The notes under the pieces: generated by a model
What the model was told of the DNA's origin: nothing
Database searches by the model: none
The model's input: the letters and a program-made list of their open reading frames with translations, nothing else
Translations under genes and position numbers: made by a program
IMG/VR virus record: IMGVR_UViG_3300043446_000798
Location: 1-35,998 of that record
Source: a virus
DNA length: 35,998 nucleotides
Strand: one strand, 5' to 3'
In this document: in pieces, positions 1 to 35,998 of the stretch
Layout of the letters: each line of letters opens with the position of its first letter
Numbering within the stretch: position 1 is the first letter of the stretch

Positions 1-28
1 TATTTGCTGGGCTAAATGCGGTTGCCAT
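1..28 (-). CDS. Major capsid protein, first codons (partial)
   Basis: These 28 bases encode the first nine codons (MATAFSPAN) of the major capsid protein. The full copy ends at the ATG at 35896. The gene is cut here only because the circle was opened inside the repeated 130 bp. A good Shine-Dalgarno (AGGAG) lies about 7 bases upstream of the ATG. Confidence 0.9.
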
Positions 29-42
29 GTCTAACTCCTAAA

Positions 43-63
43 GTCAAAAGTAAATTATTTGAC
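43..63 (-). other. Small hairpin between scaffold and capsid genes
   Basis: On the leftward transcript GTCAAA (63-58) can pair with TTTGAC (48-43) around a 9-base loop. The loop and 5' arm contain the scaffold stop codon, and the hairpin sits just before the capsid Shine-Dalgarno. It could be an RNA processing or translational coupling element that helps the capsid gene be expressed more than scaffold. The stem is short and AT-rich, so this is tentative. Confidence 0.3.
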
Positions 64-813
64 CCGGCCCTCTTGGTACGCCGCCATAATTTCCTCGGAC
101 AGCGCGTCATATCGAGCTGGATCGGTCATTTTCAGCCGAATAAGGTCAGCTCTGCGGTAGACGCGTTTTGAACTCTCCCCGGTGCCGCCTGTGTCCACTT
201 GCGCTGCTTTTAGCGTCTGCTGGCGAGCCTCCTTGCCGGACTGCTCGACCTGCTTTTGCTTAATGCCACGCAACTGTTTGTAGGTGGTCAGCAATTCATT
301 GGCCGCATCGAAGTCAAACTGCGCATCGGCTCTGGCATAAAGTTCGAGTCGTACCTGAGACGATTTAATCCATGTCTCAAAGTCCTTATCGGCCCCGATT
401 TCCATGAAATCAGGGTGTTCTTGCGCCAAACGCTGCTGCGTTTGCATCCGTTTGAACTCGATACCCGCCTGGCGGGCAGCGACAACATCAGGATGTGTCT
501 CAACGGTCTTCTGAATCGCCTTTTTAGGGTCATCAAAAAAGTCTACTTCAGGCTCTACCTGCTCAACAGGTTGAGATTTTGACGAGAGATTCTGCTTAAT
601 CAGCTCATCGGCAAGTTTTCGCACTTCCCCGACTTCCTGCGCCTGCCGTCCAATGACCTTTTCGGCCTCTTGGTGCATCTTGACAATGTCCTCGATCGAC
701 TTGCCGCGATAGCGGTCAGGTAGTTCTGGGACTTGTGGCGCTGCTAGTTCAGGTAGTTTTGCTTCCTCTGCCTCTAACTCACTAGGCATCTCTGGTTCTT
801 GGTCAATCAACAT
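55..813 (-). CDS. Putative head scaffolding protein
   Basis: This 252-residue protein is predicted to be the scaffold around which the capsid protein assembles into a procapsid. It is very rich in Glu, Gln, Lys and Ala, with an acidic Pro/Glu N-terminus (about residues 1-35), long heptad-like helical stretches in the middle, and a C-terminal Lys/Arg-containing helical segment (RRADLIRLKMTDPARYDAL near residue 220-240), the usual place of coat-binding residues in phage scaffolds. It lies directly upstream of the capsid gene, the classical position. Start ATG at 813 has an AGGAAAAGGAAC ribosome site. There is no sequence motif that proves the role; position and composition carry the call. The right-hand overlap repeats its last codons. 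Confidence 0.72.
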   Translation of the reverse strand: MLIDQEPEMPSELEAEEAKLPELAAPQVPELPDRYRGKSIEDIVKMHQEAEKVIGRQAQEVGEVRKLADELIKQNLSSKSQPVEQVEPEVDFFDDPKKAIQKTVETHPDVVAARQAGIEFKRMQTQQRLAQEHPDFMEIGADKDFETWIKSSQVRLELYARADAQFDFDAANELLTTYKQLRGIKQKQVEQSGKEARQQTLKAAQVDTGGTGESSKRVYRRADLIRLKMTDPARYDALSEEIMAAYQEGRVK

Positions 814-877
814 GTCGAAGTTCCTTTTCCTGCCATCTTTTGGTTCTCAGGATTAAACATGAACAGGGCATTTCTGC

Positions 878-1105
878 TTATCTGTTCGCCTTCTGCTCGG
901 ATTTTAGCTTGTCTCGGTGGCTTTTATCAAACTTTGCGTGAGCTGTAGGAAACGCTCCCGACCACCCTTCCAATTTAAACGCCGGCGCAGATATGGTGCG
1001 GCTGGCCGTCTTGCCGCAATTGCAACGAACGAGCTTATCCTCGTATTCGGTAAACCGTTCGATGCGCTCTCCGCTTTCGCAGAGAAATTCAAATATCTTT
1101 CTCAT
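878..1105 (-). CDS. Small zinc-ribbon-like protein
   Basis: This is a 75-residue protein. It starts like FmdB-type regulatory zinc ribbons: an aromatic N-terminal strand (MRKIFEFLCESGERIERF) with Cys9, then a CNCG knuckle at residues 28-31. A segment ending in KLEGWSGAF follows, and the tail is charged (Lys/Arg). Only three Cys are present, so a complete four-Cys zinc site is not evident within one chain. Its ATG overlaps the end of the preceding gene (1089-1105), so the two are translationally coupled inside the late head operon. Similar small proteins are frequent between fibre/portal and scaffold genes in podoviruses. Function is unknown; head assembly is only suggested by position. Confidence 0.75.
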   Translation of the reverse strand: MRKIFEFLCESGERIERFTEYEDKLVRCNCGKTASRTISAPAFKLEGWSGAFPTAHAKFDKSHRDKLKSEQKANR

Positions 1106-1328
1106 TGAGTGCCTCGTATGCCTCTTCGCTGACCTGTTTCAAGGTTTTCAGCCAGTTTAGGATAGATAACTCACCCTTCTTAAATTGTAAATCTTTTTCG
1201 TCCTGGATTGTAGCGACGTTATTTAAAGACGTTATCATTAAGTCAATATCTTCCAGCAGATCGCGCCAGCCCTGATGGGTCATCATGGCAAACCGATCTT
1301 CGTAATAGCGCTGCAGTTCAGGCGTCAT
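1089..1328 (-). CDS. Hypothetical helical late protein
   Basis: This 79-residue protein is not one I can name. It is predicted almost entirely helical, amphipathic and acidic (starts MTPELQRYYEDRF, ends EEAYEALNEKDI), with no Cys and no membrane segment. Its ATG overlaps the TGA of the preceding gene (ATGA at 1325-1328) and its own stop overlaps the next start, so it is locked into a translationally coupled set of three small genes between the collagen-like fibre and the scaffold gene. A chaperone, fibre-assembly or head-completion role would fit the position, but nothing in the sequence shows it. Confidence 0.75.
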   Translation of the reverse strand: MTPELQRYYEDRFAMMTHQGWRDLLEDIDLMITSLNNVATIQDEKDLQFKKGELSILNWLKTLKQVSEEAYEALNEKDI

Positions 1329-1594
1329 AAAGAAATACCTAATGCTTTTTTAAGTTTCTCTAATTCTTCTGGATTACTTAAAATCATATCGGTTAAAGAT
1401 GTGGCTTCAGGTGTTTCGTAAATAATTGGGTTTGGGTCTGTAAATTGACCGTCTACATACACCCACCCAACACTTATATTCTCGGCTGGAATAGCTTCAT
1501 GCCCGTCACTAAAGCCTGAGGGTGGAGTTGAAGGTTGTTCTTCATACTCAATAACATTAACAACCATACCCTCTTTAATAATTGCGTATTTCAT
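1325..1594 (-). CDS. Hypothetical protein following the tail fibre
   Basis: This 89-residue acidic protein opens with a beta-rich segment (MKYAIIKEGMVVNVIEY), then WVYVDGQFTDPNP, and ends in a helix (SNPEELEKLKKALGISL). This layout, a small beta domain of the type 'make/annotate value, W.YDG..F..P', is common in short proteins encoded directly behind tail-fibre genes. Some of these are fibre chaperones or virion decorations. The ATG overlaps the fibre stop (1591-1594), so the two are translated in step. No catalytic motif is seen. Fibre-assembly is the most natural guess but remains inference. Confidence 0.75.
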   Translation of the reverse strand: MKYAIIKEGMVVNVIEYEEQPSTPPSGFSDGHEAIPAENISVGWVYVDGQFTDPNPIIYETPEATSLTDMILSNPEELEKLKKALGISL

Positions 1595-4281
1595 ACGTAA
1601 TACTCGTAAATAATAATCGCACCACTTGCGCCAGCTCCGCCACTTCCAGTGCTAGAGCCACCTGAACCACCAGCGCCAACCGCATAAGAATACGTTGCTG
1701 AAGGTGAATTAATTGTTTTTTCTAAATAACCGCCAGCCGCACCAGAACCAATAACTTGTGCGGTCGAACCTGTGCCGGCAGAACCTCCGCCAGAGCCATA
1801 AGGTATTCCAGAACCGCCACTTCCATATCCGTTTGTCCCCCCATGCCCGCCTTGGCCAAAAAACGACGCTGCACCTTGTTGGCCATAAATACTAATGTGA
1901 ATTGAACCCTGTCCAGTTCCATGCCCGCCGGTAACATTGAGGTCTCCCCCGGATGCACTGCCACCACTAGCGCTGCCCCCCGGTATCCCACCACCGCCGC
2001 CAGTACAGCTTAAAAACGAAGATCCAAAAGTTGTTGTGCCGCCTCCAGAGCCGGATGCAGTACCGCTAGTTGATGCACCAGTTCCGCCGCCGCCGCCCCC
2101 AACCATTGCAACCAGTATCGCTTTGCAATTTGCCGGGGTTGTATAAGTTCCAGAACCACTGGTATAGATAGTTACTGTATGAGGTATAGAGGTTAAACCA
2201 GTACCTCCGCTGCCAACAGGCAGCGTTCCGGTCACACCTGGCGTAATGTTTGCAGAACCATTAAACGAAGCTGAAGATGTGCTAGCAAGGTTTGTTTGTA
2301 TAGTTCTGGCAGTGGTTAAAGTTGCGGCTGAACCAGTGGTGTTTTGGTTTAGTGTCGGTATGTCAGCAGCAACAATGGCTCTAAATGTTGGTACACCAGA
2401 AGACCCGTTAGGCGCGGCCAAGACATAGTTAGCCGTTTTGCTGGCATACGGATTCTGCGTATCACCATAGCCGGATGCCAAACTTATAGCTGGCGTATTG
2501 CCTCCAGACGAAGCTACCGGGGATGTTCCAGTAACACTTGTGACCGTGCCAGTGTACTGATCGTTCGACGTGATGGTGAAGTTAGGATACGTACCACTGA
2601 TGCTAGTCGTTCCAGCGCCTGTCAGTGCCACTGTCTGGTCTGGCGCGCTGTTGGTGATCGTCACATTGCCTGTAGCGCCCGATACAGAGATGCCTGTACC
2701 AGCTACGGCGCTCAACACACCAGAGTTAGCAATCGTAATCGTCCCAGCACCCTCAGTAATATTGATGCCGGTACCGTCGGTTAGGGTGTTCTTCTCCCAC
2801 AAACTAGTGCTTGCATTGTAAATCAGCGTCTGGCCATTAGATGGATTCTGTGCCGAAACGTTATGCAGTTCATCCAACTCATATCCGTTCTGCACGCGCA
2901 CATACAGACGGCCATTACCTGCATTAGCACGCTCTACCACACCGATATAAACTAGATGATTGGGTGCGTAGGGCTTAGTAGCTGTTAACGTGCCCGCTGT
3001 GGCGCCCAAATAGAGCGTGTCGCCTGGGCTATAAGCACTCAGATCCAGACCATCCTGCACGCCTTGGCACAAGACCATGCCGGCCTGACCTGCAGCGATA
3101 TTTTCAGCGCAAACACCCAAAGTTTTGGCCGATGTGGCGTCACCCGTGTTGTATGCGAGCTTGACTGACACCCGATCACCAGACGCCGCAAACATATAGA
3201 CCGGTTGACCCTTAGTGATCGTCACTGACTCAGCGTTAGTCACGTACGCATAGAGCGTCTGGCCCACGTCCGCTGCAATATTGGCGTTTAAGCCAACAGT
3301 TAGCGTCTGCTGCGTGCTGTCCCAGTACAGGCGGCCTGCTGCGTTGGTAACCGTAGCACCTGTATCGAACTGGATGAAATCAGGTGAAGAAATACCACCT
3401 GTAATGCCCGTCATCGATGTGATATTGTCGTTCGCGCCTGCTGTGGCCCAGCTCTGATCAATTTTTTGCCATGCGGTACCGTTAAAAATGGCCCAATCGC
3501 CAGCTTTCCAATCCGTAATGCCGTTCAGATTGGTCGATCCATCGACCGACACCACGTAATAAAAACCGTTGGTACCAACACTAGAGGCCAGTGTGGGCGT
3601 GTTAGTTGAGGCATTCCAGGTGCCTTGATAGTCCAAACCGCCGGCAATGTCTGCCCACGACAGATCTGTGCCATCCGTGGTCAGAAACTTGCCTGCATTA
3701 CCCGTCTGGCTAGGAATTAAGTCGTTAATCTGCTGCTGGAGCGACGCTAAAGTATCCAACACCGCCTGCGAGGTGCCACCACCGTTGGTGATGACCTTGA
3801 TCCGCTCGGCCAAGTCGGGCGCAACGACCTCACCAACGTTGATTTCACGCCCGTTTGAGAGCGAAATCACCAAAGATCCGTCGAAATCGATCTTAGCGTC
3901 GGTTACCGACACCCCATCTTCGCCCGGCAGGCCAGCTGGGCCTTGCATCCCGTCTCGACCGTCCTTGCCGTCACGTCCTGGACGGCCATCTTTGCCATCC
4001 TTGCCGTCACGACCGTCAGATCCATCGACGCCATCGCGTCCATCTTGGATCGAGTTCACCCGATCGGTAATTTTTTGGCCTAAATCGTCGTATTTTGCCC
4101 GAATGTCGGCTTCAATCTTCTTCAAAGCATCGACCACCATGCCGACGTTCTCACTGACCCGTCGTTTTTGGTTGCCTCTGGCCTCTTGAAGCGTTGCACG
4201 AACCGAGTCCAGAACAGCAGTCTGCTGCTCTGGCGTCATGTTTTGCAGGATTAACTGCTTAGTTAGGCTTTCAACGTCCAC
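1591..4281 (-). CDS. Collagen-like tail fibre with glycine-rich C-terminal adhesin domain
   Basis: An 896-residue tail fibre that probably carries host recognition. Residues 1-80 are helical (virion attachment). Residues 81-125 are fifteen uninterrupted Gly-X-Y triplets, mainly GRD and GKD with GRP, GPA and GLP, a bacterial-type collagen triple helix. A long repetitive Ser/Thr/Asn/Gly beta region follows, including NGFYYVVSVDG and DWAIFNGTAWQKID, typical of trimeric fibre shafts. From about residue 710 the chain becomes Gly/Ser-rich (VAMVGGGGGGTG, GGHGGTNGYGSGG) and ends GAIIIYEYYV, matching the glycine-rich fibre-tip domain that forms polyglycine-II sheets in S16 gp38-type adhesins. The start overlaps the portal 3' end by 11 bases. 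Roles are inferred from architecture; the collagen and Gly-rich parts are plain to see. Confidence 0.88.
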   Translation of the reverse strand: MDVESLTKQLILQNMTPEQQTAVLDSVRATLQEARGNQKRRVSENVGMVVDALKKIEADIRAKYDDLGQKITDRVNSIQDGRDGVDGSDGRDGKDGKDGRPGRDGKDGRDGMQGPAGLPGEDGVSVTDAKIDFDGSLVISLSNGREINVGEVVAPDLAERIKVITNGGGTSQAVLDTLASLQQQINDLIPSQTGNAGKFLTTDGTDLSWADIAGGLDYQGTWNASTNTPTLASSVGTNGFYYVVSVDGSTNLNGITDWKAGDWAIFNGTAWQKIDQSWATAGANDNITSMTGITGGISSPDFIQFDTGATVTNAAGRLYWDSTQQTLTVGLNANIAADVGQTLYAYVTNAESVTITKGQPVYMFAASGDRVSVKLAYNTGDATSAKTLGVCAENIAAGQAGMVLCQGVQDGLDLSAYSPGDTLYLGATAGTLTATKPYAPNHLVYIGVVERANAGNGRLYVRVQNGYELDELHNVSAQNPSNGQTLIYNASTSLWEKNTLTDGTGINITEGAGTITIANSGVLSAVAGTGISVSGATGNVTITNSAPDQTVALTGAGTTSISGTYPNFTITSNDQYTGTVTSVTGTSPVASSGGNTPAISLASGYGDTQNPYASKTANYVLAAPNGSSGVPTFRAIVAADIPTLNQNTTGSAATLTTARTIQTNLASTSSASFNGSANITPGVTGTLPVGSGGTGLTSIPHTVTIYTSGSGTYTTPANCKAILVAMVGGGGGGTGASTSGTASGSGGGTTTFGSSFLSCTGGGGGIPGGSASGGSASGGDLNVTGGHGTGQGSIHISIYGQQGAASFFGQGGHGGTNGYGSGGSGIPYGSGGGSAGTGSTAQVIGSGAAGGYLEKTINSPSATYSYAVGAGGSGGSSTGSGGAGASGAIIIYEYYV

Positions 4282-6319
4282 CAGACAGCTCCTTGGTCAA
4301 TTCTTCCAAGAAATCCTCTTCCATACCGCTGATTTTGTTCTGCTTTTCCGCCATTTGCATCTCAACAATCTTCGATTTGTTCTTGATGTCGGCTTCTTTT
4401 AGCATCAGTTCGGCGATCTTCACCCGCTTATCAAACTCTTTGGAGGCCAATTCTGCGTCATTGGGCAGATTCTGCGTGTTGGCCGCCATAATCTTGCTCT
4501 GCACCTCGATGGGCTTCAATTTCGTCTCGATCGTGGTGTTGATCGCTTCTGCCCGATTGCGCTCAGCTTGCGTCTGGTTGACCGCAATCTGCGCCTGCGC
4601 TGCCTGCATGGCCAATTGCTGCTGCATCATCGCCGCTTGCTGCGCTTCAGGGTTGGGCTGCGCCATCTGCGTCAAGGACTCCATCAACTCCATGCGGTTT
4701 GACAGCGAGCTGTTGGCCACGATCCCTTTCAGAATCAATGGCAGCACTGGCGTGTCAGGACCCAGCGTCTGCAAGAGCGCAATAAACTGCGCCTGCTCGT
4801 ACTCGCGGGCGATGATGCCCAATGTCGCTGTCGGAATGAAGTTCAGATCGACCGACGGATAGCGCTCGGGATCGAACTGCATGTACCTAAACGCCGCTTT
4901 CTTGATAAACGGAATTAAGAAATCTTCCTGAAAGTTCACCAGCGTGCGCTTGTACTTCTTAATGATGGTCGCGACCGCCATCGACATGCCCGCATTGCCG
5001 CCATCACGGGCGACTTGGCTCACCATGCCTTGGCTGTCCAGTGTGCCTGTCGCTTGCAGGAGCATCCGCTCAAACGCCTGTGCGGTCGTCAGGTTGTTTC
5101 CATCGGTTTGGCCGAACTTGAACGGATACAAAATCTCGCTTGGGTTGCCATTGGTCATGAACGCCTTGCCGGGGCGCACTTCAAACTTCGCACCGCGTGG
5201 CAGACGTGTGGCGTCCATCGCCACCATCGGCACAGCTGTTAACGCCAGCGAGTCCAGATGCGTTCTGACCTGCGCATCGATCGCCTTTTGCATGTTGTAG
5301 GCTTTCTCCACGGTCCCACGGCCAGGCAGGCGGTTGGGCACCGTGTCGTCTTGGTAGGTCAGTACCGGACGATCCTTCATCATGTACGGGTTCTCTTCGG
5401 CCTTTAGCAACATCCCGTCGTTACCGATGACGATGATGGCCTCAACCAAGTCGGTGTACTCTTCCGCCGCTGAATCCTCTGGAAACAGTTCAACCATTTC
5501 CTCGTCTTCTTTGTTCAGCTTAGCCAGATATTCTTTGGGCACCAGACCGTAGTACGTCAGCAGTTTGACCTTCTCGTTCTGGTACTGACTGACTTCTTGT
5601 GTCGGCTCCAAGTCGGTGTCGTCGTAGGTCGGCACGATGTTGACCTTACGGTAGACGCCCTTCTCAATGTTAGCCACCACCTTGTGGATGGACACGTACT
5701 TCTCGATCGCCACACCCATGCAGTCGTCCACCGACGTGCCGTTGGGGTCCCACAGGAAATTCTTTGGATTGACCGGTATCGGTTTGACCGAGACGCGGTC
5801 CACCTCTTTCACACCGATGGCCGCTTGGCCCGCCATGCCGGGAATCGGCTGCGTCGCAGGGACGTACTCTTTTTCCATTGTCACGGTGATCTCGGCGATA
5901 CCCGTGCCATATATCTCGGCTAGCAACTCGATTTGATCGATGTACTTCCTGAACTTGTCTTTCTTCAGATCCTCCATCATCTGGATCTTGATCATCTCGA
6001 CATCCATCGGATTGCCGTCGATGTCTTTGACGTCGTCCTTGATGTCGAAGAACTCACCCGAGCCGAAGATCGCCTCCATGATCTCTGCATGGCGCGTCTC
6101 AACGGCTTGTTGGGTCATGGGGGTGACGATGCGGGAGCGTTCAGAGTCGCGTGTCTTGTCTTCAACGGCCCACTCGCCACGGAAGATGCGCTCGTATTCT
6201 TCCCATTGCGGGAGGAAGTTCACATTGCGGTAGTCACGCCAGCGGTCGCAATGGTCAACCACGAAAGCGATAAGCTCTTTATCGTTTTCCGTGGGTTCGT
6301 CAAAATCGTTTTGGTCCAT
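4271..6319 (-). CDS. Portal protein (P22/podovirus-like)
   Basis: A 682-residue portal, the dodecameric ring at the capsid vertex through which DNA is packaged and released. Length, position directly behind TerL, and content fit large podoviral portals. The N-terminus has RWRDYRNVNFLPQWEEYERIF, then a SERSRIVTPMTQQAVETRHA segment where many portals have 'sri..p.i...v', and GNDGMLLKAEENPYMMKDRP with a later GRGTVEKAYNMQKAID in the stem region. The last 180 residues are Gln/Ala-rich coiled coil (AMMQQQLAMQAAQAQIAVNQ), corresponding to the long barrel of P22 gp1. It starts two bases after the TerL stop. The identity is by pattern, without a search. Confidence 0.88.
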   Translation of the reverse strand: MDQNDFDEPTENDKELIAFVVDHCDRWRDYRNVNFLPQWEEYERIFRGEWAVEDKTRDSERSRIVTPMTQQAVETRHAEIMEAIFGSGEFFDIKDDVKDIDGNPMDVEMIKIQMMEDLKKDKFRKYIDQIELLAEIYGTGIAEITVTMEKEYVPATQPIPGMAGQAAIGVKEVDRVSVKPIPVNPKNFLWDPNGTSVDDCMGVAIEKYVSIHKVVANIEKGVYRKVNIVPTYDDTDLEPTQEVSQYQNEKVKLLTYYGLVPKEYLAKLNKEDEEMVELFPEDSAAEEYTDLVEAIIVIGNDGMLLKAEENPYMMKDRPVLTYQDDTVPNRLPGRGTVEKAYNMQKAIDAQVRTHLDSLALTAVPMVAMDATRLPRGAKFEVRPGKAFMTNGNPSEILYPFKFGQTDGNNLTTAQAFERMLLQATGTLDSQGMVSQVARDGGNAGMSMAVATIIKKYKRTLVNFQEDFLIPFIKKAAFRYMQFDPERYPSVDLNFIPTATLGIIAREYEQAQFIALLQTLGPDTPVLPLILKGIVANSSLSNRMELMESLTQMAQPNPEAQQAAMMQQQLAMQAAQAQIAVNQTQAERNRAEAINTTIETKLKPIEVQSKIMAANTQNLPNDAELASKEFDKRVKIAELMLKEADIKNKSKIVEMQMAEKQNKISGMEEDFLEELTKELSGGR

Positions 6320-6320
6320 C

Positions 6321-7580
6321 TTATACCCCAGAAATTACGTCTATCGGCTCCCATTCATCGTCAGCGTCGCCTTCAAAGTAGGAAGTCACCGCCAGCTGGT
6401 CAATGTAGGATAGCGCGTCGGGTAGGTCATCGTGGACGCCTTGCGCAGGGAACATAAGCAGCTGGTCTAAAAACGTGTCGAAGTCGCCTTCTTGGTTCAG
6501 CACGATCCTGCCATGCTCGAACCGACCCTGGAGGCTCCAGATGATCCGGTCAGCCTTTTTCCGGTTACCATGCGTGAGATCAACTATGTGCGAATATACA
6601 TTATTCTTGCGCATTAAGTCACTCAAATAGGGCAAAACTGCGTTTTTTAACGCGCCTCGTTCAATCCCCACACTTAACGGCCGGTAGTCCCGCATGGTCA
6701 TCAAAATCTTGGCCGCCGTCTCGCGGATGTCCCAGCGCCCGTGCTGGATCTCTTTGACGAACCACTTGCCGTCGTCCGTCACTTTCACAATCGCGATCGC
6801 CGTCTCGTCCAGCCGCTTTTTCGAATTCGCCGCCTGCTTGGCCACTTCCTCAAACCCGGCCAAGTCCACCGCCACGAAGTAGCTGCCATAGTCCGGCTCC
6901 TCGCCGTACTTGATCCACTCATCTTTGAAGATGTCAGAACCCGCATTATCAAAGCTCGCCATGTACTCTTGCTTAAATGCAAACGTCGATAGCGTCTTTT
7001 TTGCGGATTCGATTTCTTTCGGGTCAATCAGTGGGTTGTCCTTGGTCGTGAAGTGCCAGCTCTTCCAATCCTCATCCTCACCCGTCTGCCCCAACTTGTA
7101 CAAGTCATTAAACCAGTTCCTGCCCTTGGGCGTACCGATGAACAGACCTCGTCCCTTCTTGTCGGACAGAGACGCGCGGATGACCTGCTCCCATGCCTCT
7201 GGCTTAATATCCGCCACCTCGTCAAGCACGGCGTAGGTCAAGCTAACACCTCGAAGTGTGTCTGGCCTGTCCGCGCCCCTGACATAGATCACCGCGCCGT
7301 TGATTAGCGTGATGTCCTGGTTGTTGACGTGACTGCCGGCGATCACGTCCCGTCCCAGATCCAGCAAGACGTTCCAGATAATCTGCCGCGCCTGGCCGTT
7401 GGTGGGCGCCACGTACAGCACCGCCGAGCCTGATGGGCAGCGCAGTCCCTCGATTAAGAGCGTGGTTGCCGCCAGACGGGACTTGCCGCACCGCCTGCCA
7501 GCCGCAACGACTTTGAATCGGGTGGAATCGTTAAATACGGTTTGTTGCCATGGTAGCAACTGAAAATTAAGATCGGACAT
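6321..7580 (-). CDS. terL: Terminase large subunit
   Basis: A 419-residue packaging motor and nuclease. The N-terminal ATPase shows a Walker A AAGRRCGKS (26-34) with an Arg-rich terminase-style loop, a Walker B TYAVLDE (115-121, D120/E121 catalytic) and a coupling motif IGTPKGRN (148-155). The C-terminal RNase H-like nuclease starts with YFVAVDLAG (D239) and has a late acidic pair in HDDLPDALSY (D384/D385). All key residues are present and the length is typical. The start ATG lies inside the end of the upstream homing endonuclease gene (14-base overlap) with AAGGA as ribosome site. It cuts concatemers and pumps DNA through the portal encoded next. Confidence 0.95.
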   Translation of the reverse strand: MSDLNFQLLPWQQTVFNDSTRFKVVAAGRRCGKSRLAATTLLIEGLRCPSGSAVLYVAPTNGQARQIIWNVLLDLGRDVIAGSHVNNQDITLINGAVIYVRGADRPDTLRGVSLTYAVLDEVADIKPEAWEQVIRASLSDKKGRGLFIGTPKGRNWFNDLYKLGQTGEDEDWKSWHFTTKDNPLIDPKEIESAKKTLSTFAFKQEYMASFDNAGSDIFKDEWIKYGEEPDYGSYFVAVDLAGFEEVAKQAANSKKRLDETAIAIVKVTDDGKWFVKEIQHGRWDIRETAAKILMTMRDYRPLSVGIERGALKNAVLPYLSDLMRKNNVYSHIVDLTHGNRKKADRIIWSLQGRFEHGRIVLNQEGDFDTFLDQLLMFPAQGVHDDLPDALSYIDQLAVTSYFEGDADDEWEPIDVISGV

Positions 7581-8106
7581 TATGGTCCTTAAGGTACTGA
7601 ATCGCAGCGGACAGTAAGGTTACGCTGTCTTTAAACATACCTAACGCGTTGTTACAGTTTTTACAGAGAAGCTTACGTATAGCCCCTGTAGCGTGGCAAT
7701 GATCGACTGCTAATTTAGCCACTTCGTTCGTAGCACTATGCACAAACGTCTCGGGCTGCTTACATATAGCGCAACAATTATTTTGCGCGGCAGCCATAGC
7801 ATTATATTCAGCTAACGACAACCCAAAATTTTTTTTAAGGTTTGTAGCGCGCTGGTATTGCCGAACTTTATCCGGGTTTTTATTACGCCACTTAACCTGA
7901 GCTTGCGATAGCTTTTCTTTGTTGTTAGCCCTATACGCCCGTATTTGCTCAGCTAGCTTTTCTTTTTGAGCTTCGTACCGTTTTGCGTGGTATGCCCGGC
8001 TACAAGGTATGCAACGATACTGCAGCCCATCTTTTTCTTTTTTAGCCTTATGAAACTCATTGACAGGTTTTTCTACCTGACATCCACGGCAAAATTTGGT
8101 GTGCAT
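7567..8106 (-). CDS. Homing-type endonuclease, recombination endonuclease VII fold, zinc-finger N-terminus
   Basis: A 179-residue nuclease. Residues 6-35 form a Cys4 finger (FCRGC ... YRCIPC), followed by a basic Lys/Arg/Gln linker helix. Residues 93-172 match the endonuclease VII pattern: FGLSLAEYNAM, CAIC (112-115), the catalytic DHCHATG (135-141), LLCKNCNNALGMF (C148, C151, N152) and SVTLLSAAIQYL. It is a free-standing mobile nuclease inserted between TerS and TerL. Its 3' end overlaps terL by 14 bases, so TerL is intact. The gene is visibly more AT-rich than its neighbours, a sign of transfer. It has its own strong promoter. A resolvase/packaging role for endonuclease VII is the alternative. 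Confidence 0.88.
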   Translation of the reverse strand: MHTKFCRGCQVEKPVNEFHKAKKEKDGLQYRCIPCSRAYHAKRYEAQKEKLAEQIRAYRANNKEKLSQAQVKWRNKNPDKVRQYQRATNLKKNFGLSLAEYNAMAAAQNNCCAICKQPETFVHSATNEVAKLAVDHCHATGAIRKLLCKNCNNALGMFKDSVTLLSAAIQYLKDHNVRS

Positions 8107-8129
8107 GTATGCCCCTGTAAAATAAGCAT

Positions 8130-8158
8130 ACTATAGCAAATACTGTTTTTAAAGTAAA
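8130..8158 (-). promoter_or_regulatory. Strong sigma70-type promoter for HNH-TerL and late genes
   Basis: Reading leftward: TTTACT (8158-8153), 17-base spacer, TATAGT (8135-8130), with TGC directly before the -10 box (extended -10). The predicted start is near 8123, 17 bases before the ATG at 8106. It fills the 55-base gap between TerS and the endonuclease gene, so it can drive the nuclease, TerL, portal and everything behind. Confidence 0.6.
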
Positions 8159-8161
8159 CAT

Positions 8162-8464
8162 TTATCCATCAACGATGTCCTTGATCTCCGGCTGGCCGAT
8201 GCCGGTAATGGTGATGTTGATGGCGCTGCGCTGGGCGGCGGTCTTCTCAAACAGGCTCGCTGGCAGTGCGCGGTCCATACACATCTTTAAGGCGGCCATC
8301 TGGCCTGGGTGGCCGTCGTCTAACGCGATCGTAATGACCTTCTGCACGACGTCGGCACCCTTGCCCTCAATGAGCATCTGCTTCAACTCTTTGATGCGCT
8401 GCGTGTCAGTCTTTGGCAGCGTGGCTGGCGGCACGTACGGTGGGTCTTTAATCGGGGCTGGCAT
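8162..8464 (-). CDS. Putative terminase small subunit
   Basis: A 100-residue protein that would recognise the packaging site and bring DNA to TerL. It has a Pro-rich N-terminus (PAPIKDPPYVPPATLP), a helical middle (RIKELKQMLIEGKGADVVQK, ALDDGHPGQMAALKMCMDR) and a beta-like tail (INITITGIGQPEI). This pattern, DVV.KV...AL.D.HPGQ.AALK...DR.LP.S.FEK, recurs in small proteins just before terL in many podoviruses. No helix-turn-helix is obvious. It is the first gene of the late block, preceded by the 400-base control region. Its ATG at 8464 has a short AGGA ribosome site. The TerS role rests on position and size. Confidence 0.6.
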   Translation of the reverse strand: MPAPIKDPPYVPPATLPKTDTQRIKELKQMLIEGKGADVVQKVITIALDDGHPGQMAALKMCMDRALPASLFEKTAAQRSAINITITGIGQPEIKDIVDG

Positions 8465-8619
8465 AGCTTTTTTCCTAGAGTGGAAGCTGTTAGCGCGATT
8501 GTAGCGGCTTTTTTACCGCGCGGGGAGGGCAAAGGGCCGTTTTTCCGTTTTCCTTTTTTTCAGAGGGTTGGAGGCTGCCGCAAATATTACACAGAGCTGG
8601 ACCCCCCTCCCCCCCCTAT

Positions 8620-8651
8620 GTTGTCAACCTGATAATTATCAAGCTGGCAAC
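8620..8651. promoter_or_regulatory. 32-bp interrupted dyad (operator candidate)
   Basis: The centre is a perfect 12-bp palindrome TGATAATTATCA (8630-8641). Symmetry continues outward to GTTG (8620-8623) against CAAC (8648-8651): 13 of 16 position pairs are complementary. The size of three helical turns suits a dimer or tetramer of a DNA-binding protein. It lies between the RHH-like gene and TerS. Confidence 0.55.
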
Positions 8652-8652
8652 C

Positions 8653-8787
8653 GATAGCGACCGGCTATCAGCCGCATTTTACATAACGCACGTTATATTG
8701 CAGGCGATCGCATGCCGATAGCTGGCGGCTATGAGCGGGAGGGGTTATCTATCGCCAGGCCAGGATTGATAGGGGAAGGCTATCGGC
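8653..8787. repeat. GATAGC/GCTATC box cluster
   Basis: Copies: GATAGC 8653-8658, GCTATC 8664-8669 (together a hairpin with 5-base loop), GATAGC 8717-8722, imperfect GCTAT 8728-8732, GCTATC 8779-8784. Two are part of a longer inverted pair, GCCGATAGC (8714-8722) and GCTATCGGC (8779-8787). The same hexamer recurs downstream in the early genes (three copies within 30 bases near 9970-9996, and CTATCAGCCG shared by 8665 and the end of the first early gene). Confidence 0.5.
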
Positions 8788-8866
8788 TAGTGGAATTGAG
8801 CGGGAGGAAGCGGGGCCTTTTTGAGGGTACCTGACGGCCATTAGACCGGTGCCTAAAAGCCGGCAA

Positions 8867-9082
8867 TTATTGGCCAAAATCTATATATTCGTTTTGCTTA
8901 TCACTTTCGCACGCATCACTATTTTTACTCATATTGACACTTTGCCAATACCAGTCCAATAAATTTTTGAAGCCGGCCGATATATCGCCGGCGCCGGCAT
9001 GCGCCAGAATCGCCGCATCATTATCTGAAATCCGGCGGGAAAAATAACGCGTGCGAATTGATGCGGGACGGCCAGAAGGCAT
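8867..9082 (-). CDS. Small ribbon-helix-helix-like DNA-binding protein (putative regulator)
   Basis: A 71-residue protein. The N-terminus MPSGRPASIRTRYFSRRIS is a basic arm plus beta strand, followed by helix SDNDAAILAHAG, a turn AGDIS, and helix AGFKNLLDWYWQ: the strand-helix-helix order of Arc/CopG-type dimeric repressors. The last 25 residues are polar and acidic. A stop codon just upstream in frame fixes the ATG at 9082 although there is no Shine-Dalgarno. Two tandem iterons (9098-9115) lie right before the start, so it may bind them and control itself. It is the only recognisable DNA-binding regulator in the genome. The fold assignment is by pattern only; a simple hypothetical protein is the alternative. 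Confidence 0.62.
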   Translation of the reverse strand: MPSGRPASIRTRYFSRRISDNDAAILAHAGAGDISAGFKNLLDWYWQSVNMSKNSDACESDKQNEYIDFGQ

Positions 9083-9097
9083 ATTATCAAAAAGCTA

Positions 9098-9367
9098 TGA
9101 GGGCAATGAGGGCAATTTGCCGGCCCATTTTAAATCGCTCCGACCCCCAACGCAAATTCCGAATTTTTGCACCGGCGTGCGGATTCCGGCGTGCGCAGCA
9201 CACGGATTTATTACCTTTATATATATATCTTCAAACAAAATAAAAAACAGATTGCCCTCATTGCCCTCATGCCGCAAAACCCGCATGAATCCTGGCTTTT
9301 ACGAGGGCAATTTGCCCCAAAATTATTGCCCTCATCATTGCCCTCATTGCCCTCATAATTGCCCTCA
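9098..9367. repeat. Iteron array: nine copies of TTGCCCTCA / TGAGGGCAA
   Basis: As TGAGGGCAA: 9098-9106 and 9107-9115 (head to tail). As TTGCCCTCA: 9252-9260 and 9261-9269. CGAGGGCAA (one change) at 9302-9310. TTGCCCTCA at 9326-9334, 9338-9346, 9347-9355 and 9359-9367. Spacings are 9 or 12 bases. The left pair points opposite to the right six, so the array is divergently arranged around the AT-rich centre. One near copy, GGAGGGCAA, is at 8524-8532. Iterons of this size are typical of initiator or repressor binding arrays. Confidence 0.85.
9127..9155 (-). promoter_or_regulatory. Candidate promoter for the RHH-like gene
   Basis: Leftward: TTGCGT (9155-9150), 17-base spacer, TAAAAT (9132-9127). 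The predicted start near 9120 puts the two left iterons at about +5 to +22, a natural repressor position. The -35 match is weak. Confidence 0.35.
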
Positions 9368-9400
9368 AACCGCGTACCGCAAATAAATGCAAAATATTCT

Positions 9401-9428
9401 TTTACATTTACTTGACTTGTGCTATTTT
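9401..9428 (+). promoter_or_regulatory. Candidate early promoter
   Basis: TTTACA (9401-9406), 16-base spacer, TATTTT (9423-9428), 34 bases downstream of the last iteron and upstream of the first early gene. A TTGACT at 9412 is an alternative -35 but has no good -10 at 17 bases. Some promoter must be here because the early operon begins at 9473. Confidence 0.4.
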
Positions 9429-9472
9429 GCAGTCTGCTGTAAAACTTTATTTAACAAAAAGAGGAGCGAAAA

Positions 9473-9715
9473 ATGCAGCCAATATCCTACGAAACCGGCC
9501 GCGATTACGGCGTGCCACAAGTGTTAGAAATTACTTTTCCGGAAATAACTTGCGACGCATTCGACGCGGCATTTATTAGCGCCGACGCGTTTTTTATCGA
9601 CGCAGCGCGAAATATATCGGGCCGCGTCAAGGTATTCGGGAATGACGCTAATGAGAACAGTATTGGCCGCGCAGTATTGGCCGAATACGATGCCGGCCGC
9701 TATCAGCCGGCTTAA
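9473..9715 (+). CDS. First early gene, small acidic protein of unknown function
   Basis: An 80-residue, net acidic protein (about 12 Asp/Glu against 6 Lys/Arg) that I do not recognise. Hydrophobic strand-like stretches (VPQVLEITFPEIT) alternate with Asp/Ala/Phe-rich segments (CDAFDAAFISADAFFIDAA). It has a strong GAGGAG ribosome site seven bases before the ATG and is the first gene behind the iteron region, so it should be made at once after infection. Small acidic first-made phage proteins are often host-takeover or anti-defence factors (DNA mimics, RNA polymerase or nuclease inhibitors). That is an analogy only; nothing specific in this sequence shows it. Confidence 0.78.
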   Translation: MQPISYETGRDYGVPQVLEITFPEITCDAFDAAFISADAFFIDAARNISGRVKVFGNDANENSIGRAVLAEYDAGRYQPA

Positions 9716-9722
9716 CTAAACC

Positions 9723-9740
9723 GGCCGGCGCAAGCCGGCC
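9723..9740 (+). other. GNRA-type hairpin between early genes
   Basis: GGCCGGC - GCAA - GCCGGCC, a perfect 7-bp GC stem closed by a GCAA (GNRA) tetraloop, eight bases after the first early gene. No T-run follows, so it is not an intrinsic terminator. It may stabilise or cut the early mRNA. Confidence 0.55.
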
Positions 9741-9758
9741 ATTATCGGAGAAAAGAAA

Positions 9759-9848
9759 ATGCAGAAACCTACACTCGCAGAAATATGCGGCGCAATCGCC
9801 GGCTTTGCGGCTTTGGCCGTCTTCGTTTTTATGTGCCTTGCTTATTAA
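9759..9848 (+). CDS. Membrane micropeptide, 29 residues
   Basis: A 29-codon ORF starting MQKPTLAEICGAIAG and continuing with a run of Phe, Ala, Leu, Val and Met to Tyr-stop: a short polar head and one transmembrane helix (about residues 9-28). It has a GGAG ribosome site 8-9 bases upstream and sits between the first early gene and the 250-residue protein, with 23 bases to the next ATG. It is too short for most gene callers. Single-span early peptides can act in superinfection exclusion or membrane takeover; the role here is unknown. Confidence 0.55.
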   Translation: MQKPTLAEICGAIAGFAALAVFVFMCLAY

Positions 9849-9871
9849 TCTCACTTTCCAGGGAACCGACC

Positions 9872-10624
9872 ATGCAAAACCCGTTCAAACTCCAGCTCAA
9901 ACGTGAAGGCCTACCCTATCGGCCGATTTTGGGTGAATCCAGCGCCAAAACGATCAAAGGCCAAAAGATCGGCTATCTAACCGCTATCTGCTATCTCGTA
10001 CCGGATGAAAAATTGTGCCCGTTTGCGATAATGGCCGGCTGTTTTGATCCGTGCCTGAAATCCGCCGGTAAAGGGTCGTTTAATAGTGTGCAAGCCGCCA
10101 GAGCCGCTAAAACCGCGTTTTTCCGCGAAAATCAACGTGCATTCATGCTATCCATGGCCGCCGATGTATGGTCGCACGCACGCCGTGCCGAAAAGCTTGG
10201 CCTGATCCCGTTAGTCCGGCCGAATGGCACGTCGGACATTCCATTCGAGAATATTCAGATTGACGGCCGGACTATTTTTCAGATTTTCGCGGACGTGCAA
10301 TTCTACGACTATACAAAACACCCATCGCGCAAATTAGACGGCAAAACGGCCGGTAATTATGATTTGACGTATTCATTCAGCGCGATCACGCCGAAACCGA
10401 TCTCGATCAAGGGTTTGATTAATCCAGCTAACAAGCGCACGGCCGTCGTTTTCCAAAAGCAGAGCGATATACCTTCAGAGTTTCGCGGATGGCCGGTTGT
10501 TGACGGTGATGACACCGATGTGCGACATATTGAACCGGCCGGCGTGGTAGTGGCACTTTATGCCAAGGGCAAAGCAAAACGCGATACCGGCGGCTTTGTT
10601 CAAATTAAGGGGAGGGATTATTAA
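9872..10624 (+). CDS. Conserved phage protein of the 'CFDPCLKSAGKG' family (DUF7227-like)
   Basis: A 250-residue protein; I chose MQNPFKLQL at 9872 because it has an AGGGA ribosome site and the longer frame would overlap the micropeptide. Recognisable family blocks are KIGYLTAICYLVP, a Cys pair GCFDPCLKSAGKGSFNSVQ followed by ARAAKTAFFREN, NGTSDI, FADVQFYDYTK, NYDLTYSFS, VVDGDDTDVRHIEP, and a C-terminal ALYAKGKAK..TGGFVQ. I recall this set from phage proteins grouped as DUF7227, without known function. Conserved Cys, Asp and Tyr residues suggest an enzyme or metal site. It is the largest protein of the early operon, so a takeover or DNA-metabolism role is plausible but unproven. Confidence 0.8.
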   Translation: MQNPFKLQLKREGLPYRPILGESSAKTIKGQKIGYLTAICYLVPDEKLCPFAIMAGCFDPCLKSAGKGSFNSVQAARAAKTAFFRENQRAFMLSMAADVWSHARRAEKLGLIPLVRPNGTSDIPFENIQIDGRTIFQIFADVQFYDYTKHPSRKLDGKTAGNYDLTYSFSAITPKPISIKGLINPANKRTAVVFQKQSDIPSEFRGWPVVDGDDTDVRHIEPAGVVVALYAKGKAKRDTGGFVQIKGRDY

Positions 10625-10900
10625 ATGAAAAATTATTTTTGGTGTGACGGCTCTGGCCGCGTGGAATTCCAAATTACACAAGCGCAAATTGATAGCGTAT
10701 GCAAACCCGGCGCCAATGATGTGGCCGTGACCGCTGAATCAAAACCCGACATTGATCCGGCGCTATTAAAAAGCGTTTTGCGTGAATACGGCGCCTGGGA
10801 TGATGCCGAATTAAATGACCATGCGTCTAATTTGGACCGCGTTTTTTGGGCCGCTTGTTGGGATTGTTTCGAGAGTCCCGAAACTTATCTGGAGGGTTAA
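10625..10900 (+). CDS. Hypothetical early protein
   Basis: A 91-residue acidic protein that starts one base after the previous stop, with GGAGGG ten bases upstream. The first part is beta-like (KNYFWCDGSGRVEFQIT), followed by a helical second half (DPALLKSVLREYGAWDDAELNDH) ending in a Trp/Cys-rich segment (RVFWAACWDCFE). The four Cys do not form a standard finger. I do not recognise the family, but similar proteins with a 'YFWCDG/SG' opening and a W-rich end occur in phage early regions. Tightly packed within the rightward operon, hence co-expressed with the gene before it. Confidence 0.75.
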   Translation: MKNYFWCDGSGRVEFQITQAQIDSVCKPGANDVAVTAESKPDIDPALLKSVLREYGAWDDAELNDHASNLDRVFWAACWDCFESPETYLEG

Positions 10901-10902
10901 TT

Positions 10903-11130
10903 ATGAAAACAATAACCGCAAAATATACCGGTACGTGCGCGGCTACCGGCGCGCGCATATTGGCCGGCGATTTAATCCAATGGTCCAAGGGGCGCACGGT
11001 TTTGCTCGAGCGGCGCCGTACGGCCGTGGATACGATCACGCTCTACGGCGAACACGGCGCGCGCACGTACTACCAGAATGCGCGCGGCCGGTGTATTGAC
11101 GCGCCTTGTTGCGGCTGTTGCACTATTTAA
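10903..11130 (+). CDS. Small Cys-rich (zinc-binding-like) early protein
   Basis: 75 residues from the ATG at 10903, which has a GGAGGG ribosome site directly behind the previous gene. The N-terminal KYTGTCAATGARILAGDLIQ is the pattern of small phage zinc domains ('C..(C/T)G..I..G..I.W'), and the C-terminus is CIDAPCCGCCTI with six Cys in all. The centre (KGRTVLLERRRTAVDT) is basic. A metal-binding, possibly nucleic-acid-binding, role is likely; the exact ligand set is unclear because the first knuckle has only one Cys. It is part of the early operon. Confidence 0.72.
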   Translation: MKTITAKYTGTCAATGARILAGDLIQWSKGRTVLLERRRTAVDTITLYGEHGARTYYQNARGRCIDAPCCGCCTI

Positions 11131-11144
11131 CCAAGGGGAAAACA

Positions 11145-11348
11145 ATGGCAAAACTTAAAACCACGATCCTGCGCGCGCAGGAAACCGCCGAAATTACCGG
11201 CTCGAATGAAAACCTGCTTTGGCAAGCGAGAGACGCGCTATCCGATGCAATCAACAATCCGGAACCCGACGAAGGCCTGACAAGCGCTGAAAAAGCGCTA
11301 CATTTAATCAATACTTACTTAATGGAGTCTGAGCTATGCAAACGATAA
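11145..11348 (+). CDS. Hypothetical early protein, helical
   Basis: 67 residues starting MAKLKTTILRAQETAEITG, chosen because AAGGGGAAAACA lies before this ATG and the upstream extension would run into the preceding gene. It is nearly all helical and polar, with a QARDALSDAIN..PE..EGLTSAEKALHLIN pattern resembling a short helix-turn-helix hairpin of the tetratricopeptide type. There are no motifs of known function. The 3' end overlaps the next ATG by 13 bases, indicating coupled translation. Confidence 0.7.
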   Translation: MAKLKTTILRAQETAEITGSNENLLWQARDALSDAINNPEPDEGLTSAEKALHLINTYLMESELCKR

Positions 11349-11620
11349 AAATTGACGGAACGACCTATAGAGTGAAATTCGATCGCGATCCGGTCGAGCT
11401 AGCCAAAGCGGCGCGCAAAGCCTGGAAACCGAAAAAGCCTAAAGACCTGCGCAAGTTTCCTACATGGACTCCGACAGTGTCGACGGCCGATTACATTCGC
11501 CGGTTTGATGCGCTGAATTTCCTGCAATCGGTGGATTATGACGGCGCCAGTACCGAAAGCGCCGCGCAGTATGACCCGACAATGCCACTATTCGAGGTGA
11601 TCGATGAAAACGCAAATTGA
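11336..11620 (+). CDS. Hypothetical early protein
   Basis: 94 residues. A short beta opening (MQTIKIDGTTYRVKFDRDP) leads into a very basic stretch (KAARKAWKPKKPKDLRKFP) and then a polar, acidic tail ending VIDENAN. The basic middle could contact nucleic acid. GGAG lies 10 bases before the ATG inside the previous gene, and the end overlaps the following gene by 17 bases. I do not recognise it. It is one of the string of unknown small genes expected to act early. Confidence 0.72.
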   Translation: MQTIKIDGTTYRVKFDRDPVELAKAARKAWKPKKPKDLRKFPTWTPTVSTADYIRRFDALNFLQSVDYDGASTESAAQYDPTMPLFEVIDENAN

Positions 11621-11861
11621 CACAAGCGCGCCGTGGTATCCCGCTCACCTCTGGCCCTACACGTACACGCACGGCGACATTGAATTGCTCTGCTTCGTTG
11701 ATTGGGAGCCGGCCGACCGGTCAGTCGGCTGGACCGGCGGCGCCTGGCTGATCCACGCGTACGCCGGCGGCGTGGATGTGGTGGAGCTGCTGAAGGATCA
11801 GATTGTCAAAGATATCGAGCGAGAAGCCGCTGAAGCGCTGCAGGAAGGCCCAACATGTTAG
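11604..11861 (+). CDS. Hypothetical early protein, Trp/Tyr-rich
   Basis: 85 residues with an unusual aromatic N-terminal half (PWYPAHLWPYTYTHGDIELL, then VDWEP and SVGWTGGAWLIHAYAGG) and a helical acidic C-terminus (VVELLKDQIVKDIEREAAEAL). GAGGTGATCG precedes the ATG. The aromatic-rich beta-like part followed by one helix suggests a small folded domain of about 60 residues. No family recognised. It overlaps the preceding gene and the following 19-residue micropeptide, so all three should be translated together. Confidence 0.72.
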   Translation: MKTQIDTSAPWYPAHLWPYTYTHGDIELLCFVDWEPADRSVGWTGGAWLIHAYAGGVDVVELLKDQIVKDIEREAAEALQEGPTC

Positions 11862-11913
11862 CGCTTGTGTTTAAAGTGATTGTCGGACTGTGGGTTCTTG
11901 TGCGACGATTGTA
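11854..11913 (+). CDS. Membrane micropeptide, 19 residues
   Basis: The ORF encodes MLALVFKVIVGLWVLVRRL: a hydrophobic helix with a positive tail. The ATG overlaps the upstream stop (ATGTTAG) and has a good AGGAAGG ribosome site six bases before. It is the last ORF before the operon terminator. Its length is below most gene-calling limits; the ribosome site and the overlap are the support. Confidence 0.42.
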
Positions 11914-11957
11914 GTGCGCGTCATCTCCACGCGCTTGAGTCGCCCGTCAATCCCTCC

Positions 11958-11974
11958 GGCGGGCTTTGCCCGCC
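11958..11974 (+). other. Hairpin that competes with the early terminator
   Basis: GGCGGGC (11958-11964), loop TTT, GCCCGCC (11968-11974). Its 3' arm is the same GCCCGC used as 5' arm of the terminator stem (11968-11973), so the two structures cannot form together: an antiterminator/terminator arrangement. Confidence 0.5.
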
Positions 11975-12000
11975 AGCCTGAAGGCTGAGCGGGCTTTTTT
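11968..12000 (+). terminator. Intrinsic terminator of the early operon
   Basis: Stem GCCCGC (11968-11973) with GCGGGC (11989-11994), an inner AGCC/GGCT stem around TGAA, then TTTTTT (11995-12000). It faces rightward, 55 bases after the last early ORF and 4 bases before the stop of the converging primase-helicase gene. Confidence 0.85.
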
Positions 12001-12004
12001 ACGC

Positions 12005-14308
12005 TTATTTGACCAGCCGAACAGCTGCAGGCGCGGGCACGTCCTCCGCCATGCGGCGCAGTTCTGCTTTCGACAGGGTTGCCAGCTCTGGCGCGCAGTA
12101 AATCTGCTTTTTGGTGGTCAGCTCGCGTGTGGCGACACGCCCCATATCGACCCAGCCGGCCTCGGCCAGCGCGTGCAGCAATGCTACTTGCGGCACTTTC
12201 ACGCCTGAAGGCGCCGCGCCCGCTAGTCGGTCGCAGAGTGCGAAAAAGGGTGACGCAATCACGCCGGCGGCGAACTCACCTAGCCGGCCGGTAATCTGCT
12301 CGATCAGGTACGATTCGGCCGTGCTGCGGCCCTGGTCGATCATGATGGCCTTTGCTTCCGTCATCGGTGGAGCCGCTGAAGGATTGAAGGCCGACACATC
12401 ACGCTGGTGCAGCCACGATGCGATCGCCTCGAACCCGCCATTGTGATACCAGCGCCACAGGCGCGACGCGTCTGCTTCGGGCAGGCGGCCGGCTTCCGCC
12501 CAAAGGCAGAACCAGCGGCGGTCGTTCGATGGGATCGAGATCGCTGCGCGCTCGTTACTGAAGGCCACGACGAACACGCGGTTCAAGGCCATGTAGGGGT
12601 GCAAGCCCTTGCGGTTGACCTGCAACAGCTCAGGCGGCGCTGCAATGATGGGCTTTAAGGCGTTTTCAAGCGCTCGTCGGTCGCGTGCCTCGCTCTGGCG
12701 CAGCTCGGCGATTTCCATCACCTCGCATTCCAGCGCGTAGCCCCATTGGCTATTTAGGTCTTCGTTCTTGACCAGGCTGCAGTTCTGCTTAGTCAACCCG
12801 CCGATGGCCCAGAAAAACGGTGCGAGCATCGTGTCCTTGCCCGATCCTGGGTGGCCGCCGACTAGGATAGCGTGGTTGATCTTCTTGTCCGGGTGCTGCA
12901 CCTTGAAGGCGAGCGCGTTCAAGAAATGCTCACGCTCGAAGTCGGTCGGGATCATGCGCATGACGTGGTCCAGCCACGGTGTCACGTCGCCTGGGACGCC
13001 TGCAGGCCGGGCGTCGCGCCAGCGGTTGCCGTATTGGTGGCCGTTGCGGTGAACGATAATATCGTCGCCCGCGGCATACGTTATGCCGACCAGCGCATAA
13101 GCATCCTTCGATTCGCGGTTCTCGTCGAAACACGTAGCCGCCTCAATTTTGGCGCCGTTATGTATGGACCTGCAGGGGATATGCCGGAAAAGTGCGTTAA
13201 AAGTAGATCGAGAAATTTCCCGACGGTCGCGCATATCAAAATAGCTTTCATCCTCTTGTACATACGCAAACCTCTTGTACCAGTCTTCCTTCTGCCCGCG
13301 CGCGTTCTGGCGCTGCTCGTCCTTGGCGGCCATATCCTGTACGATCTGCGCAGCTGTGTCTTCGAATATGCCAGCGCCGGGGATTTTCGACAAGGCGGTC
13401 GTCATCACTGCAGCCAGTAATTCCTCACGCGGGCCGGGCGAGTGTTTCGGGCCACCATTGGCTGCAACCCACTCCAAAAAGGCAGCCGAGCCGAGTTCAA
13501 TGCAGTGCGAGTGCAGGCAGCAGTACGCCCGGTTCGCCGGGTGGTAGCGCCCTTCCGGGTTGCCGTCGGTATGTTCGGCATGGTTCGGGCAGATGACGCC
13601 AGCCCAGCCTTCAGGGTTCGGATGCCGCAGGAACAGCCCCTGCTCGGAGAGCCACGCCATGACGTCGTCGCTGCCGTCATCCTGCAGCCGGATCGGCACC
13701 GGTCCAAGACCGACACCGGCGACCGGCGTCACATCGAGCGCTGCGCAGATTTGATCCAGCGTGTACTCTCGCTCTGGGTTAAAGCGTGCCAGCTGCGCCT
13801 TGAAGCTCTCGCGGCCGGGTTTCAAGTTAACCGAGCTAGGCAGTCGGAAGTTGCGCACCGGGTTGCAGGCGCCAGGGTCCGTGTAGCCGGCGTCCGCAAT
13901 CGCGCGGATGGCGGCTGCGAAGTCGGCTTTGGTCGGCTGCTCTGAGAATGCGTAGCCCCATTGGAACGAGCCGGGCGACGTCTCCATGATCCATGTAGGT
14001 TCTAGCGGTGGTGTCTTCGATTTGGTGCCGATGTCATCTAACATCATGACCAAGATGTACTCGCAATTAGCGGCTGACGCGCTGGGGCGCCCATCCTTGA
14101 AGCGGTCTTTGATGAAGGATGCCGTGTTGCCGTACCAACTCTCGCCGTCTTTGCGCTTGTGTGTGGGCAGGTAGGCGGGCCATGTGCACTTGACGGCGCC
14201 GTCCGCGTGGAACTGTAGCTTGCCGTCGGATAGGATAGGTTTTTGACGAACGATTAAGGCTGTTTCGCCCTCGGGCGCGAGATTCTGTATATAATCAAGG
14301 AATTCCAA
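12005..14308 (-). CDS. Primase-helicase (AEP-type primase plus SF3/DUF5906-like helicase)
   Basis: A 767-residue replication protein expected to unwind DNA and prime synthesis. The N-terminal AEP/RepB-like primase has VMMLDDIG (D91/D92), METSPGSFQWGYAF (109-121) and NPVRNFRLPSSVNLKPG (149-165). A zinc-like site follows (CPNH at 240, CCLHSHC at 263-269). The helicase part shows Walker A GGHPGSGKDT (484-493), then MEIAELRQSEARDR and a sensor/Arg-finger region with SNDRRWF, as in NrS-1 and D5-type helicases. The start is TTG at 14308 with GGAG six bases upstream; no ATG exists nearby in frame. It is the last gene of the leftward replication operon. It is the likely initiator candidate for the iteron region. 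Confidence 0.88.
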   Translation of the reverse strand: MEFLDYIQNLAPEGETALIVRQKPILSDGKLQFHADGAVKCTWPAYLPTHKRKDGESWYGNTASFIKDRFKDGRPSASAANCEYILVMMLDDIGTKSKTPPLEPTWIMETSPGSFQWGYAFSEQPTKADFAAAIRAIADAGYTDPGACNPVRNFRLPSSVNLKPGRESFKAQLARFNPEREYTLDQICAALDVTPVAGVGLGPVPIRLQDDGSDDVMAWLSEQGLFLRHPNPEGWAGVICPNHAEHTDGNPEGRYHPANRAYCCLHSHCIELGSAAFLEWVAANGGPKHSPGPREELLAAVMTTALSKIPGAGIFEDTAAQIVQDMAAKDEQRQNARGQKEDWYKRFAYVQEDESYFDMRDRREISRSTFNALFRHIPCRSIHNGAKIEAATCFDENRESKDAYALVGITYAAGDDIIVHRNGHQYGNRWRDARPAGVPGDVTPWLDHVMRMIPTDFEREHFLNALAFKVQHPDKKINHAILVGGHPGSGKDTMLAPFFWAIGGLTKQNCSLVKNEDLNSQWGYALECEVMEIAELRQSEARDRRALENALKPIIAAPPELLQVNRKGLHPYMALNRVFVVAFSNERAAISIPSNDRRWFCLWAEAGRLPEADASRLWRWYHNGGFEAIASWLHQRDVSAFNPSAAPPMTEAKAIMIDQGRSTAESYLIEQITGRLGEFAAGVIASPFFALCDRLAGAAPSGVKVPQVALLHALAEAGWVDMGRVATRELTTKKQIYCAPELATLSKAELRRMAEDVPAPAAVRLVK

Positions 14309-14330
14309 CGTAGTCTCCGGTAGTTGAAAG

Positions 14331-14355
14331 AGCCGCCCTGCCAGGCGGCTTTTTT
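14331..14355 (+). terminator. Rightward-facing intrinsic terminator inside a leftward operon
   Basis: AGCCGCC (14331-14337), loop CTGCCA, GGCGGCT (14344-14350), then TTTTTT and ATTTT. The T-run is on the + strand, so it stops rightward (antisense) transcription. Leftward the tail is only CTCTTTC, a weak terminator. It lies between the homing endonuclease stop and the primase-helicase ribosome site. Confidence 0.6.
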
Positions 14356-14845
14356 ATTTTATGGCGCTTAACAAGCGTGTTTCGGCAGCGTGCCGTGCAG
14401 CAATCGCAGCCGACATGTCATCGAACAAGCCTAGATTAAAGTTTTTGTAGCCTACTTTGATGCGCGCGTTCCACTTCTTGCGATCTGCGCGCCATGTGAC
14501 GCCCGACACCCCACTTTTACTGCCGGATCGAACCGGTATATTGTGCATGTTCGTCGATTGGTCTGCAAGCCGCAAATTGCTCATTCGGTTGTCGTTTTTA
14601 ATGCGGTTTATATGATCTAAACCTTTTGCGGGCCATTCACCATACGTGTAAAGCCAGGCTAAACGATGCGCTTTATATAGCACGGTGTCCAGCCGAATAA
14701 CGATATACCCGTAGCCGTCTCTGGCCCCGGCAGCTGCGCCTTGTTGCGCGCGAGGATGGCTGACTTTCCACGTAAACACGCCAGTGTCAGGTGCATAATG
14801 CAGTAATTCCTTCAACCGTTTTTGCGTAATCACCGCGCCCTCCAT
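14354..14845 (-). CDS. HNH homing endonuclease with AP2 DNA-binding domain
   Basis: A 163-residue selfish nuclease. The HNH_3 core runs from about residue 57: AHRLAWLYTYGEWP (H60), LDHINRIKNDNR (D77, H78, N80) and NLR at 90-92. The C-terminus is an AP2 domain (SGVSGVTWRADRKKWNARI, YKNFNLGLFD). This is a standard H-N-H plus AP2 phage homing enzyme. It is free-standing between the DNA polymerase stop (4-base gap) and primase-helicase, and does not interrupt either gene. The neighbouring polymerase gene is the likely homing target region. The antisense-facing terminator at its 3' side may have come with it. Confidence 0.9.
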   Translation of the reverse strand: MEGAVITQKRLKELLHYAPDTGVFTWKVSHPRAQQGAAAGARDGYGYIVIRLDTVLYKAHRLAWLYTYGEWPAKGLDHINRIKNDNRMSNLRLADQSTNMHNIPVRSGSKSGVSGVTWRADRKKWNARIKVGYKNFNLGLFDDMSAAIAARHAAETRLLSAIK

Positions 14846-14849
14846 AAAG

Positions 14850-16814
14850 TTACTTGCCGTAGCGTAACATTATACTGCCTTCGGCAGCAAGCGGCAATCC
14901 TTCGGCCCATGCAGGTGCGGTCGTCATTATTTCGTGCATGCGGGCGCTGACGCGATCGGCATCCGCTTCGTCGCACTCTACGACCGCCTCATCATGAACG
15001 TGGGCTACGGCTGCAAACCCTTCACGGTCTAATGTGCGTAATGTCTCGCGCAACAAGTCGTGCGCTGCTGCCTGGGTTATATTTTCTGTCGCCAAACCGC
15101 GCCACAAACGGGCGCGTGGCCATTCCTTCGCATCAGCTGCCGGCTTCCAAGCTGCTTTAACGTAAGTGATCTCGTCTCCCTCGAACCGGGCGAATGGGTA
15201 GCACAGGATGCGACCCGACGGTAGCGCGTACCAAAGATGCTGGCCTTGGAACAGGTACGTCACCCGCCCAGCGGTGAACTCCCGCCCAGGGTTGCGTAGC
15301 GCCCGCGTGTATGCCTCTTCGAGCTTGGCCCAGTAGCGCACCGCCCATGCGTTCGCGCGGCGCCAGGCGTCCACAATGCGGCGGGAATCGGACTCTGGCA
15401 TAACGATGCCGTAGTTGCGACCCATCGCGGAAAAGGCACCCACAGACCCCCCAAATCCTAAACTGAGGATTGCGACTTTCCCTATCTGGCGTTGCTCTTT
15501 TGATACTGTTTCTTCATTGATGCGGTAAATACCTGCGGCTTCACGCTTATAGATGTCGCGACCTTCGCGGAAGACTTGTAGCACCTCCTCAGCCTGTGGA
15601 TCGGCTGACGCCCACGGAGTCATTCTTGCTTCGATAGCCGACCAATCGTAACCGACAAATACTTTTCCTGGCGCTGGTATTAGTGCGGGCCTGAGCATTC
15701 CCCGGAGAACATCCGTAACGCGTTTTCCAAATCTTGGTGTGATGCTGTGGCCTCTGACCATAGAGTGGCGTATTGCTTCCGGATCTTCGGCGCATTTTCG
15801 TGACATATTGTGTAATTGAGCGCCATAGCTTGAAGCACGTCCGGTGGCAGATCCTCCTGCAAATACGAAAGCACCTCGTACTCGTTGATCGTCTTCGTCT
15901 GCCAGGCTCGCAAGGCGGCTGAACTTCGCAACCGACGACGCCCAGAGGTCATCTGCGCATTGAATGACGTCCGCAACAGTGGTCGGAATCTCATCAGGGT
16001 TCTCCTCGGCAAAAGCCAGCAAATTAGCGCGTACAGACTTGTCGATACTGTACTTTAGTTCGCCGTCCTTGTACGTCTCCATCATCTTTAACGCCTGCGG
16101 TCCGACGCGGGCCATGACCCACGACTTCATGCGCGGACTGCGAACAGACGCGATCTCGCCTTCGGTCAAGTCGGCCACCAGCGTCTCGATCTCTTCGAGT
16201 TCGACCGACGCGTAACGAATGGCGGCCTGCGCAAGTGGCAGGTCGAGCAGCACGCCACGGTCGTTGATGCGCTCGTTGGTGTGGTAGTCGGCCAGCTCCT
16301 GCTCGGACAGCGGGCGCATGGCCTTGGAGATTGCGCGCATGGCTCTGACGTCCTGCTCGCAGTAGCGGATCATCTCGGCCATTAACTCTGGCGAATTGTT
16401 AAACGATCCATCAGCGCGAGGGATGGAAAGTAGTCGGATAAGCTGTCCACCTCGGTGGTCTTTTCGCATGACGCTGGAGATGGCGCGTCCGACGTCTTCG
16501 AGAGATCCAGGCAGGCAGTTAGCACGCGCTTGTGCCGCTGTGCAATAGAACTGCGTGAGATCAAAATTAACTTGTAGGACGTACCAGAATATAAGGCGCT
16601 CGAACGCAGCGTTATGAGCGTAGATTCGCCCCTTGTGATGCCGAACCGCGTCAGGGAACGGCTGGTCGGGAGTCCAGGTGATAACTTCATCGTCGTCAAA
16701 CGCGTAGGACATACAAAGTACATCGGTGGTTCCATCTTGGGCATAGTTATAGACTCCCCGTGAGGATAGGTCGCACTTGGACCTCGTTTCGAAATCAATC
16801 CAGAGTATTGTCAT
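14850..16814 (-). CDS. Family A DNA polymerase with 3'-5' exonuclease
   Basis: A 654-residue replicative polymerase. Exo I: WIDFET (D7, E9); Exo II: YAHNAAFE (65-72); Exo III: YCEQD (151-155), so proofreading residues are complete. Polymerase motif A is VGYDWSAIEAR (387-397), motif B RQIGKVAILSLGFGG (442-456), motif C AHVHDEAV (D608, E609). The length and exo-pol order fit the short phage/prophage Pol I group found with DUF2800 and VRR-NUC nucleases. The N-terminus MTILWIDFETRS fixes the start. There is no Shine-Dalgarno before this ATG; instead a large hairpin (16824-16896) precedes it, hinting at translational control. It acts with the primase-helicase two genes downstream. Confidence 0.95.
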   Translation of the reverse strand: MTILWIDFETRSKCDLSSRGVYNYAQDGTTDVLCMSYAFDDDEVITWTPDQPFPDAVRHHKGRIYAHNAAFERLIFWYVLQVNFDLTQFYCTAAQARANCLPGSLEDVGRAISSVMRKDHRGGQLIRLLSIPRADGSFNNSPELMAEMIRYCEQDVRAMRAISKAMRPLSEQELADYHTNERINDRGVLLDLPLAQAAIRYASVELEEIETLVADLTEGEIASVRSPRMKSWVMARVGPQALKMMETYKDGELKYSIDKSVRANLLAFAEENPDEIPTTVADVIQCADDLWASSVAKFSRLASLADEDDQRVRGAFVFAGGSATGRASSYGAQLHNMSRKCAEDPEAIRHSMVRGHSITPRFGKRVTDVLRGMLRPALIPAPGKVFVGYDWSAIEARMTPWASADPQAEEVLQVFREGRDIYKREAAGIYRINEETVSKEQRQIGKVAILSLGFGGSVGAFSAMGRNYGIVMPESDSRRIVDAWRRANAWAVRYWAKLEEAYTRALRNPGREFTAGRVTYLFQGQHLWYALPSGRILCYPFARFEGDEITYVKAAWKPAADAKEWPRARLWRGLATENITQAAAHDLLRETLRTLDREGFAAVAHVHDEAVVECDEADADRVSARMHEIMTTAPAWAEGLPLAAEGSIMLRYGK

Positions 16815-16823
16815 GGTAGAGGG

Positions 16824-16896
16824 TGACCCCTGTCATCTTGCCAGCATCAGGCCGAACCGACCAAGGAAGAACCTGATGATTAGATGACCGGGGTCA
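16824..16896 (-). other. Large two-stem hairpin in the DNA polymerase leader
   Basis: Outer arms of 15 bases, 16824-16838 (TGACCCCTGTCATCT) and 16882-16896 (AGATGACCGGGGTCA), pair with one mismatch. Inside, CATCAGG (16845-16851) pairs perfectly with CCTGATG (16872-16878) around a 20-base loop. The structure ends 10 bases before the polymerase ATG and holds the only purine-rich stretch (AGGGG) that could help ribosomes bind. It could be a protein-binding or attenuating RNA element, or a single-strand initiation site in DNA. Confidence 0.7.
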
Positions 16897-16968
16897 TAGA
16901 AAAGGTGGGGTACTCGCTGCGTCTGGTTCTGTCTCGTCGTCAGTGGTGAATTCTGACTTCCCCAGCAT
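16894..16968 (-). CDS. Possible 24-codon leader ORF before DNA polymerase
   Basis: ATG at 16968 preceded by GGGGGAAAGCGG; the peptide begins MLGKSEFTTDDETEPDAAS and ends PPFL. It is acidic and soluble, not membrane-like. Its stop codon falls in the first bases of the large hairpin, the arrangement of a leader peptide whose translating ribosome would open or block a downstream structure. Support is only the ribosome site and position. A second overlapping 50-codon frame from 16978 is possible too but has no ribosome site. Confidence 0.3.
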   Translation of the reverse strand: MLGKSEFTTDDETEPDAASTPPFL

Positions 16969-16987
16969 CCGCTTTCCCCCATGCTAC

Positions 16988-17614
16988 TTAGCCGCGACGG
17001 CGGCGGGCAGGTGCGGCTTCGGCTTCAGCAGTCTCTTCGGCTGCGTCGGTCGATTTGCCATCCATGCTGATCCACTCAACGATCTCAAAGACCGGTGTGT
17101 AGATCTTGCCGTACGACTTGTGCTGATAGTGGTCTTTTTTGAGACGCACGACCGGCACGGGCTTGCTTTGATCGGCTTCGACTTGTGCAGCAATCGCAAC
17201 GCCCAGCTGCTGGACCGCGCGCTTACCACCCACAGACGTGACGGTGTAGCGCACCTCCAAGTCCTTGTCCTGACCGTTAAGGCATTTCAGCCCCATTCCA
17301 ACCTGCACTTCCCAGCCCTTCTTCGCATCAGGCGGCGCAACGCCGACTTCAGGACGTGGCTCAGTCACTGGCACCATTGTTTCGGCCAGCACTTCACCTT
17401 CACCCCATGCGATAAAGCCGTGAACGAACGACATAGGATTGACTGCCCATGTGGTGCCGTCTTCGACTTCGGTTTGGTTCGCACCGTAGACCCAGTGGCC
17501 ACCCTTGTCCATCTTCAGAATGACGGAGCCAACAGCGCCGACATCTTTTTCCAATGAACGAAGCGCAGTAGTGAGCGCGGATACGTTTGGCAGGTTTGCT
17601 ATAGCGAATGACAT
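16988..17614 (-). CDS. Conserved replication-operon protein, possibly single-strand DNA-binding
   Basis: A 208-residue protein of a family regularly found between Cas4-like nuclease and DNA polymerase in phages of this type (often labelled hypothetical or DUF2815-like). Blocks seen: MDKGGHWVYGANQTEVEDGT, WAVNPMSFVHGFIAWGEGE, VGMGLKCLNGQDKDLEVRYT, SVGGKRAVQQLG, and YGKIYTPVFEIVEW. It looks like a beta-rich core followed by an acidic Glu/Ala linker and a basic RRRRG tail. Beta barrel plus charged tail and the operon position suggest ssDNA binding in replication, but I cannot show it. ATG at 17614 has AAGGAAACTACA before it. Confidence 0.8.
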   Translation of the reverse strand: MSFAIANLPNVSALTTALRSLEKDVGAVGSVILKMDKGGHWVYGANQTEVEDGTTWAVNPMSFVHGFIAWGEGEVLAETMVPVTEPRPEVGVAPPDAKKGWEVQVGMGLKCLNGQDKDLEVRYTVTSVGGKRAVQQLGVAIAAQVEADQSKPVPVVRLKKDHYQHKSYGKIYTPVFEIVEWISMDGKSTDAAEETAEAEAAPARRRRG

Positions 17615-17629
17615 TGTAGTTTCCTTTAC

Positions 17630-18748
17630 TTAAAGTTTAGAGAGGGCCGCAGACAACTGCTTCCCGATTTGCAACACCGCTGGCCGCGCATCATCATCCG
17701 TGGCCAACGTACTACCCGACGAAATCGATACAACCAAATCCGCCGGTAATTCTATTTTAATCTTTTTTAATAGCTTCTCTGCCTGCGCAGGCGAAATAAC
17801 TTCGAGTTCTTTGTACGGCTCAACAAGCGACTTCAATAGAAACGCTTTCGCTTTCTCCTCATCCACCCACTGGCGTGTGCCGCGTTTGGCAACCAGTTTG
17901 TAACCTGGCACCGGGTGTCCGTTTTCAAGCATCTGGAACGCGAGCGCTCGCAGGTTCTTAACGTAATCCTCCAGCATATCAGCCTGCTGCAGCTGCATGG
18001 CAATCTGCTCTGCTGGCAATGCAGCCAGTTGCACTTTCAATGCACGCTCAGCAGCGCCTGTCATCTCAGGACAGATCGGCTTAGCCGTGCACCAGCGGCA
18101 ATGGTCGCCGGTTTGCATCGTTGGGTTTGGCCATGATGACTCACGTACAGCGCGCGCGAGTTCAACTTCGAACTGCTTCACGCGCTCGGGTGTCGTCACC
18201 CAGCGACGCATCGCTGGTGGTTGCACGATGATGCACTCGATCTCTTCTACACCTTCGAAGATCCATTGGGCTGCGGGGGTTCGCATTGCCGCAGCTGCGT
18301 AAAATAGTAGCTGAGGGTTTTCCACAGCATCCACAGATACACCATCGCCAAATTTCCAATCCAGAACGATTGCGCGTTTACCTTTACGCCCAAGTAAGTC
18401 AGTGCTACCAAAGACACCAGGCAGAAAATCGCCAAAGCCAACTCGGGTTTCAACCATGTACTCCATGGTCTTTTCGGGATCGACTTCATCGAGTAGCGCG
18501 AGAGCGGGAATAATCTTTTCATCGAGTAGCTCCGGTGTGAGTGTCTGATCTTTGTACTGAGCGCCCAAGCACTGCGCGGGTTTCTTGTCGAACTCAAGCA
18601 GTTCGGCGATGACGTTGTGCAGAAGAGTGCCGCGTGCTGCGTGTTCGGACTCGGCTTGTGGTGGCATCTGTTGCACGAGCTTAACCGATGCCGGGCAGTT
18701 GATGACGCGCTTGGAGGTAGAGCCGCCGACGATATTGGAATGGTTCAC
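17630..18748 (-). CDS. Cas4/RecB-like nuclease (DUF2800) with predicted Fe-S cluster
   Basis: 372 residues from a GTG at 18748, preferred because GGAGGT lies just before it and the family N-terminus (NHSNIVGGSTSKRVINCPAS) begins there; the longer TTG frame would start inside the promoter. It is a PD-(D/E)XK exonuclease: RGTLLH (H44), FGSTDLLG (D117), IVLDWKFG (D130, K132) and NPQLLFYA (Q-containing motif). One N-terminal Cys (C18) plus CRWCTAKPIC (C217, C220, C226) reproduce the four-Cys iron-sulphur clasp of AddB/Cas4 nucleases. First gene of the leftward replication operon; it likely processes DNA ends in replication or recombination. Confidence 0.88.
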   Translation of the reverse strand: MNHSNIVGGSTSKRVINCPASVKLVQQMPPQAESEHAARGTLLHNVIAELLEFDKKPAQCLGAQYKDQTLTPELLDEKIIPALALLDEVDPEKTMEYMVETRVGFGDFLPGVFGSTDLLGRKGKRAIVLDWKFGDGVSVDAVENPQLLFYAAAAMRTPAAQWIFEGVEEIECIIVQPPAMRRWVTTPERVKQFEVELARAVRESSWPNPTMQTGDHCRWCTAKPICPEMTGAAERALKVQLAALPAEQIAMQLQQADMLEDYVKNLRALAFQMLENGHPVPGYKLVAKRGTRQWVDEEKAKAFLLKSLVEPYKELEVISPAQAEKLLKKIKIELPADLVVSISSGSTLATDDDARPAVLQIGKQLSAALSKL

Positions 18749-18776
18749 TGTACCTCCGTGTAGTGTTTGAGCCTCG

Positions 18777-18805
18777 ACTATGCCCGGTAAAATAATCCTT
18801 GTCAA
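18777..18805 (-). promoter_or_regulatory. Leftward replication promoter
   Basis: Perfect TTGACA (18805-18800), 17-base spacer, CATAGT (18782-18777). The predicted start is near 18770, about 22 bases before the GTG of the DUF2800 gene. Its -35 box overlaps that of the rightward promoter. Confidence 0.75.
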
Positions 18806-18827
18806 ATACTTTTTGATGCCTTATATT
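18799..18827 (+). promoter_or_regulatory. Rightward promoter giving a probable leaderless mRNA
   Basis: TTGTCA (18799-18804), 17-base spacer, TATATT (18822-18827). With the usual 6-7 bases to the start site, transcription begins at about 18834, which is the A of the VRR-NUC ATG. No Shine-Dalgarno precedes that ATG, in agreement. Confidence 0.72.
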
Positions 18828-18833
18828 TCGGCC

Positions 18834-19127
18834 ATGCGTGAATCTGAGATTGAGAAACATTTTGTCTGGACAGTCGAGCGGCTGGGCGGTCTGACGTACA
18901 AGTTCAAATCAGTTAACCAGCGCGGAGTGAGTGACCGCATCGCTTGTCTGCCTGATGGATTCACGTGGTTTGTCGAATTGAAACGCCCCGGCGGCAAATT
19001 GTCGGAACTACAAAAACTATTTAGGCAAGACATGCTGGCGCTAAACCAGAACTATGCGTGCCTGTGGACGAAGGAGCAAATTGATGAGTGGGTTAACACT
19101 CAGGCCGTACCAAGACGAAGCGGCTGA
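18834..19127 (+). CDS. VRR-NUC domain nuclease
   Basis: 97 residues from MRESEIEKHFVW at 18834. An upstream in-frame ATG at 18780 would lie before the promoter and is rejected. The single domain is the PD-(D/E)XK VRR-NUC nuclease: RGVSDRIACLPDG (D34), WFVELKRPGG (E48, K50) and LSELQKLFRQ (Q60). Family members cut Holliday junction-like or flap DNA, and the phage forms typically work with the SNF2 helicase encoded next. The last 44 bases overlap that helicase gene. The start has no ribosome site but coincides with the predicted transcription start. Confidence 0.9.
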   Translation: MRESEIEKHFVWTVERLGGLTYKFKSVNQRGVSDRIACLPDGFTWFVELKRPGGKLSELQKLFRQDMLALNQNYACLWTKEQIDEWVNTQAVPRRSG

Positions 19128-20433
19128 CTTCCTGTACGAGCGCGACCGGGCGATGATCTTGGCGCCTGTTGGGGCTGGCAAGACCGCGATCACGTTAACC
19201 GCCATGCAGGCCATGATCAATGACGGTTACGCCAGCCGCTTCCTTGTCTTGGCACCCAAGCGCGTTTGTACGGACGTCTGGCCCATCGAAGCGCGTAAAT
19301 GGGCTAACGAATTGCACTGCCGAACCGCCGTAGGCACGCCCCGCACACGCGCAGAAGCATTGGATTCTGACGCCCATATTGTGGCGATCAACTACGACAA
19401 CATCCAGTGGCTGGCCGAGCAAAACTTGTCGTCGTTCGACGCGATCGTGTTCGATGAGCTGACTAAGTTGAAGAACCCGTCGGGTGCCAGGTTCAAGGCG
19501 CTGCACAAGGTAATCGATCAGTTCAAGATTCGGTGGGGTCTGACCGGGTCGTTCACGTCCAACGGTCTGGAGGACGTCTTTGGCCAGTGCAAGATTGTCG
19601 ATGAGAAACTCCTGGGCCGCGCCAAGGGCGCGTTCCTGCAGCAATACTTTGTATGTACAAACCGGGATTTCGGCGAGTGGATGCCACGTCCGGGCGCCTT
19701 GCAGTTAGTCATGCAGCGCATCAAGCCGGCCACCTACCTGTTGGAACCTGGCGCCTACCGCGACAAGCTGCCGCCCTGCCATGTGGTCGAGCTGCGCTGC
19801 GCGATGGATGACCGGGGGCCGTATGAGAAGATGAAAAAAGACTTTGTGGCAGAATTCCCCGACGCCAGGGCGGTCGCCGCTAACGCTGCCGCAGTCACCA
19901 TGAAACTGCAGCAGATGTCGTCCGGGTTTGTTTACGAGACAACCAAGACGGCCGACTTCGCGCGGCCTGGCAAGTTTGATGTGGTGCAACGCGCGGTATG
20001 GTTTAGCAACCATAAATTCGATTTGCTCGACAATCTGCTGGAGGAGAACCAACGTGCCAATACGCTTGTGGTTTACCAGTTTCAGGAAGAAATGGCAGAA
20101 CTTCGTCGCCGCTATCCACGGCTTGCCACCCTCGACGACGATCGGGCCGTCGAGCGGTGGAACGCCGGACAAATCGAGTTGCTCGCCATCCACCCCAAGT
20201 CCGCCGGACACGGGCTTAATCTGCAGCACGGCGGATGCCACATGGTTTTCTTATCGCTCCCGTGGTCCCTTGAGTTGTACGAGCAAACCGTCGGACGTTT
20301 GCATCGTTCCGGTCAGTTGCACGACGTATGGGTGTATGTACTCATGGCGGAAAGAAGCATCGACGAGAAGATCTTCGCGGCGCTACACGACAAGCGCGCC
20401 GTGTCCGACATTGCAATGGAGGCGCTGAAATGA
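19084..20433 (+). CDS. SNF2-type DNA helicase/translocase
   Basis: 449 residues from ATG 19084 (GGAG ten bases upstream). Motif order: Q-like LRPYQDEAADFL (6-17), Walker A APVGAGKT (27-34), LVLAPKRV (54-61), Walker B-type FDELT (123-127), LTGSFTSNGLEDVFGQ, then the second RecA domain with TLVVYQFQEEMAELRR, HPKSAGHGLNLQ and the arginine-finger box QTVGRLHRSGQ. This is the short SNF2 helicase commonly paired with VRR-NUC in phages and prophages. It probably remodels or unwinds replication/recombination intermediates for the nuclease. It overlaps both neighbours, so VRR-NUC, helicase and the next gene form a coupled set. Confidence 0.93.
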   Translation: MSGLTLRPYQDEAADFLYERDRAMILAPVGAGKTAITLTAMQAMINDGYASRFLVLAPKRVCTDVWPIEARKWANELHCRTAVGTPRTRAEALDSDAHIVAINYDNIQWLAEQNLSSFDAIVFDELTKLKNPSGARFKALHKVIDQFKIRWGLTGSFTSNGLEDVFGQCKIVDEKLLGRAKGAFLQQYFVCTNRDFGEWMPRPGALQLVMQRIKPATYLLEPGAYRDKLPPCHVVELRCAMDDRGPYEKMKKDFVAEFPDARAVAANAAAVTMKLQQMSSGFVYETTKTADFARPGKFDVVQRAVWFSNHKFDLLDNLLEENQRANTLVVYQFQEEMAELRRRYPRLATLDDDRAVERWNAGQIELLAIHPKSAGHGLNLQHGGCHMVFLSLPWSLELYEQTVGRLHRSGQLHDVWVYVLMAERSIDEKIFAALHDKRAVSDIAMEALK

Positions 20434-20603
20434 AACGACTAGCGTACTGGCAAGCCAAACTAAGGGCTGCGCAGACCGAAGAGCGGCAACGCCGCAAGGA
20501 ATTGAATCAGATGGCGCGCGCATTTGAGCGGGCGCTGGAACAAGTTAACGACATACAAAAAAGGATAGACCATGAAAAAGCTAAGTTGGCGAAGCCTAAA
20601 TGA
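20430..20603 (+). CDS. Small coiled-coil protein
   Basis: 57 residues starting MKRLAYWQAKLRAAQ; the ATG overlaps the helicase TGA (ATGA, 20430-20433). Almost entirely one charged amphipathic helix (EERQRRKELNQMARAFERAL) with heptad spacing, ending in KLAKPK. Probably a short coiled coil that dimerises or docks on a partner such as the helicase. No known family. An upstream extension in the same frame runs inside the helicase and is a shadow. Confidence 0.7.
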   Translation: MKRLAYWQAKLRAAQTEERQRRKELNQMARAFERALEQVNDIQKRIDHEKAKLAKPK

Positions 20604-20766
20604 CAAGATCGCGTCGCTCTCGGAAGATGAGGTGTTCGCTCTCTTGACGCACGAGAGCCTACACGAGCGTCGCAGCTCCATGCTGCAGCGCCTGCATCAG
20701 CGGTACTGCGCCCTGCGTGACGCCCGTGAGCGCATCGAGATCATGTCCAAGGCGGTGCGTCCATGA
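20572..20766 (+). CDS. Hypothetical helical protein
   Basis: 64 residues: MKKLSWRSLNDKIASLSEDE followed by VFALLTHESLHERR and LQRLHQRYCALRDARER. It resembles small phage proteins with 'L..ki..L.eeev..LL..E...RR...L.RLHqRy..lR..RER', which are basic helical and may contact nucleic acid. It overlaps the gene before by 32 bases and the next by 4 (ATGA), part of the same translational chain. The function is not known. Confidence 0.75.
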   Translation: MKKLSWRSLNDKIASLSEDEVFALLTHESLHERRSSMLQRLHQRYCALRDARERIEIMSKAVRP

Positions 20767-21008
20767 AATGTCAGCATTGCGGCAGCAAGACGATGGTGGT
20801 CAACACGCTTCAACAACCAGGTGGCATCCGCAGACAACGACGGTGTGAGTCATGCAAGAACAATGCCTACTCAGCCGAGGTGTGGATCGCAGGCAACGTG
20901 ATGGTCGGCAAATCGATTTATACTAAGGACGAGGCAGCGTTGATAAAAAAGAAAGAAGTCAACGCACGCCGTGCAAATGAAGATAGGAGGAAAGACAATG
21001 CTTCGTGA
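20763..21008 (+). CDS. Zinc-ribbon protein, NrdR-like N-terminus
   Basis: 81 residues. MKCQHCGSKTMVVNT and RRQRRCESCKNNAYS form a CxxC...CxxC ribbon (C3, C6, C28, C31) spaced like the zinc ribbon of NrdR and similar regulators, with Arg-rich loop. There is no ATP-cone domain behind it, so it is not full-length NrdR (about 150 residues). The second half is helical and basic (AALIKKKEVNARRANEDRRK). A DNA- or RNA-binding role is likely. ATG overlaps the upstream stop. Confidence 0.78.
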   Translation: MKCQHCGSKTMVVNTLQQPGGIRRQRRCESCKNNAYSAEVWIAGNVMVGKSIYTKDEAALIKKKEVNARRANEDRRKDNAS

Positions 21009-21180
21009 TGGGTATTTTATCAAGGAAGAGCCACCTAAAATCGGCGCGCATTACATACCGCAGTTTTACGCGCGGCCATCCACGCCAGAAGAGCGATTTA
21101 TGCAAGACGTCGTGCTGGGCGCTAAACCGCAGCGCGAGTCGCCTGTCGTGAAATTCTTTGGGAGGTTACTGGGCGTATGA
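20998..21180 (+). CDS. Hypothetical small protein
   Basis: 60 residues from MLRDGYFIKEEPPKIGAHYI at 20998, chosen for its near-perfect AGGAGG ribosome site nine bases upstream. Pro-rich and extended in the first half, with a basic amphipathic end (VVKFFGRLLGV) that could touch a membrane. It ends with a 4-base overlap to the next gene, a membrane protein. No family recognised. Confidence 0.68.
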   Translation: MLRDGYFIKEEPPKIGAHYIPQFYARPSTPEERFMQDVVLGAKPQRESPVVKFFGRLLGV

Positions 21181-21359
21181 AAGAACTTGTCTACATCTAT
21201 TATGTTGCGATCGTCATTGCAACGATAAGTTTTTTGGCCTTCTTTGCTGAACCCCCTAGCCGGCCAACGGCTGCTGAGTGTGGCATTGCGGAGATAGTGC
21301 CTGACATGTCGCCACAGGACCGCGCGGTATGCCGTCAGTTGCGGCATCACCGGATGTGA
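21177..21359 (+). CDS. Small membrane protein
   Basis: 60 residues. One clear transmembrane helix right at the N-terminus (about 4-23: LVYIYYVAIVIATISFLAFF) followed by a soluble tail with two Cys (AAECGIAEIVP, DRAVCRQLRHH). With an N-in/C-out signal-anchor topology the tail would be periplasmic and the Cys could form a disulphide. It is the last gene of this operon; its TGA abuts the stop codon of the converging spanin gene with no spacer. Role unknown; inner-membrane takeover or lysis timing are guesses. Confidence 0.68.
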   Translation: MKELVYIYYVAIVIATISFLAFFAEPPSRPTAAECGIAEIVPDMSPQDRAVCRQLRHHRM

Positions 21360-21836
21360 TTAAGGCGCTCTCAGGGCTTCGTACTGGGCGTGGCACTGTT
21401 TGAGGAGGGCGCGGAGCTGATCGGCTCTGGCAGCCTCCCCTGCAAGAAATTCTCCATCCTCTTTAGAAAGTCCTGCTCCAGTACAGCTGGTGGGGGCGCA
21501 TCCAACGTTGGCGGTGTCGGGCACGGCACTGGCAACGGTGGCGGCGCGACTCGGGCGGTCCCGCAGGCTGTTAGTAAGAGCAGTGGCCCGAGCATTAAGA
21601 TTCCTGATTTCACGATCCTTCTCCTGGCGTAGTTGGTCGGCGCTGGCTTGCAGCGCCTGCTCTTTTTGGCGTGCTTGATCCTGCGCGGCAGCGTAGGCGG
21701 CGTATTGCTCGGCCTTCTCCTTGTCCCACAGCTGCTGGACGTGCGCCCGACCGGCCTCGTTACCTTGGTAATACCCAGTGCCAGCAGCAGCCCCAATGGC
21801 CAGTACGACGCCAAGTATTACCCACGGGTTCATCAT
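21360..21836 (-). CDS. Rz-like inner-membrane spanin
   Basis: 158 residues. N-terminal transmembrane anchor (WVILGVVLAIGAAAGTGYYQ, about 5-24), then a long periplasmic helical Gln/Ala/Glu-rich coiled coil (KAEQYAAYAAAQDQARQKEQ) and a C-terminal part with three Cys (VGCAPTSC, LKQCHA). This is the classic Rz architecture: it bridges to the outer-membrane partner Rz1, which is encoded entirely inside this gene in another frame, to disrupt the outer membrane at lysis. Start ATG overlaps the stop of the preceding exported protein. It is the last leftward gene of the lysis cassette. Confidence 0.85.
   Translation of the reverse strand: MMNPWVILGVVLAIGAAAGTGYYQGNEAGRAHVQQLWDKEKAEQYAAYAAAQDQARQKEQALQASADQLRQEKDREIRNLNARATALTNSLRDRPSRAATVASAVPDTANVGCAPTSCTGAGLSKEDGEFLAGEAARADQLRALLKQCHAQYEALRAP
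21371..21613 (-). CDS. Rz1-like outer-membrane lipoprotein spanin, nested in Rz
   Basis: 80 residues read in a different frame wholly within the Rz gene. The start is GTG at 21613 (VKSGILMLGPLLLLTAC), with GGAGAAGGATC as ribosome site. The signal peptide ends in a lipobox LTAC|G, so Cys17 would be acylated. The mature part is Pro-rich (RVAPPPLPVPCPTPP, LDAPPPAVLEQDFL) as usual for Rz1, followed by Arg/Pro/Ser-rich tail. The embedded layout is the lambda-type spanin pair. The longer frame upstream is only Rz in another reading. Confidence 0.83.
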   Translation of the reverse strand: MKSGILMLGPLLLLTACGTARVAPPPLPVPCPTPPTLDAPPPAVLEQDFLKRMENFLQGRLPEPISSAPSSNSATPSTKP

Positions 21837-22012
21837 TTGGGCGGCACCTTAGTACCGTCAAGTTTCTTGTGCGTCTTGACCATCTTGCATACCTCAACCT
21901 CTTTGTTCTTCTGCTTTTCCTTGTGGCAGACCTTTTTTGTCTCACCGGCGTGGGTTAAGTTTACAGTCAGGCCCAAATAAGTTAACAGTGCGATTTTAGC
22001 GATGGTCTTCAT
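21833..22012 (-). CDS. Small exported protein of the lysis cassette (59 residues)
   Basis: A 59-codon gene missed by usual length limits. It begins MKTIAKIALLTYLGLTVN with a cleavable-looking signal peptide ending near THA|GE. The mature part is about 37 residues, very basic (many Lys), with Cys29 and Cys42 that could form one disulphide, ending KLDGTKVPPK. The ATG lies in the end of the holin-like gene (4-base overlap) and its TGA overlaps the Rz start (ATGATG). Such tight overlap on both sides strongly supports it. Predicted periplasmic; role in lysis or envelope binding is inferred from position only. Confidence 0.75.
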   Translation of the reverse strand: MKTIAKIALLTYLGLTVNLTHAGETKKVCHKEKQKNKEVEVCKMVKTHKKLDGTKVPPK

Positions 22013-22413
22013 TCGTCTCTCTCCGGATGAGGTGGTTGAACAGGTGCTGGTTTGCCGCCATAGCCCGCGACAGCAGGTTCGCCCTCAGTACGCACGGTGG
22101 TAACCGTAGTGGTCACTACCGGCTTTGGTGGCTCTGGTTCTGGTTTACTGAGGTTAGGCGGCACAAACTGCGGCAGCGCTTCCTTGCCTTTGACGGCGAT
22201 TAGCGTCGCCAGCGCGCCAAGGATATATTTGGACATGTCGGAGAGCAGCAGAAAAAACTGTTTGTCGGCGGGGGCCATGCCGGACATGGGCTGCGTGACG
22301 AATACGACCGAATACATGGCTAAAGTCGCCATCATGCCTAAAATCGCGCAGAACGTGATGCCAATGGCGAACTTGAGATACGCGTTAAGTTGTTCTTCGG
22401 TCAGATGGGTCAT
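22009..22413 (-). CDS. Putative holin-like membrane protein
   Basis: 134 residues with two transmembrane helices: about 13-37 (FAIGITFCAILGMMATLAMY) and about 60-76 (KYILGALATLIAVKG), joined by a short polar loop. A long Pro/Glu/Thr-rich cytoplasmic or periplasmic tail follows (KPEPEPPKPVVTT, PVQPPHPERDE). Between the lipoprotein and spanin genes and close to the endolysin, it is the best holin candidate, though holins are normally shorter and end in a charged tail. It overlaps the upstream gene by 4 bases. A second small membrane gene (23181) is an alternative holin. Confidence 0.65.
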   Translation of the reverse strand: MTHLTEEQLNAYLKFAIGITFCAILGMMATLAMYSVVFVTQPMSGMAPADKQFFLLLSDMSKYILGALATLIAVKGKEALPQFVPPNLSKPEPEPPKPVVTTTVTTVRTEGEPAVAGYGGKPAPVQPPHPERDE

Positions 22414-22604
22414 GGTTTGGCCTTTTCAGGTTGCGTTACATCGTCAGGACAAGTGCCTGTCGCGGTACAGATGGGTGGCTTGCATTCCTTGGTTTCCCAA
22501 TTCGCAGGGTCCTGGCATGGGTAGCGGAATCGATCACTACACGCACTAAGCGCCCAGCACATGCAAAGCGTGAGCGTAATGTTTTTGACGATCTGCGAGT
22601 CCAA
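22410..22604 (-). CDS. Small lipoprotein of the lysis cassette
   Basis: 64 residues. The signal peptide (KNITLTLCMCWALSAC) ends in the lipobox LSAC|S, so Cys22 is the likely lipid-attached residue. The mature part has a compact Cys-rich core (YPCQDPANWETKECKPPIC, GTCPDD) typical of small phage lipoproteins that I have seen repeatedly next to endolysins in aquatic phages. Probably an outer-membrane protein acting in lysis or superinfection exclusion; function not established. It begins inside the endolysin 3' end (59-base overlap) and is joined to the holin-like gene by a 4-base overlap. Confidence 0.78.
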   Translation of the reverse strand: MDSQIVKNITLTLCMCWALSACSDRFRYPCQDPANWETKECKPPICTATGTCPDDVTQPEKAKP

Positions 22605-23184
22605 TGGTGCCTCCGTTGATCCGTTTAGTCATGGTCAGTATGTCGCCAGCGTCTGCCAGCTTGTTTAAGCTCGTGTTCTCCCAGTACCAACAGGCGCTCT
22701 GGGCCGCACCCTCGAAGGTCTGCATGTACTCAGCCGCCGCCTCTGGCGTGATCTCTAGCGACGACGCAAACCAAAAATAGTTGTCTTTGCCGGTGACCTG
22801 GATCAACCCACGGCCCTTGTACCGGGCGCCGTCACCCGACGCTTCGTCGCCATTACCCATGCGATTGGCGTAGACGCGGTTGGCGATCTTATCCGGCTGG
22901 CGGGCGTAGGCGTTGGCGGTAGCGTCATCGGGAAAATACTTAGCGAACGTCTTGCGTAGTCCTGCTGCGCTGTAATTGAGATTCTCGGTCAGCCAGACGA
23001 AGCCGCCCGACTCGTGACCACACTGAGCCATGAAGGCTGCGATACGCTTGGGAGTGTTGATCTCGTACTCGTCGAGTAGTGTCTTGCCGCCCAACTCGGT
23101 CTGTTTGCCGAACAGGGCGTCGTACCACTGCTGGGGATATTTGGTGTTGGGAACTAGCTGCTTGAACTGCTGCATCGTGATCAT
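22546..23184 (-). CDS. Endolysin, GH19 chitinase-like lysozyme
   Basis: 212 residues, single glycoside hydrolase 19 domain that cleaves peptidoglycan glycan strands. Visible signature: RIAAFMAQCGHESGGFVWLTENLNYSAAGLR with catalytic Glu58 and second Glu67, YFPDDATANAYA, RYKGRGLIQVTGKDNY (121-135), and NKLADAGDILTMTKRINGG at the C-terminus. There is no signal peptide, so it needs a holin. Start ATG at 23184 overlaps the preceding membrane-protein gene by 4 bases; a second Met at codon 4 is possible. Central enzyme of the lysis cassette. Confidence 0.93.
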   Translation of the reverse strand: MITMQQFKQLVPNTKYPQQWYDALFGKQTELGGKTLLDEYEINTPKRIAAFMAQCGHESGGFVWLTENLNYSAAGLRKTFAKYFPDDATANAYARQPDKIANRVYANRMGNGDEASGDGARYKGRGLIQVTGKDNYFWFASSLEITPEAAAEYMQTFEGAAQSACWYWENTSLNKLADAGDILTMTKRINGGTIGLADRQKHYAHALHVLGA

Positions 23185-23432
23185 TCTTCACCCCTTAATT
23201 CACGTAATACTTTTAGCCGTAGTTCTTTCATCTTGCGCGTTTCTTCTGCCGCCCGATGCAATGCGTTATTCATATCCATGTACATGACGCCCATGACAGG
23301 CAGCGCAATGACTAGCACAAAACACAAGACCAAAACGGCGACAAGAAGTGACCACGGTACGTCTGGCTCGTTCGAAGCAGGAGGAGGACTCCGACGTACC
23401 ACGCCACGACGAAAAGGATTGCTCCAACCCAT
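23181..23432 (-). CDS. Small single-span membrane protein (alternative holin)
   Basis: 83 residues with a cytoplasmic basic/Pro N-terminus (FRRGVVRRSPPPASNEP), a strong transmembrane helix (about 27-50: SLLVAVLVLCFVLVIALPVM) and a charged helical tail (RAAEETRKMKELRLKVLREL). It stands directly upstream of the endolysin with an ATGA overlap, a favourite holin position. Its 5' 121 bases overlap the gene before it in another frame; a GAGGAA ribosome site supports the start. A single TM with cytoplasmic basic end fits class III-like or pinholin-like proteins. Confidence 0.72.
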   Translation of the reverse strand: MGWSNPFRRGVVRRSPPPASNEPDVPWSLLVAVLVLCFVLVIALPVMGVMYMDMNNALHRAAEETRKMKELRLKVLRELRGEE

Positions 23433-24022
23433 ACCGCTTCCTCTTTCCTCTTCCTTGCTAGCCTGCGTCTCTGCGCCGCTTCTATTTGCATCTTCGCAGT
23501 CTCGCGCTTATGCGCCTCGTCCTGCTCAACAACAATCTGCTTCCACATCGCTTCGTACTTCGTCCACAGTGCGCCCAACTCAGGTGGGGCCTTGTAGACC
23601 ATCGTCTCGCGTAACTCTGCCAGCATCGCATCTAACCTTGACCGGACAATGACACGCATCAGCGCCCGTTTGCCAATCGATTCCGTGCCTGTGTAGACCT
23701 GCTGCGCTTCGGCTTCCTGTTGGATAAACACCTTGCCAATCTTGTCGTACTCATCCATCAATACACCCAAATCGTTGCCGATCTGGATAAATACGTCATT
23801 CGGGTCGGCTTTAGCTATCTCCTGAACCCGCTGTACTTCTTCGTTGTACTGGATCTTCTGCGCGTTGGTCGGGTTTTTTATCTTCCCGAACTGTGTCTTC
23901 AGATCATCCAGTACATCCTTAACCTCGCCTGCGGCGCCCTTGATGTCTTTGTAGAGCTGGCATCCCTTCTTGACTGCAGCCACTGCCGCGTTGGCTGCGG
24001 CCAGAAGGGTGAGCGGGTCAAT
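23312..24022 (-). CDS. Helical protein with C-terminal membrane anchor; probable AUU start
   Basis: 236 codons if it starts at ATT 24022. The usual start types would give only GTG at 23983 (223 residues), lacking a ribosome site. Upstream of ATT lies GGAGGA with ideal spacing, and the resulting opening, (M)DPLTLLAAANAAVAAVKKG, is the typical beginning of a phage family of the form M(I)DP.T...A..AV..IK. The protein is helical and charged (KDIKGAAGEVKDVLDDLKTQ), ends in a transmembrane helix (AVWVGAILFVVAWYVGVLLL) and a short tail. It lies between the large ejection protein and the lysis genes, so it could be a minor internal virion or membrane protein. Confidence 0.72.
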   Translation of the reverse strand: MDPLTLLAAANAAVAAVKKGCQLYKDIKGAAGEVKDVLDDLKTQFGKIKNPTNAQKIQYNEEVQRVQEIAKADPNDVFIQIGNDLGVLMDEYDKIGKVFIQQEAEAQQVYTGTESIGKRALMRVIVRSRLDAMLAELRETMVYKAPPELGALWTKYEAMWKQIVVEQDEAHKRETAKMQIEAAQRRRLARKRKEEAVWVGAILFVVAWYVGVLLLLRTSQTYRGHFLSPFWSCVLC

Positions 24023-24023
24023 T

Positions 24024-26765
24024 TTATTCCTCCATATCGACAGGCTCGGCTACAGGCACCGGCGCTTCTGAAACGCCAGCACGATAAGCGCCTCTGGCTG
24101 CGCCCGACGTAATGTTCGCCGTTGCTTCTGCAAGCCAATCCATACCGTATTTCTTGCCCACTTCAACAGCCGCGTTGATCTTTTTAGGGTCGAACGCGCC
24201 TTCCTTATTAGGCAAAGATGCGAAAATCTTTTGTGCGTCAGCTGGATTTAGCAGGATAGCTTTAAGTTTTTCTTCCGTAGACCTAGCAACGCTGCCAGCC
24301 CACCACCTACTAAAGAGCGACGTTATAGCGTACGTTGTTCCCGATATACGGTTGTTAAGACGCGAGAGGATCATCTCAGGCGGGATGCCCGTCATTTCTT
24401 CGATTGGCGTCTTTGGTATCGTTTCGCCACGGAACGATACCTTAGCTGGGTTTCTATCCAAACGTTGGGCCACCTCTACAAAATCGCCGACTTTCTGCGC
24501 GTAAGTTGGGCCGAAGACGCGGTTGAACACAGCGGCTTTTGTACGGTCAGACAACATGGCTTTAGGATCGCTTGCTTTAAGCAAATCATCCAGCATGAAC
24601 GACCGAACAGCATTGACAGCGTCTTTATTGGCGCCGTACTGCGACATGAACTTATTTGTGTAGTTAATGTCGCCGTACAGTTTAGACACCAAATCGCCCG
24701 CGTTAGCAAAGCCACCTTCGCGAACGACTTGGTCGCCGGTCACACGACGGAAATTAGCTTCCAGAGCCGTGCGACGGTTTATCAGTTGTTGCACATCGTT
24801 GACCGACCCACGCAACTCCGCCTCTAAACCTGGTATCGACGTCATCTTGGTTGCGTTTTTGGACAGCCACTTATTTGCAGCTTTCGGGTCGAGAACGCCA
24901 TCTTTTACGGCTGCCGTAGTGAAACTATCGTAGAACGCATCGCGTGCCAGACGCTCACCTTCAGCGCCTGTTGCGCGGATTAGCTCATCTACGTTGGTAC
25001 GGTTACCGATAATAGCGGGCGCCACCTGTTCGGCAAACTTTTTACGATCGATATTTTTGATAGTTTCGCTGTTATACGGCAGACCGACACGCTGCAAATA
25101 AGCGTTATCAGCATTGCGGTAGGCATTAACAAACTCGGGGTTGAGATTGTCGATGTGCCCTGCGACTTTCTCTTTCAACATGGTCAAGAATCGAATCTGA
25201 TCCGTGTTGTTGGTTGTGCGCAGATCCGCGTTGATGCGGCGCTTCAGTGAGTCCAGCGCCTCGGGGCTAACGTCCGAGAACTCCACGCCGCCAGGCGTCG
25301 CAGGTTTACCTTCTGCGGTCAGAATGGCGCTAGGTTCCGTTGTCTTTGGACGGAATCGTCCCTCAACCAAACTATAAAGCGTTGGGAACTTATTGAATAT
25401 ATCGCGGTTAGTTTCGCTGGTGACAAACGAATAGATGTCGTCCACCGCTGTTGCAGGCAAGACGACGTTATTCTTGGCGGCCAAATCGAATGCCTCTTGG
25501 TATAGAGGCTTAGTAGACTCGCGCGCTGCTTTCTCTTTTTGGCCAAGTAAGGTTTCTACGCGTGTGCCAAACGTGGTTGGATCTATTGATTGTCCTTGGT
25601 ATGCGTCAGCAATTTGCTGATCCAAACTGCGAACTTGTCGCGCCACTGACTTTTCAGTAGCCCTTGCTTGCGCAGCAGCGTCAGCGCGGCTTATGCCGGT
25701 CAACTGTACTTTGCTTGGGTCGCCAAACAGACGAATCTGGTTTTCGCGCAATGCGTTTTTAGCGGCTTCAAACTGCGAACCGTATAGTGCTTGAAACTTA
25801 GGATCGCGCGAAGACAGGTTTTGGATGAAACTGTTAATAACAGGGTTGTCTGCCAACAATGCATTCAACGGCATCTGAACCGCTGGCGCGCCCGGCGCTT
25901 TAAGCGACACGCTCTGCTGCGCTTTGGCCGCCTTTTCCAATACATCCATAAAATTAGGGTCAGCGGCTGCAGCAGCGGCAAAGATGTTATTGATGCGCGT
26001 ATTAACGTCGCGCAGCATTTCATCCTGCGGCACGGTACCCATCAAATCCTTAACTTTCTTATTGGCAGCAGATAGTCCTTTACCTGAGATATCCACCACG
26101 CGGCGGCTAGTGCCCATTGCATAGCTAGTGCCAGCACCGCCAAGTAAACCGCCAACTAATTCGCCACCCGGCACACCCGTTTGACGGCCTAGTTCTGCGC
26201 CAGTTTGCGCGCCTACACCTATACCAAACTGCTCAAACGGCGCACCAACAACCCGCGCAACAGGCCCAGATTGGCGAAATAGGCCAGATCCGAAAAGGTA
26301 ACTTGTAGGGTCAGTTACGGCTTGAATGCCGCCGCTATAAATAGCCTCGCCTATAGTTGATGGCTGCGCGCCAGTGCCGCCCAATACGCCCATCAAAGGC
26401 GCGCGCGTATATTGCTCACCACGCGTAAACGCTTCTGCAGCTGTAGTTGGTTCTTGGCGCGGTAGCCCTGCCATACGAGCGCCCAACTCAATGGGGTTTA
26501 TACCAAGACGAGTTAACTCGTTAGATAATGTAGACCCAAGACCTGTTATGAGCGCTGGCGTATTAGTCAATCCACGGCGCGCGGATTCAACAGTTAACTC
26601 ACCCATCGTAGGCGCTAATTGTTGGCTACGTGGGCCAGCTAACGCTTGCTGCGCTTCTTCCTGCGTAATTAGGCCGCCCGCGATTGCGCGGCGCATGACT
26701 TCGGTCTGCGTCGTGCCTTCGGGTACATTTTCTATTACTTGCCCATTGGGTAGAGTAACGTCCAT
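24024..26765 (-). CDS. Large internal virion/ejection-type protein
   Basis: 913 residues. N-terminal MDVTLPNGQVIENVPEGTTQ is a short motif found at the front of many phage inner-core proteins ('i.LPdG..ienVP.g.tq..v'), followed by Gly/Ala-rich membrane-active stretches (VPGGELVGGLLGGAGTSYAM) and then about 600 residues of charged helical sequence with coiled-coil character. No lytic transglycosylase or peptidase motif is visible. Size, place just behind the nozzle/fibre block and companions match the T7 gp14-16 or P22 gp7/16/20 set of ejection proteins that line the DNA channel. Start ATG 26765. The role is inferred from architecture. Confidence 0.7.
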   Translation of the reverse strand: MDVTLPNGQVIENVPEGTTQTEVMRRAIAGGLITQEEAQQALAGPRSQQLAPTMGELTVESARRGLTNTPALITGLGSTLSNELTRLGINPIELGARMAGLPRQEPTTAAEAFTRGEQYTRAPLMGVLGGTGAQPSTIGEAIYSGGIQAVTDPTSYLFGSGLFRQSGPVARVVGAPFEQFGIGVGAQTGAELGRQTGVPGGELVGGLLGGAGTSYAMGTSRRVVDISGKGLSAANKKVKDLMGTVPQDEMLRDVNTRINNIFAAAAAADPNFMDVLEKAAKAQQSVSLKAPGAPAVQMPLNALLADNPVINSFIQNLSSRDPKFQALYGSQFEAAKNALRENQIRLFGDPSKVQLTGISRADAAAQARATEKSVARQVRSLDQQIADAYQGQSIDPTTFGTRVETLLGQKEKAARESTKPLYQEAFDLAAKNNVVLPATAVDDIYSFVTSETNRDIFNKFPTLYSLVEGRFRPKTTEPSAILTAEGKPATPGGVEFSDVSPEALDSLKRRINADLRTTNNTDQIRFLTMLKEKVAGHIDNLNPEFVNAYRNADNAYLQRVGLPYNSETIKNIDRKKFAEQVAPAIIGNRTNVDELIRATGAEGERLARDAFYDSFTTAAVKDGVLDPKAANKWLSKNATKMTSIPGLEAELRGSVNDVQQLINRRTALEANFRRVTGDQVVREGGFANAGDLVSKLYGDINYTNKFMSQYGANKDAVNAVRSFMLDDLLKASDPKAMLSDRTKAAVFNRVFGPTYAQKVGDFVEVAQRLDRNPAKVSFRGETIPKTPIEEMTGIPPEMILSRLNNRISGTTYAITSLFSRWWAGSVARSTEEKLKAILLNPADAQKIFASLPNKEGAFDPKKINAAVEVGKKYGMDWLAEATANITSGAARGAYRAGVSEAPVPVAEPVDMEE

Positions 26766-26777
26766 TACACATCCTTA

Positions 26778-28247
26778 TTACTTTGGTAAGGAATTAAAAT
26801 CAACTTTATTACCGCCACCACCGCCGGGTTTTACTCCTGCGCCTTTAAATTCTGGGAAGTCAAAAGCTATAGCCATATCGTCGTCTGTATATCCAGCACG
26901 TTTTCCTAGATTACGTTGGACTTCCAATTCAGCCTTTGCTTTATTGATTGCCACTTTACGGATAATTCTAAGTGTAGATTCGATTTTTTTCTGTGTATCT
27001 GGCGATGGCGTGCCAGTAAACAAAGTAGAAGCTTTGTCATAAAGTCCACCAAGAATCGATGGATCGGCGCCAGCTTGCTCAATATCGCGACGGCTTAATG
27101 AAGTATCACCCAAAGCTTTGGCTAATTGCGTTCTAGCTGCGTTAAACGATATGTAATTCTGGTTAGCGATTGAGTCTTTAATACTAGCCAACGCGCTATC
27201 TGCGCCTGTAACCATGTCGCGGAACGGCTTAATTGATTGAATGACTTCATTACGGAAACCACTAATGCCTTTAGGTCCTTCTTTAGTTTGGCCAGGCATT
27301 ACAAGTTTAGCCGCACTTGATGCCGCTCTTGCGTTATCCTCATCTTCTTTACGCTTATTAACTTTTGCTTTCTCAGATTGAGTTAAGTCTTTAAATGGTT
27401 TTCCGTAAAGTTCAGCAGCAATAGCTTCTCTATCCGCACCAAAAGATAGTTCTCTTCCTTCTTTAGGCGTCAACTCTTTAGTCAGGAATTTGTCCATCAT
27501 AGACACATACATCGGCGAGCCAGGAATATAACCAGCGTCTTCCAACGTCTGTGCAAATGCGCTTTTCTTTTCGTTTTCTGGTTTAGTTGTCAAACGAGTC
27601 AACTGCGACTTGTACTCTTGTTTCCAAGCTTCAGAATTGCGGTCCGCGTTAATTAGATCAGCCAATGCTGCTGCATTAGACATATCTGGCGTTATTTTTT
27701 CTGCTGGCTGCAAAGCAGAAATTTGAGCTCTTAACAATGCAATTTGTTGCTCACGACCAGGCGTACCAGCAGGAGTCTTTTCTAACTCATTTAACGCCGT
27801 TATCAATATGCCCAATTCGCGTGCTTTGGCAATATCTGCAGGAACCGCTTGCTGTTGTTCACGACGTGCGGCTGCCTGACGCTGTTGCATCTGCGCTATT
27901 TCGCTGGCTTGTTTGTTGGCATAGTCAGCTAATGTCAGCGCTAATTGTTGGTCACCCATATCGGCGGCGCGCTGCGCTGCTTGCAACAAGGATTGCGGAT
28001 CTGCGGGGTCTACCGATTGCATCAGCTGTTGACGCTGGCTAATCATGCGCAACTGTGGATCTTGCACGCCAAACACGCCAGATAACCCACGGCCTAGTTG
28101 TTGAGCGCCAGAAAATACGCCATAGTTGGCCTGTTGCACTGGCGTCAATCCAGCGTATTGCAGCGCAGCCGCTTGATCCTGCGCTCTTTGTTGCGCCTGG
28201 TATTGTTCAGGTGACGCAAACAGACCTAATATTTCACTCGTTGCCAT
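26778..28247 (-). CDS. Internal virion protein, Gln/Ala-rich
   Basis: 489 residues. The N-terminus ILGLFASPEQYQAQQRAQDQ is followed by LTPVQQANYGVFSGAQQLGR and a long Gln/Ala helical region (AQMQQRQAAARREQQQAVPA), and the C-terminal part (FNAARTQLAKALGDTSLSRR, then a Gly-rich GGGGG tail) is more compact. The pattern 'y......pvQQa.Y..f.agqqlgrgl.glfG..dP' recurs in second internal proteins of podoviruses of marine and freshwater metagenomes. Probably an ejection protein acting with its two neighbours. There is no enzyme motif. The gene is slightly AT-richer than those before it. It begins 13 bases after the previous stop. Confidence 0.68.
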   Translation of the reverse strand: MATSEILGLFASPEQYQAQQRAQDQAAALQYAGLTPVQQANYGVFSGAQQLGRGLSGVFGVQDPQLRMISQRQQLMQSVDPADPQSLLQAAQRAADMGDQQLALTLADYANKQASEIAQMQQRQAAARREQQQAVPADIAKARELGILITALNELEKTPAGTPGREQQIALLRAQISALQPAEKITPDMSNAAALADLINADRNSEAWKQEYKSQLTRLTTKPENEKKSAFAQTLEDAGYIPGSPMYVSMMDKFLTKELTPKEGRELSFGADREAIAAELYGKPFKDLTQSEKAKVNKRKEDEDNARAASSAAKLVMPGQTKEGPKGISGFRNEVIQSIKPFRDMVTGADSALASIKDSIANQNYISFNAARTQLAKALGDTSLSRRDIEQAGADPSILGGLYDKASTLFTGTPSPDTQKKIESTLRIIRKVAINKAKAELEVQRNLGKRAGYTDDDMAIAFDFPEFKGAGVKPGGGGGNKVDFNSLPK

Positions 28248-28260
28248 AACTACCCCTTAT

Positions 28261-29346
28261 CTATTTCCAGACCGATGGTAGTGTGTACGGTACACCACCA
28301 GCGCCGCCAATACCTTGCTGGCTTGCATAGGGTAATGCGCTGCTAGAAGTACCTCCACCAAATAATCCTTTTGCCCAGTCATATACTTGTCCAGCTGCTT
28401 GGCCAAATGCAGGGTTACTACCTAACCCAGAAAGCGAAGCGCTCCAAGGATCGTATGCAGAAGCAGCTTGGATCGTGCGAGCTGCATTTACGCCTCCTTG
28501 CAACAATGACTGACCTACGTTGCCGCCTGCCGTTGCGGCACGACCACCCAGTTGCGCGCCGATATCCAGCGGCTGCTGACCCAGGCTCTCCAGCGTTGAG
28601 ATGCCACCTATCGTGGTCGTAAATGGATTCAATGCGCCTGTGACACCAGATTCGTAACCGCCCAGCAAACCTGCACCTTGGCCAAACAGACCGGTGCCAA
28701 ATGCCAACTGACGCTGGCCTTCCTGCTGCGCTTGCGCTGCTAGTGCTGCGTCCTGCTGCGCCAAGGCGTTGTAGTACGCCTCCATCTCAGGATTGGCTGC
28801 GGCCAGGCCGGGGCTGCCACTAGGGCGCATAGCGGTTCCACCAACGGCCAAGCCCGCACGACCGGTGTTGTACAACTGATTTTGCAGCTGCGCGTACTGA
28901 CGTTCACGGCTAGGCGCAAGCAAGTCGAGTTGGCGCTGCATGTATTGTTGTGCGACTTGTTCTGGCGTTTGCGCTAGATACTGGCCACCAAGTTGGAACA
29001 ACTGTTGCCCAGCGCGTTGCAGCGGGGCGTATGCCTGCGGCGCCATTTCGGCTTCGGATAACCGCTGCCCTGCTAGCGTATCCAAGCGTTCTTGGTACGC
29101 CGCTAGACGCGGATCGATTTGGTACCCAGCACCGATCAGACGCCCTTCAGGACTGAACTGGAATTGGCTCTGACCAAACCGTGTGGTTACCCCGACCGGG
29201 CGAAAACGCTGCTCTTCGGCAGCAATTCGTGCGGCTTCTAATTGCGCGTTTGCGCTAATTTGGGCGGCGCGTTTCTGCGAATTACCGCCTAATATGCCGC
29301 CTAAAAGGCTGGCGCCGCCGCCGATAAGTGCTGCCGTTACTGGCAT
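28261..29346 (-). CDS. Internal virion protein with Gly-rich hydrophobic N-terminus
   Basis: 361 residues. The N-terminus VTAALIGGGASLLGGILGG is a Gly-rich hydrophobic segment suited to membrane insertion, followed by KRAAQISANAQLEAARIAAE and RPVGVTTRFGQSQFQFSPEG, then repetitive Gln/Ala/Gly sequence with 'AQQDAALAAQAQQEGQRQLA' and a Gly/Ser-rich end. Small ejection proteins (T7 gp14, P22 gp7 class) look like this and may open the inner membrane. It is the first of three consecutive large internal-type proteins; the order small-medium-large matches the podoviral core set. Identification is by composition and position. Confidence 0.7.
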   Translation of the reverse strand: MPVTAALIGGGASLLGGILGGNSQKRAAQISANAQLEAARIAAEEQRFRPVGVTTRFGQSQFQFSPEGRLIGAGYQIDPRLAAYQERLDTLAGQRLSEAEMAPQAYAPLQRAGQQLFQLGGQYLAQTPEQVAQQYMQRQLDLLAPSRERQYAQLQNQLYNTGRAGLAVGGTAMRPSGSPGLAAANPEMEAYYNALAQQDAALAAQAQQEGQRQLAFGTGLFGQGAGLLGGYESGVTGALNPFTTTIGGISTLESLGQQPLDIGAQLGGRAATAGGNVGQSLLQGGVNAARTIQAASAYDPWSASLSGLGSNPAFGQAAGQVYDWAKGLFGGGTSSSALPYASQQGIGGAGGVPYTLPSVWK

Positions 29347-29347
29347 G

Positions 29348-29671
29348 TTAGTACCCCTTTATCAGAACTTCATCCACCTTCGCCGGATCTTTCTCGTCAG
29401 TGGCGTGGATGCAATACCAAACACAATCTTCAATGGCTTTAACGCCATGTACCAAACCTGCTTTTATATCTAAACACGCAGGCGCTTCAATAACTTGTAT
29501 CTCATCACCAATCAATACCGCAACACGACCTTTAGCAAGAATCGACAAGTGGCTAAAGTCATGCGTGTGCTTCAAAATTGCCTGCCCAGCCTGCACGCGC
29601 ATCTCTTTGGCGTACATGCCATCAGAGAAGTGATGCGTAATCTGATGGTCTGGTAAGGTTTCGACGATCAT
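29348..29671 (-). CDS. Cupin-domain protein
   Basis: 107 residues from ATG 29671, which overlaps the preceding stop as ATGA; an upstream GTG at 29686 would lie inside the fibre gene. It is one small cupin beta-barrel: motif 1-like ILKHTHDFSHLSILAKGRVA with His ligands, and motif 2-like CLDIKAGLVHGVKAIEDC with a further His. Such cupins occur inside tail operons of aquatic podoviruses; some phage cupins are thought to bind sugars or modify the fibre, but its substrate here is unknown. Genes on both sides are structural, so it could be part of the virion. Confidence 0.78.
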   Translation of the reverse strand: MIVETLPDHQITHHFSDGMYAKEMRVQAGQAILKHTHDFSHLSILAKGRVAVLIGDEIQVIEAPACLDIKAGLVHGVKAIEDCVWYCIHATDEKDPAKVDEVLIKGY

Positions 29672-30351
29672 GCTGTGCGCTTCCACAAATAGACCGTAAT
29701 GTACGGCTGGTAGTTCGCATTAGTTCCACTGGAGCCGGTTGAACTAATAGAAATACCAGTAGTTGCGGTTGACGTTGTATTAGCGTCAGCACCAGTACCG
29801 GATCTACGCGAGAAAGGACCACCGTCCAAATTATCTAGCGTATCTCTGTTGTAAGTATGGCTGTGACCAGGGTCTGTTACTGAGTGTGTGTGGCTTACTA
29901 CGATTGCATCTGCTGAACCGCCGGTTTCTTCAGCAGTATCAAATAATGAATTTCCAGAGTCAAAACCAACCATGACGCGTCCAGCACCAAACGCTGTCCA
30001 CGTACCGAACCCTAACAACGTGCCAGGATTGGTGCTACTAGTTGCGTTGGTGTAGATAGAACCAACCGGGTACAGCGCTTCTTTTATGGCAGTCGCAATA
30101 TCTTGAACAAAAGCCGTGGTGGCTACCTTAGTACTATCGTCAGACGTTGACTGCGTAACAGCTATCGTACCGCTTGGAAGCGTAGGTGTGCCGGTAAACG
30201 TGGGACTTGCGAGATCAGCTTTGGTGGCCACCGCAGTCGCGATATTGTTAAACTCGGTATCAATCTCCGTGCCTTTAACAATCTTAGCCGCATTACCAGA
30301 CGACAGCGCATCCTTGGCTGCGAAGTCCGTTGATTTTGTGTAGTTTGACAA
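29668..30351 (-). CDS. Short tail fibre/collar-type protein
   Basis: 227 residues. The N-terminus NAAKIVKGTEIDTEFNNIAT is the adaptor segment seen in many short fibres. LASPTFTGTPTLPSGTIAVT and DDSTKVATTAFVQDI are shaft repeats. Then comes the tail-collar/gp10-like PVGSIYTNATSSTNPGTLLGF module with GWTAFGAGR-type turn and HTHSVTDPGHSHTYN, a His-rich metal-binding loop typical of the T4 gp12 or gp10 type receptor-binding head. The end (NYQPYITVYLWKRTA) is the usual trimer closing strand. It is the second fibre besides the collagen-like one; both could form receptor contacts. It follows an inserted homing nuclease. Confidence 0.88.
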   Translation of the reverse strand: MSNYTKSTDFAAKDALSSGNAAKIVKGTEIDTEFNNIATAVATKADLASPTFTGTPTLPSGTIAVTQSTSDDSTKVATTAFVQDIATAIKEALYPVGSIYTNATSSTNPGTLLGFGTWTAFGAGRVMVGFDSGNSLFDTAEETGGSADAIVVSHTHSVTDPGHSHTYNRDTLDNLDGGPFSRRSGTGADANTTSTATTGISISSTGSSGTNANYQPYITVYLWKRTA

Positions 30352-30352
30352 A

Positions 30353-30886
30353 TCAATCCCCTTGTTTCAAATATGCGACTAACATCTCTAGCTCTTGCAA
30401 AGTAGCCGCTCCTTTTATGCGGTTAGCTTTCCAAGATATAACTTGAATGTTGTCAGCGGTGTAGCCTTTTGTTGAGTCTATGCGGTCAATGCTTGGGCTG
30501 CTATCTCTAAACCCAGCCTTGTTAAATTCAAGTTTTACACCAAAAATCGGGCATAGCCCATCAGCAGGATAAATAGCCTTTACATCCGCAACTGATATGG
30601 AATGCTCCCTATTTTTGTCCTTAGCCCTTTGCTTTGATGCGTTTATCAACATTTGCAAACGGTAGTCAAAATTTTGACGCCGCGCCTTTTGATACTGCCT
30701 AGAATATTCCGCAAATTTTTCTTTATTTTTGCTACGCCGTTTTGCTTGATATTCCACATCACAGGTTCTACATCTATATTGCAGTTTATCTTTTGCCGAA
30801 TTATTTAGCGAAAAGTCGGAAATAGGTTTATTTACGTGGCACGCGCAGCAACGTTTTGTCGTAGTAACTAACTGAAGCGCGCTCAT
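30353..30886 (-). CDS. HNH homing endonuclease with Cys4 N-terminal finger
   Basis: 177 residues. Residues 13-42 hold a Cys4 finger (CCAC ... QYRCRTC) nearly identical in pattern to that of the endonuclease VII-type gene at 7567. A basic linker (KRRSKNKEKFAEYSRQYQK) and an HNH-like nuclease follow (LCPIFGVKLEF, SIDRIDSTKGYTADNIQVIS with D134, D137, N146, and WKANRIKG with N155/R156). It is free-standing between nozzle and fibre genes; its ATG overlaps the nozzle stop by 4 bases and its end abuts the fibre start. AT content is higher than in the flanking genes. Likely a mobile element without a role for the virion. Confidence 0.88.
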   Translation of the reverse strand: MSALQLVTTTKRCCACHVNKPISDFSLNNSAKDKLQYRCRTCDVEYQAKRRSKNKEKFAEYSRQYQKARRQNFDYRLQMLINASKQRAKDKNREHSISVADVKAIYPADGLCPIFGVKLEFNKAGFRDSSPSIDRIDSTKGYTADNIQVISWKANRIKGAATLQELEMLVAYLKQGD

Positions 30887-32442
30887 GACAACCTTCCGTT
30901 TTTCGACAGAATTTCAATTTTTTGAATCGACAACGGCGAAGAATTGATATTAGCTTCGTAACCCGTTTGAACGATACGGCCAGTACCCGTACCTTGCGCG
31001 TATAGCGTTTGTAGTGCAACACCATCGGCGTACTCCGCAACAGGGACACCATTAGAACCATATTCAGCAATTCCATATTCCGCTACACTCTGCGTAGGAA
31101 TTTGCGTATTTTGTGACAGGTAATTCTCACTGAAATCAAAACCCCACTTAATAGTTACATACTGATTTGTGCCACCAATAACAATAACGCCGATGCGCTT
31201 TAATATAGACGTGACGCTTTGGTCGCCTAAGTCGCTGTGATTGGTGTAGTACTGGAATCGATACTCGGCGGTGTCATCCAAGTACGTGCTGTATTTACCG
31301 ATGTAACCCGTTTGACCCAGAAGCAAGTCACCATTGCGACGCGACAATAAAGCTGATGGCGTAATCGACGTCCATTGTGTTACTCGCGCAGATCCATCAG
31401 GCAAATATCCACGCGTATCAAACACGTAGACAGACTGATTGGTCGGCAACGTCAGCAGGTAAAACGCATTGATTTCCGAGTACACAGCCTTGATATTAGC
31501 CAGCGTCTCGCCAGCAATAATGCCCATCAAGTCGTTTCGCACGTTCTTGCTGATGTCACGGAACGGCGCAGACTTCTCCTGAATTGTGCGCATCAATGAA
31601 CGCACGCCGCTGTTGGATAGAAAGAAGACGTCAGTCGCGGTGCCTTGGATCGAGTCGCGGGAAATGCAGCCAATGCCGACCACCGTATCGTTTAGCGACA
31701 TCGTTGAAGGCGTTGTTGCACCCTGGTAAACCAATATCTGGCGCTTACCAAAGATGATCAGAAAATTGTTATGCGCAGCTAGGCCGACAATCTCGTCGGG
31801 TCCTGCAGGCCATACATTGTTCACATTCAATGTGCCGGATGTGCCGCCCGTGTAAACGTGGCCGGCCAGCAAATCAGAGAACGTCAGGGTTTGCTTGTCC
31901 GATGCGGTATTCGCGATCCACAGACGACCGTAGGCCGAGATGACGATATTGCCCGACGGCACCGTGCCGGCGTAGCCTGTCTTCTCACTGACACGGCGGT
32001 ACGTGGTCGTGCTAACCGCTGGATCGTAAATCAGCGGGTCATGGCCTGTCTGGAAGAAATAAGTGATGCCATTAAGCGACGCGCATTGCCAGTTGTTGGC
32101 CGTAATAGTCGGGGCGGTACCCCCTCCCCCATAGGTGAGTTGAACTACAGCATTACTACCATCGAGCTTAAAAATCTTGTTGTTGCCGGCAAATAGGATC
32201 GTGTACGTACCGTCTGCCTGCACCAGCTCATGGATGACGCCAACATCGTTGGCGCCCAGATTGCCAGAGCTACTGTTGACTTTGGCCCAGCCCTTACGTG
32301 CGCCTACCCGGCCATACTGATCGATGACGCAATTCGTCGCCACCAAAGCAAACCCCGCGTTCAAATCGAGCGGCGAATCTTGGGTGTTCAGGCCGTAAAA
32401 GCCTGGCGCCGAGATCGTATCGATGCGCAGTGCTTGGCTCAT
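30883..32442 (-). CDS. Tail nozzle / tubular protein B-like
   Basis: 519 residues. It looks like the beta-propeller or tail nozzle of podoviruses (T7 gp12, P22 gp10 class): N-terminal APGFYGLNTQDSPLDL, then CVIDQYGRVGARKGWAKVN, typical of nozzle proteins that begin by listing a trimmed contact segment, and repeated blades such as SLNGITYFFQTGHDPLIYD, GRLWIANTASDKQTLTFSD, NFLIIFGKRQILVYQGATTP and FLSNSGVRSLMR. The C-terminal part is beta-rich. It stands next to the adaptor gene in the order adaptor-nozzle-fibre. No enzyme motifs. The role is from blade pattern and position. Confidence 0.82.
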   Translation of the reverse strand: MSQALRIDTISAPGFYGLNTQDSPLDLNAGFALVATNCVIDQYGRVGARKGWAKVNSSSGNLGANDVGVIHELVQADGTYTILFAGNNKIFKLDGSNAVVQLTYGGGGTAPTITANNWQCASLNGITYFFQTGHDPLIYDPAVSTTTYRRVSEKTGYAGTVPSGNIVISAYGRLWIANTASDKQTLTFSDLLAGHVYTGGTSGTLNVNNVWPAGPDEIVGLAAHNNFLIIFGKRQILVYQGATTPSTMSLNDTVVGIGCISRDSIQGTATDVFFLSNSGVRSLMRTIQEKSAPFRDISKNVRNDLMGIIAGETLANIKAVYSEINAFYLLTLPTNQSVYVFDTRGYLPDGSARVTQWTSITPSALLSRRNGDLLLGQTGYIGKYSTYLDDTAEYRFQYYTNHSDLGDQSVTSILKRIGVIVIGGTNQYVTIKWGFDFSENYLSQNTQIPTQSVAEYGIAEYGSNGVPVAEYADGVALQTLYAQGTGTGRIVQTGYEANINSSPLSIQKIEILSKNGRLS

Positions 32443-33089
32443 GAGGGGTAGAACTCCTGCATTTCTGGGAACCGCGTGGCTTCCAAAGCAATGTAATCCG
32501 ACAGCATGGTCTTATACAGCGCGTAGGCTTCTGAGGAGTTCAGACCGCCATCTTCGCCGCGCTCAACCAAAGCTCTTGCGTAGGCATTCTGCGCCACCAG
32601 CACGTCTGGCACCAACACCGATGTCGAGTCCGACGACAGTGTGGCTTGCGGAATAGTCAGGAAAAACTTGATGGTATAGACACCATTGGGGCGGCCCCAC
32701 AGTTGCACCTTGGCGTCGCCACTGCCGTCCACGCCCTCAAAGCAATATTCGGTAGGCACCGCAGTAACGGTCGGCTGCAGGTTCTGCTTGCGACGCATCT
32801 CGCCCACAGGAATGACTTCCATGACGACATTGCTGGTGGTGTTCAGTGGGTCACTGCTGACACGGAATTTCTGACCAGCGCCGGTCAACGAATACTCGTA
32901 AACGCTGCCGGAGGTCGTAATCGTGATTTCTTGGCCTAGCGCGTTCCAATCGTAGGCGTCCTCGATCTGGCGCTTGGCGTCATTGACGAATTTACCGATG
33001 AGCGACGAATAATTAGTCAAGCTAACCGTAGTGACGGTCTGCTCTCGCAATCGGAGTAGCACATCGTTGACGAGTTCTAAGTAGGTCAT
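32439..33089 (-). CDS. Tail adaptor / tubular protein A-like
   Basis: 216 residues. N-terminal TYLELVNDVLLRLREQTVTT, then YSSLIGKFVNDAKRQIEDAY with DWNALGQEITI: the helical motif shared by T7 gp11 / P22 gp4-type adaptors ('...y..li...vN.a...ie....W..l'). A beta middle section (VYEYSLTGAGQKFRVSSDPL) and the helical end ERGEDGGLNSSEAYALYKTM complete it. It docks below the portal and binds the nozzle. The gene ends with a 4-base overlap to the nozzle and begins by overlapping the preceding small gene. Confidence 0.85.
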   Translation of the reverse strand: MTYLELVNDVLLRLREQTVTTVSLTNYSSLIGKFVNDAKRQIEDAYDWNALGQEITITTSGSVYEYSLTGAGQKFRVSSDPLNTTSNVVMEVIPVGEMRRKQNLQPTVTAVPTEYCFEGVDGSGDAKVQLWGRPNGVYTIKFFLTIPQATLSSDSTSVLVPDVLVAQNAYARALVERGEDGGLNSSEAYALYKTMLSDYIALEATRFPEMQEFYPS

Positions 33090-33388
33090 TTGCTTTTCGC
33101 CTTATTCCTTGCGGATATAGCTTTAGCTTTTACCTTTGCATCTGCCTTGGATGTAGCGCCCCAAGCGTTTAAGGACAACAGCAGCCGGGTAGGCTTACCG
33201 TCTACACGCTCTGGACCGGGCATATTGCCCATCCTGGCAAGAAAAGAAGCTCGTCGTGGGTTATCGCCGGATTTCACCGGCGCTTTGAGGTTGCCCCCAG
33301 TTGCTGCATTATAAGACTCCCGGCCTTTGGCATTCAAGCCGCCTTTTGCATTTTGACCGGCTTTTCTTTGCCAAGCGGGTGTTTTCAT
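33086..33388 (-). CDS. Small basic protein, DUF6321-like
   Basis: 100 residues, very basic. The core KAGQNAKGGLNAKGRESYNA and GGNLKAPVKSGDNPRRASF, then LARMGNMPGP, is the sequence pattern I know as DUF6321 in phages ('GGLNakGR.sY...tgg.LKAPV'). The C-terminus is Lys/Ala-rich (KVKAKAISARNKAKSK), probably unstructured and nucleic-acid-binding. Function is not known; it is always encoded near head-completion genes, so packaging or head stabilisation are possible. It overlaps both neighbours by 4 bases. Confidence 0.78.
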   Translation of the reverse strand: MKTPAWQRKAGQNAKGGLNAKGRESYNAATGGNLKAPVKSGDNPRRASFLARMGNMPGPERVDGKPTRLLLSLNAWGATSKADAKVKAKAISARNKAKSK

Positions 33389-33540
33389 TTCTTCCTCGCT
33401 GCCCTCATATTGTCGATCAAATTCGGGTAGGGCCGTCCAGCTGCCTTGGCCATACGCTTGGCCGACGCCTTTTTCGCTGGGGTCAAGGGCTTAGATTCAC
33501 CCAGCTTTTTAGGCCGTTTGGCCTCCCAGACCGGCTTCAC
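33385..33540 (-). CDS. Small basic head-region protein with GTG start (51 residues)
   Basis: 51 codons, a gene too short for usual cut-offs. It starts with GTG at 33540 that overlaps the previous TGA (GTGA), and its TGA overlaps the next ATG (ATGA). The sequence is basic and Pro/Ala/Lys-rich (VKPVWEAKRPKKLGESKPL) and ends with a conserved-looking GRPYPNLIDNMRAARKK. I recall this ending in short proteins of other aquatic phages. The tight overlap on both sides, clear coding character and family ending support it. Function unknown; it is one of three consecutive basic small proteins. Confidence 0.75.
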   Translation of the reverse strand: MKPVWEAKRPKKLGESKPLTPAKKASAKRMAKAAGRPYPNLIDNMRAARKK

Positions 33541-33701
33541 TTCTTGGCCTTTTTCTTGGCCATGCCAGCCTCCGACAGAGCGATCGCAATCGCCTGCTTG
33601 CGGGATTTGACCACAGGGCCGCCTTTGCCGGAGTGCAAACCGCCGGTCTTAAATTCGTGCATTACTTTGCCAACCTTTTTTGCGCCAGTTGCTTTTTTCA
33701 T
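33537..33701 (-). CDS. Small basic protein, DUF6496-like
   Basis: 54 residues from MKKATGAKKVGKVMHEFKTG at 33701; this ATG has AGGA upstream, while the longer frame begins inside the previous gene. The pattern 'kvMHEFK.G.LhSG.g..V.sRKQAIAIALSEAG' (here VVKSRKQAIAIALSEAG) is the signature of DUF6496, a short, strongly conserved phage and plasmid protein without known function, ending in a Lys-rich tail. It likely binds nucleic acid. It lies in the head-gene cluster and overlaps the next gene by the GTGA junction. Confidence 0.82.
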   Translation of the reverse strand: MKKATGAKKVGKVMHEFKTGGLHSGKGGPVVKSRKQAIAIALSEAGMAKKKAKK

Positions 33702-33703
33702 GA

Positions 33704-34111
33704 TCATTCCTTTGTGATGGGACCGCCGGATTTCCACGCGTCGCAGGTGCGGTTAGACGCGCAGGTGAACTGAAACAGGTCGCAGTAGCCCAAATCGGCA
33801 GCAGCGACAAACTCTTCATCGTAAGACAGCTCGTTCTTGCCTTCGTCTTTTTCCAAGCCCCCAATGATGCACTGCATCATGGCTGGCGTCTGGATAAAAG
33901 CCGCGCAGTTGCCGCATCGCATACTCTTTACTTCCGATGTCGGCGCGTTATACATCTTGGCCTTTTTCAGCCAGAAATACTCGCTGGGCGTATTCGGGTC
34001 AGGCGGTCCGTAACCATACTCTTTGAACGCATGATTGCGGTTCTTCAAGTTAACAGACACATCCTGAGTAGATACAGGACATGTTTTGCCACTTAGTAGG
34101 CCCGTTTTCAT
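33704..34111 (-). CDS. Cys-rich protein of the head cluster, probable metal- or Fe-S-binding
   Basis: 135 residues with seven Cys: SGKTC near the N-terminus, then RCGNCAAF, MMQCIIGG, GYCDLFQFTC and RTCDAWKSGGP. The spacing C..C...C...C......C....C with 'GGPIT' at the end is a recurring pattern in unnamed phage proteins and resembles small high-potential iron-sulphur proteins in layout ('CGNCA.f....C........GyC..f.f.c....tCd.W..GG'). The first 60 residues (RNHAFKEYGYGPPDPNTPSE) are extended. If an iron-sulphur cluster is present, it would be unusual for a virion-operon protein. Function unknown. Confidence 0.75.
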   Translation of the reverse strand: MKTGLLSGKTCPVSTQDVSVNLKNRNHAFKEYGYGPPDPNTPSEYFWLKKAKMYNAPTSEVKSMRCGNCAAFIQTPAMMQCIIGGLEKDEGKNELSYDEEFVAAADLGYCDLFQFTCASNRTCDAWKSGGPITKE

Positions 34112-34314
34112 CTAAAAAATATCCTGTCTGCGGCAAAAGTCAGCACGCCGCCCAAAGCGGATGCGATCGTCATGCCCATCCAAAAGCCGCCTTTGGACTT
34201 ATTGGCCATTTCCAATAATTGCTTGACATCATTGCGCAGCGCATGGATCTCGGATTGCATGAGTTCTACTTGCGCTTCCAGTTTGCCAAACTCTCTTGGG
34301 TCAATTTCCGACAT
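34108..34314 (-). CDS. Coiled-coil protein with C-terminal membrane segment
   Basis: 68 residues: a heptad-like helix (FGKLEAQVELMQSEIHALRN) followed by a polar hinge and a C-terminal hydrophobic segment (FWMGMTIASALGGVLTFAAD, about 44-63) ending RIFFR. This matches XhlA-type or hemolysin-like small phage membrane proteins, which sometimes support holin action, though it is placed far from the lysis genes. It overlaps the genes before and behind. It could also be a membrane-active virion component. Confidence 0.72.
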   Translation of the reverse strand: MSEIDPREFGKLEAQVELMQSEIHALRNDVKQLLEMANKSKGGFWMGMTIASALGGVLTFAADRIFFR

Positions 34315-34504
34315 TTTCCATCTTCCTTGGCCGCCCCTGTCGTTTTGCTGGTGGGGATAGGGTTACCAAATGAGCTTCTTCGCTGTGTGTATCCTCGGGT
34401 ATATCAACGCGGATATAGCCTTGATGGCCCTTCATGCTGTCGATGTCGTGCTGCAAAGTAAACGTGACCGTCTGGCCACTGGATAGACACTTAAAAGTTG
34501 CCAT
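34301..34504 (-). CDS. Hypothetical small late protein
   Basis: 67 residues from ATG 34504 with GGAGG seven bases upstream; the longer frame lacks support. The sequence starts as a beta segment (MATFKCLSSGQTVTFTLQHD), continues with KGHQGYIRVDI, and has a basic Pro-rich C-terminus (PPAKRQGRPRKMENV) including GRPRK, an AT-hook-like DNA-contact sequence. It lies between decoration-type and coiled-coil genes. No family identified. Confidence 0.72.
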   Translation of the reverse strand: MATFKCLSSGQTVTFTLQHDIDSMKGHQGYIRVDIPEDTHSEEAHLVTLSPPAKRQGRPRKMENVGN

Positions 34505-34525
34505 GAAACCTCCGGATGGCAAGAC

Positions 34526-34541
34526 GGGGGCCAAAGCCCCC
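34526..34541. terminator. GC hairpin behind the decoration-like gene (weak terminator)
   Basis: GGGGGC (34526-34531), loop CAAA, GCCCCC (34536-34541). On the leftward RNA the stem is followed by GTCTTGCC, a poor U-tract; rightward by GGCTTTT. It may attenuate or protect mRNA ends rather than stop transcription fully. Confidence 0.4.
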
Positions 34542-34546
34542 GGCTT

Positions 34547-34873
34547 TTACGCCAATGAACGTGCTACAACAATACGCAGTGTGGCCGAGGCCAAATCCAC
34601 TGTGCTGCCAGATTCGTTTTGCAAGCGGAATTTGACGGTATTGGCTGCACTGACATAACCAGTGACAGTAATACCTACCAAATCCACACCCAACGAGGCA
34701 CCAATTACCATGTCGCCCAGCGCAACGCCAGGAACAGTAACGTCGTCAGTCTCGCCCGCACCGTCAACCAGCGAACCGGCGTCCAGTGTGGCTCTGACTA
34801 GCCATGTGTTAGAGAAAAGACCGCGAAACTGGTCATTACCAGCGCGGACTGTTACGGAAGATGCAGTTGCCAT
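34547..34873 (-). CDS. Putative capsid decoration/head fibre-like protein
   Basis: 108 residues, beta-rich, Val/Thr/Gly/Ala-rich (MATASSVTVRAGNDQFRGLF, DDVTVPGVALGDMVIGASLG, ISVTVT-like strand GITVTGYVSAANTVKFRLQN), close to the 'GD.V..s........i...a.v.a.NtV...f.N......D' pattern seen in phage decoration and cement proteins. It follows the capsid gene immediately, the usual place for them, behind an intrinsic terminator that should lower its mRNA relative to capsid. There is no catalytic motif. Alternative: minor head-tail joining protein. Confidence 0.65.
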   Translation of the reverse strand: MATASSVTVRAGNDQFRGLFSNTWLVRATLDAGSLVDGAGETDDVTVPGVALGDMVIGASLGVDLVGITVTGYVSAANTVKFRLQNESGSTVDLASATLRIVVARSLA

Positions 34874-34893
34874 GATGTTCTCCTAATTAGGTT

Positions 34894-34917
34894 AAAAACC
34901 CCCGGCCGAAGCCGGGG
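34894..34917 (-). terminator. Intrinsic terminator behind the capsid gene
   Basis: On the leftward RNA: CCCCGGC (34917-34911), UUCG loop (34910-34907), GCCGGGG (34906-34900), then GTTTTT from 34899. A perfect 7-bp stem with an extra-stable C(UUCG)G loop and U-tract, 8 bases after the capsid stop. It probably trims downstream expression and protects the capsid mRNA 3' end. Confidence 0.88.
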
Positions 34918-34924
34918 AGTTTAA

Positions 34925-35896
34925 TTAGGCTGGAACAGCCAGTGCAAAGGCCGAGGACGATGTTGCAGCGCCGATGGTAGCAGCAGTACGTACTGCCTTG
35001 ACGCCGTAGAGCATGTCAGAGGTGAACAGCGTGCCCAGATATTCCTGCTTGTACTGGGTTTGCGAACGAACACCCATCTGCTCAACCAGCACCATCGCTT
35101 CTTTGTGGCCCATCAGGCAGATACGGTCAGCGCCCGAGTTACCCGCACCGAAGTCGGCGTTGGAAGTAACGAACACGGGGATGCCGTACAGGTTGCCGAT
35201 TTCGCCGTTACGGATGGCGCTGCCGTCACCGACGAATGCTTGTTCGGTGTAGCGAGCCAGACCCATCAGGGTGTTACGGCTGGATGGTGGGATGATGAAG
35301 AAACGGCCATCCATCGGGGTGTCGTTGTCATCCAGACGCTGGATGGTACGACGGATTGCAGCGTCAGTCAGCGCAGCAGCATTGGAGCTGGTGCTGTTGT
35401 ACGCAGTTGTGCCATCCGAACCGATATAGGCTTTGGTGGTGGTGTTGCTAGTGGCGTAGTCGTTGGTGCCAACGGTTGCGCCATTGAACGCACGGCCAAG
35501 CTGGATCAGATCGGTGTCTACCTGACGAGCCAGTGCATAACCAGCGTCGTTGGTGTAGAACTGACGCAATGAGTTCAGAGCCTGGGCTTCGACGATGTCT
35601 TCGATCAGGCGGCTGTACTCGTAGTGCTTGTCGATCAGAATCTGGATTTCAGACTCAGTCGCAGCGATCAGGGTAACAGCGTTGGTTGCTACTTTGGCCG
35701 AGGCGCTACCACGGGTTGGGGCAGGAACGTGAACGGTGTCACCTTTCTTGCCACGGAAATTCATCTTCGTGACCAAATTGGCCAAGACGAGGTTCTTTTT
35801 GTACGACGCAACAATTTCATCACTCCAAATCTCTGGAATGAACGTTGCTGCGGTTGTTGTTGTTACGCTATTTGCTGGGCTAAATGCGGTTGCCAT
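34925..35896 (-). CDS. Major capsid protein
   Basis: 323 residues. It starts MATAFSPANSVTTTTAATFI and shows elements of an HK97-fold coat protein of the podoviral kind: WSDEIVASYKKNLVLANLVT, the N-arm/E-loop region DTVHVPAPTRGSASAKV, the 'LIDKHYEYSRLIEDI' spine-helix region, DTDLIQLGRAF, PMDGRFFIIPPSSRNTLMGL and YGIPVFVTSNADFG. The place directly after scaffold and before a decoration-type gene fits. The ATG has AGGAG at a good distance. A UUCG terminator follows. The upstream 130 bp is repeated at the other window end; the two copies differ in one leader base. Confidence 0.9.
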   Translation of the reverse strand: MATAFSPANSVTTTTAATFIPEIWSDEIVASYKKNLVLANLVTKMNFRGKKGDTVHVPAPTRGSASAKVATNAVTLIAATESEIQILIDKHYEYSRLIEDIVEAQALNSLRQFYTNDAGYALARQVDTDLIQLGRAFNGATVGTNDYATSNTTTKAYIGSDGTTAYNSTSSNAAALTDAAIRRTIQRLDDNDTPMDGRFFIIPPSSRNTLMGLARYTEQAFVGDGSAIRNGEIGNLYGIPVFVTSNADFGAGNSGADRICLMGHKEAMVLVEQMGVRSQTQYKQEYLGTLFTSDMLYGVKAVRTAATIGAATSSSAFALAVPA

Positions 35897-35998
35897 GTTT
35901 AACTCCTAAAGTCAAAAGTAAATTATTTGACCCGGCCCTCTTGGTACGCCGCCATAATTTCCTCGGACAGCGCGTCGTATCGAGCTGGATCGGTCATT
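35869..35998. repeat. Terminal overlap, right copy (circle join)
   Basis: Same 130 bases as 1-130 with two substitutions (35899 and 35977), both outside changes to protein: one lies in the capsid leader, one in a third codon position of the scaffold gene. The continuation of the genome is at base 131. Confidence 0.93.
35923..35998 (-). CDS. Scaffolding protein, last codons (partial repeat copy)
   Basis: These 76 bases repeat the 3' end of the scaffold gene found in full at 55-813 (stop codon at 35923-35925). It is a duplicate due to the overlap of the window ends, not a second gene. Confidence 0.9.
   Translation of the reverse strand, partial: MTDPARYDALSEEIMAAYQEGRVK

Follow-up and report, generated by a model that had tools for sequence, protein, structure and literature searches.

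Two conserved RNA structures in series precede the DNA polymerase gene in a freshwater phage lineage and may regulate its translation

The DNA polymerase gene of an uncultured freshwater phage is preceded by a leader of 173 nucleotides that holds two conserved RNA structures, one behind the other. We call them A and B. Element A follows the stop codon of the upstream gene, whose product is a putative single-strand DNA-binding protein (SSB); element B follows A and ends just short of the polymerase start codon. We propose that this leader acts in cis, as an RNA of two parts, to set the translation of polymerase relative to that of the preceding gene, a proposal that we hold tentatively and rate a little below an even chance. 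An earlier note on this DNA drew attention to the hairpin in B; it passed over A, a second and far more widespread structured element in the same leader.

The window analysed is a stretch of 35,998 nucleotides (IMG/VR record IMGVR_UViG_3300043446_000798). The leader lies on its minus strand, between the stop codon of a 208-residue gene (16990-16988) and the polymerase ATG at 16814. Read along the message, the stop codon is followed by 6 nucleotides, A, 8 nucleotides, an AUG at the foot of B, B itself, 9 nucleotides and the polymerase AUG. The polymerase gene (14850-16814, minus strand) encodes a family A enzyme of 654 amino acids, matched by Pfam DNA_pol_A at 3.7e-20 and by the PHROG DNA polymerase family at 2.5e-95. 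The identity of the upstream protein (16988-17614, minus strand) is less clear. Its sole PHROG match is a family annotated 'nucleotidyltransferase', a sequence search of the PDB returned no match, and its AlphaFold model (pLDDT 77) gives weak matches to SSB-like folds, with E about 0.1. We therefore dropped the claim of a proven SSB, which the PHROG, PDB and fold comparisons fail to establish, and call the protein SSB-like, a putative assignment made from the weak fold hits and its position.

Element B is a hairpin of 73 nucleotides (16824-16896, minus strand). Its lower stem pairs 16896-16882 with 16838-16824, two arms of 15 nucleotides that are 93% complementary; its inner stem pairs 16878-16872 with 16851-16845, 7 nucleotides that are fully complementary. 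This is the hairpin of the earlier note, with its 15-bp arms bearing one mismatch and its inner 7-bp stem, except that the gap to the polymerase ATG is nine nucleotides and not ten. Computed folding, which the note had proposed as a check, gives -36.3 kcal/mol (z = -4.6), and none of 200 shuffled sequences is equally stable. Stability by itself is insufficient as a claim, because 21 of the 8,982 73-nucleotide windows of this phage (0.2%) fold at -36 kcal/mol or better. What exceeds chance for B is covariation in relatives.

A search with the polymerase protein yielded 80 uncultured viral loci, of which 26 contain a complete B and two more a B cut at a contig end. These loci, together with others found by the loop sequence, gave an alignment of 36 distinct homologues. 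In the stems, 96.8% of cells are paired. Two-sided, compensatory changes occur in 11 of the 22 pairs, in 63 cells, a level reached by none of 500 shuffles; the covariation of both stems that the earlier note had asked for in homologous phages is thus present. In every slid register of the alignment, pairing drops to 19-48%. The stem cells include 76 G.U pairs as against 2 A.C, and therefore the constraint is on RNA, in the sense of the message. B is a real, conserved RNA structure whose functional strand is the message. A covariance model, R1, matches 16817-16905 at 104 bits, with the window sequence included in its training alignment.

The apical loop of B is conserved in a different manner from the stems. 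Its 10 nucleotides, CCUUGGUCGG (16857-16866), are identical in all 36 distinct sequences. This loop served as the search anchor for part of the loci, and loci retrieved with the polymerase protein alone carry it just as consistently where their B is complete. As for a pairing site in the polymerase mRNA, the loop complement CCGACCA has a single 7-nucleotide match in the window, which is lost in the relatives examined.

Element A (16906-16981, minus strand) begins with a basal stem, 16981-16977 paired with 16910-16906, and runs in the order GGGGGAAAGCGGAUGC, a variable apical part, and GCAGCGAGUACCCC. From its sequence, the core (GAAA/GAGUA) appears to resemble a loop-E motif (GAA/AGUA) flanked by short helices. 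A covariance model built from other contigs, R2, matches 16896-16986 with 66 bits and an E-value of 3.5e-14. Across 30 distinct sequences of the family, 91.9% of cells are paired and 48 two-sided changes are seen, again reached by none of 500 shuffles. The core is partly invariant by construction, because many A sequences were found by pattern; the protein-fetched loci contain variants, such as GGGCC/GGCCC basal stems. A is a conserved RNA fold of the mRNA strand; its stems covary and its apical part is interchangeable.

The strict A pattern occurs in at least 120 viral contigs, and among 84,980 prokaryote genomes in only two contigs, one from a Limnohabitans MAG and one from a beta-proteobacterium MAG. 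Among isolated phages in GenBank no relative of the leader was found, the exception being A in uncultured Manatee Spring genomes. When 30 viral records of 31-62 kb were scanned with the covariance model, 28 had exactly one copy; of the other two, one has an A with an unusually long apical part and one a simple hairpin instead. Two copies about 475 nucleotides apart were seen in a bacterial genome of the Limnohabitans genus group (G048, loci L331 and L333).

The position of A is strikingly regular. Its basal stem lies 5-8 nucleotides past a stop codon, in the sense orientation, in 119 of 138 cases. The genes that precede it come from a number of unrelated families, among them several of single-strand DNA-binding proteins: SSB (PF00436), Enc34_ssDNA-bd, DUF669 and PHROG single-strand-binding families. 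Others encode a Gam-like protein, DUF2303, Pam3_Gp34, a Cys-rich peptide or unknown products. Beyond A, start codons without a Shine-Dalgarno (SD) sequence cluster at 6-12 nucleotides, and those with one are found from 15 nucleotides on. The same apical insert, TGACCAGTTAGCTGAAATGCAAAGGCAGT, stands behind unrelated genes at eight loci and others besides, which suggests that the apical part, or A as a whole, has been exchanged by recombination. A short, secreted-looking Cys-rich peptide ending in CVTCTTCCYGNSCNTNCY or a similar sequence recurs beside A in different phages, at six loci and also at two more.

In contrast to A, B was seen in one polymerase lineage only, always immediately behind A; a set of 251 bacterial genomes that held no positive control contained no B. 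Over 37 loci, divergence of B correlates with divergence of the polymerase (Mantel rank r 0.50); within the main subtype the coefficient is 0.31, or 0.39 leaving out inserted genes (p = 0.002 for these correlations). Against the physically nearer upstream protein r is 0.01-0.03. In these comparisons, made on related and recombining sequences, the divergence of B tracks the polymerase and not the closer gene.

In polymerase relatives, the start of this gene usually overlaps the preceding gene (by -20, -4 or -1 nucleotides) or follows a closed intergenic RNA structure, which is a simple hairpin, A, or A with B; the exceptions have a small ORF in between. Six relatives without A have an unrelated simple GGGG/CCCC hairpin between stop codon and polymerase start. 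In relatives with A only or with a simple hairpin, the whole intergenic region folds at -12 to -40 kcal/mol. Where genes have been inserted between B and the polymerase gene (methyltransferase, HNH and others), their ends overlap the polymerase start in most cases seen, so this leader can still act on polymerase.

HNH endonuclease genes lie on either side of the polymerase gene. In the window, one lies downstream of the polymerase gene (14354-14845, minus strand); in relatives L014, L034 and L202, one lies between B and the polymerase gene, just before the latter. Contig 3300044701_000610 has both arrangements, one at each end, which looks like an insertion polymorphism within one population. 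In L202, L014 and L235, the HNH insert between B and the polymerase gene carries at its start a strong hairpin of its own, CCCTGTTCTGCATTCT...GCAGAACAGGG, which looks like a terminator and has a T run behind it.

How is the polymerase start recognized? As the earlier note had observed, it has no free SD sequence; the rule that found none here finds one for about two thirds of 42 checked ORFs in the window. Nor did any locus checked show an SD in the stretch from B to the following AUG. The nearest purine run is GGGG at 16830-16827, inside the 3' arm of the B stem and 12 nucleotides before the polymerase AUG. This SD-like GGRG is present in 47 of 47 distinct B elements. Its mean unpaired probability in the computed fold is 0.06, and its distance from the AUG, 10-14 or 22-25 nucleotides, is long for an SD. 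It could be a buried SD.

Two short ORFs in the leader can be set aside. The possible 24-codon ORF of the earlier note (16894-16968, minus strand) does exist, and its stop does fall in the first bases of the hairpin; it is not conserved, and in other elements the reading frame opened by the same AUG ranges from 2 codons to more than 100. Because this AUG belongs to the invariant GGAUGC of A, we regard the ORF as a by-product. A 49-codon ORF (16833-16982) was rejected as well, its AUG reading ACG in many relatives. A better leader-ORF candidate, judged from sequence, is a five-codon ORF at the foot of B (16880-16897, minus strand), AUG ACC CCG GUC AUC UAA or MTPVI*, which begins 8 nucleotides past A. 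Its AUG is kept in every distinct B listed except that of L014, and A-only relatives have the polymerase AUG in the corresponding place, 9-11 nucleotides past A. In most other B elements the mini-ORF reads M-A-P/L-V-I/T/V-stop. The arm that contains it varies mainly at codon third positions, with a mean entropy of 1.15 as against 0.34 and 0.43 (permutation p = 0.012). It has no visible SD. The mini-ORF remains only a candidate because in some subtypes the stop is missing and reading continues, with changes that look non-synonymous.

How might these parts act together? We infer a gate, in which the mini-ORF and a partner for the loop would have their roles. A, placed right after the stop codon, would be a ribosome-termination structure that limits re-initiation, and it probably also protects the upstream message. 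B would then gate polymerase: when folded, it would bury the sole SD-like stretch and the AUG of the mini-ORF, and the proposed consequence is low polymerase output. A ribosome translating the mini-ORF would open the lower stem, and the gate is probably tuned through CCUUGGUCGG, either by a factor bound there or by a tertiary contact of the loop. The most likely outcome would be abundant SSB-like protein and scarce polymerase. The covariation of A and B, the mRNA-sense bias of B, the tracking of polymerase, the overlapping or structure-preceded polymerase starts of relatives, the overlap of inserted genes with the polymerase start, the SD-less starts, the near-invariant AUG and the spacing of A are consistent with such a gate. 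Against it stand the loss of the mini-ORF stop in some subtypes and of the AUG in one element, the long distance from GGRG to the AUG, and the slight exposure of GGRG on simulated opening of the lower stem by a ribosome: its unpaired probability, 0.06 beforehand, reaches no more than 0.23, since the 3' arm folds anew. Gating by the ribosome alone would also leave the invariant loop unaccounted for. A may even act in the opposite direction: by bringing stop and start together, it would promote re-initiation, a reading that fits the same spacing data.

Some alternatives to the gate take B to be a recognition site. With a lower stem of about 15 bp, an asymmetric internal loop and an upper stem of 7 bp, and placed between two genes, B is built much like the sites cut by RNase III, and some relatives carry simple hairpins at the same place. 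On this account B would be an intercistronic processing site like the R sites of T7, A and B would protect the upstream mRNA, and a separate polymerase mRNA would be released. Yet RNase III reads shape and not a 10-nucleotide apical loop, which is nonetheless invariant, and cleavage explains neither the near-invariant AUG nor the tracking of polymerase. We consider a processing site unlikely, though it and the autogenous operator treated next are serious rivals of the gate.

Somewhat more doubtful is an autogenous operator, in which the phage's own polymerase, or else the SSB-like protein encoded upstream, would bind B, mainly at its loop, and repress polymerase translation in the manner of T4 gp43. 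The invariant loop, the parallel divergence of B and polymerase, and an SD-less start adjoining the hairpin would all fit. Against these, B is missing from relatives whose polymerase is about 70-78% identical, which have A alone, a simple hairpin or overlapping genes, and a gene other than polymerase can directly follow B. The earlier note had likened B to the T4 operator while calling it larger and different in sequence; the differences stand, and the likeness is otherwise general only. Both are hairpins in the leader of a phage DNA polymerase gene. The gp43 operator is a hairpin of 16-18 nucleotides with a UAAC loop, about 40 nucleotides upstream of the start, with sequence that overlaps the ribosome-binding site; loops of this type read UAAC, CAAC or UAAA, and the gp43 polymerase is of the alpha type (PMC3014915). 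B, to which this operator has no similarity, is 73 nucleotides long with stems of 15 and 7 bp and the loop CCUUGGUCGG, lies 9 nucleotides from the AUG, precedes a family A polymerase and sits behind a second element. Judged by sequence, size and position, then, B is not a T4 gp43-type operator.

That B is an aptamer, controlling polymerase through a metabolite or a host RNA-binding protein, seems improbable to us. A conserved loop on freely covarying stems is the usual look of an aptamer, but there is no Rfam match and the genes that follow B show no metabolic theme. It is more improbable still that A and B function at the level of DNA, as an origin, a recombination joint or a homing site, and that the RNA fold is incidental. 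The identical apical inserts of A behind different genes, and the HNH and methyltransferase genes inserted just past B, would suit such a role; the excess of G.U over A.C in B, which points to RNA of one particular strand, and the fixed spacing of A from stop codons in the sense orientation argue against it. The least credible reading, of very small probability, is the attenuator suggested by the earlier note, here a transcription attenuator with a leader peptide: a short ORF and a hairpin do precede the gene, but other elements do not keep the 24-codon ORF, a search for terminator-like sites came up empty, and no U-run is kept past A or B.

The proposed functions of the two elements have partial parallels elsewhere. 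Structure right past a stop codon has been reported to lower re-initiation (Chemla et al. 2020, PMC7518266). These ribosome termination structures are stable folds immediately past the stop between operon genes, and A and the simple hairpins of relatives are placed likewise; they are generic folds, whereas the A elements are homologous to one another, share a fixed core with an exchangeable apical part, and usually occur once per phage genome. We liken A to them by analogy of position and stability, and an effect on re-initiation is putative. The candidate mini-ORF of B recalls mgtQ, a very short intergenic ORF that lies across alternative stem-loops, remodels them and governs the gene downstream (PMC8092293): it too would be short, intergenic and placed over a hairpin arm, but it lacks a visible SD and any known stalling or aborting sequence. 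The L17 downstream element and similar 3'-UTR motifs are, like A, structured RNAs directly past a gene, a location called highly unusual in bacteria (Weinberg 2010, PMC2864571). A and B differ from them in being beside phage genes and in matching no Rfam model: with Rfam 15, neither element was matched at gathering score in the window and 12 relatives, and nothing credible appeared in the leader at E up to 10. In the literature searched, which covered few subscription papers, we did not find A or B described.

A broader form of the proposal, possible in our judgement though doubtful, is that these are two undescribed phage RNA families in series. A would be a single-copy element fixed past the stop codons of early replication genes, often those of single-strand-binding proteins, and exchanged among unrelated freshwater phages of betaproteobacteria; B would be a ribosome-gated switch, derived beside A, that makes polymerase synthesis depend on how the preceding gene is translated.

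Phage replication requires much SSB and little polymerase. To our knowledge, little has been established about how this ratio is controlled in phages other than T4. In the present case, an RNA of two covarying parts is maintained throughout a phage lineage, between an SSB-like gene and the polymerase gene. We regard A and B as cis-regulatory structures of phage mRNA that probably help to set the amount of DNA polymerase. A is the more surprising half: standing behind single-strand-binding proteins of unrelated families, it would offer a natural, recurring module for testing the role proposed for structure at stop codons.
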